From assembly GCF_018139545.1 (NCBI RefSeq), contig NZ_JAGSPJ010000006.1, forward strand, positions 62,001-126,000: a stretch of DNA of 64,000 bases, given 5' to 3'. Shown here piece after piece: positions 1 to 64,000 of the stretch. The first letter of the stretch is position 1; every line of letters begins with the position of its first letter. The notes beneath the pieces are model-generated. The model worked only from the letters and a program-made list of their open reading frames with translations. It made no database searches and had not been told where the DNA came from. The translations under genes and the position numbers were made by a program. The DNA comes from Affinundibacterium fentianense. Lineage in GTDB: Bacteria; Pseudomonadota; Gammaproteobacteria; Burkholderiales; Burkholderiaceae_D.

Positions 1-315
1 CTTGATCTGGATGACTACAACCATGATACCGACGATGGTTTGCATATCACCTCAATGGCGGGAACTTGGATGGCTGTGGTAGAGGGCTTTGGTGGCGTGC
101 GGGTACGCGAAGGAGGATTGCAATTAAATCCAAGTTTGCCGAAGCAATGGCAAGCTTATTCATTCCGGATTACTTTCCGCAAGTCTTTGTTGAAAATCAC
201 TGTTAAGCCTGACGTGATTTGCATTGAGAATGAATCCGACGTAGGGATTGAGTTGGCAGTCTATGGCCAGGCGCACAACGTGTTGGGGCGTCAAGTATTG
301 CGTCTGCCGCGGTAA
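1..315 (+). CDS. Glycoside hydrolase family 65 phosphorylase, C-terminal end (partial)
   Basis: The reading frame is open from the first base of the window and ends at TAA 313-315, so only about the last 104 residues are present. The segment DTDDGLHITSMAGTW followed by GVRVREGGLQLNP is typical of the end of the (alpha/alpha)6 barrel and the C-terminal beta-sandwich of GH65 maltose/kojibiose/trehalose phosphorylases, which cleave a disaccharide with phosphate to give beta-glucose 1-phosphate and glucose. The catalytic Glu lies upstream of the window, so the exact substrate cannot be told. The GH13 alpha-glucosidase downstream on the same strand fits a maltose or maltodextrin utilisation locus. 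Family assignment is fairly secure; substrate is inference. Confidence 0.82.
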   Translation, partial: LDLDDYNHDTDDGLHITSMAGTWMAVVEGFGGVRVREGGLQLNPSLPKQWQAYSFRITFRKSLLKITVKPDVICIENESDVGIELAVYGQAHNVLGRQVLRLPR

Positions 316-705
316 GTAGTTCGGCTCAGTGAGTGGGCTATGCCGGTGTCGTGATCGCGATAAATCATAGTTAAGCCGGTGTAGGAATTGTCATTCTATG
401 CAGAGAGTGCTATGGTGGACCTGAAAAGGCTCTTAGCTTGAAATTGGTGCATCATCAATTTGTGTCATGCGGTTTTTAGTAACTTATTTCTTGCTCACAT
501 CGGAGGGGATAATTCGATCGTGAGTTTCGGCTCCCTCCTTGCGAGAGCAAGTGAGGGGCTTTTTTTATGAATAGAATAAAGTTGCTTGGTGTTGATACGG
601 CAGCCAAGACCGCCGTGTAAAAACCTGCGGTTTTTCGCCAAACTGTCATGTCAATCATTTTTGTTTGCTTTTGTTGGATCTTCAAATAAGTTTGTAGGCC
701 GAATC
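316..705. other. Intergenic region between GH65 and GH13 genes
   Basis: 390 bases without a supported gene. It contains one good intrinsic terminator (533-566). A longer frame beginning at TTG 586 runs in phase into the GH13 gene, but its extra 40 residues do not resemble the family N-terminus and it starts just after the terminator, so it is treated as non-coding leader. Confidence 0.6.
533..566 (+). terminator. Intrinsic terminator upstream of the alpha-glucosidase gene
   Basis: Stem CCCTC-CTTGC pairs with GCAAG-(T)-GAGGG around a GAGA loop and is followed by GC and seven T. It lies 217 bases after the GH65 stop and 140 bases before the GH13 start, so it either ends the upstream operon late or attenuates transcription into the alpha-glucosidase gene. 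Confidence 0.75.
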
Positions 706-2340
706 ATGAAGAATACCCTAAACGATACCTCCGAATGGTGGCGCGAAGCAGTGATTTATCAAGTCTATCCGCGCAGTTTTAAAGATAGTAATGGGGATGG
801 AATAGGTGACTTGCGTGGTATCACGGAAAAATTAGACTACATTGCAGATCTTGGTGTTGATATCGTTTGGATCTCGCCTTTCTTTACGTCACCAATGAAA
901 GATTTTGGCTACGATGTCGCAGATTATTGCAATGTCGATCCTTTATTTGGGCGATTGGAAGATTTTGACGAGCTAGTGGAGCGTGCACATCAACTTGGTC
1001 TAAAAATCATGATTGATCAGGTTCTGTCCCACACCTCCGATATTCATCCATGGTTCATTGAAAGCCGCCTTAACCGAGATAATCCGAAGGCAAACTGGTA
1101 TGTATGGGCGGATCCTAAACCTGATGGCACGCCACCGAATAATTGGTTGTCTATTTTTGGCGGTTCAGCATGGCAATGGGACACACGTCGTCGTCAGTAT
1201 TATTTGCATAATTTTTTGACCAGTCAGCCTGACATGAATTTTCATCACCCAGAAGTGCAAGCAGCACATTTGGCGAATATGCGTTTTTGGTTGGACCGTG
1301 GCGTCGATGGTTTCCGCATGGATGCCTGTATTTACCATTTTCATGATCAAGCTTTACGCGATAATCCAGTCGCGGCAAAGCAGAATACAGTCAATGTCGC
1401 AGCCTCAAACCCTTACGGCATGCAAGCACATATTTATGATAATTCGCGACCAGAAAATCTCGCTTTTCTAGAAAAAGTGCGTTGTCTATTGGACGAGTAT
1501 CACGCCATTTCGATCGGCGAAATTGGTGCGGATGACGCGCTTGAGGTGATGGCACAATACACCGAAGGCGGACGCCGCTTGCACATGGCATATAGTTTTA
1601 ATTTATTGACCGCAGAGTTCTCGGCAGCACATTTTCGTCGGCAGGTTGAGTCCTTTGAAGCTAGAGTGAAAGATGGTGGTGCATCATGGTCCGTTGGCAA
1701 TCATGATGTGATGCGTGTATTGACACGCTGGGGCGGTGCGGAACCGAAGCCAGCCTTTGCAAAGTTGATCTTAACACTGCAATTGGCACTCAAAGGCACA
1801 CCTTGTTTGTATCAAGGCGATGAGTTGGGACTGCCTGAAGCGCAATTGTCTTACGAAGATTTGCAAGATCCTGTCGGATTGACGTTTTGGCCTGAGTCGA
1901 AAGGGCGCGATGGATGTCGAACACCGATCCCATGGAACGCTTCCGAAGAGTTTGCTGGATTCTCAGGGTGCAAGCCCTGGTTGCCTATCCCTGCGGCACA
2001 TCTCGCGTTTGCAGCGAATCAGCAGGAAAAGGATGTCGACTCAGTGCTGCATTTTACGAGGCGTATCATGCGTTGGCGCAAAACTATTCCACAGTTGTTG
2101 CGGGGTGACATACAGTTTTTTGATTTGCCCGAGCCGATCCTTGGATTTAGCCGCGAGTTGGAGGGTGCCCCTGATCTTGTTGTTGCTTTCAATTTAAGCG
2201 ATCGCCCAGTGCGTGTTGAGTTGCCTATAGTAAGAGATGCTATTGCTCTTTCAGGGCATGGACTCTCTGGGCAAAAAGAAGATGGCCATTTGTATTTGCC
2301 AGCATATGGTGGCTGGTTTGGTATTAAACGCAGCACATAA
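706..2340 (+). CDS. Alpha-glucosidase, GH13 family
   Basis: 544-residue cytoplasmic alpha-amylase-family enzyme predicted to hydrolyse alpha-1,4 (or alpha-1,6) glucosidic bonds of maltose-type oligosaccharides. The start at ATG 706 gives the usual family opening (WWREAVIYQVYPRSF). Conserved GH13 regions are intact: DQVLSHTS (region I), GFRMDA with the nucleophile Asp (region II), IGEIG with the acid/base Glu (region III) and GNHD (region IV). No signal peptide is seen. Length is normal for oligo-1,6-glucosidase/alpha-glucosidase types. The neighbouring GH65 phosphorylase fragment suggests a joint role in maltodextrin breakdown. Exact linkage specificity cannot be decided from sequence alone. 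Confidence 0.9.
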   Translation: MKNTLNDTSEWWREAVIYQVYPRSFKDSNGDGIGDLRGITEKLDYIADLGVDIVWISPFFTSPMKDFGYDVADYCNVDPLFGRLEDFDELVERAHQLGLKIMIDQVLSHTSDIHPWFIESRLNRDNPKANWYVWADPKPDGTPPNNWLSIFGGSAWQWDTRRRQYYLHNFLTSQPDMNFHHPEVQAAHLANMRFWLDRGVDGFRMDACIYHFHDQALRDNPVAAKQNTVNVAASNPYGMQAHIYDNSRPENLAFLEKVRCLLDEYHAISIGEIGADDALEVMAQYTEGGRRLHMAYSFNLLTAEFSAAHFRRQVESFEARVKDGGASWSVGNHDVMRVLTRWGGAEPKPAFAKLILTLQLALKGTPCLYQGDELGLPEAQLSYEDLQDPVGLTFWPESKGRDGCRTPIPWNASEEFAGFSGCKPWLPIPAAHLAFAANQQEKDVDSVLHFTRRIMRWRKTIPQLLRGDIQFFDLPEPILGFSRELEGAPDLVVAFNLSDRPVRVELPIVRDAIALSGHGLSGQKEDGHLYLPAYGGWFGIKRST

Positions 2341-2486
2341 GCGATTGCGATAGCGACAAGAGTTTGAGCGCGGAGATTGAGCATACCGTTGAATCTAGGG
2401 GGGCGAGCCGCACTCGGTTATCCTTATTTCCGTTTATACTGCTTTTTCTTGGAAAATTCTCAACGACCTTTCTTACGGATAAGAAC

Positions 2487-3179
2487 ATGCAAATTAGCAA
2501 AAGACGATTTACGCAAATGTTGGCTGGTACAAGTTTCGGTGTATTGACGAATTCGGTCTTCGCAAGTGTCGCGGCACCCGAATTAGGGGTGGAATATAAG
2601 TTGCTCCGTCAGCCCCAAGCGCTTTCCGGTGATATTGGAAAGAAAATCGAAGTGATAGAATTTTTTGCTTATTACTGTCCTCATTGTTATGCACTCGAGC
2701 CAGTATTGGCTGACTGGGTCAAAAAACAAGGGGACAAAATCGCGTTTAAGCGAATCCACGTTTTAAATCCTGGGGTTGAATCGCAGCAAAAATTATTTTT
2801 TGCGTTGGATGCGATGGGGAAAGCCGAGGAGTTACATTTGAAGGTGTTCGAGGCCTATCATGTGAAACGAAATCGGTTGCTGACGGATGATCAGGTACGA
2901 GCATTCATCGATACAACCACAATCGATAAGACGGCATTTAACAACGCTTACAAGTCGTTTTCTGTTTTGACAAAGCAAGGGCGTTCGAGTCGCGTAATGG
3001 CTGACTATGAAATTGAATCGTGGCCAACATTAGTTCTCGATGGGCGACTCCAAACTTCACCGAGTATGGCCGCGCGAGGCATGGGTCGAGTGACCGAACA
3101 ACAACAGAATGAGGCAGTGTTGCCGATTTTGGATTTTCTTGTCAACAAAGCGCAAAAAGAAAAAGCAAGCAAGGCTTAA
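2487..3179 (+). CDS. dsbA: Thiol:disulfide interchange protein DsbA-like
   Basis: 230-residue periplasmic thioredoxin-fold oxidase that introduces disulfides into secreted proteins. An N-terminal signal segment (about residues 1-28, KRR then a hydrophobic run ending near VFASVA) precedes the DsbA domain. The active site C64-P-H-C67 in FFAYYCPHC and the cis-Pro in SWPTLVLDG are present. An open frame extends upstream to 2364, but ATG 2487 directly precedes the signal peptide and is preferred. The likely electron acceptor, DsbB, is not in the window. The type IV pilins encoded at 39.5-40.6 kb carry a cysteine pair and are plausible substrates; that link is inference. Confidence 0.92.
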   Translation: MQISKRRFTQMLAGTSFGVLTNSVFASVAAPELGVEYKLLRQPQALSGDIGKKIEVIEFFAYYCPHCYALEPVLADWVKKQGDKIAFKRIHVLNPGVESQQKLFFALDAMGKAEELHLKVFEAYHVKRNRLLTDDQVRAFIDTTTIDKTAFNNAYKSFSVLTKQGRSSRVMADYEIESWPTLVLDGRLQTSPSMAARGMGRVTEQQQNEAVLPILDFLVNKAQKEKASKA

Positions 3180-3245
3180 GATTTCGTTGTAGTAGCAAAA
3201 AATACCAAGATGGAAGTATTTTGAGCAAAAGTAACTTGTTAAAAG

Positions 3246-3272
3246 TCACCTGCGAATGAAACTCGCAGGTGA
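3246..3272 (-). terminator. Hairpin between dsbA and the FabH-like gene, probable terminator
   Basis: A perfect 10-bp stem (TCACCTGCGA / TCGCAGGTGA) with a 7-base loop lies between the convergent genes. Read on the minus strand it is followed by CTTTTAAC, a short U-rich run, so it probably ends the FabH-like transcript; it could also slow transcription from dsbA. Confidence 0.6.
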
Positions 3273-3291
3273 TCTGAGCAAAAAGCCGACG

Positions 3292-4419
3292 TTAATCGGA
3301 GAGTTTTTGGACGACTACGCAGCCAATTGAGTAGCCCGCACCGAATGAGCAAATTACCCCTAAAGCACCTTTCTTTAGATCATCTTGGTGTTTATGGAAG
3401 GCAATGATAGAACCAGCCGAGGACGTATTAGCATAGGTGTCTAAAATGGTAGGAGATTCTTCCGCCGTTGCATCTCGTCCTAAGATGAGACGAGCGATCA
3501 AGAGATTCATGTTGAGGTTGGCTTGATGTAACCAAAAACGTTGGACCTGGTTGACATCGAGGCTCGCAGTCTGCACTGTGGCCGTAATGGTTTCTGCAGC
3601 CATAGGACAAACTTCCTTAAACACTTTGCGACCTTGTTGGCGGAACAGTTTGTCCGATTTACCGACACCGCTTTCGTCTGCGCGGTTTAAGAAGCCGAAG
3701 TTATTCCGAATATTGTTTGAAAATTGGGTTTTTAGTTTCATTCCCAATATGGCAAATTGATGTCGCGATGTCGCCAAATCTGCTCGCTCCAATAAAATCG
3801 CAGTGCATGCGTCACCAAAAATAAAATGGCTGTCGCGATCGCGCCAATTCAAGTGACCACTTGTAATTTCAGGGTTCACAACCAAAACCGCGCGAGCTTG
3901 GCCACTCTGGATCGCACTCATGGCCGCTTGAATACCAAAGGTTGCGGACGAACAAGCAACGTTGATGTCATAACCATAGCCATCGATTCCCAGTGCGTTT
4001 TGAATCTCTACTGCCATTGCAGGGTAGGCACGCTGCATATTGCTTGCGGCGCAGATGACAGCGTCGACATCAGCAGTTGTTTTGCCAGCACGCTCTAGGG
4101 CTTGCTTGGCGGCAGCGACCGCCATTTCACACATAATCGAAGGTTCGTCATCACTACGTTCGGCAATATGCGGCACCATACGATTGATATCGAGTACGCC
4201 AGATTTATTGATCACATAGCGTGACTTAATGCCTGATGCTTTTTCGATAAAGGCTTCGCTCGAGGGCTCGAGTGCCGCGATTGCGCCACTTGCAATAGCG
4301 TCTGCGTTATTTTGATTGAATTGTTCAACGTAGGCATTAAAACTGGCGATCAACTCTTGATTGGAGATGGATTCGGCAGGTGTGTAAAGTCCCGTGCCGC
4401 TGATGACGACTTGATTCAT
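3292..4419 (-). CDS. Beta-ketoacyl-ACP synthase III family protein (FabH-like)
   Basis: 375-residue thiolase-fold enzyme predicted to condense an acyl-CoA starter with malonyl-ACP. The Cys-His-Asn triad is visible: Cys156 in [12 protein letters not shown], His in [10 protein letters not shown] and Asn in [10 protein letters not shown]. The protein is about 50 residues longer than E. coli FabH, with an insertion near residues 25-60, as in the FabH-like paralogues of Pseudomonas and Vibrio rather than the fab-operon enzyme. It stands alone with no fatty-acid operon around it, supporting a paralogue role such as a specialised starter unit or fatty-acid salvage. ATG 4419 has GAGGAA upstream on the minus strand. 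Confidence 0.85.
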
Positions 4420-4629
4420 CTGGATTCCTCGGTTGGAGTAAAGAAGGCACCACTTCTTTTGGCGGTGCTTGGCACGCCGATTTTACACGCCTAAAGCAGC
4501 CTTGCTACAAAATAAGGCAGAACTTAGAGGTTTTACTCGAACCTAGCTTGTGTCGACGAAAGGCTGAAATTTGTCGTCTGAAACATTCGATAGCATCTCA
4601 GATAAAACCAGCTCTTATTACAGCTCTTA

Positions 4630-5262
4630 TTAGACAGCCAAATATCGCCCTGGACGGTGATTGAGCATGATCGCTAAATTCAGCACAACAGCGCCCAAAA
4701 TGGATGCAATCATTGCCATTGGCGTTACCAATAAGAATGAAGCAACAACAATACACAAATCGATCCCCATTTGTAATTTCCCAGCGCGAAACCCGTGTTT
4801 GTCTTGTAGGTACAAGGTTAAAATATTAATGCCGCCAAGACTTGCTTGGTGACGGAACAGAACAATAAATCCGACACCCATTAATGAGCCACCAATGATG
4901 GCGACGTACAAAGGTGTCAGTTCGCTGAGCTGTATCATTTTGGGATGTAAACTCGACAATACAGAAACGAGGGCAACAGAGATAAAAGTTTTGAGTGTGA
5001 ATTTCCAACCCATTCTTTTCCAGGCAAGCCAATAAAAAGGGAGGTTCAGCGTGAAAAAAACCGCACCAAAACTCAATCCTGTCGCGTAGTGCACCAGAAA
5101 AGCCAGCCCTGCTGTACCACCGGTAAACAACCCCGCTTGGTTAAATAGCGCCACGCCTAGCGAAACGAGTAAAGTCCCTGTCAGGATTGCCAAGACATCT
5201 TCAAGCAGATTATGCGGTACGCTGACGGGCGGACGGGATGGGGAAGACATGCTTGTTTTCAT
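4630..5262 (-). CDS. YitT-family integral membrane protein
   Basis: 210-residue hydrophobic protein with five or six predicted membrane spans and the YitT/DUF161 signature: VSLGVALFNQAGLFTGGTAGLAFL near the N-terminus and FRHQASLGGINILTLYLQD in the C-terminal half, a motif resembling the paired glycine-rich repeats of the family. The DUF2179 cytoplasmic domain of longer YitT proteins is absent. The function of the family is not established; transport is presumed. An upstream TTG (5292) is possible, but ATG 5262 is the more usual start. Nothing nearby points to a substrate. Confidence 0.8.
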   Translation of the reverse strand: MKTSMSSPSRPPVSVPHNLLEDVLAILTGTLLVSLGVALFNQAGLFTGGTAGLAFLVHYATGLSFGAVFFTLNLPFYWLAWKRMGWKFTLKTFISVALVSVLSSLHPKMIQLSELTPLYVAIIGGSLMGVGFIVLFRHQASLGGINILTLYLQDKHGFRAGKLQMGIDLCIVVASFLLVTPMAMIASILGAVVLNLAIMLNHRPGRYLAV

Positions 5263-5724
5263 GTTGGGTACGTTGAAGAGCGATAGATGCAAGGGATGCA
5301 GGATAGTCGATGCTTTACCTTGGTTGATTCTTATGGTGCTCGAAATCGGTAGGAAGTCATCAGCGCGTATTGTAATCGCGATGCGTCCTCAAACCCCAAC
5401 TGCCTAAAGCTTTCCGGCGTTTTGTTGATGCGTGTCAAACAGTGGGGTCGAACTGAAGTATTGAATTTGTCTAGACGACAAATGTAAAGAATTTTTCGGT
5501 TTCGAGAACTGACCGAATTGCTAACACGGCGTCTGTGCAATTCGACAATCGTGTCAGCGCTGTGATTGGAAAGCAAGGCGCTATGACGAAAAATCGGCTG
5601 GCACAGTTTTGCGACTGCGCAGATATGCGCAAAAATTTAAACTGCCTTGATAGGGCCTCGAATATCCTATTCAAGGCCCAGCTGCGATGATCAAATTAGG
5701 CAAGAGGTTAAAGGTTCACAAGGT
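5263..5724. other. Intergenic region with one strong hairpin
   Basis: About 460 bases without a convincing gene; short frames on the minus strand have no recognisable composition. The notable element is a 12-bp imperfect hairpin at 5653-5679 (GGGCCTCGAATA / TATTCAAGGCCC, 3-base loop), about 45 bases past the stop of the TPR gene on the minus strand, which could be its transcript end although no tight T-run follows. Confidence 0.5.
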
Positions 5725-6717
5725 TCAAATGGAAGCTTTTAGTAATCGCAATTGTTCTTCAGCATCGCTTTTACTTTTCTTTGCAAGTTCGGGTTTAAAA
5801 TTGAGCGCTTTTTCGAATGTTGCAATTGCTTTCACCTTTTCACCCAATTGCTGCCATGCTTTTGCCAAACGATAGTACGCGTTCGCATTGGCGTCGATTG
5901 CGATTGATTTTTCAAAATGGGGAACGGCATCTTTCATTTTGCCTTGTTCTTGTAGAGTTTTGCCCATGCCATAAAAACCCAGTGACGAATCGGGAAACCG
6001 TTGGCACAGTTCGCGGAAAATTCTTTCGGCCTCCGTCATTTTCTTCTCGTTCACTAAGCTATGTCCAATATTGGATAAGGTATTTCGCTGATGTTTCGCC
6101 AATGACTCAGAATTCGAGGTGTTGACGGCGAGCGCTCCAGAGATCGCGCGCTCCATGTTTTCTTCGTGGAGATCCAGTGATGCTTGGAGTAGTGCTCCCG
6201 CGGCGGGACTAACTTTGATTGTTTCAACAATCAGATCTTTTGCTTTGCCAGTCCCACCACCGACAAAGCTGGGTGCTTGTAGATAAAATTGCATGAGAGA
6301 GCTTCGTGCATCAAAATTGAACGCATCGAGTTCAATTGCTTTTTTGAATGAATCGCGAATCTTACCGACATAACTAATCGCAGACATGACGCCTCCGCGC
6401 ATGGCTTTGGTACCCAGAACGTTTCCAAGTGATTCATGGCATTCTGAATGCTTGGGATTGTGCGCGATACATTGTTCGGCAATTTTTACTGCTTCGTCTA
6501 GGCGACTTTCTTTTCCTTCAATTAGGATTAATTCGGTGCGCGCGACTAAGGCATCGGGATTATTTGGCTCGGTTGCCAGTTTCGTGCTCACTGCCTTTTC
6601 GACGTCGGCATATTTTTTTGCCTTAATCAGAGCGTCATATTCATGCGCTTGAACCAGTTGAGTAGCGCAAATAGTTAAAAACAAAATACTCGTTTTGAGT
6701 GTGAATGGAGTAGTCAT
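5725..6717 (-). CDS. Tetratricopeptide-repeat protein, probably periplasmic
   Basis: 330-residue protein beginning with a signal peptide (MTTPFTLKTSILFLTICATQ, cleavage near VQA-HE). The remainder is helical and holds several TPR-like units: residues about 20-85 (ALVARTEL, IAEQCIAHNP), and a clearer set in the last 100 residues (EAERIFRELCQRFPDSSLGFYGMG, DAVPHFEKSIAIDANANAYYRLA, KAIATFEKALNFKPELA). TPR proteins serve as scaffolds; no enzymatic domain is seen. An extra upstream TTG start (6741) would add eight residues before the signal peptide and is less likely. No operon partner is evident. Confidence 0.8.
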   Translation of the reverse strand: MTTPFTLKTSILFLTICATQLVQAHEYDALIKAKKYADVEKAVSTKLATEPNNPDALVARTELILIEGKESRLDEAVKIAEQCIAHNPKHSECHESLGNVLGTKAMRGGVMSAISYVGKIRDSFKKAIELDAFNFDARSSLMQFYLQAPSFVGGGTGKAKDLIVETIKVSPAAGALLQASLDLHEENMERAISGALAVNTSNSESLAKHQRNTLSNIGHSLVNEKKMTEAERIFRELCQRFPDSSLGFYGMGKTLQEQGKMKDAVPHFEKSIAIDANANAYYRLAKAWQQLGEKVKAIATFEKALNFKPELAKKSKSDAEEQLRLLKASI

Positions 6718-7029
6718 CGAAAAAATTCCAAAGAAAAACAATCGACCATGAAGTTAAAAGTTCATTCTGCGTGATTCAACTTACGTGAACGGGAGGAGTG
6801 TCACTTTTGCATTAACGATTGTCAACGAAATTGCGATGACACATCATTTAATCATGACGAAATGACCAAAATCTGGCGCCAATTGCGCTGAGAATCGATC
6901 TTGCGTCGAAGAAAGGTGAATTACGCCCATTCGCTACTCCGACCTTGATTTTGCTCATTTTTCTGATTGGAATCACTTCTGCGGAGCTTTTGCCACGGAG
7001 TTGTCTTATTTCTAGGGTAAAGTAGAGGC

Positions 7030-8364
7030 TTGTTTATTTTAGAAAGTTGGGCGTTGGATACTTTTTTGTATATCGTCTTAGCGTTGTTTTTGGTGCTATT
7101 GAATGGTTTTTTTGTTGCCGCAGAATTTGGTTTGGTCAAGTTGCGCGCAACACGGGTGCGTAGTCTTGCCAAGATTGGGGGCATTCGAGGAAGATTATTG
7201 GTGACAGTACACCAACATTTGGATGCCTATTTATCAGCTTGTCAGTTGGGCATTACGCTCGCTTCTTTAGGTTTAGGGTGGGTTGGTGAGCCTGCATTTG
7301 CGCGTATTCTTGAGCCAATATTGCTCGCAATTGGGATCGATTCAGCTGAGTGGATACAGCGAATTTCTTTGTTTTTCGCCTTCTTCGTCATCTCATTCCT
7401 GCATATCGTTGTCGGTGAGCTCGCACCGAAATCGATGGCGATTCGCACGCCAGAACGGGTGTCATTGTGGACGGCGCCCACTTTGTATCTTTTCTACTGG
7501 TTGATGTTTCCTGCGATTTGGGTGCTAAATAATAGTGCGAACAAAGTGTTGACTTGGCTTGGACTCGATGCGAATCATGGTAGCGATGCGCACTATTCTC
7601 CGGAAGAACTCAAAATGATATTGCGCGGCAGTCATGCCAGCAAAAAATTGACGCCCGATGAATGGAGCATCATGGCGCAAATGTTAGATTTCGGTGATCT
7701 CGAAATTTCAGATTTGATGCGCCCAATTAACGAAGTGGTGGCTATGTATAAAGACGCTAGCTTAGAAGAAAATATGGCAACCGCAGCGAGGAACCGGTTT
7801 AGTCGGTACCCTTATCTTGATAGCGATGGCGAGACAGTGCTGGGCATGTTGCACTTGAAAGATCTATTTCTAGCGCAGCAGAGTGGTAAAGCCTTGGATG
7901 ATTTAAGTAAACATTTAAGACATGTTGAATATGTCCCGCCTAATACACCGGCACTAGAATTGTTTAGACGCTTCCGTAAGGGCGCACCGCATTTTGCAAT
8001 GGTCGGTTACCGAGATAGTAAGCCCGTCGGTTTTTTAACTCTCGATAATTTATTGAGCGCCTTAGTTGGACAAATACGTGACGAATTCCGTCAAAATGAT
8101 AACGATTGGACTCTACTGGATGACGGCACGCTGATTGGCAAAGGCAGTTTGCCCCTATTCACTCTAGGTATTGCGCTGGGAATCGATCTCGATAGTGAAG
8201 AGGTAGAATCGATCGGTGGACTAATCATGCACGCACTTGGTGACCTCCCCGAAGAAGGGCAAAAAATCGAGTTTCCGCAATTTGATGCGGTTGTTAAGCG
8301 TATGAATGGTCCGCGTATCGTGTTGGTAAGGATACATCCGAAAGCCGAGCAAAACCTCAATTGA
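7030..8364 (+). CDS. CNNM/HlyC-CorC family membrane protein with CBS domains
   Basis: 444 residues. An N-terminal DUF21 (CNNM) transmembrane domain, about residues 1-190, contains GFFVAAEFGLVKLR and the ACQLGITLASLGLGWVGEPA signature. A CBS pair at about 200-325 follows (ISDLMRPINEVVAMY; YVPPNTPALELFRRFR), then a C-terminal CorC_HlyC domain (about 340-430, ESIGGLIMHALGDLPEEG). Family members are implicated in Mg2+/Co2+ efflux or homeostasis; the hemolysin name is historical. The start is TTG 7030, with AGAGG immediately upstream; no ATG occurs near the family N-terminus. Monocistronic, ended by the terminator at 8451-8479. Confidence 0.88.
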   Translation: MFILESWALDTFLYIVLALFLVLLNGFFVAAEFGLVKLRATRVRSLAKIGGIRGRLLVTVHQHLDAYLSACQLGITLASLGLGWVGEPAFARILEPILLAIGIDSAEWIQRISLFFAFFVISFLHIVVGELAPKSMAIRTPERVSLWTAPTLYLFYWLMFPAIWVLNNSANKVLTWLGLDANHGSDAHYSPEELKMILRGSHASKKLTPDEWSIMAQMLDFGDLEISDLMRPINEVVAMYKDASLEENMATAARNRFSRYPYLDSDGETVLGMLHLKDLFLAQQSGKALDDLSKHLRHVEYVPPNTPALELFRRFRKGAPHFAMVGYRDSKPVGFLTLDNLLSALVGQIRDEFRQNDNDWTLLDDGTLIGKGSLPLFTLGIALGIDLDSEEVESIGGLIMHALGDLPEEGQKIEFPQFDAVVKRMNGPRIVLVRIHPKAEQNLN

Positions 8365-8450
8365 CCCGTACAACTGAATTCGATTTGGAAAGTGCAAATC
8401 GGTCTTGTTGGAGAGTTTAAAAATTCGCTCGACAAGCGACATGTGAACTA

Positions 8451-8479
8451 AAAGGACACCTGATGAGTGTCCTTTTTTT
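8451..8479 (+). terminator. Intrinsic terminator after the CNNM gene
   Basis: Nine-base stem AAAGGACAC / GTGTCCTTT with a short loop, running directly into seven T. It lies 87 bases after the CNNM stop codon. Confidence 0.88.
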
Positions 8480-8646
8480 ATTGCGTCAGTTCCATGACAA
8501 ATGGTTTGCACCACGCTGTTGGGTCGGCATTTTATGGAGTGATCGACCAAAGGCAAGATGTGTTGTTGTTTTGCGTAGACTCGCTGGACAATGAGCTTGT
8601 TTTAGCTCAAGGTTACTTGAAGTGAGCATGTTATAACTGAATCAAA

Positions 8647-8668
8647 TTTGATGCTATAGCATGATCAA
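8647..8668. promoter_or_regulatory. Dyad-symmetric site upstream of the c-di-GMP gene
   Basis: The 12-bp perfect palindrome ATGCTATAGCAT is flanked by TTTG and GATCAAA, giving an almost symmetric 22-bp site about 70 bases before the GGDEF/EAL start. It looks like an operator or a -10 region embedded in a dyad. No known consensus is recognised. The surrounding gap (8480-8737) holds nothing else. Confidence 0.35.
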
Positions 8669-8737
8669 AGGGAGCCTCTACGAATTCTCAGGTTAGTCCT
8701 TTCAAACCACTTTTTGCAGAATCGAAAGCAATTGATA

Positions 8738-11700
8738 ATGATCTTGAGTAATTTAATCCGTTTCCTCAAAAATTTCTGGTTCACGCTCTGTATGTTGGCG
8801 CTGATGGCACTGAGCTTTACGATCTACGTACGTAGTGAAAAGCAATTGGATCGTGTCAACGAGCGACGTTTTAAATCACATGCATTAGCGAGTGAGTTGC
8901 GCCAGTCGTCGGATGATTTGACCCGCATGGCTCGCACCTATGTTACGACCGGTGACACTTTGTATAAGGATTTCTATTTTCGCATCCTTGCTATTCGCGA
9001 TGGTCGTCAGGCACGACCCATGGGTTACCAAGAAACTTATTGGGATTTAGCAAGTTCGAAGTCTGAATCAATCAACCCAAGCGGACAGAATACGAAAGGA
9101 GAAGCGCTTTTAGATTTGTTGCGTTTGACCGGCATTAGCAATGAGGAATTTGTCAAATTGGTTGAGGCGAAAGCAAGTTCTGATTCACTTGCGTTGCTAG
9201 AAAAGCAGGCGATGAAATTATATGAGTCTGTTGGTTCACAACAATTGCCGCAAGGCGAACGCCCGATCGATCTCCTCACGAATAAATCTTACCACCAAGC
9301 CAAGGCCAGCATCATGAAACCGATTGCTGAGTTTCACCAAATGATGGAGAACCGCACCTTGAAGGAGGTCGCTAACGCGGAGTATGTCGCATTACAAATG
9401 CGCTATGTCTTTATCATCGTGTGTTTGTCCGTGATTATTTTGTTGTGGCGCGCCTATCAAGGCTTGCATCAAACCTTAGGCGCATCGATTGGTCAAATCA
9501 AAATGCACCTTGACCGTTTGGGGCAAGCAGATTTTCGAGAACAGATTGAGGTTGATTCAGGCAAAGAAAAAAGTGTGCTCGGACTATTGGCGATAGCCCA
9601 ACAGGCGTTGAGTCAGCTGGCGAAAAGACGTGCCGAAGTAGAGAGAAGAAATTTACGGCTGACACAATTTTATAACGTCCTAAGTCAATGTGATCAGGCT
9701 ATCGTTCGTAGTCATACAGAGCAAGAATTGTTTGTTCAGATTTGCCGAAATATTTTGCAATACGATGGGATTAAATTAGCTTGGATCTGCGTTGCAGACA
9801 CTGATAAAAACGTCTTGCTGCCAGTGGCACTCGATGGGCTTGGCGTCGAACACTTTCGTTCGCAAAGTTTTTCACTAGCAGCAGAAGTGCTAGAACGTCC
9901 ACTTTGCGTTCGAGCATTTCTTGACGCGCATGTGCATTGGTCGAATGACACGCCATTGACTGATACAAATCTTTTCCCTTCCGCTGCTGCGATTCCACTT
10001 TTTAAAAATGGCATGGTATATGGCGTGATCAATTTGTACGCTGACCAAAATAATGGTTTCGATGAAGAAATTCGTATTCTATTGCTTGAACTTGCGATGG
10101 ATTTGAGTTTTGCACTCAATCGTTTTGAGCTAGAAATCGGACGTCAACGATCGCGCAAAATAGAATCATTGCGAACTTTCTTACTTGAGCATGTCAATAA
10201 CGTAATCTCCTTGGATCAATTGTTTCATGCAGTGGTGTTAGAGCTGGAGGCTCTTTTGCCTGGCAGTACTTGTTCCATCCTCACCCTAGACCCCGATAAT
10301 CTTCATGTGCACTCGGGAGCGATGCCCAGTCTGCCAGAGTTTTATTCCCGAGCGATTGATGGTCTTGCTATCGGTGAAGGCGTTGGATCTTGCGGGCACG
10401 CTATGTTCTCTGGATTGCGGACAGTGGTTGAAGATATTGCGCACCATCCGTATTGGAAAGATTTTAAAGTGATTGCAGAACAGGCAAATTTGGCTGCCTG
10501 TTGGTCTGAGCCCATACGATCCGCCAACAATCACATTTTGGGCGCATTTGCGATCTATCATCCTGTTCCAAGTAGGCCTGAACCTTGGCATTTAATTTTG
10601 CTTGAGATGGCAGCACACTTTCTAGCGATCGCGATTGATAAGCATCGTACGGAAGGTAATTTAAGAAAGTTATCGCAAGCGGTCGAGCAAAGTCCGAATA
10701 TCATTATTATTACCGACACCGATGCGAAGATCGAATATGTGAATCAAGCTTTTGTTGAAAAGACAGGTAAGACATTTGCGCAAGTCATCGGGCAGCGTCC
10801 GAGTATTTTACAGTCAGGAAATACGCCGCTCTTCACTTATGAAGAAGTGTGGGATCGTTTGCGTCGAGGCGAGAGTTGGCAAGGCGAGTTAATCAATCGG
10901 TACAAAGACGGTCGCGAATACATTGAGCTTGCGCATATTTCACCGATTCGCGATGCGAGCGGTGCCATTACGAATTTTTTATCCTTACAGGAAGATATTA
11001 CGGAGAAAAAGCGAACAGAGGAACGAATTCAATATTTAGCACATTATGATGTGTTGACCGGCCTACCGAATCGCGTATTGCTCGAGGAGCAAGCGCAACT
11101 TGCGCTTAAAACGGCAAAACGAAAAGGCACTTCCTTATCTTTGGTGTTCTTCGATTTAGACCATTTTAAAAATATTAACGACTCCTTGGGACATAGTATC
11201 GGTGATGCATTGCTGGTGGAGTTAGCGCGTCGCTTGAGAGAAGTCTTGCGTGAGGAGGATGTGGTTTCTCGCTTAGGCGGTGATGAATTTATTTTGCTAT
11301 TGTCAGGTGTCGATGAACTGGGCGCGGAACGGGTCGCTGAAAAATTGCTAAAAACGGTGAGTCAATCCTATCATTTAGGACAATATGATTTAAATATTTC
11401 TGCTTCCATAGGTATAGCAGTCTATCCTGAGGATGGCGACGACCTAGAGACCTTGCTTCGGAATGCTGATACAGCGATGTATCGGGCGAAACAAGATGGT
11501 CGTAGTATTTATCGTTTCTTTACGCCAGAGATGCAAGCACGCTCGGGACGCCATATGGAATTGGTGAATGCGTTGCGCTATGCGCTAGATCGGGAACAGC
11601 TTCATGTTGTCTATCAGCCGCAGATTTCCTTAAACAGTGGCAGAGTGATCGGCACCGAAGCGCTATTACGATGGACTCATCCAGAGCTTGGTACCGTGTC

Positions 11701-12322
11701 GCCCGCCGAGTTTATTCCTGTCGCTGAAGAGACGGGCTTGATTTTGTCGATAGGGGAATGGGTACTGCGAACCGCTGCGATACAAACACAAGCTTGGCAC
11801 GAGCATGGATGGACAGATTTGAGCGTCGCGGTAAACTTATCGGCAATCCAGTTTCGTCATACAGATTTGCCGGGAACAGTGTCGCAAATTTTACGCGAGT
11901 CACATTTAGATGCGCCATTTCTTGAACTAGAATTGACAGAAGGAGTAGCGATGATTGATCCCCTCGGCGCAATTGCGGTCATGAATGATTTACATGATCG
12001 TGGCGTGCGTATGTCAATTGACGATTTTGGTACTGGCTATTCCTCATTGAGTTATTTGAAAAAATTCAAAGTCTCGAAATTGAAAATCGACCAATCTTTT
12101 GTTCGTGATATTCATAGTGATCCTGAGGACAAAGCGATTGTGAGTGCTGTGATCAGTATGGCAAAGAGTTTGGGATTGCAGACGATAGCAGAAGGTGTCG
12201 AGACTGCCGAACAATTGCTTTTCTTGCGTGAACAATTCTGCGATGAGGTACAAGGATATCATTTCGCTCGACCGTTGACTGCCTCACAGTTTGAGCAATT
12301 TATGAATGATTGGCAAACTTAA
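8738..12322 (+). CDS. Membrane GAF-GAF-PAS-GGDEF-EAL c-di-GMP turnover protein
   Basis: About 1194 residues. Layout: membrane span near residues 12-34, extracytoplasmic segment to about 220, second span (YVFIIVCLSVIILLW, about 221-240), GAF-like domain about 305-465, second GAF about 470-635, PAS about 645-760 (VNQAFVEKTGKT), GGDEF about 770-925, EAL about 940-1190. The GGDEF motif is intact (SRLGGDEFI) and is preceded by RxxD (REED) at the spacing of the inhibitory I-site. EAL residues are also intact: EALLRW, VNLSA, ELTEG, DDFGTGYSS, KIDQSF, EGVET. Both cyclase and phosphodiesterase activities are therefore possible. The start is ATG 8738; an in-frame TTG at 8714 is an alternative. Its stop overlaps the convergent pfk stop. 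Confidence 0.92.
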   Translation: MILSNLIRFLKNFWFTLCMLALMALSFTIYVRSEKQLDRVNERRFKSHALASELRQSSDDLTRMARTYVTTGDTLYKDFYFRILAIRDGRQARPMGYQETYWDLASSKSESINPSGQNTKGEALLDLLRLTGISNEEFVKLVEAKASSDSLALLEKQAMKLYESVGSQQLPQGERPIDLLTNKSYHQAKASIMKPIAEFHQMMENRTLKEVANAEYVALQMRYVFIIVCLSVIILLWRAYQGLHQTLGASIGQIKMHLDRLGQADFREQIEVDSGKEKSVLGLLAIAQQALSQLAKRRAEVERRNLRLTQFYNVLSQCDQAIVRSHTEQELFVQICRNILQYDGIKLAWICVADTDKNVLLPVALDGLGVEHFRSQSFSLAAEVLERPLCVRAFLDAHVHWSNDTPLTDTNLFPSAAAIPLFKNGMVYGVINLYADQNNGFDEEIRILLLELAMDLSFALNRFELEIGRQRSRKIESLRTFLLEHVNNVISLDQLFHAVVLELEALLPGSTCSILTLDPDNLHVHSGAMPSLPEFYSRAIDGLAIGEGVGSCGHAMFSGLRTVVEDIAHHPYWKDFKVIAEQANLAACWSEPIRSANNHILGAFAIYHPVPSRPEPWHLILLEMAAHFLAIAIDKHRTEGNLRKLSQAVEQSPNIIIITDTDAKIEYVNQAFVEKTGKTFAQVIGQRPSILQSGNTPLFTYEEVWDRLRRGESWQGELINRYKDGREYIELAHISPIRDASGAITNFLSLQEDITEKKRTEERIQYLAHYDVLTGLPNRVLLEEQAQLALKTAKRKGTSLSLVFFDLDHFKNINDSLGHSIGDALLVELARRLREVLREEDVVSRLGGDEFILLLSGVDELGAERVAEKLLKTVSQSYHLGQYDLNISASIGIAVYPEDGDDLETLLRNADTAMYRAKQDGRSIYRFFTPEMQARSGRHMELVNALRYALDREQLHVVYQPQISLNSGRVIGTEALLRWTHPELGTVSPAEFIPVAEETGLILSIGEWVLRTAAIQTQAWHEHGWTDLSVAVNLSAIQFRHTDLPGTVSQILRESHLDAPFLELELTEGVAMIDPLGAIAVMNDLHDRGVRMSIDDFGTGYSSLSYLKKFKVSKLKIDQSFVRDIHSDPEDKAIVSAVISMAKSLGLQTIAEGVETAEQLLFLREQFCDEVQGYHFARPLTASQFEQFMNDWQT

Positions 12323-13446
12323 TCGCCAAAGCAAATGCCAATATCGCGCCCTGTTTGTAATGTGTCGCCATCAAGCGGGACGCCCTTCATCCGACCTGCA
12401 ACTTCTTCAAGATTCACATAGTTCACATTCGGAAACGCGAGTGCCACCATAATACCTGAATAGCCTTGATCGAGTGCGCGTACTGCCGCAGCGCCGAATC
12501 GTAGGGCAGAAAGGCGATCAAATGATGTCGGGCTGCCGCCGCGAAGTAAATGCCCGAGAACGACTGCGCGCGCTTCTTTGCCGGTTCGTCTTTCCAGCTC
12601 GCGTGCGAGCTCTTCGCCGATGCCGCCTAGGCGTTCTACGCCGCCAGCCTGAGCCTGCTCTTCTAAGTAGCGTTGCCCATCTTTTGCGCGAGCGCCTTCC
12701 GCGACGACCACGATGCTATAGTGTCGTCCAGTTTGCGTACGGGATTGAATTTTTTTGACGACGTTTTGAACATCAAATGCAATCTCCGGGATTAAGATCG
12801 CGTGGGCGCTGCCTGCCATTCCAGCGTGTAAGGCAATCCATCCCGCATAGCGTCCCATTACTTCCACCACCATAATCCTGCGGTGACTTTCGGCGGTGCT
12901 ATGCAAGCGATCTATACAGTCGGTCGCGAAGGCTACCGCTGTATCAAAACCGAAAGTGGTGTAAGTCTTATCCAAATCATTGTCAATTGTTTTGGGAACT
13001 CCGATGACGCGCAGTCCTTGCGAACGGCCTTTTTGGTGTAGCGCGTGCGCTATTGTTAACGTGCCGTCGCCACCAATACAAATTAAAGCGTCAATTTCCA
13101 TTGAACGCAGATGATGAATAATATCATCTGTACGATCTACTTCGATTTCACGACCATCTGCTTGCCTAACCACAAAACGCATCGGGTTGCCATGATTGGT
13201 CGTTCCCAGGATCGTACCGCCTAAATGGCTGATGCCACGTACTTGATCTTTATCAATCCGATAGACCCCGTCGCTAGGGAAACGGTCGGGACGTAAGATG
13301 CCATTAAAACCTTCTCGTATCCCATAACATTCCCAGCCTCGCTGTAAGGCTGAAAGCACAACCGCGCGGATGACCGCATTGAGTCCTGGGGCATCACCAC
13401 CGCCCGTACTAATTGCTATCCGTCGTATAGGGTTCAATTGGGTCAT
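12319..13446 (-). CDS. pfkA: 6-phosphofructokinase (group III type)
   Basis: 375-residue phosphofructokinase converting fructose 6-phosphate to fructose 1,6-bisphosphate. Seen motifs: STGGGDAPGLNAVIR (nucleotide loop), CIGGDGTLTIA, PKTIDNDLDKT, VEVMGRYAGWIA and GHLLRGGSPTSFDR. The Gly in GGDGT, at the position equivalent to E. coli Gly104, favours ATP over pyrophosphate, while the Lys in PKTIDND (Gly in E. coli) is typical of PPi-dependent and of mixed group III enzymes. This combination is known from actinobacterial ATP-PFKs. Cofactor use remains to be measured. Stop codons of this gene and the GGDEF/EAL gene overlap by four bases (TTAA). Confidence 0.9.
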   Translation of the reverse strand: MTQLNPIRRIAISTGGGDAPGLNAVIRAVVLSALQRGWECYGIREGFNGILRPDRFPSDGVYRIDKDQVRGISHLGGTILGTTNHGNPMRFVVRQADGREIEVDRTDDIIHHLRSMEIDALICIGGDGTLTIAHALHQKGRSQGLRVIGVPKTIDNDLDKTYTTFGFDTAVAFATDCIDRLHSTAESHRRIMVVEVMGRYAGWIALHAGMAGSAHAILIPEIAFDVQNVVKKIQSRTQTGRHYSIVVVAEGARAKDGQRYLEEQAQAGGVERLGGIGEELARELERRTGKEARAVVLGHLLRGGSPTSFDRLSALRFGAAAVRALDQGYSGIMVALAFPNVNYVNLEEVAGRMKGVPLDGDTLQTGRDIGICFGD

Positions 13447-13524
13447 CGCGTTTCTAGAAAGTTTGGATAAAGGCAGGTTTTAACGATTGAAATTTCATTC
13501 TCTGATCGATGTCCTGGTTGGCTT

Positions 13525-13713
13525 TTACTCTTTGCGACATGTTGAAATGCCAAATGGCATATAAGCTGGGCAAAAGCGGAATGTACCTGTCAAAATTGGT
13601 ACGATGCCAATATATCCCCAGACGCCAATATAGCCGGTGGCGGCAGCTGCGATGAGACTCACTCCTGCGATAATGCGAACTAGACGATCAATGCTACCGA
13701 CGTTCATTTTCAT
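13525..13713 (-). CDS. DUF2892 (YgaP-like) small membrane protein
   Basis: 62-residue protein with two hydrophobic segments (LVRIIAGVSLIAAAATGYIG and GYIGIVPILTGTFRFCPAY) and the FRFCP-Y motif of the DUF2892 family, the membrane part found at the C-terminus of rhodanese YgaP. The conserved Cys pair (CPAY, STCRKE) is present. It lies 59 bases downstream of the Blh-like persulfide dioxygenase gene on the same strand and is probably cotranscribed. A role in sulfur handling is inferred from context; no rhodanese domain is attached here. Confidence 0.85.
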   Translation of the reverse strand: MKMNVGSIDRLVRIIAGVSLIAAAATGYIGVWGYIGIVPILTGTFRFCPAYMPFGISTCRKE

Positions 13714-13772
13714 TTGAAGCTCCTAGAGAATTGGCATTAGCCAGTTGTGGGTGAAGGTGTGTTAAAAATAAT

Positions 13773-14633
13773 TCAAAGTGCGTTTAGCGGAATTTTCAAG
13801 TAGCTGATTCCATTTGCTTCAGGCGGCGGCGGATTTCCCGCACGTATGTTGATCTGAATGGCAGGCAAAATGAGCACGGGCATTTCCAACCCAGCATCGC
13901 GTTGGGTACGCATCGCAACGAAGGCGTTCTCGTCAATTCCTTGATGGACATGAATATTCATTTCCTTTTGCGCACGCACATTACTTTCTATTGTGACTTC
14001 GCGATCTTTGGGTGGATAGTCATGACACATAAATAGACGCGTATCGTCAGGAAAACTGAGTAGTCGTTGAATCGATGCATACAGCATTCTTGCGTCGCCA
14101 CCAGGAAAGTCACAGCGCGCTGTGCCGACATCCGGCATAAATAAAGTATCGCCAACAAAAATCGCATCGTCAATTTTGTAAGCGATGTCGGCAGGAGTAT
14201 GTCCAGGGACAAATAAAGCTTGTGCTTGCAATTGTCCAATCTGAAAACATTCGTCAGCCTGAAACAGATGGTCAAATTGCGAGCCGTCGACTGCCAATTC
14301 TGGCTCTAGATGAAACAACTTTTTAAACACAGATTGGACTTGATTGATCCGAGCACCAATTGCGATTTTCCCGCCAGCTTCCTTCTGGAGATAATGCGCA
14401 CCTGAAAAATGGTCAGCATGGGCATGCGTCTCGAGGATCCAGTCGAGTTGCAAATGATGTTGTTTAAGCGCGGCTAATATCTGATCTGCGGATTCCGTTT
14501 TGGTTCGTCCTGATTTTGGATCATAGTCCAACACCGGATCAATAACGGCGGCATGGCCTCCTTCAACATCGAACACCAAATAGGTTGCGGTGAAAGTTCG
14601 AGGGTCGAAAAAATGTTGTATTTGAGGTTTCAT
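13773..14633 (-). CDS. blh: MBL-fold persulfide dioxygenase-like hydrolase (Blh type)
   Basis: 286-residue metallo-beta-lactamase-fold protein. The metal-binding motif H70-A-H72-A-D74-H75 and the further ligands PGHTPADIAY, FVGDTLFMPDVGTARCDFPGG and MCHDYPP match the ETHE1/Blh group rather than glyoxalase II. ETHE1-type enzymes oxidise glutathione persulfide to sulfite. The divergent TauE/SafE exporter (sulfite/sulfonate export), the DUF2892 partner and the nearby ArsR repressor reproduce the content of bigR-type sulfide-detoxification loci of plant-associated bacteria. Start at ATG 14633. Substrate is inference from family and context. Confidence 0.88.
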   Translation of the reverse strand: MKPQIQHFFDPRTFTATYLVFDVEGGHAAVIDPVLDYDPKSGRTKTESADQILAALKQHHLQLDWILETHAHADHFSGAHYLQKEAGGKIAIGARINQVQSVFKKLFHLEPELAVDGSQFDHLFQADECFQIGQLQAQALFVPGHTPADIAYKIDDAIFVGDTLFMPDVGTARCDFPGGDARMLYASIQRLLSFPDDTRLFMCHDYPPKDREVTIESNVRAQKEMNIHVHQGIDENAFVAMRTQRDAGLEMPVLILPAIQINIRAGNPPPPEANGISYLKIPLNAL

Positions 14634-14842
14634 TCTTGGTTTATGGTTCTGGATAAACTAGATTTCCCATCATAGCAAACTAGGCTTCGAACGCAAGCAT
14701 ATCGAAGCATGGACGCGACGAAATCATCGGGATTCCTGATTCTGTTGATTTAGCACAGAGACAGCATCATTTCCGTATTTATTTAGCCCATAATGGTGTT
14801 TATCGTTTTTTTGAATCAATTTTGCGGAATGAATGAAGTCTC

Positions 14843-15652
14843 ATGGATCTTGCTGCGATATTTGTTATTCTTCTGATCGGGCTTGCTGTAGGTCTGATTA
14901 TGGGACTTACCGGTGCTGGAGGAGGGATGTTGGCAATTCCAGCCTTGGTATATAGCCAAGGATGGAGTATGCAAGCTGCAATGCCCGTTGCGTTGTTGGC
15001 AGTCAGTTTAGGTGCGTTGATCGGCGCTATTGATGGTTTACGACAAGCTCAAGTGCGCTACAAGGCTGCCATGCTCATGGCCTTAGTGGGCGCGCCTATG
15101 ACTTCGGTTGGTGTGATGCTTGCGCAAAGGATGTCGCAGCGTTTTTTGATGAGTGCGTTTGCAGTCGTGTTATGTATTGTCGTTGCACGTTTAGTAGCCC
15201 AAGTCAGACAGCCACATGGTGTCACATCGCGTGATGATGTCGTTGCAAAAATAAATCAGCACACGGGAAAATTTGATTGGAGCTGGACAACCGCAACAAT
15301 TATTAGTTTGATCGGTGCATGCGCTGGTTTTGCAACGGGCTTGCTGGGTGTTGGTGGTGGTTTTATTATTGTTCCTTTGCTTCGTCATTTCACTAATTTG
15401 AGTATGCAAAGTGCGGCAGCGACATCATTAATGGTCATTACATTGGTCGGCTCAATCGCGGTCACATCCGCAGTAGCACACGGCGCAGAATTACCGATTT
15501 TGATTTCATTGTGCTTTTCATGCGCCTCAGTGCTTGGTGTTTTGGCGGGGAGAAGGCTAGCGAATTTCTTACCTGCAGCGACGGTTCAATTGATTTTTGC
15601 TGGCTTATTGCTGGCGGTCGCCTTCAGTTTTTTTTGGCGAGCTTGGTTCTGA
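14843..15652 (+). CDS. TauE/SafE family sulfite/sulfonate exporter
   Basis: 269-residue polytopic membrane protein with about eight spans in two homologous halves, each opening with the glycine-rich family motif (GLIMGLTGAGGGMLAIPAL at about residue 18; GFATGLLGVGGGFIIVPLL at about residue 160). Members export sulfite, sulfoacetate or related anions. It is divergent from the Blh-like gene with a 209-base shared promoter region, so sulfite produced by that enzyme is a reasonable cargo; this is inference. Start ATG 14843 is followed directly by the first membrane span. Confidence 0.87.
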   Translation: MDLAAIFVILLIGLAVGLIMGLTGAGGGMLAIPALVYSQGWSMQAAMPVALLAVSLGALIGAIDGLRQAQVRYKAAMLMALVGAPMTSVGVMLAQRMSQRFLMSAFAVVLCIVVARLVAQVRQPHGVTSRDDVVAKINQHTGKFDWSWTTATIISLIGACAGFATGLLGVGGGFIIVPLLRHFTNLSMQSAAATSLMVITLVGSIAVTSAVAHGAELPILISLCFSCASVLGVLAGRRLANFLPAATVQLIFAGLLLAVAFSFFWRAWF

Positions 15653-15781
15653 TTTGTCTTTCTTATTTCATCAACCAATGTGAATACTTGGCTTGCGGCT
15701 CGGAGTGAATGAGCTTGTTCTGTGTGAGTCCCACATGAATGTGGTGACCAACATGATCGCTGGAAAGTTTATCGACAACTT

Positions 15782-16141
15782 TTATTTTTTCTTAGATTTC
15801 GGATTGTTTTTGGGCGTGAGAGCGTTCAGTAAATTTGCTTGTGACTCTAACTGCCGTGCTACGTTTCCACATACTAAATCACAAAGGGCATAAATGGATG
15901 AATCGGCAATGCGATAGAAAACCGTTGTCCCACGACCTTCGCGAATGACCATGCCGTGTTTCGCTAATGTTGATAAGTGGCGTGACACGTTTGCTTGAGA
16001 GCAGTCGCACGCATGTGCAATGTCTCCAACATTTTGTTCTCCATCTCGAAGATGATTCAAGATTTTTAGGCGAGTTGGTTCTGACAATGCAGAAAAATAT
16101 TGTGCAACGTGACTTAGTGCTAACTCGGATAAACCTTCCAT
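15782..16141 (-). CDS. ArsR-family repressor, putative persulfide sensor
   Basis: 119-residue winged-helix protein. LSEPTRLKILNHL (helices 1-2), DIAHACDCSQANVSRHLSTLAKHGMV (recognition helix) and the wing GRGTTVFYRI are all seen. Cysteines sit at 45, 47, 87 and 91; a pair split between the recognition-helix region and the C-terminal helix recalls the two-cysteine persulfide switch of BigR/SqrR/YgaV, although the exact positions differ and metal sensing is possible. The neighbours (exporter, Blh, DUF2892) favour sulfur sensing. A 21-bp dyad at 16158-16178, 17 bases before the start codon, is a candidate operator. Confidence 0.85.
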   Translation of the reverse strand: MEGLSELALSHVAQYFSALSEPTRLKILNHLRDGEQNVGDIAHACDCSQANVSRHLSTLAKHGMVIREGRGTTVFYRIADSSIYALCDLVCGNVARQLESQANLLNALTPKNNPKSKKK

Positions 16142-16157
16142 GGGATCGCAATCGTTC

Positions 16158-16178
16158 GTAAAAGAAGTAGTATTTTAC
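16158..16178. promoter_or_regulatory. Candidate operator of the ArsR repressor
   Basis: Inverted repeat GTAAAA - 9 bases - TTTTAC directly upstream of the arsR start codon. Size and place fit an autoregulatory ArsR site. I did not find a clear second copy in the blh/tauE divergent region (14634-14842), which weakens the case. Confidence 0.4.
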
Positions 16179-16425
16179 ACTTTTTGCATCGAGTTTCACT
16201 CTTTGCGCAAATAAGGCTTGGTTACCTTAATTTGTGAGATCGAAGTTATCTGTTTGAGAATGGCTGACGCTCGACCGGTAGACATCGATATCGATTTGAA
16301 CTATTTAGTCAGTGCATGCTCTAAATGGAGCGACGCGGCCATGAAAAATTGCACGAAATTCATGTACAACATGTTTGCATTATCTTCATCACCATACAAC
16401 AACTTGATAATAAATAGGTAGCCTT

Positions 16426-19014
16426 ATGTCTCTAAAAAAAATCGCTCAGGCTGTGAGTCTTGCATTCTGTTTTTCACTTGCTCAGGCCCCCGCTCATGCG
16501 GCTGCGCCGTCAAGCGTCATTCCTGTGCATGCTCGTCTCGATAAAATCAGTACGCCAGCATCCGTGTTGGGTTTTGAACTTGGTGAGTGGCATGCGCGTC
16601 CTGAACAATTGGTCTCGTATTATCAATTACTGGCAATGCAATCGCCGCGCGTCAAAGTTCGAGTGGTCGGTTACACGCATGAACGTAGACCAATTTTGAA
16701 TGTGATTATTACCAGTCAGAAAAACCATGAGCGCTTAGCAGAGATAGAAGCGGCGCGTGGTCGCGGTGACACCGATACTCCGCTGGTGGTATATTTGGGA
16801 TACAGTGTGCATGGGAATGAACCGAGTGGCGCGAATGCTGCTCCTGCAGTAGCTTGGCATCTTGCTAGTTCGACGGATGATTCTGTGAATGCGATGTTGG
16901 AGCGCACCGTCGTCGTGATTGACCCTATGTTGAACCCTGATGGCTTAGCGCGCTTTGCGCATTGGGCAAATAGCAATCGTGGTCAAACCTTGGTCAGCGA
17001 TCCCAATACCTTAGAACATCGTGAAGGCTGGCCAAGTGGCCGTGGCAATCATTACTGGTTCGATTTGAATCGTGATTGGTTGTGGTTACAACATCCTGAA
17101 TCACGCGCACATGTAGGCACATTTCAAACTTGGCGTCCGCATGTGTTTGGTGACTTCCACGAACAAGGTACTGATGCTACCTATTTCTTTCAACCTGGCG
17201 TGCCTTCCCGTACCCATCCTTTGACGCCACAGAGTAATCAAAGCTTGACCGAAGCGATTTCTAAATTTCATATCAAAGCCTTAGATGCACGCGGCGAATT
17301 CTATTTTAGTCGCGAAGGTTTTGATGATTTTTATTATGGCAAAGGATCGACTTATCCTGATGTTCAAGGCAGTGTCGGGATCTTGTTTGAACAAGCCAGT
17401 TCACGTGGTCACATCCAAGATTCACGCAATGGCGTATTGAAGTTTGAACATACGATTGCGAATCAAATCACGACTTCATTGAGTACCTTGCAAGCGGCTG
17501 ATGCGATGCGTGATCAGCTCATGGCGCATCAAAAAAACTTCTTTGATGAAGCGAAAAAGATGGCGCAAGCCGATACCAATCGCGCCATGTTATTTGCCGC
17601 AGAAGGCAATCCAGCGCGCTTGCGCGATTTTGCCAATTTGTTGAAGCAACACGGAATCGCGGTGCATCAAGTGAAAGGGAGTGTCACGATTAACGGTCAG
17701 CGTTACGATGCGAAAAATGCGATCGCGGTACCACTCAATCAAAGACAAAATCGATTGTTAGAGGGTATTACGGAATTACGTACGCAATTTAAAGACAATA
17801 CTTTTTACGACGTCTCAGCCTGGAGCGTCACCAAAGCTTACGATCTCGCGAGTGCTAAAAGTGCTGGTGATGTGATTGGCGAACCTGTACAGGATTTGCC
17901 AAAAGCGATTTTGAAAGCGGAGTCGAATATTGCGTATGCCTTCGCGTGGGAAAACGATGATGCAGCGCCTTTGCTCGCAGAATTGATTCAGACCGGATTG
18001 CGCTTGCGCACGATCACTAAGCCAATGCGCATACAAACTACCGAAGGTACAAAAGATTTAGGCATAGGGAGTATCGTGATTCCTGTTGCGATGCAAAGTG
18101 CTTCTGCCGCCCATGTCGCCGAGATCGTACGTAAAGCGAGCGCAAAATTTAGCGTAGAGGTGATGGCATTGACCTCAGGTGCGGGCAGTACCGGTACAGA
18201 TTTGGGTAGTGCTAGTTTGAAGTCTGTGGATCGTCCGCGTGTCGCTTTATTGGCGGGAGCAGGTTTAGATTCAACCTCGGTGGGTGAATTGTGGCATTGG
18301 TTGGATACGCACTTACGTTTACCTACGACGATGTTGAGTACGGATAGACTCGCCAGTGGACAATTGGAGCGTTATACCCATATCGTGATGGCCGATGGTA
18401 GTTATCGTTTAAGCGACGAGGCGAATAAAAACATCGAACGTTTTGTGAAACAAGGCGGTGTCATTATTGGCGTTGAAGGCGCATTAAATTGGGCTAGCAG
18501 CCAGTCATATTTGCATACCAAATTGGTCAAGGCTGAAGCGAGTAAGAAAGCAGATGCGGATAGAGCGGACGAAAAGAAATCCAAAGACTCGCGTTTGGCG
18601 TACAAAGATCAAGATGCGAATAGTGCCAAAGAATTGGTGGCTGGCGTGATCTTTGAGACCGAAATCGATCGTAGTCATCCCATCGCCGCAGGACTGCCGC
18701 GTGACACTTTACCAGTATTTCGTGCGCAAGCAGACGTGTATAGACTTGAAGGTGATCGCTACGGCACCGTTGCCGCTTACAGTAACGTTCCGGTAATGAG
18801 TGGTTATGTTTCCGCAGAAAATGCGAAACGCATCGCGGGCTCAGCCGCAATTACAGCAGAGCGAGTAGGCAATGGTAGCGTGATTTTAGCCAGCGCGGCC
18901 TTGGGTTTCCGCAGTGGTTGGGTAGGTAGTCGACGTGTACTAGAAAATGCCTTGTTCTTCGGCAAAGCCTTTGAGAAAGCGCGGGCCGAAGGCGATGAGG
19001 TTGAAGAGGAGTAA
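16426..19014 (+). CDS. M14-family zinc carboxypeptidase, exported
   Basis: 862 residues with a signal peptide (VSLAFCFSLAQAPAHA, cleavage near residue 26). The peptidase M14 domain covers about residues 40-370: the zinc motif HxxE is HGNEPSG, MLNPDGLARFA and the Asn-Arg stretch LNRDWLWLQHPE follow, the third zinc ligand is likely the His of GDFHEQGTDATYFF, and the catalytic Glu lies in GILFEQASSRG. The C-terminal 450 residues contain a segment (HIVMADGSYRLSD, GGVIIGVEGALNW) resembling a GATase1-like accessory fold, and a lysine/aspartate-rich linker near 705-725. Predicted periplasmic or secreted peptidase; substrate unknown. Start ATG 16426 is preceded by AGGTAG. Confidence 0.88.
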   Translation: MSLKKIAQAVSLAFCFSLAQAPAHAAAPSSVIPVHARLDKISTPASVLGFELGEWHARPEQLVSYYQLLAMQSPRVKVRVVGYTHERRPILNVIITSQKNHERLAEIEAARGRGDTDTPLVVYLGYSVHGNEPSGANAAPAVAWHLASSTDDSVNAMLERTVVVIDPMLNPDGLARFAHWANSNRGQTLVSDPNTLEHREGWPSGRGNHYWFDLNRDWLWLQHPESRAHVGTFQTWRPHVFGDFHEQGTDATYFFQPGVPSRTHPLTPQSNQSLTEAISKFHIKALDARGEFYFSREGFDDFYYGKGSTYPDVQGSVGILFEQASSRGHIQDSRNGVLKFEHTIANQITTSLSTLQAADAMRDQLMAHQKNFFDEAKKMAQADTNRAMLFAAEGNPARLRDFANLLKQHGIAVHQVKGSVTINGQRYDAKNAIAVPLNQRQNRLLEGITELRTQFKDNTFYDVSAWSVTKAYDLASAKSAGDVIGEPVQDLPKAILKAESNIAYAFAWENDDAAPLLAELIQTGLRLRTITKPMRIQTTEGTKDLGIGSIVIPVAMQSASAAHVAEIVRKASAKFSVEVMALTSGAGSTGTDLGSASLKSVDRPRVALLAGAGLDSTSVGELWHWLDTHLRLPTTMLSTDRLASGQLERYTHIVMADGSYRLSDEANKNIERFVKQGGVIIGVEGALNWASSQSYLHTKLVKAEASKKADADRADEKKSKDSRLAYKDQDANSAKELVAGVIFETEIDRSHPIAAGLPRDTLPVFRAQADVYRLEGDRYGTVAAYSNVPVMSGYVSAENAKRIAGSAAITAERVGNGSVILASAALGFRSGWVGSRRVLENALFFGKAFEKARAEGDEVEEE

Positions 19015-19037
19015 TTCGTTTCAGTGTTGTCGGAATC

Positions 19038-19062
19038 GTAGGGCGGGTTGCACCCGCCCTAC
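19038..19062. repeat. GC-rich palindrome of a common dispersed type
   Basis: GTAGGGCGGGT - TGC - ACCCGCCCTAC, an 11-bp perfect hairpin between the M14 and mnmA stop codons. Identical palindromes are widespread intergenic repeats in proteobacteria (general knowledge). Here it may also act as a bidirectional transcription stop, though no T-run follows. A half-element (GCCTGCCCTACGA) occurs near 20294, upstream of mnmA. Confidence 0.65.
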
Positions 19063-19130
19063 AAATTTCCTTCATTCATTTGATTGCGATGGTGGCGATG
19101 AATTGTCGCCATCATTAAGGATGGCTTCGC

Positions 19131-20228
19131 CTATGCAGAAGCAGAATTAATAATCCCACCACCTAAACATACATCACCGTCATACAACACCGCAGATTGC
19201 CCCGGCGTGACTGCCCATTGGGCTTCGTCAAAGTGCAATTGGAATTGTTCGTTATTGCCGTTAAAACGGCATGCCATATCGGGTTGACGATAACGCGTCT
19301 TAGCAGAGAGTTTTTCGAGGTCGGGCGCCTGTCCGGCGATCCAACTGACTTGTGCCGCCTCTAAGGAATGAGACAGCAACCACGGATGATCGTGACCTTG
19401 TACCGCGTACAGGCGATTGTTCGGCACATCTTTGCGCGCCACATACCAAGCATCACTACTACCATCGATATTTTGGTGCGACTTAATGCCGCCTATGCCT
19501 ATACCTTTGCGTTGGCCTAAAGTGTAAAAGCTCAGGCCTACATGCTGACCAATGACTTCTTCCTCAGCGGTGCGGATTTCACCCGGCGCGTACGATAAAT
19601 AACGATTCAAAAATTCGCGGAAAGGGCGTTCACCGATAAAGCAAATACCCGTTGAGTCTTTCTTTTTCGCATTCGGTAAATTGATTTGTTCAGCGATTTT
19701 ACGCACTTCGGTTTTATTGATTTCACCGAGAGGGAATAGCGTATTTTTGAGTTGTGCCTGATTCAAACGATGCAAAAAATAACTTTGATCTTTGCTGGCA
19801 TCGAGTGCTTTAAGCAATTGAAACTCACCATTGACTTCACGCACGCGCGCATAGTGACCTGTCGCAATGTAATCCGCACCGAGTTTCATCGCGTGATCGA
19901 GAAATGCCTTAAACTTGATTTCTGCATTACACAATACGTCAGGATTGGGTGTGCGACCAGCCTGATATTCGCGCAAGAATTCGGCGAATACGCGGTCTTT
20001 GTATTCACTGGCAAAATTGACGGTTTCAATATCAACACCAACCACGTCGGCGACGCTGACCGCGTCAATTAAATCTTCGCGCGTTGAGCAATATTCAGAA
20101 TTGTCATCGTCTTCCCAGTTTTTCATAAACAAGCCAATGACCTCGTAGCCTTGCTCTTTCAAGAGCCAAGCTGAGACCGAAGAATCGACTCCACCGGACA
20201 TACCGATGACTACACGTTTTTTACTCAT
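19131..20228 (-). CDS. mnmA: tRNA-specific 2-thiouridylase MnmA
   Basis: 365-residue cytoplasmic enzyme that installs sulfur at position 2 of wobble uridine 34 in Lys, Glu and Gln tRNAs. The PP-loop ATP site [13 protein letters not shown] is at residues 10-22. Catalytic cysteines are in [11 protein letters not shown] and [12 protein letters not shown], and the tRNA-binding GHYARV, KDQSYFL and LGQRKGIGI motifs are all present. Length is standard. The nudJ gene lies upstream on the same strand, as in E. coli and many betaproteobacteria; the two are probably one transcript. Confidence 0.96.
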
Positions 20229-20371
20229 GAATATTCCTACTGATTTTTGTTACTTTGTTGTCGTTGCTTAGTTGCTTAACAGTGCGAGTTTCGCCTGCCC
20301 TACGATTTATTTGCATCTTCTCATCTAAGCTACAAGCCTGAAAAGGTGAATTCAAAGTCGCTTGGCGTCTT

Positions 20372-20866
20372 TTAATTTGCCGAAATCGTCACACTAGGAT
20401 GCGTGTACATCAAATCTAAAGGCGCTCTTTGTCCCGCCAGATAGTCCTGTAAACACTTCAAAATCAAGGGGCTGCGATGCATTTCTTGGCATGCCAGAAT
20501 TTCTTCATAGGTCATCCACAATGCCCGCAAAATACCGTGATCTAATGGGCGGTCATGTTGTGCGATGACTTTGCCACAAAATGCAAATCGCAAATACGTC
20601 ACTTCTTTGCCTGAATTCGGTGAAATAAATTTCGACATATATGTGCCAACTAGCGCTTCCGGCACAAACTCATGCGCCGTTTCTTCCATGGTTTCGCGGA
20701 TGACTGCTTGCTCTAGGCTTTCGTTAGGATCAAGATGTCCGGCGGCTTGATTCAGGCGCACACCTTCGGGTGTGGTTTCTTCTATCATCAAGAATTCTAG
20801 GCGCTCACCGTTTTGGCGCGGCACAATCGCGGCAACAGTGACAGAGGGTTTCCAAGTTTCAGACAT
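20372..20866 (-). CDS. nudJ: NUDIX hydrolase, NudJ-like
   Basis: 164-residue Nudix enzyme. The Nudix box GHLDPNESLEQAVIRETMEE fits GX5EX7REUXEEXGU except at the last position. Linkage to mnmA and the MYTHPSVT-type C-terminus match NudJ, which acts on thiamine pyrophosphate and nucleoside tri/diphosphates in E. coli. ATG 20866 is chosen; an in-frame TTG five codons earlier is possible. Confidence 0.85.
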   Translation of the reverse strand: MSETWKPSVTVAAIVPRQNGERLEFLMIEETTPEGVRLNQAAGHLDPNESLEQAVIRETMEETAHEFVPEALVGTYMSKFISPNSGKEVTYLRFAFCGKVIAQHDRPLDHGILRALWMTYEEILACQEMHRSPLILKCLQDYLAGQRAPLDLMYTHPSVTISAN

Positions 20867-21429
20867 AAGCGGGGCAGACAATCAATCAAGTCAATATTTT
20901 ACCCTTTTAAGCGTCTTTCTAAGCGCGAGCGAGGTTAAATCAAGATTCGAATTTACTAATAAAGATTCTATCTATAGAAAAACGCATCAGGCTTGTTATT
21001 ATTTTTTACATAAAAATGTAGTCGATCAAGATCTAATTTAACGCCAACTTTTATTTGCAGAAGTCTTATCTGGTACGGGTTTGCGCCAATTTTTCTTGTT
21101 CTAGCTCTCGTAAACGGTGCGCTGAAGCAGTGCAAGTTATTTCTTAGTGGCGTGCTTCAGTGTGCTTTTCTTGTGCCAGATTGGTGCGTTTTTCGTGTAA
21201 TATCGTTGTCGAATATTAAATGTAAGATCCCTCCGGCAGTTCAAATTTGTATGCAGTTCGCAGTCGCTGGTAATAGCTTAGTAGGTAGTGCAAGTGGATT
21301 AAATCCTTGTCAGTTTTTGTTTTGTTTCCTGCTTTATCCAAGTAAGAAACTTCTGCGTAACATGGTGTACCTGAAGTCATCACTTTTGCCATTGAACCTA
21401 AGGCTATCAACAATAAAAAGGAGTTCTTT
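20867..21429. other. Long intergenic region upstream of pntAA
   Basis: About 560 bases between divergent nudJ and pntAA. Open frames here (for example 21152-21433) lack protein-like composition and initiation signals. The last bases carry a strong Shine-Dalgarno (AAAAGGAG) for pntAA. I could not identify a confident promoter or a riboswitch; the length leaves room for a regulatory leader. Confidence 0.4.
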
Positions 21430-22545
21430 ATGAAAATCGGCATTCCCGCCGAAACCCGGTCGGGCGAGACGCGCGTTGCGGCGACCCCAGAAACAATTAA
21501 GAAATATGTGAGTGCTAAGCACCAGGTTGTCGTACAAGCTGGTGCTGGTATTGCCTCTTCAATTACGGATGAGGCCTATCAGGCCGCAGGCGCGACGATA
21601 GGCACAGCTGCTGAAGCATTTGATGCTGAGTTGATTTTGAAAGTGCGTGCGCCTTCGGTGGAAGAACGTGCTTTGGTCAAATCGGGTGCGGTGGTGGTTG
21701 GCATGCTCAATCCTTTTGATGCAGACAATATTGCTGCTATGGCAGCACGCGGTATTACTGCCTTCTCTTTAGAAGCTGCGCCGCGGATTACACGTGCGCA
21801 GTCATTGGACGTATTGTCTTCACAGGCAAATATCGCGGGCTATAAAGCCGTTATGCTGGCAGCGAATACTTATCAACGCTTTATGCCTATGTTGATGACT
21901 GCGGCGGGTACAGTAAAAGCTGCGCGGGTCTTGATCATGGGTGTGGGTGTCGCGGGTTTGCAAGCGATTGCGACTGCTAAGCGTTTAGGTGCGGTGATCG
22001 AAGCCTCCGATGTGCGCCCGCCAGTCAAAGAGCAAGTCGAATCCTTGGGTGCGAAATTTATCGACGTGCCATACGAAACTGATGAAGAACGCGAAATCGC
22101 CAAAGGCGTTGGCGGCTATGCGCGTCCTATGCCAGCCGCATGGATGGCACGTCAAGCTGCACTGGTGCATGAACGTGCGAAGCAAGCTGATATCATTATT
22201 ACCACTGCCTTGATCCCGGGCCGCAAAGCACCGATTTTGATTTCCGAAGAAACCGTTAAGGCGATGAAACCGGGTTCTGTGATTGTGGATATGGCAGTCG
22301 AGCAGGGCGGTAATTGTCCTCTGTCTGAACTGAATAAAACCGTCACGAAATACGGTGTTCACATTATTGGTGAGCCGAACTTAGCGACCTTGGTGGCTGC
22401 CGATGCTTCTGCATTGTATGCCCGCAACATTCTCGATTTCTTGAAATTGATTATCGATAAAGAAGCGAATTTGGCGATCAACAAAGAAGATGAAATCGTC
22501 GTCGCTACGATGATGTGCTCTGGTGGCGAAGTGTTGAAGAAATAA
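21430..22545 (+). CDS. pntAA: NAD(P) transhydrogenase subunit alpha, part 1
   Basis: 371-residue NAD(H)-binding domain I of the proton-translocating transhydrogenase. Recognised by MKIGIPAETRSGETRVAATP, the NAD-binding Rossmann motif VLIMGVGVAGLQAIATAKRLGAVIEASDVRP, and the mobile-loop region. The enzyme couples hydride transfer from NADH to NADP+ to inward proton flow at the inner membrane. The alpha subunit is split into a soluble part (this gene) and a membrane part (pntAB), a usual bacterial arrangement. panD is unusually placed between the two parts. Strong ribosome-binding site AAGGAG eight bases before ATG. Confidence 0.95.
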   Translation: MKIGIPAETRSGETRVAATPETIKKYVSAKHQVVVQAGAGIASSITDEAYQAAGATIGTAAEAFDAELILKVRAPSVEERALVKSGAVVVGMLNPFDADNIAAMAARGITAFSLEAAPRITRAQSLDVLSSQANIAGYKAVMLAANTYQRFMPMLMTAAGTVKAARVLIMGVGVAGLQAIATAKRLGAVIEASDVRPPVKEQVESLGAKFIDVPYETDEEREIAKGVGGYARPMPAAWMARQAALVHERAKQADIIITTALIPGRKAPILISEETVKAMKPGSVIVDMAVEQGGNCPLSELNKTVTKYGVHIIGEPNLATLVAADASALYARNILDFLKLIIDKEANLAINKEDEIVVATMMCSGGEVLKK

Positions 22546-22653
22546 ATTTGAAAACGATGAAAAGCATCTCAAACGCGAAAACCTAAAGAAGTGCGAGGGA
22601 AGTTTTGATTCGCTTTTTAACTATCAGTTTTAAATAGAAGTTTTGAGGAAATT

Positions 22654-23016
22654 ATGCAAAGAAATATGTTACGCGCCAAGATTCATCGCGTTTCTGTGAC
22701 TCAATGTGATTTGAACTATGAAGGTTCATGCGGTATCGACGAGGATTTGCTCGATGCCGCCGATATTAAGGAACATGAACGGATTGAACTCTACAACATC
22801 AATAACGGCGAGCGCTTTGCTACTTACGCGATTAAAGGCAAACGCGGCAGTGGTGAAATCTCTCTAAATGGTGCTGCAGCTCGACGCGTACAACTGGGCG
22901 ATTTGATGATAATTTGCACCTACGCACCAATGGACGACGAAGTCGCAGCCAACTTCAAACCGAAAGTCGTGTTCGTTGATGCAAAGAACAAAATCACTAG
23001 TTTGAAAGAATATTGA
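22654..23016 (+). CDS. panD: Aspartate 1-decarboxylase
   Basis: 120-residue proenzyme converting aspartate to beta-alanine for pantothenate/CoA synthesis. It self-cleaves between Gly24 and Ser25 to form the pyruvoyl cofactor; the site reads YEG-SCGID exactly at that position. [18 protein letters not shown] and [20 protein letters not shown] are family motifs. It has its own Shine-Dalgarno (GAGGAAATT) and lies 108 bases after pntAA and 230 bases before pntAB, all on the plus strand, so it is probably cotranscribed with the transhydrogenase. Confidence 0.95.
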
Positions 23017-23097
23017 TTTGCTGAGATTTTCAAAGACGATGAAATAAGAGAATTACTGAAGTCTAATGCGGTTTAGCTAAGCTCGATACAACAAGGC

Positions 23098-23172
23098 GTC
23101 ATTCCCGCGCAGGCGGGAATCCAGTGGCGTAAAGGCTCAAAGACACTGGATCCCTGCCTACGCAGGGATGAC
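23098..23172. repeat. Dispersed paired-palindrome repeat, copy 1
   Basis: 75 bp: GTCATTCCCGCGCAGGCGGG-type hairpin, CCAGTG, short spacer, CACTGG, then a second hairpin GATCCCTGCCTACGCAGGGAT-GAC. The first half matches the ATTCCC-N8-GGGAAT pattern of the dRS3 class known from Neisseria and other betaproteobacteria. A near-identical copy in opposite orientation is at 57999-58073. It interrupts the panD-pntAB interval. Confidence 0.85.
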
Positions 23173-23246
23173 AACGACAGAGAGAAAATTAATCTGAGCA
23201 GCATTACAACTGAAGTCCCTTTTAACGTAAATAAAGAGAGAACGTC

Positions 23247-23570
23247 ATGGATGTAGTAAGTCATACACTCACTAATTTGATCATTTTTGTACTGGCAATT
23301 TATGTCGGTTATCACGTGGTCTGGACCGTAACACCCGCATTGCACACGCCTTTGATGGCGGTGACGAATGCGATCTCTGCGATCATCATCGTGGGTGCGA
23401 TGTTGGCCGCAGGCTTAACCGAAGGTGCGCTAGCCCAAGTGATGGGCACACTGGCGGTTGCACTGGCTGCAGTCAATGTCTTTGGCGGCTTCTTAGTCAC
23501 TCAGAGGATGCTAGAGATGTTTAAGAAAAAAGAGCCTAAAGCAAAAGTAGAGCAGAAGGAGGCGCAATAA
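23247..23570 (+). CDS. pntAB: NAD(P) transhydrogenase subunit alpha, part 2
   Basis: 107-residue membrane part of the alpha subunit with three spans (LTNLIIFVLAIYVGYHVVW, AISAIIIVGAMLAAGL, LAVALAAVNVFGGFLVTQRML) and the PLMAVTNAIS motif typical of domain II. A lysine-rich cytoplasmic tail ends the protein. Its stop codon overlaps the pntB start region (ATAATGAG), which indicates translational coupling of the two membrane subunits. Confidence 0.94.
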   Translation: MDVVSHTLTNLIIFVLAIYVGYHVVWTVTPALHTPLMAVTNAISAIIIVGAMLAAGLTEGALAQVMGTLAVALAAVNVFGGFLVTQRMLEMFKKKEPKAKVEQKEAQ

Positions 23571-25015
23571 TGAGTATGAATCTCGTCACGATGCTCTATC
23601 TGATTGCATCGGTATGTTTTATTCAAGCGCTCAAAGGTTTATCGCATCCATCAACCGCACGTAAAGGCAATGCCTTCGGTATGATCGGAATGGCGATTGC
23701 AGCCTTTACGACAGTTGCGCTGATCGTTAAATTGAAAAACGAAGCGGCCGGCGCTGGTTTGGGTTACGGCTTGGTGATAGTCGGTATCGTCGTTGGTGGC
23801 GGTATTGGTGCCACTTTAGCGAAGCGCGTAGAGATGACCAAGATGCCAGAACTAGTAGCAGCGATGCACTCATTGATCGGTTTGGCTGCTGTATGTATCG
23901 CCGTCGCGGTGGTTGCAGAACCATGGATTTTCAATATCACCACACGTGATGCAGCAATTCCATTTGGTAACCGTATCGAATTATTCATCGGTACTTTCGT
24001 CGGTGCAATCACTTTCTCAGGTTCGGTGATCGCCTTCGGTAAATTGTCCGGTAAATATAAATTCCGTTTGTTCCAAGGCGCACCAGTGAGTTTTACTGGT
24101 CAACACATGCTGAACTTGGTGCTGGCAATCGCGATGGTTGGTCTCGGCTTGGTATTCTGTTTTGATGGTGGCGTTGCGCCAGCTTGGACACCTTTTATTT
24201 TGATGACGGCAATCGCATTTGTGTTGGGTGTGCTCATCATCATTCCGATTGGCGGCGCAGATATGCCGGTCGTAGTGTCGATGTTGAACAGCTACTCTGG
24301 TTGGGCCGCCGCTGGGATTGGTTTTTCATTGAATAACTCGATGTTGATTATCGCAGGTTCTTTAGTTGGTTCGTCTGGCGCGATTCTGTCTTACATCATG
24401 TGTAAAGCCATGAACCGTTCCTTCTTCAACGTGATCCTGGGTGGTTTCGGCGGTGCACCAGCAGAAGCAGCAGCGGGTGGCGGCGCACAACGTACGGTTA
24501 AATCTGGTTCCCCAGATGACGTCGCTTTCTTGTTGGGTAACGCAGAAACCGTCATCATAGTTCCAGGCTATGGTTTAGCGGTAGCACGTGCGCAACATGC
24601 ATTAAAAGAATTGACTGAAAAGCTCACGCATAAAGGCATCACGGTAAAGTACGCGATTCACCCAGTGGCAGGTCGGATGCCTGGTCACATGAACGTCTTG
24701 TTGGCGGAAGCCGAAGTGCCATATGACCAAGTGTTTGAGATGGAAGACATCAACAGCGAATTCGGGCAAGCTGACGTGGTCTTGGTTTTAGGCGCGAACG
24801 ACGTTGTGAATCCAGCGGCAAAAGATCCCAAATCGCCGATTGCGGGTATGCCGATTCTTGAGGCGTATAAAGCGAAGACGATTATCGTGAATAAACGATC
24901 TATGGCATCTGGTTATGCTGGTTTGGATAATGAGTTGTTCTATATGGATAAGACGATGATGGTGTTTGGGGATGCTAAGAAGGTGATTGAGGATATGGTG
25001 AAGGCTGTGGAGTAA
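23570..25015 (+). CDS. pntB: NAD(P) transhydrogenase subunit beta
   Basis: 481 residues. About nine membrane spans occupy residues 1-270. The soluble NADP(H)-binding domain III follows after a Gly/Ala-rich linker (about 290-481), with VIIVPGYGLAVARAQHAL, HPVAGRMPGHMNVLLAEAEVPYD, VVLVLGANDVVNPAA and VNKRSMASGYAGLDN, all hallmark PntB motifs. Together with PntAA and PntAB it forms the inner-membrane proton-pumping transhydrogenase that supplies NADPH. The coding region ends before the strong terminator at 25045. Confidence 0.96.
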   Translation: MSMNLVTMLYLIASVCFIQALKGLSHPSTARKGNAFGMIGMAIAAFTTVALIVKLKNEAAGAGLGYGLVIVGIVVGGGIGATLAKRVEMTKMPELVAAMHSLIGLAAVCIAVAVVAEPWIFNITTRDAAIPFGNRIELFIGTFVGAITFSGSVIAFGKLSGKYKFRLFQGAPVSFTGQHMLNLVLAIAMVGLGLVFCFDGGVAPAWTPFILMTAIAFVLGVLIIIPIGGADMPVVVSMLNSYSGWAAAGIGFSLNNSMLIIAGSLVGSSGAILSYIMCKAMNRSFFNVILGGFGGAPAEAAAGGGAQRTVKSGSPDDVAFLLGNAETVIIVPGYGLAVARAQHALKELTEKLTHKGITVKYAIHPVAGRMPGHMNVLLAEAEVPYDQVFEMEDINSEFGQADVVLVLGANDVVNPAAKDPKSPIAGMPILEAYKAKTIIVNKRSMASGYAGLDNELFYMDKTMMVFGDAKKVIEDMVKAVE

Positions 25016-25044
25016 TCCGTTTTTCTATGTTTTGATTGCTTGTG

Positions 25045-25085
25045 AAAAAGCCCGCAAAATCTTTTGATTTTGCGGGCTTTTTTTG
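25045..25085 (+). terminator. Intrinsic terminator after pntB
   Basis: Fifteen-base stem AAAGCCCGCAAAATC / GATTTTGCGGGCTTT, TTTT loop, T-run on the plus side and A-run on the left, so it can stop both pntB and the convergent rsfS transcript. Confidence 0.93.
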
Positions 25086-25169
25086 TCATTTCGTGTTTGG
25101 AAAAAATTGAGTGCAATTGCCTCTTTTCTTGATCCACTTGACGAAATAAAATGGCTAATTGATCACGAT

Positions 25170-25844
25170 TTATTCTGCGGTTTTACGACGCGTTGTTGCT
25201 TTCTTCGCTGCTGCTTCTTTTGATGATGCAGTGGCTGTTTTCGTCGCTGCGACTTTTACACGACCGCCAGATGGGATCTTTGGCGTTGCAGACGTTGCAC
25301 GGGGCTTCCGAGCTGGCTTTTCACCTGCCAACTCAGCAGCCACTTTGCTCACGCGTGGTTTGCGTTTTGGCTTTTCGTCTTCTACCGTCGTTTGAATCGC
25401 CATCATATCGGGCGTTACTTCGACTGGTGCGGCTTTAGAACGTGAACGTTTTGGTTTTTCTTCATCCAAAGGACCAGCGGTCATTTTGCTTGCAGTACGT
25501 TTCGCTGCGCCCATTTTGACTTCTTTGCCGCCCCAGAGTTCTTCCAAACGGTAATAAGCACGGATTGCTGGTTGCATGATGTGAACCACCATATCACCCA
25601 AATCGACCAGCACCCATTCACCAGTCGCTTCACCTTCCATACCAACGATGTCACCGCCGCTCTCTTTGACCTTGTCGCGTACTGAAGCAGCGAGTGCTTT
25701 AGTTTGACGATTAGAAGTACCTGATACCACGCAAACGCGATCGAACAAGCTAGTGATTTCAGTGGTGTCGAAGATTTGTATGTCTTGACCTTTAACGTCT
25801 TCTAATGCGTCGAAGACCAATGTTTGCAATTTTTTGATATCCAT
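25170..25844 (-). CDS. rsfS: Ribosome silencing factor RsfS with long basic tail
   Basis: 224 residues; the RsfS/YbeB/Iojap family is normally 105-130. The first 115 residues are the canonical domain (LVFDALEDVKGQDIQIFD, FDRVCVVSGTSNRQTKALA, GEATGEWVLVDLGDMVVHIM, YYRLEELWG), which binds ribosomal protein uL14 and blocks subunit joining during starvation. Residues 116-224 form a low-complexity Lys/Arg/Ala/Pro tail with three related units (EEKPKRSRSK, DEKPKRKPRVSK, GEKPARKPRATS) and an AAAKKATTRRK end, resembling histone H1 or AlgP tails. It follows nadD by 89 bases on the same strand. The tail may bind nucleic acid; that is inference. Confidence 0.93.
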   Translation of the reverse strand: MDIKKLQTLVFDALEDVKGQDIQIFDTTEITSLFDRVCVVSGTSNRQTKALAASVRDKVKESGGDIVGMEGEATGEWVLVDLGDMVVHIMQPAIRAYYRLEELWGGKEVKMGAAKRTASKMTAGPLDEEKPKRSRSKAAPVEVTPDMMAIQTTVEDEKPKRKPRVSKVAAELAGEKPARKPRATSATPKIPSGGRVKVAATKTATASSKEAAAKKATTRRKTAE

Positions 25845-25933
25845 AATGTCCTATCTATCTTAATTTCTTATCATCCTGATTGCTGCGTCACTACTAGGTA
25901 GATACTGCATTTATTCAGCTTAATCGTTTTGCG

Positions 25934-26659
25934 CTAATTGTAAATGTGATGCACTTGAAGGTAGTCTAACACCTTGCGTGGAATAAGCGAGGTGGTTTCC
26001 TTGGTTTGCCCTTGTTGCTGCAATTCGTCGCGAATTCGTGTTGCAGAAATATCCCAAGCCAGATCAGTTTCTAGCCAAGTTTTACCAAAAGAACATTGCT
26101 TTAGATCTTCAATAGCGCCATTTGCTTGCTGCCAGAGCGCGGCAAATTCGCGGGGTAATGTGTCGAGTTGCAAGCTGTAGCCTGGTCTTGCGGCAACGAC
26201 GATGTGTGCTAATTTAAAAATTTGTTGCCAGTTTTTCCACGTTGCGAAATTGTGAAATTGGTCGGCACCAATGAGTAAAATAAGCGCGATCTCCTCATTT
26301 GACTGAGCATTACCCCATTGAGATCGCATATTAGTTAAGGTATCCACCGTGTAGCTAGGAATCTGCGCCGCGGCACGTTCTACCTCTTGTTGGTCGATGC
26401 TGAAGGGGACCGATAATTGCTCATCAAATGCCAATTCCAACATCTTAATTCTTTGTTCTGCTGTCGCCTTTAATTGGGCTTTTTGCCAAGGCTGCCCCGC
26501 AGGTACTAAGCGGACTTCATCAACTTCAAGTCGCTTTGCAAAATGCTGCACTAATGCAAGGTGCCCCATGTGAACGGGATCGAAACTACCACCAAACACC
26601 AGTATCGAGCGCTTGACTGCGGTGGCTGCAGCATTTGCGAAAACGGATTTTACACCCAT
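25934..26659 (-). CDS. nadD: Nicotinate-nucleotide adenylyltransferase
   Basis: 241 residues; makes nicotinic acid adenine dinucleotide from NaMN and ATP in NAD synthesis. The nucleotidyltransferase motif [15 protein letters not shown] is at residues 23-37 and the C-terminal ISATRIRD signature near residue 210. The start overlaps the hemF stop by ten bases, pointing to coupled expression in a hemF-nadD-rsfS unit. The N-terminus before the motif ([18 protein letters not shown]) is about 15 residues longer than E. coli NadD. Confidence 0.94.
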
Positions 26660-27549
26660 TCCTTGTGTACCAAAAAATCCGTCGCCAATTTGGCTTCTGC
26701 GCTTCCCGCCTCAGGCCTCCAATCGTAGCGCCATTTTACAATCGGCGGCATCGACATCAAGATGGATTCAGTACGACCACCGGACTGCAGACCGAATAGA
26801 GTGCCGCGATCAAATACTAAATTAAATTCTACGTAACGCCCACGACGATAGGCTTGGAAATCGCGCTCGGTTTCGCCGTAAGCGAGGTCTTTGCGACGTT
26901 CGAGAATCGGGCGATAGGCTTTCAAAAAGCCATCACCAACGCTCTTGGTCATCGCAAAGCTTTGTTCAAATGATTGCTCATTAAAATCATCAAAGAAAAT
27001 ACCCCCTACGCCGCGCGCTTCTTTGCGATGCTTGAGATAAAAATACTCATCGCACCATTTCTTAAAGCGCGGATGTAAATCCGCACCAAACGGGGTCAAG
27101 GCATCTTTGCAAGTTTGATGGAAATGTTTTGCATCTTCTTCAAAGCCATAATACGGCGTCAAATCCATACCACCGCCAAACCACCATACCGGATCTTGTC
27201 CCTCGGCATAAGTGGTAAAGAAGCGCACATTCAAGTGAACCGTCGGCGCATAAGGATTGCGTGGATGCAGCACCAAAGACACGCCCATTGCTTCCCAACG
27301 GCGGCCTGCTAATTCTGGACGACTTGCGGCGGCAGATGGGGGCAGATTTTTACCCATCACATGGGAAAAATTCACTCCACCACGTTCAAATACTTTGCCT
27401 TCTTCGATCACCCGCGAGATACCGCCACCGCCTTCGGGGCGCTCCCAGCTGTCGGTAATAAAACGGCAGCCATCAACTTCTTCCATCGCAGCAACGATGG
27501 AAGCTTGTAGGCTTAGTAAATAGTCTTTAACGGAATTGGCGTCGGTCAT
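26650..27549 (-). CDS. hemF: Oxygen-dependent coproporphyrinogen III oxidase
   Basis: 299-residue cytoplasmic enzyme of haem synthesis, converting coproporphyrinogen III to protoporphyrinogen IX with O2. [54 protein letters not shown] and [18 protein letters not shown] are the diagnostic conserved stretches. Length matches the family. It lies between purD and nadD on the minus strand and overlaps nadD. Confidence 0.96.
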
Positions 27550-27572
27550 GATAAATGAATTTTTTTAAACCT

Positions 27573-27674
27573 CTCAACACAAAAGCACAGAGATGAGGAG
27601 GAAAGGCAAAAGCGAGTGTCCTTAATTGCTTTTTCTCTTGCCACTCCTCTGTACCTCTGTGTCTCTGTGTTGAG
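27573..27674. repeat. Long imperfect inverted repeat between purD and hemF
   Basis: CTCAACACA...AGCACAGAG on the left pairs with CTCTGTGTCTCTGTGTTGAG on the right, with further complementarity inward (GAGGAGGAAAGGCAAAAGC / GCTTTTTCTCTTGCCACTCC). The roughly 100-bp element can fold into one long hairpin. The CTCTGTGTCTCTGTG motif is familiar as a dispersed intergenic repeat in diverse bacteria. It separates hemF from the purD transcript. Confidence 0.7.
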
Positions 27675-27700
27675 TGGTTTTTAGTTCTTAATGTTTGTGA

Positions 27701-28975
27701 TCAATGCTTACGATTCAACGCACGCCAGCCAATATCTTTACGATATTGCGCGCCTTGGAATTGAATCTTTTCAACTACATCATAAGCATGTTTTTGCGCA
27801 GTTTTGACTGTATCGCCAAGACCGACCACACATAACACGCGACCACCGGACACACTCAACTTGCCACCTGCTAAGGCGGTACCAGCATGGAAAGTGATGC
27901 AATCAGCAGTTTCTGCGGGAATGCCATTAATATCTGCACCTTTTTCTGGTGCATCGGGATAGCCCGCGGCTGCCATCACCACACCCATCGCGGTGCGTCT
28001 ATCCCATTCGAGTTCAACCGTATCAAGTGTACCGTTAACGGCATGTTCTACCACGCTGATGAAATCTGTTTTGAGGCGCGACATGATAGGTTGTGTCTCT
28101 GGATCACCCATGCGGCAATTAAATTCCAAAGTCTTAGGATTGCCCGCTTCATCAATCATCAAACCTGCATACAAAAAGCCTGTGAACACGATGCCGTCCT
28201 TCGCCATGCCTTGTACGGTTGGTTGAATGATTTCGCGCATCACACGCGCATGCAATTGTGGTGTCACGATCGGTGCAGGGGAATACGCGCCCATGCCGCC
28301 CGTGTTTGGCCCTTGGTCATGATCAAGTAAGCGCTTGTGATCTTGGCTGGTCGCTAATGGCAAAATATTCTTACCATCCACCATCACGATAAAACTCGCT
28401 TCTTCACCAGCCAAAAATTCTTCGATGACGACGCGCGCGCCTGCATCACCGAGCTTGTTATCCGATAACATCATATCGACCGCAGCATGTGCTTCGTCGG
28501 CTGTCATCGCAACTACGACACCTTTACCTGCCGCCAAGCCATCCGCCTTAATCACGATCGGTGCGCCTTTTTGGTTCAGGTAGTCGTGTGCAGCTTGTAA
28601 GTCGGAAAAGGTTTGGTATTCCGCAGTGGGAATATGGTGACGGTGCATGAAGGCTTTGGCGAAATCTTTGGAGCTTTCGAGTTGTGCTGCTTCTTTCGTT
28701 GGTCCAAAAATTTTCAGACCTTTTTCACGGAAGATATTCACGATACCTGCCGCGAGTGGCACTTCAGGCCCCACGACGGTGAGGCCGATATGCTCTTGGA
28801 TCGCAAATTCTGCTAAAGCATGTGGATCAGTGATATTCACGTTCTTCAGATTCTTATTTAATTCTGTGCCGCCATTACCAGGCGCGACAAAAATCATTTG
28901 CGCGCGTTCAGATTGCGCTAATTTCCATGCCAATGCATGTTCACGACCACCGGAGCCGACTACGAGAATTTTCAT
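27701..28975 (-). CDS. purD: Phosphoribosylamine-glycine ligase
   Basis: 424-residue ATP-grasp enzyme making glycinamide ribonucleotide in purine synthesis. Signatures: MKILVVGSGGREHALAWKL (N-domain), KADGLAAGKGVVVA and EEASFIVMVDG (ATP-grasp), QDHKRLLDHDQGPNTGGMGAYSPAP, and FNCRMGDPETQ (metal and catalytic residues). Length is standard. Other purine genes in the window (purC, purE, purK) lie 28 kb away and are not linked. Confidence 0.97.
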   Translation of the reverse strand: MKILVVGSGGREHALAWKLAQSERAQMIFVAPGNGGTELNKNLKNVNITDPHALAEFAIQEHIGLTVVGPEVPLAAGIVNIFREKGLKIFGPTKEAAQLESSKDFAKAFMHRHHIPTAEYQTFSDLQAAHDYLNQKGAPIVIKADGLAAGKGVVVAMTADEAHAAVDMMLSDNKLGDAGARVVIEEFLAGEEASFIVMVDGKNILPLATSQDHKRLLDHDQGPNTGGMGAYSPAPIVTPQLHARVMREIIQPTVQGMAKDGIVFTGFLYAGLMIDEAGNPKTLEFNCRMGDPETQPIMSRLKTDFISVVEHAVNGTLDTVELEWDRRTAMGVVMAAAGYPDAPEKGADINGIPAETADCITFHAGTALAGGKLSVSGGRVLCVVGLGDTVKTAQKHAYDVVEKIQFQGAQYRKDIGWRALNRKH

Positions 28976-29054
28976 TATTTACTCTGAATAGTTGAGTTGA
29001 ATTGATGTTTGCTACGAATTGCGACTTTTTCGCTAAATCAAAATGCGAACCTAA

Positions 29055-29171
29055 GATGCTTCAGAAATTCAATTTCAGGGATGCTGCGCTAGGCGCGCAC
29101 CGGAGCAATACGTCGGTATTGCGAGGATGCGCAACAACGCGAAGCGCCCTGCAATTGGATTTATGAACATC
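29055..29171 (-). ncRNA. Structured 3'-UTR element after yebC (family copy A)
   Basis: A 117-bp inverted-repeat element that begins six bases after the yebC stop on the transcribed (minus) strand. Outer arms (GATGTTCATAAATCCAATTG / about 20 complementary bases at 29055-29077) enclose a conserved core: GGGCGC..CGCGTTGTTGC, CCTCGCAATAC, four bases, GTATTGCTCCG, GCGCCTAGC, GCATCCC. The core is shared, in the same sense relative to the gene, with the element after pyk (54974-55071), while the outer arms differ in sequence but stay self-complementary. It may be a structured RNA, a terminator-like 3' end or a mobile REP-like repeat; function unknown. Confidence 0.6.
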
Positions 29172-29177
29172 TCAATC

Positions 29178-29903
29178 TTATTCTTCGATGATCGCATTGG
29201 TAAATACTTCCTGCACGTCATCGAGATTTTCTAATGCATCAATAATTTTCTGCATCTTGATCGCGTCTTCGCCTGTGAACACGGTTTCAGTTTGCGGCTT
29301 CATCACGACTTCTGCCACTTCTGGTTTGAATCCTGCTTTTTCTAAGGCATCTTTCAGTGCTGACAAATCATGTGGTGGGCAAGTGACTTCGATACCGCCT
29401 TCATCATCCGTGATCACATCATCTGCACCGGCTTCTAATGCTGCTTCCATCAGTGCATCTTCATTTGTGCCTGGGGCAAAAAACATTTGACCGCAATGCG
29501 TAAACAAGAACGCCACTGAACCTTCGGTACCCATATTGCCGCCATACTTATTAAATGCATGACGCACTTCAGCCACCATACGCACACGATTATCCGTCAT
29601 ACAATCAACGATAATCGCCGCACCGCCGATACCATAACCTTCGTAACGCACTTCTTCATAGTTAGCACCTTCCAAAGTACCGGCACCACGTTGAATCGCA
29701 CGCGTGACGTTTTCCTTCGGCATATTGGCATCTGCTGCTTTATCCACAGCCAAACGCAAACGCGGGTTGGAATTGACATCTTCGCCGCCCATGCGTGCTG
29801 CAACCGTGATTTCTTTAATCAAGCGTGTCCAGATCTTGCCGCGCTTTGCGTCGGTCGCTGCTTTTTTATGCTTGATATTGGCCCATTTACTATGTCCTGC
29901 CAT
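29178..29903 (-). CDS. yebC: YebC/PmpR family regulatory protein
   Basis: 241 residues, beginning [20 protein letters not shown], the invariant YebC start; an upstream in-frame ATG at 29927 would add eight residues and is less likely. Further family stretches: [54 protein letters not shown] and the acidic C-terminal [15 protein letters not shown]. YebC proteins have been described as transcriptional regulators and, more recently, as factors that relieve ribosome stalling at proline-rich stretches. It is first in the minus-strand run yebC-purD-hemF-nadD-rsfS. Confidence 0.95.
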
Positions 29904-30182
29904 GATTGCTCTTTCTAAAATTGGCAATCCTTTGCACCTATTGCCGATTACCCATTCTTTATGAGTACTTGTTCAAGGTAATTTTTATCATTCGCTAACA
30001 ATTCAGACATGTCGCGATGGAAACTTTGCAAAGGATTGGTTTTATAATGAAGACCGCTATTCTAACATAGAGCACTTAGGCAAAACCGCGCGCAAGAAGC
30101 CGAACTAGCTTGGTTTGCACAAGTTTTCTACAATTGATTCGAATAATTATCTCTTTCCGCCTATTTATAAGCCGAGTAAACC

Positions 30183-31811
30183 ATGTCAAAACCTCTCTTA
30201 ATCGCCAAGTCTATTGCGAAAAATCAAACTTTTGATCTTCATTTACTCTCGGACTGGGCCAACCGTCATGGCTGCATCACAGGCGCCACTGGCACTGGAA
30301 AATCTGTGACTTTACAGGTGCTAGCACAGTCATTCTCCGACATCGGAGTGCCAGTCTTTATGGCAGACGTCAAAGGCGATTTGTCGGGCATGGCACAAGC
30401 TGGGCAATTAACACCGAAGATGCAACAGCGCCTCGACTTATTAAATATTGATGCGCCAAGCTGGAAAGCATGTCCTGTCACATTTTGGGATGTTTTTGGC
30501 AAACAAGGCCATCCCGTACGCGCCACGATTTCCGACCTCGGGCCTTTGTTACTCGGTCGCATGTTGAATCTCAACGAGACACAAGAAGGTGTATTGCAAC
30601 TCGCGTTTAAGATTGCCGATGATCATGGCTTGCTCTTACTGGATGTCAAAGATTTACGTGCCATGCTGCAGTACCTCGGCGATAACGCGTCGGAATTTCA
30701 GACTGAATACGGCAACATCTCGGCGGCAAGTATCGGTGCAATTCAACGTGCTTTACTTGCGATGGGCGAACAAGGTGGCGATGAGTTCTTCGGCGAGCCC
30801 ATGCTTAACCTAGACGACATGATGCAAACCGATACCAGTGGCAGAGGATTTATCAATATTCTGGCGGCAGATCAACTCTTACAATCGCCGCGTTTGTATT
30901 CGACCTTTCTGTTATGGATGTTATCTGAACTGTATGAAAACCTGCCCGAAGTCGGCGATGTTGAACAACCGAAGATGGTGTTCTTCTTCGATGAAGCCCA
31001 TCTCTTGTTTGACGAAGCGCCGAAAGTATTACTGCAAAAAATCGAACAAGTCGTCAGACTGATACGCTCAAAAGGCGTCGGTGTCTATTTTGTCACCCAA
31101 AATCCGCTCGACATTCCAGACACAGTCTTGGGGCAATTAGGCAATCGCGTACAACATGCATTGCGCGCATATACCCCACGCGATCAAAAAGCGGTGCAAG
31201 CTGCAGCAGAAACTTTCCGCCCTAATCCTGAGCTCGATACCGCAGCCGTCATCAGTGAATTGGGCGTGGGTGAAGCCTTGATTTCTTTCCTTGACGAAAA
31301 AGGTCGCCCGAATATCGTGCAACGTGGTTTTATCGTACCGCCTGCATCGCAAATCGGTGCGATCACACCGGAGCAGCGCAAAGAAGTGATGGCCAATTCG
31401 ATCGTCGCAGGAGTGTATGAAAAAGCGATCGATCGTGAATCTGCTTATGAAAAAATTAAAGGTCGGGTCGCGCAGAATCCAGCCAATTCGCAGCCCCAAG
31501 CGCCAAGCTCGAATTCTCAACAACCGCCAATGGACACCGGCGCTTGGGGACGCTCAGCTGGCAATTCGGCAGATTCAAAGACTAGCAGTTCTGGTAGGGA
31601 TGCAACGACGGTGGGTTCGACAGAGTCAGCGGGAGGCGGTTTAGCGGGAACTTTTGGCGATATGTTCGGTAACTTATTTGGTGGTTCAAGAATTCGTCGT
31701 AAAGATAATGTCGCCGAAACGATGGTGAAATCTGCAGTCAGAACCATAGGGTCGCAAGTTGGGCGAGAGATTATTCGTGGTGTTTTGGGGTCTATCCTGA
31801 AAAAACGTTGA
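30183..31811 (+). CDS. HerA-like ATPase, DUF853 (YjgR) family
   Basis: 542 residues. Walker A GATGTGKS is at 34-41, followed by [12 protein letters not shown]; Walker B is [14 protein letters not shown] at about 262-275; [37 protein letters not shown] (sensor and Arg-finger region) follows. The C-terminal 120 residues are Ser/Gly/Ala rich and probably disordered until an amphipathic end. Members resemble the HerA/FtsK hexameric motor; the role of E. coli YjgR is unknown. It stands alone between divergent yebC and recA; proximity to recA is suggestive but not proof of a repair role. Confidence 0.88.
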
Positions 31812-31938
31812 TCTTAGTCGATGAGAACGACAAAGTCGTCATAGCATCTTCGTGGCTTGTCGTGCGCTGGTGAAGAAACTTGTTTAGATAAGTGCACCAG
31901 AGATCGTCCTGTGATTCCAATTGAATCGAATTTATCGT

Positions 31939-31956
31939 GTCACGTTGCAACGTGAC
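31939..31956. promoter_or_regulatory. Perfect 18-bp palindrome upstream of recA
   Basis: GTCACGTTGCAACGTGAC is fully self-complementary with no spacer. It lies 127 bases past the HerA-like stop and 65 bases before the recA SOS box. It does not match parS, LexA, Fnr, Crp or Fur consensus as I know them. In a random 64-kb sequence less than one such site is expected. Confidence 0.4.
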
Positions 31957-32020
31957 CAAGCACCCTAATGCACATTAAAACCCACATAAAAAAATAATTT
32001 AAAAAGGTACTTGCGCAAAC

Positions 32021-32040
32021 TACTGATTTTTTATACAGTA
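32021..32040 (+). promoter_or_regulatory. LexA-binding SOS box of recA
   Basis: TACTGATTTTTTATACAGTA fits the TACTG-N10-CAGTA consensus of the LexA operator recognised in beta- and gammaproteobacteria. It overlaps a likely -10 (TATACA) with TTGCGC about 15 bases upstream as -35, so LexA binding would block RNA polymerase. It lies 117 bases before the recA start. Confidence 0.88.
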
Positions 32041-32156
32041 TCGACATGCGGGGATTTGAGTCTTGCCGTGGAATAAAGAGAATTTAAGATAATTCGTGAT
32101 CGCAATCATATTCACATTTGTCAATTTGACGATTTGTGCATCTAACTGGAAAAATT

Positions 32157-33194
32157 ATGGACGATAGAAAATCTGACAACAGCGCCGATAAAAGCAAAGC
32201 ATTGGCGGCTGCATTGGCTCAAATCGAGAAACAGTTCGGCAAAGGCTCTATCATGCGTCTGGCTGATGGTGCCGCAATTGAGGAAGTACAGGTGGTGTCA
32301 ACTGGTTCATTGGGCCTCGATATCGCACTTGGGGTCGGTGGTTTGCCGCGTGGTCGTGTTGTAGAAATTTATGGACCTGAGTCTTCAGGTAAGACAACTT
32401 TGACTTTGCAAGTCATTGCTGAAATGCAAAAACTTGGAGGTACATGCGCTTTCATCGATGCTGAACATGCATTGGACGTAGGGTACGCACAAAAGTTGGG
32501 CGTCAATTTAAATGATTTGTTGATTTCGCAACCGGATACAGGCGAGCAAGCATTGGAAATTACTGATGCCCTGGTGCGTTCTGGTAGTGTCGATTTGGTT
32601 GTTGTTGACTCAGTTGCCGCATTGACGCCTAAGGCAGAGATTGAAGGTGATATGGGGGATTCGTTGCCTGGTCTGCAAGCGCGTCTCATGTCACAGGCCT
32701 TGCGTAAATTAACTGGTAGTATCAATCGTACCAACACCTTAGTAATTTTTATTAACCAAATTCGCATGAAAATTGGTGTGATGTTTGGTAGCCCTGAAAC
32801 GACTACAGGTGGCAATGCGCTGAAGTTTTACGCCTCCGTTCGTTTGGATATCCGCCGTACAGGATCAATCAAGTCGGGTGATGAGGTTGTTGGTAATGAA
32901 ACGAAGGTGAAAGTTGTGAAAAATAAAGTTGCACCTCCTTTCAAAGAGGCGCATTTTGATATCTTGTACGGCGCGGGTACTTCGCGTGAAGGTGAGATTT
33001 TGGATTTGGGCGCAGATTGCAAGATTGTCGAAAAATCAGGCTCTTGGTATAGCTACAATGGTGAGAAAATTGGCCAAGGTAAAGACAATGCGCGTAACTT
33101 CTTGATTGAGCGTCCAGCATTGGCATATGAAATCGAAAATAAAGTGCGTGAACAGTTAGGTGTTCCCTTGTTGCCTCCTTTATCCGAAGAATAA
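32157..33194 (+). CDS. recA: Recombinase RecA
   Basis: 345-residue DNA strand-exchange protein and LexA co-protease. Walker [14 protein letters not shown], the [19 protein letters not shown] segment (Walker B), loop L1 ([19 protein letters not shown]), loop L2 ([28 protein letters not shown]) and the acidic C-terminal end (PLLPPLSEE) are all intact. ATG 32157 gives the usual family start MDDRKSD; an upstream start at 32136 is unlikely. An SOS box precedes it and an intrinsic terminator follows it before recX. Confidence 0.98.
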
Positions 33195-33276
33195 AAAGGT
33201 TTAAGCGGCGATGGGGGCTTGAACACTAAATTGTAAACTCAGCCTTATCTATGTTTGTGATGATCACGGTAGTCTT

Positions 33277-33314
33277 AAGTCGATCAATCTGGTGACAGAT
33301 GGTCGACTTTTTTT
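33277..33314 (+). terminator. Terminator between recA and recX
   Basis: Ten-base stem AAGTCGATCA / TGGTCGACTT (one G-U pair), 13-base loop, then a run of seven T including the last two bases of the stem. It ends 44 bases before the recX start. In E. coli recX is expressed by limited read-through of such a recA terminator; the same design is visible here. Confidence 0.85.
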
Positions 33315-33358
33315 ATCGTCTTGATGGAGAAGAGTTTGAGGAATTAGAGCGTGATTTT

Positions 33359-33820
33359 ATGAATATGAAAATAAAGTTGAGTCTGAAGGGACGAGCGCTT
33401 CGTTACTTATCTATGCGTGAACATAGTAGGCAAGAATTGGGACGAAAATTGACGCCTTATTTGCAAGAACAAGATGATCTTGAAGCATTGTTGGATTGGT
33501 TGGAGAGTGCTAAGTTTCTCTCAGATCAGCGATTTTCGGAGGCCCTCGTACATCGGCGTCAGGGAAGATTCGGCAATCAAAGAATTTTAGCTGAATTGCA
33601 AAATCATCAACTTGATAAGGAAGACCTCATTGAAATTAAAGAAAATTTAGAGAGTAACGAACTTCAGAGAGCAGTGGAGGTGCTTTGGAAAAAATTCGCC
33701 AATCCACCGCAAGATCCGAAAGAAAAAGCGAAGCAAATGCAATTTTTGGCGCAGCGTGGTTTTACCAGCCGTGCAATTCGTCATGCTTTAGGTAGACCAA
33801 GGGACTTAATCGATGAATAA
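33359..33820 (+). CDS. recX: Regulatory protein RecX
   Basis: 153-residue three-helix-repeat protein that inhibits RecA filaments. Conserved RecX stretches: [63 protein letters not shown], and [17 protein letters not shown] at the C-terminus. An open frame reaches back to 33299, but that part overlaps the recA terminator and does not resemble RecX, so ATG 33359 is chosen. Expression is probably by read-through from the SOS-controlled recA promoter. Confidence 0.92.
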
Positions 33821-33992
33821 AACTGCGTTAGCAAGTACAGCCGAACGATAGAAAAGCAAAAGAGTGAAAGAAGATCATCGTTCGTCGTTTGCGAAAACGC
33901 AAAAATTGCTCGAAACTTTGAAAATGATGCTTTTCTGTACAGTAATCAGAATAAATTGGTCTAACCAAAAAATAGAAATCATGCTTTAGCTG

Positions 33993-34314
33993 TGCTAGAA
34001 TCCACTGGTTTTTTGCAACGCCGCAAGAGCGGCTGTTATCGTAGAAGCTGCGATGACGCACGCAATTGTGGCTTTTATATTCGAATTATTGCCAGCTGGC
34101 TAAGCCATCCATCAAATTGATTACTTTTAAAACGCCTCAGTTGGGGCTTCCTAAAGTTGATCAGGTTCTTAAAATGAATCAGGTCGAAATGATGTGTGAT
34201 CAAGTAGATCGTGCTTGTATTGGTGCGTGCTTGTTTTGGGAAACACGTCTGGAAATCGTTCGATCTAACTAATTTGTTAAACGTGACTGTCCTGCAAAGG
34301 CGTCGCGTTTTTTT
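33993..34314 (+). other. Possible independent short transcript upstream of sucC
   Basis: The 632-base gap between recX and sucC contains an extended -10 promoter-like motif (TG-C-TAGAAT, 33993-34001) and, 280 bases later, a good intrinsic terminator (34280-34314). A 68-codon frame at 34066-34272 ends eight bases before the terminator (its C-terminal part includes MMCDQVDRACIGAC); it has no recognised family and no clear Shine-Dalgarno. The unit could encode a small RNA or a small protein. No good -35 element is seen. Confidence 0.35.
34280..34314 (+). terminator. Intrinsic terminator upstream of sucC
   Basis: Stem AACGTGAC / GTCGCGTT (one wobble) extended inward by CC/GG, followed by seven T. 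No annotated gene precedes it on the plus strand except recX, whose stop is 460 bases away. Confidence 0.7.
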
Positions 34315-34452
34315 GTTTGGATGTCCAGTTTTGTTTTGCTTGTTGGCATAGATCGAAGCTAGGTTGTGCTTGTGTTTGTGCAGCTCGTGTTCGCAATCGT
34401 TTTTTGTTTGTTTAATTTTTAACTAATACCTCAGTGTCTGAAGGGAAGTCGT

Positions 34453-35622
34453 ATGAAAATCCATGAGTATCAGGGTAAAGAAATCCTCCGCAAATTCGGA
34501 GTGACCGTACCGCGCGGTATCCCATGCATGTCCGTTGAAGAAGCAGTCAAAGCTGCTGAAACTTTAGGCGGTCCAGTATGGGTAGTCAAAGCACAAATTC
34601 ACGCCGGTGGCCGTGGTAAAGGTGGTGGCGTGAAAGTTGCTAAATCCATGGAGCAAGTACGCGAATACGCAGACGCGATCATGGGTATGCAATTGGTCAC
34701 ACACCAAACTGGCCCAGAAGGTCAAAAAGTGCGTCGTTTGTTGATCGAAGAAGGCGCGGACATCAAGAAAGAACTGTACGTGAGTATGGTAACTGACCGT
34801 ATCAGCCAACGCGTGGTATTGATGGCATCCTCCGAAGGCGGTATGGACATCGAAGAAGTCGCAGAAAAACATCCAGAGTTGATCCACTCTATCGCGATCG
34901 ATCCAACGGCTGGTTTGCAAGACGCTGAAGCAGATGACATCTCTCGTAAAATCGGTGTGCCAGAAGGTTCTATTGAAGACGCACGTGTTCAATTGAAAGG
35001 CTTGTACAAAGCTTTCATGGAAACAGATTGTTCTTTGGCTGAAATTAATCCATTGATCTTGACTGGTTCTGGCAAAGTGATCGCGCTCGATGCGAAATTT
35101 AACTTCGACGCGAATTCTTTGTTCCGTCAACCAGAAATCGTCGCTTACCGCGATTTGGACGAAGAAGATCCAGCGGAAATCGAAGCATCTAAATTTGACC
35201 TCGCTTACATTTCCCTCGACGGCAATATCGGTTGCTTGGTGAACGGTGCGGGCTTGGCGATGGCAACCATGGATACCATCAAATTGTTCGGCGGCGAACC
35301 AGCGAACTTCCTCGACGTAGGTGGTGGCGCGACTGCAGAAAAAGTCACTGAAGCGTTCAAGATTATGTTGAAAAACCCAGGATTGAAAGCGATCTTGGTC
35401 AACATCTTCGGCGGCATCATGCGTTGTGACGTGATTGCAGAGGGCGTGATTACTGCGTCTAAGGCAGTGTCATTGCAAGTGCCTTTGGTAGTACGTATGA
35501 AAGGTACTAACGAAGATATCGGTAAGAAAATGTTAGCTGACTCTGGTTTGCCTATCATTTCTGCAGACACGATGGAAGAAGCCGCGCAGAAGGTTGTTGC
35601 CGCTGCTGCTGCCCACGCTTAA
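34453..35622 (+). CDS. sucC: Succinyl-CoA synthetase beta subunit (ADP-forming)
   Basis: 389-residue ATP-grasp subunit of the TCA-cycle enzyme that makes ATP from succinyl-Co[76 protein letters not shown] and [15 protein letters not shown] are diagnostic. Its codon choice is strongly biased, as in a highly expressed gene. sucD follows after 18 bases with its own Shine-Dalgarno (AAGGAATC). Confidence 0.98.
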
Positions 35623-35640
35623 TTATCGCAAGGAATCACT

Positions 35641-36522
35641 ATGTCCATCCTGATTAATAAAGACACTAAAGTCATCACCCAAGGTATCACTGGTAAAACT
35701 GGCCAGTTCCATACACGTATGTGCCGCGATTACGCAAACGGTAAAAACTGTTTCGTCGCTGGTGTAAATCCAAAGAAAGCTGGCGAAGATTTCGAAGGCA
35801 TTCCAATTTACGCGAATGTTTCCGAAGCTAAAGCAGCAACTGGCGCTACTGTTTCTGTAATCTACGTTCCACCAGCAGGTGCAGCGGCTGCGATCTGGGA
35901 AGCAGTTGAAGCGGATCTCGATTTGGCGATCTGTATCACTGAAGGTATTCCTGTTCGTGACATGATGATGTTGAAAGACCGCATGGCTAAAGCGGGTAGC
36001 AAAACAAAATTGCTCGGTCCTAACTGCCCAGGTTTGATCACACCAGACGAAATCAAGATCGGCATTATGCCAGGTCACATCCATCGTAAAGGTCGTATCG
36101 GTGTGGTTTCCCGCTCTGGTACATTGACATACGAAGCGGTTGGTCAATTGACAGCGCTCGGCTTGGGTCAATCTTCTGCGGTTGGTATCGGTGGCGATCC
36201 AATCAACGGTTTGAAACACATCGACGTCATGAAGATGTTCAACGATGATCCAGATACCGACGCTGTGATCATGATTGGTGAAATTGGTGGTCCAGACGAA
36301 GCAAATGCGTCTTACTGGGTACGCGACAACATGAAGAAACCAGTGGTTGGTTTCATTGCTGGTGTGACTGCGCCTCCAGGCAAACGTATGGGCCACGCAG
36401 GTGCCTTGATTTCTGGTGGTGCTGATACTGCGCAAGCAAAATTGGATATCATGGAAGAATGCGGTATCAAAGCAACCAAGAACCCATCTGAAATGGCACG
36501 CTTGTTGAAAGCAATGCTGTAA
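35641..36522 (+). CDS. sucD: Succinyl-CoA synthetase alpha subunit
   Basis: 293-residue CoA-binding subunit. The CoA site near ITQGITGKTGQFHTR, GPNCPGLITP, SRSGTLTYEAVGQLT and the phosphohistidine segment RMGHAGALISGG are present, so the alpha2beta2 or alphabeta enzyme should be active. Operonic with sucC and ended by the terminator at 36555-36583. Confidence 0.98.
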   Translation: MSILINKDTKVITQGITGKTGQFHTRMCRDYANGKNCFVAGVNPKKAGEDFEGIPIYANVSEAKAATGATVSVIYVPPAGAAAAIWEAVEADLDLAICITEGIPVRDMMMLKDRMAKAGSKTKLLGPNCPGLITPDEIKIGIMPGHIHRKGRIGVVSRSGTLTYEAVGQLTALGLGQSSAVGIGGDPINGLKHIDVMKMFNDDPDTDAVIMIGEIGGPDEANASYWVRDNMKKPVVGFIAGVTAPPGKRMGHAGALISGGADTAQAKLDIMEECGIKATKNPSEMARLLKAML

Positions 36523-36554
36523 TTTAGTATTGATTCTTCGAATCGCTGTTAGAT

Positions 36555-36583
36555 AAAAAAAAGGAGCTTAGGCTCCTTTTTTT
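36555..36583 (+). terminator. Intrinsic terminator after sucD
   Basis: AAAAAAGGAGC / GCTCCTTTTTTT with a four-base loop, 33 bases past the sucD stop codon. Confidence 0.92.
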
Positions 36584-36751
36584 GTTGGTACATCAGCGGA
36601 GCTAGAACAGATTTTGTTGTAGTTGCGCTATTGAAATATTAAAATATTCTTTCATCAGCCATAATAGCTTTGCTTAGTGGTAAGCTCAATACGAATTATG
36701 AAAGCGGTTCCGTAATTCCTTACTTTAATTCTGCGCCATCTTTCCATTTAC

Positions 36752-37558
36752 ATGCATCCACACACTGTCTTGGAGTTCGCAAGTCATTCTGACACGGGCC
36801 TAGTCCGTAGTCACAACGAAGATGCAATTGCCATCGTCCCCGAGGCTGGTTTGGCTATTTTGGCGGATGGGATGGGGGGCTACAATGCTGGCGAAGTAGC
36901 GAGCCAGATGAGTGTTGATCTAGTCAGAGAACAGATTCAACAGAAACAAGCTAGTTTGCGGATGCCACGCATGCCTTGGCAAACTTCAGCGCCTGAAATG
37001 TGGATAAACGATGCGATTGTCTACGCAAATCAAAAAGTCATTGAGCAAGCGAACGCCAATCCTGATAATTTTGGGATGGGTACGACGATCGTAGTCGCTT
37101 TGTGCCATCAAGATAAGCTTGTGGTTGGCCACGTCGGTGACTCGCGTGCCTACCTTTTTAGAAATAATTTTCTCGATCAAATTACGCGCGATCATTCGGT
37201 CCTTCAGGCGCAAATCGATGCTGGACTAATTTCGCCTGCTGATGCCCATTTGTCCCCCATCAAAAATTTAATTACTCGAGCGGTTGGATCGCACGAGGAA
37301 ATTGAAGTGGAAGTCCATGACCACTCAATGAAGCCTGGAGACATATTTGTTTTATGTTCAGATGGTTTAAGTGATATGTTGGATCAAATCCATATACAAA
37401 CAGTACTGCGTGATCAAGCGCAAGATTTGGATACTTGCTGTAAGACTTTAGTGTATTTGGCAAACCGTCAAGGTGGATTTGACAACATTTCCGTTGTTTT
37501 AATACGAGTGAAAGAATTGCATGAGCGGCGCTTTATGGAGTATATTTTTGCAAGTTAA
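36752..37558 (+). CDS. PP2C-family serine/threonine phosphatase
   Basis: 268-residue cytoplasmic Mg/Mn-dependent phosphatase. All metal-binding signature segments are present: TGLVRSHNEDA, LADGMGGYNAGEVAS, GTTIVVAL, VGHVGDSRAYLF, DHSVLQAQ, LCSDGLSDML and GGFDNISVVLI. No membrane span or extra domain is seen. An FHA-domain gene follows 152 bases downstream on the same strand; such pairs often act with a Ser/Thr kinase in phospho-threonine signalling (for example around type IV pili or type VI secretion). No kinase is within the window. Confidence 0.92.
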   Translation: MHPHTVLEFASHSDTGLVRSHNEDAIAIVPEAGLAILADGMGGYNAGEVASQMSVDLVREQIQQKQASLRMPRMPWQTSAPEMWINDAIVYANQKVIEQANANPDNFGMGTTIVVALCHQDKLVVGHVGDSRAYLFRNNFLDQITRDHSVLQAQIDAGLISPADAHLSPIKNLITRAVGSHEEIEVEVHDHSMKPGDIFVLCSDGLSDMLDQIHIQTVLRDQAQDLDTCCKTLVYLANRQGGFDNISVVLIRVKELHERRFMEYIFAS

Positions 37559-37710
37559 CCGGCTGTTCGAGTGAGTGAAACAGACTAGTCGGATTTTACT
37601 TGGTATTTGCTTGATTTAAGGCGAGGATTCTTTTGTTAATGTGGGCACTTGGATTGACGTGAACTGAATCTTTTTTCTCGTTTTTATAATTTGTATTTGG
37701 CGGACTCAAT

Positions 37711-38292
37711 ATGGCGAAAGTGGTAGTGATTTTTAATGGTCAGGTTCAAAAAGACATGAATATTGACCGCGCACGACTCAACATTGGGCGTCGGCCAGGT
37801 AATGATTTGGTGTTAGACCATTTAGCCGTCAGTGGTCGGCATGCCGCAATCGACACGACATCTGAGGGAACCTTTATCCTAGATCTAGGTAGCACTAATG
37901 GAACTTCGGTCAATGGGCAACCAATCAAAAAGCACTTATTGCAAGACGGTGATGTGATTGAGTTGGGTAAGTACCAACTAAAGTTCGTGGTCGAAGTCGA
38001 CAATTATCAATTTTCGCCTGATGAGACTTTGTTAGTAGGAAAAATTAAAGTTCTAACTGGTGCAAATGCTGGTAAAGAAATGATCTTGTCTAAGCCGGTT
38101 ACTACATTAGGAAGTCCTGGTATTTTGGTGGTTTCCATTGCGCGCGAAGGAAATCGTTTCAAAATTACCTTTGTGGAAGGAAAGTTGTTTCCAAAAATCA
38201 ACTCCGAGACCATTGACGCGCGCCCTCGCATTCTTTCGCATGGCGATGAGATTGATTTGTCAGGCACAAAAATGGAATTTCAACTTAGTTAG
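37711..38292 (+). CDS. FHA-domain protein
   Basis: 193 residues. The phospho-threonine-binding forkhead-associated domain occupies about residues 5-95, with GRRPGND (26-32), SGRH (41-44) and LGSTNGTSVNG (59-69), the residues that contact the phosphopeptide. The C-terminal half (about 100-193) has a second beta-rich segment (KVLTGANAGKEMILSKPVTTLGSPG ... SHGDEIDLSGTKMEFQL) that looks like a degenerate FHA fold lacking the binding residues. Probably works with the adjacent PP2C phosphatase; partners are not identifiable here. Confidence 0.9.
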   Translation: MAKVVVIFNGQVQKDMNIDRARLNIGRRPGNDLVLDHLAVSGRHAAIDTTSEGTFILDLGSTNGTSVNGQPIKKHLLQDGDVIELGKYQLKFVVEVDNYQFSPDETLLVGKIKVLTGANAGKEMILSKPVTTLGSPGILVVSIAREGNRFKITFVEGKLFPKINSETIDARPRILSHGDEIDLSGTKMEFQLS

Positions 38293-38391
38293 ACAGGTGC
38301 ATTGAAAAACTTGTCTTAAGGTTCTGGACGCTTGAGCCAATGGCAATTGCCGATAATCTGAGTCAAGCGTCCCACGCATTCCCCTCGATGA

Positions 38392-39147
38392 TTAGAGTGT
38401 TTTAATGGGTTTGCCTGTTCCTTTGTCGACAGCGACAAAGGCACCCGCGCTGTGATGTTGGAGGGGAACAAAACCAACTTCTTTACCATTCGCTCTTGCT
38501 TCCGATTCAAACGCGCGCAACTTGGCTTGATAATCCGCTTCTAGTTTGTCGAAATCTTGGGCTGGGTGCGCCGCTGCAATCAATGCAGCTTTTTGCTTCT
38601 CTAGTTCGGTGAAATATTGCGGAAGATGTTGAATGCCAAGTCCGACACCCGACAAGAACACGATCCGATCTTTTTCTTTTTGATCGGCAGGCATGATGGA
38701 TCCAACAAATTCTGGTCCAAAAAGTGGCATGGTGGACAATGACTTCAAGCTGGCTTTTTGTTGATCTTTGGGGTCAACTTCACTCGCTGTCGCTAGTCCA
38801 AAGTAACTGTTGTTGAAGGCAATATAAACAGGTCTTGCTGCATAGACAGTCCAACAGCCATATGCCATGAACGCAATCTGGCAAACAAGAACAGCGCCAA
38901 CGTCAAATTTGAGCGATTTCTTTTTCGGATTAAATATTACTAACATAATCAAAGGGCCGAGTACAACATCAACCCCTGAGAGGATGAGTAAGATATCTTT
39001 CCCATTTGCCAATGAAAATAATACGTCGGGATACCAAACGAAACGAATAATGCAAAATACCGTCAGGATCAAGGCGATGCTGAAGCCGAGATGCGCCGCG
39101 AAGGCTTGGGCACGTGTAAACGTAGATAATTTTTGCAGACTAATCAT
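38392..39147 (-). CDS. TfpX/TfpZ-family type IV pilin accessory protein
   Basis: 251-residue inner-membrane protein: three or four N-terminal spans (HLGFSIALILTVFCIIRFVWYP, ILLILSGVDVVLGPLIMLVIF, VGAVLVCQIAFMAYGCWTVYAA) followed by a periplasmic domain of about 130 residues. This matches TfpX/TfpZ proteins, which in Pseudomonas aeruginosa are encoded beside certain pilin alleles and modulate pilin retraction/assembly. The gene is divergent from the first pilin and shares its 357-base promoter region. I place it in the family from pattern memory (GVDVVLGPLIMLVIFNPKKK and FNNSYFG motifs). Confidence 0.85.
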   Translation of the reverse strand: MISLQKLSTFTRAQAFAAHLGFSIALILTVFCIIRFVWYPDVLFSLANGKDILLILSGVDVVLGPLIMLVIFNPKKKSLKFDVGAVLVCQIAFMAYGCWTVYAARPVYIAFNNSYFGLATASEVDPKDQQKASLKSLSTMPLFGPEFVGSIMPADQKEKDRIVFLSGVGLGIQHLPQYFTELEKQKAALIAAAHPAQDFDKLEADYQAKLRAFESEARANGKEVGFVPLQHHSAGAFVAVDKGTGKPIKTL

Positions 39148-39306
39148 GGATTTTCAGTTGGTTTGTTGTGTCGACAAGAAGTTTGGATTTTGTTCGATCT
39201 ATTTTAGAGCAATTTTTTTCCGCATTTCAAGCGGGGTTTTATTTATTGCTATTGTATTGAAGGGCGCCACTCAACAGACGTTTTGTTTAAGAACTAAATA
39301 CGTGGG

Positions 39307-39363
39307 CTGACAAAAAATGTCAGTTTGCAGAATTTGTCTAATTCCACCTGACAAAATATGTCT
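39307..39363. promoter_or_regulatory. Tandem TGTC/GACA dyads, probable PilR activator sites
   Basis: Two similar inverted repeats, CTGACA-N5-TGTCAG (39307-39323) and CTGACA-N5-TGTCT (39348-39363), with a further TGTC at 39335, lie 41 bases apart (about four helical turns) and 75-130 bases upstream of the sigma-54 -24 element. P. aeruginosa PilR binds repeated TGTC motifs upstream of pilA, so these are the likely enhancer sites. Confidence 0.65.
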
Positions 39364-39435
39364 CAAATATGTATATAAATGTATCGAAATCGAGAAAAAT
39401 GAGGGAATTTGCTGATAGGCAGGCTGTTTTTGAGC

Positions 39436-39451
39436 TGGCACACTGTTTGCA
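39436..39451 (+). promoter_or_regulatory. Sigma-54 promoter of the first pilin gene
   Basis: TGGCACACTGTTTGCA matches the -24/-12 consensus TGGCAC-N5-TTGCA exactly, with GG and GC ten bases apart. It lies 53 bases before the pilin start codon, which has a strong AGGAGC ribosome-binding site. RpoN/PilR control of pilA is well established in Pseudomonas and related bacteria. Confidence 0.9.
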
Positions 39452-39504
39452 ATAGAGGAAGCGTGGTACCAAGATGCCTCAATTAACTTAATAGGAGCTT
39501 TAAA

Positions 39505-39960
39505 ATGAAAACTTCCAAAATGATCCAAACAGCACAAAAAGGTTTTACTTTGATCGAATTGATGATCGTTGTCGCGATCGTCGGTATCTTGGCTGCGGTT
39601 GCATTGCCAGCGTATCAAGATTACACAACAAAAGGTAAAGTAGCAGAAGCAACAAGTATGTCTGAAACAGCACGTTCAGGTTTGGTAATTGCTTTTAATG
39701 ATGGCTCTTTGACTGCAACAACTGCGAATGCAGATATCGGTTTAGCAGCAGCGGCTTCTATCACAAGTAAATATGTGAAATCAGTTACAGCAGCGGGTAC
39801 GTCAACAACTGCTGGTACAGTGACAGTTGTTTTGCAAGGTACAAATGACACGACAGTGGATACAAAAAACGTTGTTTACACAATGACATGTGTTGCTGGC
39901 GCGCAATGTTCTTGGGCAATCTCAGGCACAGTGCCAACAAAGTTCTTGCCTAAAGCGTAA
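39505..39960 (+). CDS. pilA: Type IV major pilin (first copy)
   Basis: 151-residue prepilin. A 13-residue leader ends in Lys-Gly; PilD would cut before Phe in [16 protein letters not shown], leaving a 138-residue pilin with the essential Glu5. The hydrophobic N-terminal helix is typical, the rest is Thr/Ala/Val-rich and ends with a small Cys loop (CVAGAQC) and KFLPKA. The downstream copy is about 88 % identical in the mature protein (16 differences by eye). This copy has the intact sigma-54 promoter, a strong Shine-Dalgarno and its own terminator, so it is probably the expressed major pilin. Confidence 0.95.
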
Positions 39961-39985
39961 TTCTTAGCGGAATTATAGAAATAGC

Positions 39986-40012
39986 AAAAAGGTCGCGTAA
40001 AGCGGCCTTTTT
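39986..40012 (+). terminator. Terminator after first pilin gene
   Basis: AAAAAGGTCGC / GCGGCCTTTTT with a five-base GTAAA loop and one G-U pair, 25 bases past the stop codon. The same hairpin type follows the second pilin, suggesting the duplication included it. Confidence 0.88.
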
Positions 40013-40045
40013 GATTAGTGGCCAAAATTTGATTTAATACATGGC

Positions 40046-40061
40046 TGGCAATAAGTTTGTA
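40046..40061 (+). promoter_or_regulatory. Degenerate sigma-54-like promoter before the second pilin
   Basis: TGGCAATAAGTTTGTA keeps the spacing of the upstream promoter but has lost the invariant GC of the -12 element (GT) and the C of TGGCAC. It lies 87 bases before the pilin start. It reads as a decayed duplicate of 39436-39451 and may have little activity. Confidence 0.4.
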
Positions 40062-40132
40062 GAAAAGCAGGAAATTTTGAATTCTCCGTTTGTTCTAGGC
40101 ATTTTGGTCGGCTTCTTAATTGGATGGATGAA

Positions 40133-40588
40133 ATGATGAGTAGCAAAAAATATCAAAAACTGCAGCAAGGTTTTACCTTGATCGAACTGATGATCGTTGT
40201 CGCAATTGTCGGCATTTTGGCGGCGGTCGCATTGCCAGCATATCAAGATTACACAACAAAAGGCAAAGTCGCAGAAGCGACAAGTATGTCTGAAACAGCA
40301 CGTTCCGGCTTGGTGATTGCGTTTAATGAAGGCACTTTGTCAGCAACAACGACCAATACTAGTATAGGATTGTTGGCGGCGGCCTCCGTGACAAGCAAGT
40401 ATGTTAAGTCTGTCACCGCGCAAGGTACTTCAACGACAGCGGGCACGGTGACGGTAGTGATGCAAGGTACCAATGACACCACCGTTGATACAAAAAATAT
40501 CGTGTACACCTTGACCTGCGTACCAGGAGCTCAATGTACTTGGGCAGTGTCAGGAACAGTTCCAACGAAATTCTTGCCGAAGACCTGA
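40133..40588 (+). CDS. Type IV pilin (second, tandem copy)
   Basis: About 151 residues from ATG 40133 (ATG 40124 and 40136 are alternatives; the only purine-rich leader is GGATGG). The leader ends in Gln-Gly before [14 protein letters not shown]. The mature part differs from the first pilin at about 16 of 138 positions, mostly conservative and clustered at residues 68-85 and near the C-terminal Cys loop (CVPGAQC; end KFLPKT). The leader peptides are unrelated in sequence. Synonymous differences are numerous, so the duplication is not recent or has been under protein-level selection. Weak translation and promoter signals suggest low or alternative expression. Confidence 0.93.
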
Positions 40589-40605
40589 TTTTAATTGGGT
40601 TGAAT

Positions 40606-40638
40606 AAAAAGGTCGCTCCGGCGACCTTTTTCTTTTTT
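40606..40638 (+). terminator. Terminator after second pilin gene
   Basis: AAAAAGGTCGC / GCGACCTTTTT, four-base loop TCCG, followed by further T-rich sequence. Twin of the hairpin at 39986-40012. Confidence 0.88.
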
Positions 40639-40739
40639 GTGGCGCATCGTTTCGAGTCTGCTCGCGCTACAATGCTGCGCCGAATTCAAGTTCTCGTGTC
40701 GAGGGATTGGGGCATGCTTCCTTTTTTAATTTTGCATTC

Positions 40740-42506
40740 ATGAAATTACATTTTTCCTCGCTCGCTCTTTGGTTAAGTCTGCATCGTCTAAGCCTGAGTG
40801 TCTTTGCTTTACTTTTGGTGCTTGCCCAGTGCTTACCGATGCATGTGCATCCATTCCGTAGTTATTACCACGAGCTAAGTGGCGTTTTGGCAGTTTTGGT
40901 ATTGATAGGGTTTGCTGAATTGCAGTCGCCATTTCGTTTCTCATTGCGTAGCCCGCTTGTACTTATCGTCGTTTTGCTGAGCACTTTGATGTTGCAAGTG
41001 GGACTAGGTCTGATTGCAGTCGCTGATACTTACTATCTGTTTATGTATGGCATCTTGGCGGCGGCATGCGTGGTGTTTGGATTGACTGCTGCGCGGTCAA
41101 GAGAAAATGCCAAACAGTTGTGCTTCGCACTCGCATTGGCGCATCTGGTCGCAGCGGTGATTTCTGTTGGAATGCAGCAAATACAAATCGCCGGTTGGGA
41201 TGCGCGTCCAATTGTGATGTACATGAACATTCACGCTGGGGTACCGATTCGACCTTTCGCGAATGTGGCTCAGCCAAACCAGTTAGCACTTTTAATTTGT
41301 TTTGGTTTTGCTTCTCTTTGGTGGTTGTTACAAGAAAAGCGCTTGAGCGGACCTTGGGCAAGCTTGCTTGCTTTGATCTTAATTTGGGGATTGGTACTGA
41401 CGCAGTCACGTATTGCATGGATCATTTTGCCTGCATACGCCATTTTGTTGGCACTCGGTTTGGTTAAGCGTGATCGCATCCATTTGTTAGTGCTCGCTAG
41501 TCTATTGTTCATATATTGCGTCCTGATGTACTTGTTGCCTGACGTGGCGCAAGCCTTGGGCTTTAAAGTTGCTAGCGTCGCGGATCGCGTCGGCGGACGT
41601 TCAGAACGGAGTGTGTTGTTGCAGCAAGCATGGAATATCGCGTTGACGCATCCTTGGCTTGGTGTCGGATGGTCAAATTTTGGTAAAGCACAGCTAGATG
41701 TGGCTGCTAACTTTGGTTCTAGCATTTACGCCGAGCATGCTCACAATATTGTATTGAATTTTGCAGCCGAACTTGGACTGCCATTCACTTTATTGTTGGG
41801 AATCGCCGTTGCCATATGGCTATGGAAAATTTGTCAGGCTTATGCATCGCGAATGAAGAATAATGAGGGGCAATCGAATGTGATGGCGTTTGGACTCCTG
41901 ATGCTATTGGCACTTGCAGTCCACAGCATGGTGGAATATCCGCTATGGTATGCCTATGTATTGCTACCGATTTCTTTGGTGATAGGTTTATTGCACGGAT
42001 ACGCTTGGCCTGACAGCAAAGAAAGGTGCTCTGGATTGTTTAAATTCTTCCCAACTTTATTTTTCGTATTGGGAATTGTCGGCTCCATCCTCGTGACTTT
42101 GGACTACCATCGGGTTGTCGCTGGGTTTCAGGTTCTACGCTCGGTTCCAGAGCCCACATCCGCTCCCGCGGCCGCTTTGGCGGCGCCAAAATTCACATTG
42201 TTACCCGATTTTTTTGATTATTTTCAAATCATGCGGTTACAGCCAAAAACCAATATGAGCGACGAACAAATTCGTTTTGTTGAAAGGGTTAGTCATCGCT
42301 TTGCCTATATTCATTTGTTGGATAAACTCGCCCAAACTTATGTGCTAAATGATCGTATTGCGCAAGCAAAACGGACGATGATTAGTATGCAGCGTCTACA
42401 TCCTGACGCCTATCCAGAGTATTATGATTATTGGAAAATTTTGGCAAGTGGTGATAGTCGCTACGCAAAAGTTTTCGTAGCAATGCCTAGACGCGATGCA
42501 CGCTAA
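40740..42506 (+). CDS. pglL: PglL/TfpO-like O-oligosaccharyltransferase (Wzy_C family)
   Basis: 588-residue inner-membrane protein with about 12 spans. The Wzy_C/PglL signature is seen in the region RPFANVAQPNQLALLICFG and the periplasmic segment HPWLGVGWSNFGKAQ...AEHAHNIVLNFAAELGLP, whose His and Glu-rich loop is characteristic of O-OTases and O-antigen ligases; VHSMVEYPLWYAY follows, then a C-terminal soluble part (about 460-588, DUF3366-like). It would transfer a lipid-linked glycan to Ser/Thr of the pilins encoded directly upstream. ATG 40740 is chosen because the first span follows; an earlier in-frame start (40707) is unlikely. Confidence 0.88.
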   Translation: MKLHFSSLALWLSLHRLSLSVFALLLVLAQCLPMHVHPFRSYYHELSGVLAVLVLIGFAELQSPFRFSLRSPLVLIVVLLSTLMLQVGLGLIAVADTYYLFMYGILAAACVVFGLTAARSRENAKQLCFALALAHLVAAVISVGMQQIQIAGWDARPIVMYMNIHAGVPIRPFANVAQPNQLALLICFGFASLWWLLQEKRLSGPWASLLALILIWGLVLTQSRIAWIILPAYAILLALGLVKRDRIHLLVLASLLFIYCVLMYLLPDVAQALGFKVASVADRVGGRSERSVLLQQAWNIALTHPWLGVGWSNFGKAQLDVAANFGSSIYAEHAHNIVLNFAAELGLPFTLLLGIAVAIWLWKICQAYASRMKNNEGQSNVMAFGLLMLLALAVHSMVEYPLWYAYVLLPISLVIGLLHGYAWPDSKERCSGLFKFFPTLFFVLGIVGSILVTLDYHRVVAGFQVLRSVPEPTSAPAAALAAPKFTLLPDFFDYFQIMRLQPKTNMSDEQIRFVERVSHRFAYIHLLDKLAQTYVLNDRIAQAKRTMISMQRLHPDAYPEYYDYWKILASGDSRYAKVFVAMPRRDAR

Positions 42507-42600
42507 ATTTGATCGGTTGTCGCCTTAGACGATCCGTGCCTTCGCTGACTTCAAAAGAAGACGATTTCTTTGTACTGATAACTTGATTTATTCAAACTGC

Positions 42601-44136
42601 ATGATTAATCATTCCCGAATTCAGCATCCCTTATTGCGTCAGAAAATCATGTCGGCAGAGGCGGCGGCCGCCTTGATTCAGAATGGTGATCATGTTGGTA
42701 TGAGCGGGTTCACCGGTGCCGCCTACCCAAAATTAATTCCACAAGCATTGGCCAAGCGAATTGAGCAAGCGAATCAAGGTAGTAATACCTTTAGCATAGG
42801 ACTGTGGACTGGGGCTTCGACCGCACCTGAGTTAGACGGTGCATTGGCTAAAGTGGGCGGTATGAATATGCGTTTGCCGTATCAGTCTGATCCGACTTGC
42901 CGCGCTCGCATTAATGCTGGATTAATGGATTATGTTGACCTGCATTTATCGCATGTCGCGCAGTTCGTTTGGTTTGGATTCTTAGGTAAGCTGAATGTCG
43001 CAGTCATTGAGGTGGCGGGAATTTTGCCAGATGGGCGTTTGATTCCTTCAACGTCTGTAGGGAATAATAAGACTTGGCTAGATCAAGCCGATAAAGTGAT
43101 TTTAGAAGTGAATTCGCACCAGAGTGCAGCGCTTGAGGGAATGCATGACATTTACTACGGAACGGAGCGTCCACCCTATCGCAAGCCGATTCCCATGGAG
43201 CATACGGGGGATCGTATCGGCGATACCTATTTACGTGTTGATTTGAATAAGATTGTCGCGATCGTTGAAACAGACTGTCCAGACCGAAACACTGAATTTA
43301 CAGCGCCAGACGAGCAGTCTGAAAGAATCGCAGAACATATTTTGACTTTCTTTGCGCAAGAGGTCGCACTGGGACGTATGCCGCCGAATTTATTGCCTTT
43401 GCAGTCAGGTGTCGGCAATATCGCTAATGCGGTATTGGCTGGACTGAATCGCGGTCCTTTTGAAAATTTGAGCGGATTTACGGAAGTCTTACAGGACGGC
43501 ATGTTGGACATGATCAAGTCGGGAAAGATGAGTATGGCATCCGCGACGGCATTGTCATTCAGCCCTGCTGCAAATCAAGAGTTTCTTGATCATCTCGATT
43601 TTTACAAAGAACGTATTATTCTGCGTCCACAAGAAATTTCTAACCATCCAGAATTAATCCGAAGACTCGGCGTCATTGCTATGAATGGCATGCTGGAAGC
43701 AGATATCTACGGTAATGTGAATTCGACCCATGTGATGGGAACGCGCATCATGAATGGCATTGGCGGTTCAGGCGACTTTGCACGGAATGCCTATGTCTCG
43801 ATGTTTATGACACCGTCGACCGCCAAAGGCGGAACCATCTCTTGTATCGTGCCGATGGTCAGTCATGTTGATCATACAGAACATGATGTACAAATTATCG
43901 TAACCGAGCAAGGCTTGGCCGATTTGCGTGGTTTAGCGCCGCGCCACAGGGCAGAGCTCATTATTCAACGCTGTGCTCATCCCGATTATCGTCCTGCTTT
44001 GCTCGACTATGTTCAGCGTGCGCAAGATAGCGCGAAAGCGGGACACGGTGGCATGCATACACCCCACATACTTGATGAAGCCTTGTCGTGGCATAGTCGT
44101 TATGAGAGGGAAGGGCAGATGCTGCCTAAACTTTGA
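42601..44136 (+). CDS. Acetyl-CoA hydrolase/transferase family protein (succinate CoA-transferase type)
   Basis: 511 residues from ATG 42601. MSAEAAAALIQNGDHVGMSGFTGAAYPK opens the first CoA-transferase domain; GFTEVLQDGMLDMI carries the catalytic Glu that forms the glutamyl-CoA thioester; GNVNSTHVMGTRIMNGIGGSGDFARNAYVS and EQGLADLRGLAPRHRA are typical of the Ach1/ScpC/AarC group, which moves CoA between acetyl-CoA, succinyl-CoA and sometimes propionyl-CoA. sucCD lie 6 kb upstream, not in the same transcript. Precise donor and acceptor are not decided by sequence. Confidence 0.92.
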   Translation: MINHSRIQHPLLRQKIMSAEAAAALIQNGDHVGMSGFTGAAYPKLIPQALAKRIEQANQGSNTFSIGLWTGASTAPELDGALAKVGGMNMRLPYQSDPTCRARINAGLMDYVDLHLSHVAQFVWFGFLGKLNVAVIEVAGILPDGRLIPSTSVGNNKTWLDQADKVILEVNSHQSAALEGMHDIYYGTERPPYRKPIPMEHTGDRIGDTYLRVDLNKIVAIVETDCPDRNTEFTAPDEQSERIAEHILTFFAQEVALGRMPPNLLPLQSGVGNIANAVLAGLNRGPFENLSGFTEVLQDGMLDMIKSGKMSMASATALSFSPAANQEFLDHLDFYKERIILRPQEISNHPELIRRLGVIAMNGMLEADIYGNVNSTHVMGTRIMNGIGGSGDFARNAYVSMFMTPSTAKGGTISCIVPMVSHVDHTEHDVQIIVTEQGLADLRGLAPRHRAELIIQRCAHPDYRPALLDYVQRAQDSAKAGHGGMHTPHILDEALSWHSRYEREGQMLPKL

Positions 44137-44427
44137 ATGAGCGTCAAAGTTTTGCTGAATCGATGAATTCTATTGATCTCAACGCCAACATTGCGGATAT
44201 TGGTTTGAAATTTGGCTTGAAAATTGATTTGAAATGTTAGCCCGAAATCCCAATGTGAATTTGGGCGAAATTCCCTTCTTACATGACATAGGTATCTGCA
44301 CAAGTTCAGATCAGGTTAGAAACCTCTTCTCCCACAAACAGGAGAGGGAGTGTTATTGAAACTTAGATTTGTCTAGATGCCGATACATGCGAGTGGGACA
44401 CAATATACATTGGCCACTCGAAATAAT

Positions 44428-44949
44428 TCAATCAATCACCGCAGTCCAATCCCCCGATTTGCCACCGTGTTTTTCTAAGACACGGATATCACTCATCACC
44501 ATACCCCGATCAACTGCTTTGCACATGTCATAAATCGTGAGCAAACCAACTTGTACCGAAGTTAAGGCCTCCATTTCAACACCAGTTTTGCCATACGTCT
44601 CGACTTGTGCTTGGCATAGTACGGCATGGTTTGCTGCATCGAGTTCAAAGTCAACCGTGACGCGGGTTAAGGCTAAAGGGTGGCAAAGAGGAATGAGATC
44701 GCTAGTACGTTTAGCCGCCATGATCGCTGCGATTCTTGCGATCCCAATCACATCGCCTTTCTTTGCATGACCATTTTGTATTAAAGCAAAAGTCGCAGGC
44801 TGCATACGAATTTTGCCAGCCGCACGGGCGATTCTGTGGGTATTGTCTTTGTTGCCGACGTCCACCATATGGGCTTGTCCGCCTTGATCAAAATGGGTCA
44901 AACCACCATTGACTTCGGCAGAGGGAGTTATAGAAAATTTGCTAGTCAT
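44428..44949 (-). CDS. moaC: Cyclic pyranopterin monophosphate synthase
   Basis: 173 residues from ATG 44949. With MoaA it makes cyclic pyranopterin monophosphate for molybdenum cofactor. Diagnostic stretches: [46 protein letters not shown], and [30 protein letters not shown] with the catalytic Lys/Asp region. An upstream extension to 45081 is not family-like. No other moa/moe gene is in the window; divergent from the M48 protease. Confidence 0.96.
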
Positions 44950-45132
44950 AAATAAATTCTCGATGCGTTTTGGCTGCTGGTGAGTGGTTGTTAGCGAATG
45001 TGGGCGAATGTGAGTTAAGATATGCTGTCTCAAAAAAGGCGATAAGCTCAGTGTCGTTCTATCAGGCAACATCGACCGCAACCAACCAGTTTGTAGTAAA
45101 GCGTTTTGTATTTAATTCGTGATCATATCATC

Positions 45133-46734
45133 GTGAAAAAAGAATTCCCGAAATTTCGTTTTAAGTTGATCCAGCTCACTATCTCGATGTGTTTTGGTAG
45201 CACTTTGCTCTTGCCTCACTTGGGATATGCACAAACGGGCACGATTTCGACCCTTCCTTCTACGCCTCCCAGCACGACGCAAAATACACCGAAGAATCAA
45301 AGCTTGCCGACTTTGGGCGATGCTGCCCGTGGTGATTTATCACCGATTATGGAACGCAAAATTGGTGAGCAGATCATGAGCAGTGTGCGGCGTGATCCCG
45401 ATTATTTAGAAGATGGTCCAGTGATTGAATATTTGACCAAACTCGGTAATTCGCTATTGGATAAACGGCCTGATGCGCGTGGCGAAGAGTCTTACGAGTT
45501 TGAGTTTTTTGCCGTACGTGACCCAGTCTTGAATGCGTTTGCTTTCCCCGGCGGTTTCTTGGGATTTCATTCAGGCTTGATTTTGGCCGCACAGTCCGAG
45601 TCGGAGCTCGCTTCCGTCATGGGACATGAAATTGGGCATGTGTCGCAGCGCCATATTGCGCGTATGCTAGGCAATCAAAAAAACGATTTCTTGATTCCGA
45701 TCGCTGCGATTATATTGGCAGCCTTAGCGGCGCGTACTAGCCCTGATGCCGCAATGGGCATGATTATGGGCGGGCAAGGTCTTGCGATTCAAAGGCAATT
45801 AAATTTTAGTCGCGATGCAGAGCGCGAAGCAGATCGCATCGGCTTTCAAATTCTTAAAGATGGTGGCTATGATACCGCCGGCATGTTGGCTTTTTTTGGA
45901 CGTATGCAGCACGCCTCGCGTAATTACACCGACAATGGTTTGTCGTATCTACGGAGCCATCCGCTCACCAGCGAACGGATGGCAGATATCCAAGGGCGCT
46001 TATTTGGTGAACGCTATCGCCAACGCGTTGATGGGTTAGATTTTTATTTGACGCAAGCGCGCGTACGCGTTTTGCAAGACAGTAAAGCGCAAGGCTTAAT
46101 CGATGCCGCAGTCGCGTTTGAAAATCAAATTAAAAATGGTAACGAAGAGCGTCGGCTCAGTGGCGAATATGGATTGGCATTTATTGCTTACAAAAAGAAT
46201 GACTTTTTGAAGGCGGAAAAACTTTTAGATACCCTAGTTGCACACATCGCGCAAATGCCAAATCAAAAAAAATGGCTAAAAGAAACCAGCGCGTTTGCGA
46301 GTCTCGCCATCGATATTGAAATGGGCAAAAAACGTCCAGATTTAGCTGTCGCCAAAGCTAAAGCCGCATTGCGTGATCTGCCATTAGCACGCGGCCTAGC
46401 GCATCAATACGCCGAAGTGTTGATCGAAGCAAAAAACTACAAAGAAGCCGAAGCTTTTTTGCGTGACCAGATCAGCCTGTATCGCCGCGAAGCCAAGTTA
46501 CAGCACTTACTTGCAAAATCCTATGCAGCAGAAGGCAAGCAAGCACTACAACATATCGCCTTAGCTGAAGCCTACGCCTTAGAAGGTGCACTACCCGCAG
46601 CTTTAGCCCAACTCGACATTGCTCGCCTTGATCCCGATGTGAAATATTACGATTTGTCTGTGATAGACGCGCGTGAGCGTGAATGGAAAGAAAAGCGTAA
46701 AGAGGAATTGGAAGACGAAAAGAAGGGGAAGTAG
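45133..46734 (+). CDS. M48-family metalloprotease, BepA-like, with TPR tail
   Basis: About 533 residues. A signal sequence (KKEFPKFRFKLIQLTISMCFG, cleavage near GYA-QT) is followed by the M48 peptidase domain with HExxH (MGHEIGHVSQRH) and the downstream glutamate motif SRDAEREADRIGFQIL. The C-terminal 200 residues form TPR-like helices (EYGLAFIAYKKNDFLKAEKLLDT; YAEVLIEAKNYKEAEAFLRDQ). This is the architecture of BepA/YfgC, the periplasmic protease-chaperone that monitors LptD and BAM assembly. The start is uncertain: GTG 45133 or TTG 45106, neither with a strong ribosome-binding site. Confidence 0.9.
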   Translation: MKKEFPKFRFKLIQLTISMCFGSTLLLPHLGYAQTGTISTLPSTPPSTTQNTPKNQSLPTLGDAARGDLSPIMERKIGEQIMSSVRRDPDYLEDGPVIEYLTKLGNSLLDKRPDARGEESYEFEFFAVRDPVLNAFAFPGGFLGFHSGLILAAQSESELASVMGHEIGHVSQRHIARMLGNQKNDFLIPIAAIILAALAARTSPDAAMGMIMGGQGLAIQRQLNFSRDAEREADRIGFQILKDGGYDTAGMLAFFGRMQHASRNYTDNGLSYLRSHPLTSERMADIQGRLFGERYRQRVDGLDFYLTQARVRVLQDSKAQGLIDAAVAFENQIKNGNEERRLSGEYGLAFIAYKKNDFLKAEKLLDTLVAHIAQMPNQKKWLKETSAFASLAIDIEMGKKRPDLAVAKAKAALRDLPLARGLAHQYAEVLIEAKNYKEAEAFLRDQISLYRREAKLQHLLAKSYAAEGKQALQHIALAEAYALEGALPAALAQLDIARLDPDVKYYDLSVIDAREREWKEKRKEELEDEKKGK

Positions 46735-46870
46735 GGAGTATAGTTTGAATGGTCAAAGTGTTTGGTAAAATGCAAGAATAGGATGACGTATTTCACGGAC
46801 ATGTTAATACTGATTAAATGTGCAGTGCCATGCTGGAAACCCAATATTTACAAGCCTTTGGAGGCAATGA

Positions 46871-46933
46871 ATGAAAAATGTTATGCGTCATCTTAAATTA
46901 TTAGGCGACATTGTATTGGCTATATCTATTTAG
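46871..46933 (+). CDS. 20-codon open frame with strong ribosome-binding site
   Basis: ATG 46871 is preceded by TTGGAGGCAATGA, the best Shine-Dalgarno in this interval, and the frame encodes MKNVMRHLKLLGDIVLAISI, a short basic-hydrophobic peptide that ends 12 bases before the HNH endonuclease start. It could be a leader peptide, a small membrane peptide or the remnant of a gene cut by the insertion. No homologue is known to me. Confidence 0.3.
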   Translation: MKNVMRHLKLLGDIVLAISI

Positions 46934-46945
46934 GTAACTTCAAGC

Positions 46946-47617
46946 ATGAGCCGCGCTTTCTTTCGCGAACCCATACCGGAAATTTACAAATGTGCGGAGC
47001 TAATTCGAACCGCAGTAGAGGCGCATATTTCAGGTAATAGTGAGGTCGCTAGTGACCTATTTAATTTAGCAAATGACATAGCGGTTAGGGAGTGGTTGGA
47101 ATCAATATGGGGGAAATCAAGCCCTTATGTTAAGTTCAAGTCAGTACCGAATAGTCTGCCAATACTTTCAAAAGAAGATCGTCTTGAGGTTCGAATGCCA
47201 AGTGGCCAGCAAAAAGCAAGCTTACTCCGCCGTGATGGATTTTACTGTCGATTTTGTGAAATTCCTGTAATTAGAAAAGAAGTACGTCACTACCTTCATA
47301 CCATTTATCCAAATACCTTGCCTTGGGGGAGAAAAAACATTTCTCAGCACGCTGCATTTCAAGTCATGTGGGCACAGTACGACCACATAATCCCCCACGC
47401 TCGCGGTGGCACTAATTCGCTAGAAAATATGGTAATTACTTGTGCTGCTTGCAATTTTGGCCGTATGGATTTCACTTTAGAAGAAGTAGGCATTGAAGAC
47501 CCAAGATCTAGACTTATAAAAAGAGGTTTATGGAATGGAATGGAACATGTCCTTCCACTTAGGCAGCGAGTGGAATGGAACCATGTGTCACAGTCGCTCA
47601 ACTTTCGGTTAACGTGA
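46946..47617 (+). CDS. HNH endonuclease
   Basis: 223 residues. The HNH nuclease module lies at about residues 88-185: LLRRDGFYCRFCEIPV supplies the first zinc Cys pair, QYDHIIPHARGGTNSLENMVITCAACNFGRMD holds the DH, the central Asn and the second Cys pair. About 85 residues of unassigned helical sequence precede it. It resembles stand-alone HNH nucleases of accessory regions. The reading frame is intact. Together with the next gene it sits between conserved core genes, suggesting insertion. Whether it is a defence nuclease, homing-type enzyme or phage relic is not shown. Confidence 0.85.
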   Translation: MSRAFFREPIPEIYKCAELIRTAVEAHISGNSEVASDLFNLANDIAVREWLESIWGKSSPYVKFKSVPNSLPILSKEDRLEVRMPSGQQKASLLRRDGFYCRFCEIPVIRKEVRHYLHTIYPNTLPWGRKNISQHAAFQVMWAQYDHIIPHARGGTNSLENMVITCAACNFGRMDFTLEEVGIEDPRSRLIKRGLWNGMEHVLPLRQRVEWNHVSQSLNFRLT

Positions 47618-47703
47618 CGACTCAAAGCTGGGCTTTGGGTCACTTCCATGCCCGCGGCATTCTGGCAGCACGTTATCTTCAACATTAACCTCGTAGGAAA
47701 GAA

Positions 47704-48318
47704 ATGCGCAAAACAATCTCCTATAAGTCATTTGATGATCTTGGTCGAGTTAAATTGTCAAGATCCTTCTATATGAGAGAATTTCTTTATAGCGAAATCT
47801 CGAACTTTTATGGCGTACAAAACATTCCGGAAAATCCCGATTTAGCTGTAGCTAATGGTCGTAACCTCTGTGAGAGCCTTCTTGAGCCACTCAACTCAAC
47901 ATTTGGACGTATATCTATACGCTCCGCATACCGTTCTCTCGCGGTTAATGGTCTCGGAAATGAAAAGGGCCACAATTGTGGTTCAAATGAGAAAAACTAT
48001 GCGAACCACATCTGGGATATACCTGATTCTGAGGGACTACATGGAGCTATGGCCTGCATTATTGTTCCTTGGTTTACAGAGCGCTATGAGGCCGGTGCGG
48101 ACTGGCGAGCAATGGCTTATTGGATTCACAACAATCTTCCGTATAGCGAACTCCAATTCTTTCCAAAGTTATGCGCATTCAACATCGGTTGGCACGAGAA
48201 GCCAAAACGTAAAATTGAAAGCTATATTAAGGGTTCTTCCGGCATACTCACTCAAGGTGAGCCTGTAAATCCAAAATATGCTGATTGCTATGCAACCTTT
48301 CCCGAAATGAAGCTTTGA
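47704..48318 (+). CDS. Hypothetical protein, faint resemblance to M15-type peptidases
   Basis: 204 residues, not confidently recognised. Features reminiscent of D,D-peptidase/hedgehog folds: SIRSAYRSLAVN (compare S-YRS--VN), a His/Asp-containing stretch ANHIWDIPD, YSELQFFPKLCAF in the place of the Y-QLI motif, and FNIGWHEKPKR with a late His. The usual HxxGxAxD spacing is not present, so the fold and activity are speculative. It has its own Shine-Dalgarno (TAGGAAAG) and begins 86 bases after the HNH gene on the same strand; the two may be an accessory pair. No signal peptide. Confidence 0.55.
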   Translation: MRKTISYKSFDDLGRVKLSRSFYMREFLYSEISNFYGVQNIPENPDLAVANGRNLCESLLEPLNSTFGRISIRSAYRSLAVNGLGNEKGHNCGSNEKNYANHIWDIPDSEGLHGAMACIIVPWFTERYEAGADWRAMAYWIHNNLPYSELQFFPKLCAFNIGWHEKPKRKIESYIKGSSGILTQGEPVNPKYADCYATFPEMKL

Positions 48319-48346
48319 CTGCGCTGCCAATAGCTCGCTCAAGTAT

Positions 48347-48379
48347 GACGACTTCAGCTATGACGAATTCGAAGTCGTC
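48347..48379. repeat. Perfect 9-bp hairpin after the hypothetical gene
   Basis: GACGACTTC and GAAGTCGTC flank a 15-base loop 29 bases past the stop codon. Weaker pairing continues outward (GCT-AAGT / ACT-AAGC). No T-run follows on the plus strand. It could be a transcript end, an element boundary or a recombination site. The rest of 48319-48504 holds nothing recognisable. Confidence 0.4.
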
Positions 48380-48504
48380 ACTAAGCTACAACATTGGAAA
48401 TTAATTGTGTAAATCTAATACTTCGAAACACGGAGAAACCGGTTTGACTAATCGAAGGCGAGCAAAGAATAAATGGCGCAGATCTATTGTTGCCAAAATG
48501 CAGT

Positions 48505-49104
48505 TCATCGCGGCTGCTGGCAATAGCCAACCTCGTTTAGTAAGCTCGTCAAATCCGTTTGCTGCAAAACGATTTCCCGCCCAGCAATTCTTGCAGTAAT
48601 CTTGAATTGAGAGGTACTTTCTGTCGATGCTTCCATGAACTCTAGCAATCGCTCTTCAGCTAAAGTCTGCTGATTCTCTTTGAGTGTGTCGAGAAACAAG
48701 CCAATGTCACGGTCGTCCAGTTGGCATAAATACTGATCAGCATGACACGCAATATTCCCATCATCTAACATCCAAACCCGTGTCGCGGGCGGCATGATTT
48801 GTCCCGTATGCAAACGCCAGGTTTGATCTGGCAAGATTTGCGCGATGTAAGGCGTTGCGGCTAAATCGACATAGACTTTTTGCGGTCCATTTTGAAAGAA
48901 CCAATTCCCATTGTCATCGCATAGATAGTTGCGATTGATAAAGCTTTGTAGCGTTGGGTTGCGAATCACATCACCTGGCAAATTTAACGCTTGTGCACGT
49001 TCGTCGCGCATGCGCCAGTTGCCGCGTGCATCGAGACTTAGCCAGCCGTAGCAATCCGGCACATTCGGCCATTTGGCCATGGCGGCGAGAACGATGTCAT
49101 CCAT
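48505..49104 (-). CDS. Conserved hypothetical protein
   Basis: 199 residues, cytoplasmic, starting MDDIVLAAMAKWPNVPDCYGWL. I recognise this type as a conserved Burkholderiales protein commonly found beside the YheT hydrolase (DARGNWRMRDE, DDNGNWFFQNGPQKVYVDL, ATRVWMLDDGN), but no function is known to me. Its start overlaps the last eight bases of the yheT-like gene on the same strand, so the two are translationally linked. The C-terminal 50 residues (SQFKITARIAGREIVLQQTD) border the accessory insertion but the frame looks complete. Confidence 0.75.
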   Translation of the reverse strand: MDDIVLAAMAKWPNVPDCYGWLSLDARGNWRMRDERAQALNLPGDVIRNPTLQSFINRNYLCDDNGNWFFQNGPQKVYVDLAATPYIAQILPDQTWRLHTGQIMPPATRVWMLDDGNIACHADQYLCQLDDRDIGLFLDTLKENQQTLAEERLLEFMEASTESTSQFKITARIAGREIVLQQTDLTSLLNEVGYCQQPR

Positions 49105-50053
49105 GTGCTTGTAGATGGGAGATGATTTTTTCGGGTAGCCAATCTAGTTTGCCGGGGAAGGCTCCTTGCGCAAATCCGACGTGACCGCCATGTTGTGGAT
49201 AATCGAGTGTGACATAAGTCGATGCCGATTTGGGTAAAAATTGCGCGGGCATGAAGGGATCATTTTGCGCATTGAGCACCAAGGTCGGCACTTGAATTTC
49301 ATTTAGTACCAAACAAGCACTGGCTCTGTGCCAGTAATCATCAACGTCACGATAACCATGCAAAGGTGCGGTGACGACATTGTCGAACTCGTATAGGTTC
49401 TTGGCGCTAAGCATGCGTTCACGATCAAATAGCTTGGGGAATTGCGTGAGCTTGTGCAGGCATTTTGGCTTCAAGGTTTGTAGAAAATTTTTCGTATAAA
49501 TACGATTAAAGCCACGCGATAAAGTTGCGCCGCTATTGGTTAAATCCAGTGGTGCCGAGACCGCACAAGCGGCATCGACGATGCGGGCGCTCGATTGCGA
49601 TTCACCTAGCCAACGTAATAAAGCATTGCCGCCTAGCGAGACGCCGCTGGCATAGAACTTCGCTTGCGGATGGGCTGCTGTAAATTGGCTATGCAGACGA
49701 CGGATGATCCAGTTGATTTCTTGCGCATCGCCGGAGTGATAAAAACGCGGTGCTTGATTCGGCTCGCCTGAGCAACCACGAAAATGTGGCACTGCGCCCG
49801 ACCAACCTAAACTTTTTAATTTGTCCATCAAGGCGCGGGCGTAGTGACTATTGCTGGAGCCTTCTAAGCCATGAAATAAAACCAGAAACGGTTTGCCCGC
49901 TTCGCCATCTAAAAAATCGACGTCGATAAAATCTTGATCGGGGGTGGTCCAACGTTCACGTCGGAGTGCAACCTCAGGCTTGTGCATCAAGGTTGCTGGA
50001 TAAATGGTCTGGGCATGGCCGCCTGCCAGCCACCACGGGGAGGAGTAGTGCAT
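49097..50053 (-). CDS. YheT-family alpha/beta hydrolase
   Basis: 318 residues. The alpha/beta-hydrolase triad is visible: nucleophile Ser in SGVSLGGNALLRWLGE, Asp in NAQNDPFMPAQFLP and His in YPQHGGHVGF. The oxyanion segment LFHGLEGSSNSHYARAL is characteristic of the YheT/ABHD1-3 group, linked to lipid or ester hydrolysis of uncertain substrate. It opens with WLAGGHAQTIYPA, another family hallmark. Operonic with the downstream conserved hypothetical gene and 15 bases downstream of an NTF2-like gene on the same strand. Confidence 0.92.
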   Translation of the reverse strand: MHYSSPWWLAGGHAQTIYPATLMHKPEVALRRERWTTPDQDFIDVDFLDGEAGKPFLVLFHGLEGSSNSHYARALMDKLKSLGWSGAVPHFRGCSGEPNQAPRFYHSGDAQEINWIIRRLHSQFTAAHPQAKFYASGVSLGGNALLRWLGESQSSARIVDAACAVSAPLDLTNSGATLSRGFNRIYTKNFLQTLKPKCLHKLTQFPKLFDRERMLSAKNLYEFDNVVTAPLHGYRDVDDYWHRASACLVLNEIQVPTLVLNAQNDPFMPAQFLPKSASTYVTLDYPQHGGHVGFAQGAFPGKLDWLPEKIISHLQAHG

Positions 50054-50067
50054 TTATTCTGTGTCGT

Positions 50068-50499
50068 TCAATGTAAGACGTCAGCTTTGGTGAGATCAAC
50101 TGGTGCCGATCCCGCTGCCACTGAGGCGTGATGCGTCGCGATGCGCCAACCACGCGGCGTTTTGATATACACATTGGTGGCGATAATGTGAACGTCTTGG
50201 GCGATCTGATCTTTGGGGTGTAGTTCTTCGATCACACTATGCACTGCCGTCAATAAATTATGCATGGCGTGCAATTGGCGTGTGTGAATATGCATGCTGC
50301 CATTTTCAAAGATCGCTTCCCACGAAGCGCGGATTTCGGCGTGCCCGACTAAACGCGGTGAATTGGGATGAACACAGACAATTTCTTCATCTTCTGCCCA
50401 AAGTGCCATCATCGCGTCGAGGTCGCCACGCGCTATCGCATCGTAAAAGGCGATTTCGACTTCATCTGCACTACCGTTGAGCTGCTTTTTGGCGGGCAT
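50068..50499 (-). CDS. NTF2-like (SnoaL/DUF4440-type) protein
   Basis: 143 residues with the cone-shaped NTF2/ketosteroid-isomerase fold: AFYDAIARGDLDAMMALWAEDEEIVCVHP (helix 1 and first strand), RLVGHAEIRASWEAIF and NVYIKTPRGWRIATHHAS. Such proteins are small-molecule binders or isomerases with diverse roles; function is not predictable here. It precedes the YheT-like gene by 14 bases and belongs to the same minus-strand operon. Confidence 0.82.
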   Translation of the reverse strand: MPAKKQLNGSADEVEIAFYDAIARGDLDAMMALWAEDEEIVCVHPNSPRLVGHAEIRASWEAIFENGSMHIHTRQLHAMHNLLTAVHSVIEELHPKDQIAQDVHIIATNVYIKTPRGWRIATHHASVAAGSAPVDLTKADVLH

Positions 50500-50556
50500 G
50501 TGATTTTCTCGTGTGAGTGTCTTTTGGGCGGAAACAGCGAAGCAGTCTGCCAGCTG

Positions 50557-50760
50557 CTAGTGTGCTTTCAATACCGTTCCCGCAGCCAATTTGTAAACAG
50601 TGCCGCAATAGGAGCAAGTCGCTGAATCACCATGCGACAAGTCCAAATAGACGCGTGGATGGGAAGACCACAAAGGCATGGCAGGATTAGGGCAATGTGC
50701 TGGCAAGTCGCTGGCTTGTAATTCAACTGCGGCGGCAGTATTGGATGGCTTATTTGACAT
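50557..50760 (-). CDS. Zinc-finger (CHCC) domain protein
   Basis: 67 residues. The zf-CHCC pattern is seen: LPAHCPNP, HPRVYLDLSHGD, CSYCGTVYKL, giving C-x-H-x-C-x2-C ligands as in bacterial proteins related to complex I subunit NDUFS6. In Burkholderiales such small proteins sit near ilvE or yheT genes. ATG 50760 follows GAGGAGAAA on the minus strand, a strong ribosome-binding site; the longer frame upstream is not coding-like. Confidence 0.85.
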   Translation of the reverse strand: MSNKPSNTAAAVELQASDLPAHCPNPAMPLWSSHPRVYLDLSHGDSATCSYCGTVYKLAAGTVLKAH

Positions 50761-50995
50761 GTTTTTCTCCTCATTGAGTGAATTTGCTTTAGCGCATGAT
50801 TTTAACGGATTCCACTCCATTTGCGGAGAGCGATTAGCATGCAAGATGGTCTTGAGCAATGAACTTTCACAAATGTTTTGCGTTGACGCTAAGCAAGTAT
50901 TGGTATGCAGCGTTACAATACGGGTTTTGCAGCAGCGCTTTGCTTGCAATGTTCCTCAATTCTCATGCTTATCTGACGCTGTTGCGTTGCCCACT

Positions 50996-51727
50996 ATGTT
51001 AAAAGACTGGAATTCGGCTCTCTTTCGCGAAGGCTTTAAGGCTTCCGCGCCATCTCTATTTGGCATGGCTGCTTGGGGTATGGTCGTTGGCGTCGCCATG
51101 ATTAAGGCGGGGTTGAGTTTGCCGCAGGCTTTTGGGATGACGCTGTTGGTCTTTGCTGGCTCTGCGCAATTGGCAGCTTTGCCTCTGATTGTGGCGAACG
51201 CGCCGATTTGGGTGATCTTTGCGACCGCCTTGATTGTGAATTTACGCTTTTTGATTATGTCAGCCTTGATTGCGCCGCGCTTTGCGCATTTACCTTGGGC
51301 AAAGCGCATCGTGTTTGGTTTCTTGACTGGCGATATTTCTGTTCCTTTGTTCATGAATCGCTTTCCCGCGATGTGGCAAAACGCAGCAGAGGAGCGTGAT
51401 CAGGTGTTGTACTTGAAAGGCTTGATCGTTCCGAACTGGTTTGTCTGGCAGGCAGGTTCCATTCTGGGCATTTTGGCGGGCAGTCAGGTGCCTATGCATT
51501 GGGGCTTAGGATTTGCGGGAACCTTGGCAATCTTGTGTATTTTGTTGCCGATGATGCGCAATCGCCCAGGATTTATCGGTGTTTTAGTGGCTGGTGTTGT
51601 GGCTGTAGCTGCACATGCCATGCCGTATAAGCTGGGATTGTTGCTCGCGGTGTTAATCGGTATGGCGGTGGCAATGTGGGTAGAGGAGCATATGAATCCA
51701 GTTCAGCAGGAGCAAGGTGATGAGTGA
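50996..51727 (+). CDS. azlC: AzlC-family branched-chain amino acid exporter subunit
   Basis: 243-residue inner-membrane protein. FKASAPSLFGMAAWGMVVGVAMIKAGL and FAGSAQLAALPLI are signature AzlC stretches, RFLIMSALIAPRF and QAGSILGILAGSQVP follow; about seven spans. With AzlD it forms a small exporter of branched-chain amino acids and analogues. ATG 50996 is chosen; an in-frame extension back to 50678 overlaps the zinc-finger gene and is not AzlC-like. Confidence 0.9.
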   Translation: MLKDWNSALFREGFKASAPSLFGMAAWGMVVGVAMIKAGLSLPQAFGMTLLVFAGSAQLAALPLIVANAPIWVIFATALIVNLRFLIMSALIAPRFAHLPWAKRIVFGFLTGDISVPLFMNRFPAMWQNAAEERDQVLYLKGLIVPNWFVWQAGSILGILAGSQVPMHWGLGFAGTLAILCILLPMMRNRPGFIGVLVAGVVAVAAHAMPYKLGLLLAVLIGMAVAMWVEEHMNPVQQEQGDE

Positions 51728-52043
51728 TATCGAAATCTGGGCCGTGATCATCTTGCTGACAATCGCGACGGTGGTTGATCGCAGCGCATTTTGGGTGGTT
51801 GGTCATCATATTAATTTGCCCAGACGAGTGCAAGAAGCTTTACGTTACGCGCCAAGTTGCGCCTTGGCTGCGATTGTCGCGCCCGACTTTTTTATCAATG
51901 ACAATCAACTAGTCACCTCTCTGCATAACCCGAAATTGATTGCGGGAGTTGTCGCATCTGCTTTCTATCTTTGGAAGAAAGATATGTTGTTGACTATTGT
52001 TTTTGGCATGGGAATATTCAGCTTGGTACGCTTGTACTTCTAA
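51720..52043 (+). CDS. azlD: AzlD-family branched-chain amino acid exporter subunit
   Basis: 107-residue protein with four spans (IWAVIILLTIATVVDRSAFW, ALRYAPSCALAAIVAPDFF, LIAGVVASAFYLW, LLTIVFGMGIFSLVRL). The ALRYAPSCALAAIVAP motif is typical of AzlD. Its ATG overlaps the azlC stop region by eight bases (ATGAGTGA), indicating translational coupling and a 1:1 complex. Confidence 0.9.
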   Translation: MSDIEIWAVIILLTIATVVDRSAFWVVGHHINLPRRVQEALRYAPSCALAAIVAPDFFINDNQLVTSLHNPKLIAGVVASAFYLWKKDMLLTIVFGMGIFSLVRLYF

Positions 52044-52110
52044 TCCTCAGCAAGCCTAAAGATACCTGAATAAAATTTCATAAAAGTCAATATTGGTGAG
52101 AAAAATCGTG

Positions 52111-52143
52111 AATCGCGCTCGTGTTTTGGTAAAATACGCGATT
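52111..52143 (+). promoter_or_regulatory. Dyad around the pgk promoter region
   Basis: AATCGCG and CGCGATT flank 19 bases that contain TG-G-TAAAAT, an extended -10-like element; a second, outer pair GTGAAT / ATTCAC (52108 and about 52153) surrounds it. The symmetric layout suggests repressor control of the pgk-pyk unit; no known glycolytic regulator site (HexR, Cra) is matched. Confidence 0.4.
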
Positions 52144-52260
52144 AATTTAAAAATTCACGGAATTGTTGATTTACTTGCTTTTTAGATCATTGCAAGACAA
52201 TCGCAGGCTGCCGTGATGCCACGCCTCGATTTATTCCTTCTCATCTTAATTGGTCCTGCT

Positions 52261-53454
52261 ATGCAATTTAATCGTCTGAGCGATCTCATCGCTGCTAATA
52301 AACTCCAAGGTCAACGTGTCTTTATTCGTGCAGATTTGAATGTTCCGCAAGACGATGCAGGCAATATTACAGAAGACACGCGTATCCGCGCTTCTGTGCC
52401 AGCGATTCAACAGGCTTTGCAAGCTGGCGCCGCCGTGATGGTGACATCCCATTTGGGTCGCCCAACCGAAGGTGAATTCAAAGCGGAAGATTCTTTGGCC
52501 CCAGTAGCAACACGTTTATCGGAATTATTGGGCGTGACGGTTGAACTCAAACAAAACTGGGTTGATGGCGTGGAAGTAGCTGCTGGTCAAGTCGTATTGT
52601 TAGAAAATTGCCGCGTCAATAAAGGCGAAAAAAAGAACGATGACGCGCTCGCGCAAAAAATGGCGAAGCTGTGCGACATTTATGTAAACGATGCATTCGG
52701 CACCGCACATCGCGCAGAAGCGACGACCCACGGTATCGCAAAATATGCGTCTATCGTTTGCGCTGGTCCTTTGTTGTCGGCTGAATTGGATGCCTTGGGT
52801 AAAGCGCTCGGTCAACCAGCACGTCCATTGTCGGCGATTGTGGCTGGCTCTAAAGTCTCTAGCAAATTGACCATCTTAAAATCTCTCGCCGAAAAAGTAG
52901 ATCAATTGATCGTCGGCGGTGGTATCGCGAATACTTTCATGCTGGCAGCAGGTTTGAAGATTGGTAAGTCTTTAGCTGAGGCTGACTTGGTAGGCGAAGC
53001 CAAGGCGATTATGGACATGATGGCAGCGCGTGGCGCGATTGTGCCGATTCCAACCGATGTAGTTTGTGCAAAGGAATTTTCTCCAACAGCTGTTGCAACA
53101 GTAAAAGCAGTCGCAGATGTACAAGACGATGACATGATTTTGGATATCGGTCCTGACACAGCCAATGCATTGGCCGCACAAATTCGTCAAGCAGGTACGA
53201 TCGTGTGGAATGGCCCAGTTGGCGTGTTCGAGTTCGATCAATTTGGGAATGGCACCAAAGTATTGGCTGAAGCAATTGCGGAATCCAATGGCTTCTCGAT
53301 TGCTGGCGGCGGCGATACTTTAGCCGCGATTGCCAAGTACAACATCACAGAAAAAATTGGCTATATCTCCACTGGCGGCGGCGCATTCTTGGAATTTTTG
53401 GAAGGCAAAACTTTGCCAGCCGTAGAGATTTTGTTGCAAAGAGCGGCGCAATAA
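52261..53454 (+). CDS. pgk: Phosphoglycerate kinase
   Basis: 397-residue glycolytic kinase forming ATP from 1,3-bisphosphoglycerate. [73 protein letters not shown] and [12 protein letters not shown] are family hallmarks. ATG 52261 gives the usual start; the extension to 52213 is not conserved. Followed 86 bases later by pyk, so probably an operon. Confidence 0.97.
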
Positions 53455-53540
53455 TCTGCGCTCTTTGAGGCTAAATTTTTGGCTAAAGAGATTTTTAGTT
53501 TTAAGCACGACCTTGTAAAAATTATCCATCAGGAGATTCA

Positions 53541-54971
53541 ATGTTACGCGGAACCAAAATTGTAGCGACAGTAGGCCCGGCATCCAGTGATCTGGATACT
53601 TTAGTTAGTATGTTAAAAGCTGGTGTGAATGTGGTTCGTTTGAACTTCTCACACGGCAAGGCACAGGACCATATTGATCGCGCTGCACTGGTACGTAAAG
53701 CGGCAGAAGTCTGTGGCATTGAGATCGCGATTATGGCGGACATGCAAGGTCCGAAAATTCGTATCGGTAAATTTGAAAACAGTAAAATTCAAATTGAGAA
53801 CGGCGATAAATTTATTCTCGATGCAGACTGTGCTTTAGGTAATCAAGAGCGTGTCGGACTCGATTACAAAGCCTTGCCGCGTGATGTTAAAGCAAACGAC
53901 GTATTGCTCCTTAACGACGGTTTGATCGTCTTGATCGTCGATAAAGTGGTGGGTAACGAGATTCACACCACAGTTAAAATTGGTGGTGAACTGTCGAACA
54001 ACAAAGGTATTAATCGCCAAGGTGGTGGTTTAACTGCACCCGCATTGACGGCAAAAGATATGGAAGACATCAAAACAGCGATGTCTTTCCAAGCCGATTA
54101 TTTGGCGATTTCTTTCCCCAAAAATGCGACAGATATGGAAATGGCGCGCCAGTTAGCGAATATCGCAGGTGAGCCTTACGGCCACAAGCCGATGATGATC
54201 GCAAAGATTGAACGTGCAGAAGCGATACCGGTGTTGCAAGAGATTTTGGATGCGTCAGACGGCATTATGGTCGCGCGTGGTGATTTGGCGGTAGAGGTGG
54301 GTAATGCAGCGGTTCCTGCTTTACAAAAACGTATGATCAAGATGGCGCGTGCATCGAATAAATTGACGATCACAGCGACGCAAATGATGGAATCGATGAT
54401 CGTCAATGCCGTGCCAACCCGTGCCGAAGTCTCTGACGTGGCCAACGCCGTATTGGATGGTACAGATGCGGTGATGTTGTCGGCGGAAACGGCGTCAGGC
54501 AAATATCCGGTAGTGACAGTGGAAACCATGGCGGCGATTTGTATCGAAGCGGAAAAGCACCAAGAGTGCAAACTTGATGCTGACTTTTTGAATTTGCAAT
54601 TCACCCGGATTGATCAATCGATTGCCTACGGTGCTTTGTTTACAGCGCATCATTTACGGGTGCAAGCGATTGCGGCGTTGACTGAATCCGGTTCAACTGC
54701 ATTGTGGATGAGTCGCCAAAGTATCGACGTGCCTTTGTTTGCCTTGACACCAAGCGTGGCGACTATGCGTAAAGCAGCCTTGTACCGCAATGTACAGACC
54801 TTCAAATTGCCGTACAACCCAGATCGCGATTTGGTTTTGCAACAAGCAGAAAACGTCTTGTTAGAAAAAGGTGCGGTGAAGAAGGGCGATTTAATCGTTG
54901 CGACTTGGGGTGAGCAAATGGGTAAGGTGGGTGGTACCAACGCGATGAGGATAGTAAAAATCGGCGAATAA
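53541..54971 (+). CDS. pyk: Pyruvate kinase
   Basis: 476-residue enzyme converting phosphoenolpyruvate and ADP to pyruvate and ATP. RGTKIVATVGPASSD, VVRLNFSHGKAQDH, the catalytic MIAKIERAEA (Lys) and MVARGDLAVEVG (metal Glu/Asp), and LTITATQMMESMI are all intact. The C-terminal allosteric domain is present and ends WGEQMGKVGGTNAMRIVKIGE. A clear GGAGA ribosome-binding site precedes ATG. A structured repeat begins two bases after the stop codon. Confidence 0.97.
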   Translation: MLRGTKIVATVGPASSDLDTLVSMLKAGVNVVRLNFSHGKAQDHIDRAALVRKAAEVCGIEIAIMADMQGPKIRIGKFENSKIQIENGDKFILDADCALGNQERVGLDYKALPRDVKANDVLLLNDGLIVLIVDKVVGNEIHTTVKIGGELSNNKGINRQGGGLTAPALTAKDMEDIKTAMSFQADYLAISFPKNATDMEMARQLANIAGEPYGHKPMMIAKIERAEAIPVLQEILDASDGIMVARGDLAVEVGNAAVPALQKRMIKMARASNKLTITATQMMESMIVNAVPTRAEVSDVANAVLDGTDAVMLSAETASGKYPVVTVETMAAICIEAEKHQECKLDADFLNLQFTRIDQSIAYGALFTAHHLRVQAIAALTESGSTALWMSRQSIDVPLFALTPSVATMRKAALYRNVQTFKLPYNPDRDLVLQQAENVLLEKGAVKKGDLIVATWGEQMGKVGGTNAMRIVKIGE

Positions 54972-54973
54972 AT

Positions 54974-55071
54974 AAACTGATTTTTAGGGCGCATTGCGTT
55001 GTTGCAAAGCCTCGCAATACTAGTGTATTGCTGCGTTTTGCGCCTAGCACTGCATCCCTAAAAATCAGTTT
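54974..55071 (+). ncRNA. Structured 3'-UTR element after pyk (family copy B)
   Basis: 98 bp bounded by a perfect 16-base inverted repeat (AAACTGATTTTTAGGG / CCCTAAAAATCAGTTT). The core reads GGGCGCATTGCGTTGTTGC, CCTCGCAATAC, TAGT, GTATTGCTGCG, TTTTGCGCCTAGCAC, TGCATCCC and matches the element after yebC in the same sense relative to the gene. The central GCAATAC/GTATTGC hairpin is perfect. The outer arms share no sequence with copy A except GGG/CCC. Could be an RNA structure, a 3'-end stabiliser or a REP-like mobile element. Confidence 0.6.
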
Positions 55072-55142
55072 CTTAGCAGTGCCGAATTAGAAGAGTAACG
55101 AACACGATTCAAACAGCCGAAGTCAAAGGCCACAAGCTTAAA

Positions 55143-55261
55143 GAAGTGCTGAGTAAGCGTAGCGAGCGGTCACAGTTTGGATTGAGAAGCGCAGCTGTAC
55201 TTGAGTACAGCGAGCATCGCCAATTCAAAATGTGGTCGCGCAGTAGCTTAATCAGCATTTC
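55143..55261 (-). repeat. Third, diverged member of the same palindromic family, upstream of fba
   Basis: 119 bp with outer arms GAAGTGCTGAGTAAGC / GCTTAATCAGCATTTC (14 of 16 pairs), a second stem about 19 bases long (CACAGTTTGGATTG / CAATTCAAAATGTG) and a central hairpin CTGTACT-TG-AGTACAG. On the minus strand the order GATGC-TCGC-hairpin-GCTGCG matches the core of copies A and B, so it is an inverted relative. It ends 33 bases before the fba start, with the fba ribosome-binding site (TTTGGAGT) just beyond. Confidence 0.55.
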
Positions 55262-55294
55262 GACGGAAGATTTTTTTATTTGGAGTTAAAAACT

Positions 55295-56359
55295 ATGTCT
55301 CTCGTATCAATGCGTCAATTGCTGGATCATGCAGCTGAAAATGGCTATGGTATTCCAGCGTTTAATGTCAATAACTTAGAACAAGTTACTGCAATCATGG
55401 AAGCGGCGAATGAAGTTGGTGCGCCGGTGATTATGCAAGCTTCTGCTGGTGCGCGTAAGTACGCTGGTGAAGCTTTCTTGCGTCATTTGATTTCTGCTGC
55501 GGTCGAAGCTTATCCACATATTCCTGTGGTGATGCATCAAGATCATGGTCAATCGCCAGCAGTTTGTATGGCAGCGATCAAGTCTGGTTTCACTTCCGTG
55601 ATGATGGATGGTTCCTTGATGGAAGACGGCAAATCGGTCGCTAGCTACGAATACAACGTAGCGGTATCCAAAGAAGTCGTGAAATTCTCTCACTCTATTG
55701 GTGTAACGGTCGAAGCAGAATTGGGTGTACTGGGCTCCTTGGAAACCATGATGGGCGACAAAGAAGACGGTCACGGCGCGGACGGAAAAATGACACGCGA
55801 ACAGTTGTTGACCGACGTTGCACAAGCTGCTGACTTCGTGAAACAAACTCAGTGCGACGCCTTGGCGATTGCAATTGGTACTTCGCACGGTGCGTACAAA
55901 TTCTCTCGCAAGCCTACCGGTGATATTTTGGCGATCGATCGTATTAAAGAAATCCACACACGCATTCCGAATACCCATTTGGTCATGCACGGCTCTTCTT
56001 CCGTACCACAAGAATTGCTCGAAGAAATTCGTCAATTCGGCGGCGATATGAAAGAAACCTATGGCGTACCAGTGGAAGAAATCGTGATCGGTATTCAAAA
56101 CGGCGTGCGTAAAATCAATATCGATACGGACATTCGCTTGGCGATGACTGCTGCGATTCGTCGTTATATGTTTGAAAATCCAAGCAAGTTTGATCCACGC
56201 GATTACTTGAAGCCAGCGCGTGAAGCAGCGAAATTGGTTTGTAAAGCACGCTTCTTAGCATTTGGTTGCGAAGGTCAAGCGGCAAAGATCAAACCGATGA
56301 CTTTGGAAAAAGTTGCAGAACAATATAAATCAGGTGCATTAGCTCAGGTTGTGAACTAA
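55295..56359 (+). CDS. fba: Class II fructose-bisphosphate aldolase
   Basis: 354-residue zinc aldolase (Calvin-cycle/Fba type) splitting fructose 1,6-bisphosphate. [34 protein letters not shown] (zinc His and catalytic Asp), [23 protein letters not shown] (zinc Glu), [21 protein letters not shown] and KINIDTDIR are present. ATG 55295 with GGAG upstream. pgk, pyk and fba lie in the same direction, a lower-glycolysis cluster. Confidence 0.97.
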
Positions 56360-56393
56360 TCTGAACTGATCACTTTTTAGATCGAAGTAAACC

Positions 56394-56492
56394 GGGCGCG
56401 TGGTGCGCCCCGCAGGGAGATTCAAAGCTTGTTTGTTGATACGGCGCACGTATTGATGAAGAACTGATGAATCTCCCTTCAGCATTTTTTTT
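56394..56492 (+). promoter_or_regulatory. Multi-hairpin leader or terminator between fba and purC
   Basis: Three elements in series: hairpin GGGCGC-GTGGT-GCGCCC (56394-56410); an 11-base perfect long-range stem AGGGAGATTCA (56414-56424) / TGAATCTCCCT (56468-56478) enclosing a small hairpin ATACG-GCGCA-CGTAT; and, six bases on, a run of eight T (56485-56492). It ends 11 bases before the purC start. It could end the fba transcript or be an attenuator for purC. The six-base gap before the T-run is atypical for a terminator. Confidence 0.45.
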
Positions 56493-56503
56493 GAGACCAC
56501 ATT

Positions 56504-57400
56504 ATGACTACGCAAATAAACTCCACTTTACATTCGCTACCACTGTTAGGTCGTGGCAAAGTCCGTGATAACTATGCCGTTGGCGAAGATAAGCTGTTGA
56601 TCGTGACAAGTGATCGCTTGTCGGCATTTGACGTGATCATGAATGAAGCGATTCCTGATAAAGGTCGCGTACTCAATCAAATGGCGAACTTTTGGTTTGA
56701 AAAACTCAGTCACGTGGTGCCAAATCATTTGACCGGTATTGACCCAGTGTCCGTGGTCGCACCTGATGAAGCAGAACAAGTACGTGGTCGTGCAGTCGTC
56801 GCGAAACGTTTAAAACCTATCATGGTGGAAGCAGTCGTGCGCGGCTACATCATCGGCTCTGGTTGGAAAGACTACCAAGATACGGGCGCGATTTGCGGTA
56901 TCCAATTGCCAGCGGGTTTGCCACAGGCAGCTAAGTTAGACGCCCCAATTTTCACGCCAGCCGCAAAAGCGGAAATGGGTGAGCATGACGAGAACATCAG
57001 CTTTGCTGAAATGGAAAAACGCATCGGTGCAGAACTCGCTGCCAAGATGCGCGACATTAGTATTCAACTTTATACAGAAGCAGCAAACTACGCAGCAACA
57101 CGCGGCATCATTATTGCCGATACGAAGTTTGAATTTGGTCTCGATGACAATGGCGTATTGCATTTAATGGATGAAGTGTTGACGGCGGACTCATCACGCT
57201 TCTGGCCAGCAGATTCTTACGCAACAGGCATTTCTCCACCATCATTCGATAAGCAATTCGTACGTGATTACTTAGAAACCATCACAAGCTGGAATAAGAC
57301 AGCACCAGCGCCGACATTGCCAGACGAAGTGGTTCAAAAAACCGCAGCGAAATACCGTGAAGCTTTAGAGCGCTTAACGGGTGAAAGTTTGAAGGCGTAA
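56504..57400 (+). CDS. purC: SAICAR synthase
   Basis: 298-residue purine-synthesis enzyme joining aspartate to [34 protein letters not shown] (ATP-binding region), [31 protein letters not shown] and [14 protein letters not shown] are typical of the longer, eukaryote-like PurC found in betaproteobacteria. purE begins two bases after the stop, so purC and purE are one operon. Confidence 0.97.
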
Positions 57401-57401
57401 T

Positions 57402-57908
57402 ATGAGCGACGCAACATTCAACGCAACGCCTATCATCGGTGTCGTGATGGGCTCTTCATCCGATTGGGATGTGATGCAACACGCCGTGACTATGTTGAAA
57501 GAATTCGGCATTCCGTTCGAGGCGCAAGTGGTGTCAGCACATCGTATGCCAGATGAAATGTTCACCTATGCCGAGACAGCACGTAGTCGCGGTATCCGCG
57601 GCATCATTGCAGGTGCTGGCGGTGCGGCGCATTTGCCTGGCATGATCGCAGCGAAAACCATCGTGCCTGTATTTGGGGTGCCTGTGCCATCGAAGTATTT
57701 GCGTGGCGAAGACTCTTTGCTGTCTATCGTGCAAATGCCAAAAGGCGTTCCTGTGAATACTTTTGCGATTGGTGAAGCAGGCGCAGGTAATGCGGCCTTG
57801 GCAGCGATTGCGATGTTAGCGACGACTGATGATGCGATGGCGGCGAAGTTAGAAGCCTTCCGCGCCAAGCAAACGCAAGTTGCGCGGGATATGCATTTGC
57901 CTTTGTAA
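57402..57908 (+). CDS. purE: N5-CAIR mutase
   Basis: 168-residue enzyme moving the carboxyl of N5-CAIR to C4 of the imidazole. [32 protein letters not shown] (catalytic His), [16 protein letters not shown] and [25 protein letters not shown] are class I PurE motifs. purK follows after an interval that holds a dispersed repeat (57999-58073). Confidence 0.97.
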
Positions 57909-57998
57909 TACGGTAGTTTTGGCGAAGGAATCAATTTTCTTTGCCGTAGAAGCACATAGGTCACAGTGCCGTGATTCTTGTGCTCAGGCCATTCAGGC

Positions 57999-58073
57999 GT
58001 CATCCCTGCGTAGGCAGGGATCCAGTGTATTTAGGCTTTTACGCCGCTGGATTCCCGCCTTCGCGGGAACGAC
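57999..58073. repeat. Dispersed paired-palindrome repeat, copy 2
   Basis: 75 bp, the reverse complement of 23098-23172 with about ten differences, mostly in the spacer and the last hairpin loop: GTCATCCCTGCGTAGGCAGG-type hairpin, CCAGTG, spacer, GCTGG, ATTCCCGCCTTCGCGGGAAC hairpin, GAC. It lies between purE and purK and extends their intergenic distance to about 250 bases. Confidence 0.85.
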
Positions 58074-58159
58074 GTTGAGTAACAAGCGCTCTCGATTTTT
58101 GAGTTTTGCACTAGCATCAAACCACGTTTCAAGTCGCATTTAATTTGTATCGTATCAGC

Positions 58160-59365
58160 ATGGAAAAACCAACGATGTCCACGTCTATCAACACCAATCC
58201 ACAATTCCCCAATACGCAATCCAGCATGTTAGGCATGGTCGGTGGCGGACAATTAGGACGTATGTTTGTGCACGAAGCCCAAGCCTTAGGTTTTAAAGTT
58301 ATGGTATTAGAACCAGAAGCGGGCAGTCCTGCAGCACATGCCGCCGACGCACATATTCAAGCAACCTACGATGACGCGGCGGCTTTGCAAAAGTTAGCGG
58401 AGGCGTGTGCTTCATTTACGACAGAATTCGAAAATGTGCCAGCAAGTAGTTTGGCCAAATTAGCCGAAACGGGTTTCGTTGCGCCAAGCGCGGCATGTGT
58501 GTCGATCGCCCAAGACCGTATTGAGGAGAAAGCTTTCTTCACGCGTTGTGCGCCACAAACCGGCATCTTGCCTGCACCGCACGCGATTTTGCGTACAGCA
58601 GATGATCTGGAAAAAGTCAGTGCCGATTTATTCCCAGGGATTTTGAAAACAGCGCGCATGGGCTATGACGGTAAAGGTCAAGTCCGCGTGAAATCGATGG
58701 AAGAGTTGCGCGCGGCTTTTGCTAATCTCAAAGGTGTGGTGTGTGTGCTGGAAAAAATGCTGCCACTCGCCTATGAAGTTTCGGTGTTGGTAGCGCGGGG
58801 CGCGGATGGTCAAGCCGTCGTCTATCCGATTGCAGAAAACGTACATCGTGACGGCATCTTGTTCACGACCACCGTACCTAGTCCGCACGTGTCTGAACAA
58901 GCTGCTTTAAAAACGCAAAACGCAGCACTGAAATTGATCGCCGATATTGATTATGTTGGCGTACTCTGTATAGAATTTTTTGTACTGCAAGATGGCTCTG
59001 TCGTCGTCAATGAAATGGCACCGCGACCACACAATAGCGGTCACTATACGATTGATGCATGCGTGACTAGTCAGTTCGCGCAACAAGTACGCGCAATGGC
59101 GCGTTTGCCTTTGGGTGACGTGCGTCAACATTCGCCTTGCGTGATGTTGAATATTCTTGGTGATATTTGGTTTGATGGCGAATCTGTGCGTCAACCCGCG
59201 TGGGATAAAGTGTTAGCCTTGCCATCAGCCCACTTGCATTTATACGGCAAGGCAGAAGCGCGTCGTGCGCGCAAGATGGGGCACATCACATTTATCGCGC
59301 CAACATTGGAGCAAGCACAAGACGAGATGCGCCAAGCGTGTGCGATTCTCGGTATCGCTGTTTGA
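58160..59365 (+). CDS. purK: N5-carboxyaminoimidazole ribonucleotide synthase
   Basis: About 401 residues from ATG 58160 (ATG 58175 is equally possible). The ATP-grasp enzyme carboxylates AIR with bicarbonate. LGMVGGGQLGRMFVHEAQALGFKV is the N-terminal signature; CASFTTEFENVP, ILKTARMGYDGKGQVRV, FVLQDGSVVVNEMAPRPHNSGHYT and SQFAQQVRAMARLPLG follow. The product is the substrate of PurE encoded upstream. sua5 starts 18 bases after the stop. Confidence 0.96.
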   Translation: MEKPTMSTSINTNPQFPNTQSSMLGMVGGGQLGRMFVHEAQALGFKVMVLEPEAGSPAAHAADAHIQATYDDAAALQKLAEACASFTTEFENVPASSLAKLAETGFVAPSAACVSIAQDRIEEKAFFTRCAPQTGILPAPHAILRTADDLEKVSADLFPGILKTARMGYDGKGQVRVKSMEELRAAFANLKGVVCVLEKMLPLAYEVSVLVARGADGQAVVYPIAENVHRDGILFTTTVPSPHVSEQAALKTQNAALKLIADIDYVGVLCIEFFVLQDGSVVVNEMAPRPHNSGHYTIDACVTSQFAQQVRAMARLPLGDVRQHSPCVMLNILGDIWFDGESVRQPAWDKVLALPSAHLHLYGKAEARRARKMGHITFIAPTLEQAQDEMRQACAILGIAV

Positions 59366-59383
59366 TCCAGACTGAGGTTGAGA

Positions 59384-60418
59384 TTGAATTCTACTGAGCA
59401 AATTCTTGCGGCTGCCCGCGCCTTAGAACAAGGCGCTTTAGTTGGTTTCCCGACAGAGACGGTGTACGGCCTTGGTGCCGACGCAGAAAACATTAATGCC
59501 GTCGCGAATATCTATAAAGCCAAAGGACGTCCATCGAATCATCCTGTGATAGTGCACCTGGCACCAGAAGCAGATATCAGTTACTGGGTGAAAGAGATCC
59601 CTGCGCCAGCGCAAGCATTAATCGATGCGTTTTGGCCTGGTCCTTTAACCTTGATTTTGAAGCGCGCCGAGCATATTCCTGATGCGGTATCCGGTGGCCA
59701 AGATTCGATTGGTATTCGTTGCCCATCACATCCAGTGGCACAAGCTTTATTGCGTGCGTTTAAAGATGGCAAAGGCGGCGTGGCGGCGCCATCGGCAAAC
59801 AAGTTTGGGCATGTCAGTCCAACCAAGGCTGAGCACGTCATCGAAGAGTTTCCTGCTGAAATCGCGAATGGCATGATCGCTGCTGTACTCGACGGTGGGC
59901 AAAGTGATGTCGGCATAGAATCAACGATTGTCGACATGAGCCGCTTAGCAACGCATGGGCCGGTGCTGTTGCGTCCCGGTCATATCACGGCGCTGCAATT
60001 GGAACAAGTGTTAGGCATGGCAGTGAATGCGCCAGATCAAGCCGCACCGCGTGCTTCCGGTACTTTAGAAGCGCACTATGCACCAAGTACCCCGGTTGCG
60101 ATGGTTGCAGTTGCAGAACTCGAATCCGTTATTTCCCGATTACTCTCTGCGGGAAAGCGCGTCGCAGTAATGGCTTATCAGCCGCATATTAGCAACGCTC
60201 AGTTACAAGCGTGGCGCCAATTAAACAATGATCCCATTTCATATGCGCATGATCTGTATGCTGATTTGCGTGAACTTGATCATGTGCAGGCGGATATCAT
60301 TTTGGTGGAAGCCTTGCCAAGTACGCGTGATTGGCAAGGCGTCGCAGATCGATTACGTCGTGCTGCGTTTGATTCGCAGGGCGTATTGCAAACGCTTTTG
60401 AGTGACTCAGTGGCTTAA
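59384..60418 (+). CDS. tsaC: Threonylcarbamoyl-AMP synthase, Sua5 type
   Basis: 344 residues. The YrdC domain (about 1-195) carries GFPTETVYGLGADA, KAKGRPSNHPVIVHL, FWPGPLTLILK and AAPSANKFGHVSPT; the Sua5 C-terminal domain (about 215-344) begins with ASGTLEAHYAPSTPV. It makes threonylcarbamoyl-AMP for the t6A modification of ANN-decoding tRNAs. The start is taken as TTG 59384, six bases after GAGG; TTG 59378 overlaps that site and is less likely. The stop overlaps the convergent outer-membrane protein stop (TTAA). Confidence 0.93.
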   Translation: MNSTEQILAAARALEQGALVGFPTETVYGLGADAENINAVANIYKAKGRPSNHPVIVHLAPEADISYWVKEIPAPAQALIDAFWPGPLTLILKRAEHIPDAVSGGQDSIGIRCPSHPVAQALLRAFKDGKGGVAAPSANKFGHVSPTKAEHVIEEFPAEIANGMIAAVLDGGQSDVGIESTIVDMSRLATHGPVLLRPGHITALQLEQVLGMAVNAPDQAAPRASGTLEAHYAPSTPVAMVAVAELESVISRLLSAGKRVAVMAYQPHISNAQLQAWRQLNNDPISYAHDLYADLRELDHVQADIILVEALPSTRDWQGVADRLRRAAFDSQGVLQTLLSDSVA

Positions 60419-60969
60419 AATCGCCATTTCAAACCCGCTTCCAATTTTTGTTGTGGCACATGATTGATTTTGCCATCACGCTCAAACTCTAAGGTCATAT
60501 CGAGATGCTGCGTCATCTTAAAATCAAGGCCGAGACCAAGTAGCGGACGTACCGCTCGCGAGGAATTTGTGTATCCATTTTGTGCGCTAAACGCCGAGCG
60601 AATTTGTGCTACACCTAGTTTGCCGAACACATTCCATGCATCTCCTAGCGGCATAGTCACTTTACCAGCGGTGTACAACATCTTGACGTTCAAATTCGCA
60701 AATGCAGTGTTTTTTTCTGGGCTTTGGAAGTGATAGCCTGAGCTTAAGTAACCCGCTTCTAGGCTGAATTGATTCGTAAAATTCCAGCCTCCATACAATT
60801 TTTTAGAGAGCTTATGCTCATTATCGGCGACAAATTTTCCAGGCGCATATTGCCATGATCCTTCGCCTGGCGTTGCAATCGAAATTCCTAAATAAGGTTC
60901 TTGTGCCAAGGTTGCGGTGGAAAAACATAGACTTGTTGCGACGAAAAGAAATGCAAATGGATACTTCAT
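60415..60969 (-). CDS. Outer-membrane beta-barrel protein
   Basis: 184 residues with a signal peptide (FAFLFVATSLCFSTATLA, cleavage before QEPYLG). The mature protein is made of alternating amphipathic strands (YLGISIATPGEGSW, KKLYGGWNFTNQFSLEAGYL, NVFGKLGVAQI, PLLGLGLDFKMTQHLDMTLEFE) and ends in ...LKWRF, the terminal Phe signal for BAM-mediated insertion. It resembles eight-stranded OmpA-like/OmpW-like barrels. No specific function is recognisable. Confidence 0.82.
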   Translation of the reverse strand: MKYPFAFLFVATSLCFSTATLAQEPYLGISIATPGEGSWQYAPGKFVADNEHKLSKKLYGGWNFTNQFSLEAGYLSSGYHFQSPEKNTAFANLNVKMLYTAGKVTMPLGDAWNVFGKLGVAQIRSAFSAQNGYTNSSRAVRPLLGLGLDFKMTQHLDMTLEFERDGKINHVPQQKLEAGLKWRF

Positions 60970-61076
60970 ATTGGCCTCTAGTAACTTGAAATAGGGTTGA
61001 TCAAAAGTGATCGCATACTAAGTCTTCGTTGTTCAAGACGACAGTGCCGAAAGTCATATTCCTTGAAAAATTTGGC

Positions 61077-61757
61077 CTAAATATAACCCGATTCCAGTCC
61101 ACGTAATACCGCGCGAATTCTATCCCGTACCTCCAATTTGCTGAGGATATTCGAGATATAGTTTTTTATCGTACCTTCGCTCAGGGCTAAGGCATTGGCG
61201 ATTTCAGCATTGCTCAATCCAGCTGCCATCAATGCTAAGATTTCAGTTTCTCTTGCGCTTAATTTTTCATTGTTGGACTCACTGCGTTGTTGCGTGCATG
61301 CTTGATGTTGCCCTGCTGGCACTTGAGCGCTAGTGGCTTTGTTGAGCAGTGAATCGCGTAATTTCTCCGTGAGTGCTGGCCGAAACAGACTACCGCCTTG
61401 GACCACATGACGAATACCTTCGGTCAATCGTTCTAAGGAAATATCTTTTAACAAAAAACCTCTCGCACCAGCGCGTATCCCGTCGAGCATTGCTTCATCA
61501 TCGTCAAATGTCGTTAATAAGATCGTTGGTGGTAATTGCTTTGCATGCGCTTGTAAAAAATCGATGCCCGAGCATTGTGGCATACGGATGTCTAACAATA
61601 ATAAGTCGATGCTTTGTGGTTGCGGCGTAAGTAAGGCGCGCGCCTCTACGCCATTGCTCGCTTCGTACACCACACGTATATCACTGGTCATATTTAATAG
61701 ACCGCTTATGCCGCTTCGTACTAAAGCTTGGTCATCCACTAAGGCCATATGAATCAT
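61077..61757 (-). CDS. LuxR/NarL-family response regulator
   Basis: 226 residues. Receiver domain 1-120: acidic pocket ALVDDQALVRSG, phospho-acceptor Asp in LLLDIRMPQCSGIDF, Lys in GARGFLLKDI. LuxR-type helix-turn-helix 160-226: LSARETEILALMAAGLSNAEIANALALSEGTIKNYISNILSKLEV. A Gln/Ser-rich linker of about 30 residues separates them. Its start overlaps the histidine-kinase stop by four bases, so the pair is a dedicated two-component system. Target genes are unknown. Confidence 0.95.
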   Translation of the reverse strand: MIHMALVDDQALVRSGISGLLNMTSDIRVVYEASNGVEARALLTPQPQSIDLLLLDIRMPQCSGIDFLQAHAKQLPPTILLTTFDDDEAMLDGIRAGARGFLLKDISLERLTEGIRHVVQGGSLFRPALTEKLRDSLLNKATSAQVPAGQHQACTQQRSESNNEKLSARETEILALMAAGLSNAEIANALALSEGTIKNYISNILSKLEVRDRIRAVLRGLESGYI

Positions 61758-63157
61758 GTTGGGAATCCTTTGAACGCCACATCAAATGGAATTTGTAATT
61801 CCAAATAAAATCCTTGCTTGGACGCATGCTTTAAGCTCAGTGTGCCATTGCATAGTTCGAGTCGTTCGCGCATCCCTTGTAGGCCGTGATTTGGTTGGAG
61901 AGTGTCGCAACCTTGACCATCATCCTGGATTTGAATATTGAGCATGTGCTCGTATTGCTTAAGCGTGATTTGTAAGGTTTGTGCATCAGCATGTCGAATG
62001 ACATTGGTAATCGCTTCCTGAACACAATAAAAAATACAGTGTGCAATGTGCATAGGAACTGGTGTCTTTAGCTCATCAAATTGCAGCGTAATTTTGGGTT
62101 GGGGGATTGATGCGCACAAGATGCGCAAAGCTTGTTGCAAGTTGATTTCTTTATCGCTTTTTTCGCTACTGACGACACTACGTACTTCTGCAAGTAAATC
62201 GTGCGCAAGTTCGCGCGACACTTGCAATGCTTGCTGTAGTCGCGTATCTAGCGATGGCGTTTTTGACTCTATATTTGATTCTGTATTCGACTCTGCACTC
62301 GACGCCATATTCAAATCAGTACCCACGGCGGCGCTATGGCGCACTGCCAAGTCTAAATGCAAATTGAGTGCGGTCAATTGATGACCTAGTATGTCGTGCA
62401 AATCACGGGCAATTCTTGTTCTCTCTGTTATGCGAACTGTGTCGCTGAGCATGATTTGAGTCGCTTGTAATTCTGCGTAGGCGATCTTGAGTTGCGCACT
62501 CTGTTTGAAATAGCGTTTTACGGCGAGGACTGCAGCAAAACAAATACAGTAGAGCAGTAATTGTGCGATCAGATAGAACACCCCGATTTTCCAATGAGTA
62601 CCAGCCAGTGCGGGATTGTTAAACACGTAAAAGAGATGAACTCCGCTATACGCTAGCATCAGCAAGACTAAAAAGCGGAGCGCACGTCGAAACGGGAGGA
62701 AGGCTGCGAACTGTGCTGCCAACACAAGTAGCAATGCCGACATACTCAATGCCGCTAAGACTAATTGCACAGCGAATAAACCATCCGAGCGAAATGCACG
62801 ATGCTGACTGCGCAGCCAAAGTAGGGCGGTAAATAAGAGGCTTAGTGCCGCAGAATAGCTTAAGTAGCAGAAATATTGCCATTCGATACGAGCAGCCTCG
62901 GTATCCAGCGCAAGCCAATTACTTAATATCTCGCGCACCCACCATTGGCAGAAGAAACCTGCTGGCGTATGAAGATTAGCCTGTGCGGGCGCAGTGAAGA
63001 ATAGCTCAAAAAATTCAAAGCCACCAAAAATGATGCAAGCAAATAGGCCGCAGACAAGCGCTAGATGCGGTTTAAGTAAAGCGATAAATTGACTGAAAAA
63101 ACGACGGGAGGAAGTGTCTATATATTTGACAGAAAAACTGCTACTGACATGGGTCAT
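61754..63157 (-). CDS. Sensor histidine kinase, HisKA_3 family
   Basis: 467 residues. About five or six membrane spans in residues 25-235, with no separate periplasmic sensor domain. HisKA_3 dimerisation helix: ERTRIARDLHDILGHQL, phospho-acceptor His near residue 254. An Asn/Ser/Glu repeat-rich insert (about 275-300, ESNTESNIESKT) interrupts the two helices. HATPase_c: EAITNVIRHADA (N box), QDDGQGCD (G1), NHGLQGMRERLE (G2). The organisation is like DesK/LiaS-type kinases. Cotranscribed with the response regulator at 61077. Confidence 0.93.
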   Translation of the reverse strand: MTHVSSSFSVKYIDTSSRRFFSQFIALLKPHLALVCGLFACIIFGGFEFFELFFTAPAQANLHTPAGFFCQWWVREILSNWLALDTEAARIEWQYFCYLSYSAALSLLFTALLWLRSQHRAFRSDGLFAVQLVLAALSMSALLLVLAAQFAAFLPFRRALRFLVLLMLAYSGVHLFYVFNNPALAGTHWKIGVFYLIAQLLLYCICFAAVLAVKRYFKQSAQLKIAYAELQATQIMLSDTVRITERTRIARDLHDILGHQLTALNLHLDLAVRHSAAVGTDLNMASSAESNTESNIESKTPSLDTRLQQALQVSRELAHDLLAEVRSVVSSEKSDKEINLQQALRILCASIPQPKITLQFDELKTPVPMHIAHCIFYCVQEAITNVIRHADAQTLQITLKQYEHMLNIQIQDDGQGCDTLQPNHGLQGMRERLELCNGTLSLKHASKQGFYLELQIPFDVAFKGFPT

Positions 63158-63265
63158 ACACTAGCCTTACGTACACAGAAAATACAATACAAATATCGGT
63201 AAGCAGATAGGTAACTGGGTGGATGCAGTAACACCTATCTTGTCGCAAATATTGTCGATACCTTG

Positions 63266-63520
63266 CTACTTATAGATCAGTTTCATCACTAAAATGAAGG
63301 CAGACAGTGATAAGGAAATCACATTCGCCACAATAATAGGCCAAGCGCCGAGCATTAATCCGTAGATGAGCCATCCAATCGTACCGGCAAACATAATGCA
63401 ATACATGCCGAGCGAAACGCCTTCAGCGCGTTTGCGACGCCAAGTGAGCCATGCTTGAGGGATGAAAGCGCTTGTTGTTAAAAAAGCAGCGATGTAGCCG
63501 ATAATATCGATAGAATTCAT
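63266..63520 (-). CDS. SemiSWEET (PQ-loop) transporter
   Basis: 84-residue protein with three spans (IIGYIAAFLTTSAFIPQAW, SLGMYCIMFAGTIGWLIYGLML, PIIVANVISLSLSAFILVMKLIY) and the PQ motif in TSAFIPQAWLTWRRKRAEGVS. SemiSWEETs dimerise to carry sugars across the inner membrane. The start overlaps the stop of the flavin reductase gene by four bases, an unusual pairing. Confidence 0.92.
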   Translation of the reverse strand: MNSIDIIGYIAAFLTTSAFIPQAWLTWRRKRAEGVSLGMYCIMFAGTIGWLIYGLMLGAWPIIVANVISLSLSAFILVMKLIYK

Positions 63521-64000
63521 AAAGCTTTACTGGTCAAGAATTGCCCGTGGTGGTAGACAAGCGGAGCTTGGTTTTTAAATGCGCATTGTTCGACTTCGCC
63601 GACAAAAATGAGATGGTCGCCCTCAGGATAACGGCTGCGATTAAAGCATTCAAACCACGCAGAAGCGCCCTTGAGTATGGGAAGACCCGTACGCGATAAA
63701 GTGAATTCGACACCGGCGAAGCGATCTTCGCTACGGCTGGCAAACTGTTCGGCTAAATGGCGTTGATCGGCCGCCAGCACGTTAATCACGTAGTGTGTGT
63801 TATCAGTAAAGACCGGCATACTTTGCGCTTTGTCGCCTAAGCTCCAAATAACCAGTGGCGGATCGAGTGAAACAGAGTTGAAAGAACTCGCGGTCAGGCC
63901 AATAAACTTCCCTTGTGCAAGGCGAGTCGTGATGACAGTAATACCCGTTGCAAATTGCGATAAGGCATGACGAAAGTGGCGACTATCAAAATCAGGGGGA
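63517..64000 (-). CDS. Flavin reductase family protein (N-terminus cut by window end)
   Basis: About 160 codons are visible, open to the window edge on the minus strand; the true start is at most a few residues beyond 64000. RHFRHALSQFATGITVITT, FIGLTASSFNSVSLDPPLVIWSL, YVINVLAADQRHLAEQFA, WFECFNRSRYPEGDHLIFVGEVE are the classic FMN-binding stretches of the flavin reductase/HpaC-like family, which supply reduced flavin to monooxygenases or act as NAD(P)H:FMN reductases. The partner oxygenase, if any, is outside the window. Confidence 0.9.
   Translation of the reverse strand, partial: PPDFDSRHFRHALSQFATGITVITTRLAQGKFIGLTASSFNSVSLDPPLVIWSLGDKAQSMPVFTDNTHYVINVLAADQRHLAEQFASRSEDRFAGVEFTLSRTGLPILKGASAWFECFNRSRYPEGDHLIFVGEVEQCAFKNQAPLVYHHGQFLTSKAL

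Follow-up and report, generated by a model that had tools for sequence, protein, structure and literature searches.

The window, i.e. the whole 64,000-nt stretch of DNA that was analysed, contains two copies of a 104-nt palindromic unit, each placed just behind a protein-coding gene. One copy (54972..55075, plus strand) follows pyk, pyruvate kinase by its NCBIfam name (53541..54971, plus strand), and the other (29061..29164, minus strand) follows yebC, YebC in NCBIfam (29178..29927, minus strand). The pairing runs on beyond the 104-nt unit into site-specific outer arms, up to the stop codon. At pyk the 5′ half of the arm (AAATCGGC, 54958..54965, plus strand) lies within the last codons of the gene and the 3′ half (GCCGAATT) is located at 55081..55088 (plus strand). 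At yebC the 5′ half (AGATGTT, 29166..29172) and the 3′ half (AGCATCT, 29054..29060), both on the minus strand, score five of seven pairs, which is below the cut used for the arm mismatch counts reported below. Including its arms the hairpin-forming repeat comprises about 125 bases.

The initial annotation had placed both elements directly after stop codons in the same orientation to the gene, and the sequences are as claimed. Its further statements that the cores are nearly identical base for base and that the outer arms pair with themselves were confirmed by the alignment of the two copies as one common 104-nt unit without gaps and by 16 uninterrupted outer pairs in the pyk copy. The fold z-scores were -7.63 for the pyk copy and -5.71 for the yebC copy, with 0 of 200 shuffles folding equally well in each case, and the core pattern was matched twice in the window against 0.00 matches expected. 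The annotated covariation of the arms was likewise recovered: in the first five copies 98.4% of the cells are paired and changes on both sides occur in 14 of 37 pairs, and 0 of 500 shuffles matched either value.

The repeat family and its position behind genes

A covariance model was built from the first five copies and was used to search the own genome (G000) and relatives. The 29 model matches in the own genome correspond to 22 places once 7 opposite-strand re-hits are removed. At 21 of these 22 places the copy lies in sense and starts from 4 nt before to 14 nt after the end of the stop codon; the exception (L023) is internally shortened and has no clear host gene. The host genes are mostly housekeeping genes. 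When 20 upstream proteins were scanned with NCBIfam, 15 scored above the curated cut-off (YebC, ArgB, Pyk, RpsJ, acyl-CoA mutase, GcvH, PurH, Ffh, PrfB, Icd, thiolase, AhcY, PheS, HolA and enoyl-CoA hydratase), four gave strong matches below it (ParE, which is cut at the locus edge, acyl-CoA dehydrogenase, carboxyltransferase and glutamate dehydrogenase) and one was without match. The gene upstream of L018 is thereby named release factor 2, prfB, and rpmH was recognised by eye as a further host gene. Downstream, the next ORF lies on the same strand in 18 of the 22 own copies by the longest-ORF rule, and the rpsJ copy precedes an apparent rplC (by eye). The stops of 67 copies from five genomes are TAA in 52 cases, TAG in 9 and TGA in 6.

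Both window copies are members of a dispersed palindromic family of the genus Undibacterium, with model matches in 12 of 13 genomes of the genus (own genome included) and in one of eight other genomes of the order. In a second set, eight further genomes of the genus all gave matches, two of them a single one; G007, which is included in this set and was already counted in the first, again gave none. The positions of copies of 95-130 nt were counted, with sRNA-like matches beside pyk left out and the copies of relatives taken from the best matches listed per genome. The same choice of copies underlies the arm, target-duplication and motif counts given below. Among these best matches, 62 of 69 copies in five close genomes have a sense stop no more than 15 nt away, and not one is near an antisense stop only. 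The corresponding counts among the best matches listed are 20 of 37 in G025 (3 antisense only; many of the others are later units of tandem arrays), 2 of 4 in G004 and 3 of 7 in G006, and 90 of 123 for the window-type copies of 11 genomes together, with 4 antisense only. Random orientation, which had been named beforehand as counter-evidence, was not seen. The finding is more general than first stated, and concerns one clade's palindromic repeat that is bound to stop codons in one orientation.

Several observations were made on the arrangement of copies and on related elements. Tandem head-to-tail arrays of units behind one stop, with a period of about 98-124 nt, occur at L253 (G009) and at L452, L455 and L465 (G025). 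At L457 (G025) the icd stop is directly followed by a second unit, and behind this comes the older copy with the arms typical of icd, as though new copies were inserted at the stop. A distinct longer subfamily is present in G005 (L043, L054, L319), with one copy about 700 nt from a Y1 transposase gene. A loose core pattern was matched by at least 118 stretches, mainly from Betaproteobacteria among the matches listed; the listed stretches show the four neighbour-ORF orientations 17, 14, 13 and 12 times, with one stretch lacking a left ORF and 26 lying too near a sequence end for an orientation to be assigned. Also among the matches listed, L062-L141 form a much broader family of larger palindromic elements that share the motif GTTGC...GCGCCTWGCNCTGCATCC; the elements come mainly from Betaproteobacteria and also from Spartobacteria contigs, and many of them look two-lobed with conserved ends.

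A transposon-like sister subfamily and retention at orthologous loci

In G011 inverted ends of the sequence GGKAACTTCT flank the same core, and 4-bp direct repeats were found at the predicted place in 12 of 18 of these sister copies, compared with 5% for mispartnered ends. The transposon-type ends of this subfamily read GGGAACTTCT. With one mismatch allowed, the end motif GGKAACTTCTRAAAAC was matched 39 times in G011, 28 times in G006 and twice in G010, and 0 times in both G000 and G002. In G006 many of the matches are no more than about 120-215 nt away from the end of a contig and continue into a longer repeat that has these same ends, which is what a transposon that interrupts assemblies would be expected to show. 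Near sense stops only 6 of 48 copies of the sister subfamily were counted among the best matches listed.

The window subfamily differs on these points. Its arms vary by site, so that terminal inverted repeats common to the copies are found in the sister subfamily and not in the window subfamily, and a target duplication was detected in 0 of 67 window-type copies; a single window-type copy, at parE of G025, has a CTAG repeat by eye. The window-type arms resemble the transposon ends weakly: an equal likeness is reached by 26 and 13 of 500 shuffled ends. The family looks transposon-derived, given the inverted ends and 4-bp target duplications of the sister subfamily; because the window subfamily shows no duplication and only weakly end-like arms, its own transposon descent rests on the shared core. 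As judged from these sequence features, the palindromic family most likely descends from a miniature inverted-repeat transposon (MITE), and the stop-bound repeat is probably MITE-derived. The mobile palindromic element with a taste for 3′ ends, one of the roles proposed in the initial annotation, gains ground through the transposon-type ends and duplications of the sister subfamily.

Automatic grouping yielded 38 loci, of which 25 are occupied in at least two species. The mean identities over species pairs, which come from global alignments and are to be read without a random baseline, are 0.87 for the last 150 nt of the coding sequence, 0.83 for the unit, 0.79 for the 5′ arm, 0.74 for the 3′ arm and 0.61 for 40 nt of 3′ flank; the unit is thus nearly as conserved as the coding end. 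Between orthologues the outer stem shows 59 double changes and, as single changes, 24 to A·C, 18 to G·U and 29 of other kinds, counted over overlapping species pairs. Empty sites exist in relatives, the clearest one at prfB, where the element is present in G000 and G002 (internally deleted in the latter) and absent from 18 other genomes; in the nearest species the empty prfB sites have alignable sequence up to the next gene. At icd the stop is followed first by the unit and then by a terminator-like hairpin with a T-run; this hairpin also occurs in species without the element (both by eye). Insertion into a pre-existing terminator hairpin is disfavoured, as the empty prfB, icd, ffh and argB ends of relatives are without such an inverted repeat directly after the stop by eye; as the outgroups are diverged, this makes such an insertion less likely but not impossible. 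Window-type copies are found at the parE stop in three genomes; two genomes have other members of the family there, and two have an unrelated palindrome. This unrelated palindromic repeat (TTTGCCGCAGAGGCGCAGA...) is located at L350 (G010) and L352 (G009).

Pairing of the arms and strand asymmetry

The arms pair best with their own partner, with a mean duplex energy of -9.0 kcal/mol compared with -5.0 kcal/mol for mispartnered arms (68 copies), and non-covarying arms, the other outcome named in advance as counter-evidence, were not seen. Under Watson-Crick-only scoring the pairing most often extends outwards as far as the final base of the stop codon or the base that follows it (25 of 67 copies). 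For the mismatch counts each sequence context was used once and arms with fewer than six net pairs were left out. On the mRNA strand 53 arms contain 24 A·C and 1 G·U mismatches; 10 and 1 were counted in 21 arms of the later-fetched G025, and 7 and 1 in 8 arms of G006 and G004. The pooled window-type copies at stops have 31 A·C, 3 G·U and 33 mismatches of other kinds, and the ratio of 31 to 3 has a binomial p of 3.8e-7 if the contexts are independent. For transposon-like copies the counts are 3 A·C and 5 G·U in G011 (14 arms) and, pooled, 8 A·C, 6 G·U and 10 others. Mismatches of other kinds are as frequent as A·C, and the same near and far from the unit.

An A·C mismatch on one strand is a wobble pair on the opposite strand. 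The tolerance of G·U over A·C that marks an mRNA element folding in sense was not found in the site-specific arms, and their asymmetry is the reverse of the expectation for a selected mRNA fold; it is evidence against a simple selection for the mRNA helix. Covarying positions are commonly regarded as proof that an RNA fold is under selection. In this repeat compensatory changes are abundant at dozens of loci in several species, yet the wobble in the outer arms points off the transcribed strand. The step from covariation to a selected mRNA fold, which the initial annotation had taken, is weakened because of this asymmetry. The asymmetry is compatible with a fold of the opposite strand and also with avoidance of pairing in sense, and since other mismatches are as common as A·C, "G·U avoided" fits the counts equally to "A·C tolerated". 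Mutation bias as a cause of the excess of A·C over G·U is argued against on general grounds. Comparing A·C with G·U by strand offers a cheap general test for palindromic repeats.

Within the unit the strand picture is mixed. The outer stem of 57 copies contains 762 Watson-Crick, 13 G·U, 9 A·C and 14 other cells. Columns 7/96 of these 57 units read C·A in 43, T-A in 11, C-G in 2 and C·C in 1, and columns 19/83 read C·A in 46; T·G never occurs at either position. Columns 3-12 have 5 A·C and 5 G·U, and the inner stems lean to G·U; because the inner-stem pairs were defined on the sense fold, their G·U counts are biased and carry no weight here. Fold energy is lower on the opposite strand in 46 of 57 units, and the consensus folds with -40.4 on the opposite and -35.1 on the sense strand, whereas the pyk copy with its flanks folds better on the sense strand. 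The transposon-like copies of G011 also fold better on the opposite strand, in 14 of 18 units, so that this preference of the unit is not tied to genes. In related elements of other genera, which lie in mixed orientation to genes, 26 A·C and 12 G·U were counted.

Possible roles and comparison with known elements

The explanation that we tentatively prefer is a MITE-derived repeat that is kept as a stop-proximal 3′-end hairpin and is placed like the stop-proximal REPs. The dispersed palindromic family would derive from a MITE, and in one Undibacterium clade a subfamily would have become a fixture of gene 3′ ends, in which two arms, each about 10 nt long, enclose the 104-nt unit; the whole lies in sense, begins at the stop codon or shortly after it and, in the case of icd, precedes the putative terminator. 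By analogy, copies may have been kept since a long hairpin directly behind the stop could have a cis effect at the gene's 3′ end; stop-proximal E. coli REPs are reported to have such an effect, either by slowing terminating ribosomes or by stopping 3′ exonucleases. The strand asymmetry might arise if pairing of the arms is maintained on the opposite strand or, as another option, if it is renewed in DNA by hairpin-templated copying while selection acts against stable sense pairing near the stop. The units could also stay alike through gene conversion between copies, without any function.

Gene conversion or hairpin-templated copying would also renew the pairing if the copies were functionless relics of old MITE insertions, with their place behind stops reflecting an insertion preference or the survival of harmless insertions. 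The almost purely Watson-Crick outer stem, the orthologue double changes that are about as common as single ones, the tandem arrays and internal deletions, and the reuse of the parE stop by several palindromes are consistent with relics. Symmetric DNA processes predict equal numbers of A·C and G·U, however, where 31 and 3 were observed; random insertion predicts both orientations, where 62 sense and 0 antisense copies were observed among the best matches listed for the five close genomes; and the sister subfamily, which does have target duplications, is rarely at stops. On this evidence functionless relics appear doubtful rather than improbable. The asymmetry in turn would be explained directly by a fold kept on the strand opposite to the gene, either as a single-stranded DNA hairpin for a recombinase or transposase or as an antisense RNA ending at the stop, in which case placement and orientation would follow from a strand-specific chemistry, like that of an attC or REP substrate without the element being either. 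This is an unlikely reading. The excess of A·C over G·U in the arms, including G025 as well as G006 and G004, the C·A columns 7/96 and 19/83, the lower consensus energy of the opposite strand and the similar lean of the elements from other genera argue for it. Against it, selection on the opposite strand should purge other mismatches, which are as frequent (33) as A·C (31); columns 3-12 are balanced and the inner stems, defined on the sense fold, lean the other way; and the transposon-like copies of G011 share the fold preference. Moreover, neither attC boxes (0 of 88 copies) nor a regular vicinity to Y1-transposase loci (1 of 26 scanned) was found, and antisense transcription is not obvious because the next ORF lies on the same strand in 18 of 22 copies. 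A domesticated transposon-derived palindrome whose fold is maintained opposite to the mRNA, as DNA hairpin or antisense RNA, with arms re-tuned for each gene, is quite unlikely, and no precedent for a strand-specific 3′-end element of this kind was found in the open literature that was searched.

A strong hairpin directly behind the stop is also what an intrinsic transcription terminator would provide, and a transcript end was among the roles named in the initial annotation. Terminator-like sites were absent from the base of either window hairpin, the one predicted site being an inner tip hairpin, and 15 of 88 copies have a T-run after the unit, compared with 11% of control stretches. The separate terminator-like hairpin beyond the element at icd, the same-strand ORFs downstream and the rpsJ copy before the apparent rplC likewise speak against this role, and a family of intrinsic terminators is very improbable.

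Among known systems, the stop-proximal REP is the closest analogue in placement, as far as the available text of PMC12306157 and PMC2817692 goes. For E. coli, the available text of PMC12306157 cites Liang, Rudd and Deutscher (2015) for 260 of 496 REPs located no more than 15 nt behind a stop codon. Both REPs and the Undibacterium repeat are dispersed palindromes with many copies within 15 nt behind stops. Unlike REPs of 14-40 nt, the Undibacterium repeat has a 104-nt unit plus arms, GTAG is present within 30 nt of its 5′ end in 3 of 88 copies only, and almost all copies of the subfamily lie in sense at a stop codon. Mobilisation by a RAYT is unsupported: of 30 Y1 loci obtained, 26 were scanned after four belonging to other families or genera had been set aside, and one of the 26, in G005, has a copy nearby. 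The genus contains occupied sites, empty sites and a transposon-like sister subfamily side by side, which makes it testable why REP-like palindromes gather at stops.

The likeness to a MITE lies with the sister subfamily, in which the same core has GGKAACTTCT ends, 4-bp duplications and, in one genome, a longer repeat with the same ends; the window subfamily is unlike a MITE in its site-specific arms, its missing duplications and the lack of those ends in its own genome. Integron attC sites carry the R boxes RYYYAAC and GTTRRRY at the base of the hairpin. The Undibacterium repeat is similar to attC as an imperfect palindrome right behind a stop, in fixed orientation to the gene and with the opposite-strand fold favoured. 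It is variable outside and conserved inside, unlike attC, and lies at chromosomal core genes and not at cassettes; neither R box was found in the outer 25 nt of either strand in 88 of 88 copies. The Correia elements of Neisseria are palindromic MITEs in a betaproteobacterium, and some resemblance of their core to the Undibacterium repeat is seen by eye only. Searches of the open literature for the string CTCGCAATAC and for Undibacterium palindromic repeats gave no related work as apparent from the titles listed, and no report of a MITE located directly behind stop codons was found there.

Rfam covariance models gave no match in the window at curated scores; at a low threshold the element received weak chance-level matches, none of them convincing, and a scan of 19 related loci returned two tRNAs and nothing else. 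Between pyk and the next gene, window positions 55147-55217 (minus strand, facing pyk) weakly match the Xanthomonas sRNA family sX9, with 27.8 bits against a curated cut-off of 44 and an E value of 0.0034. Stretches matching this region are also present beside pyk in G002, G008 and G010.
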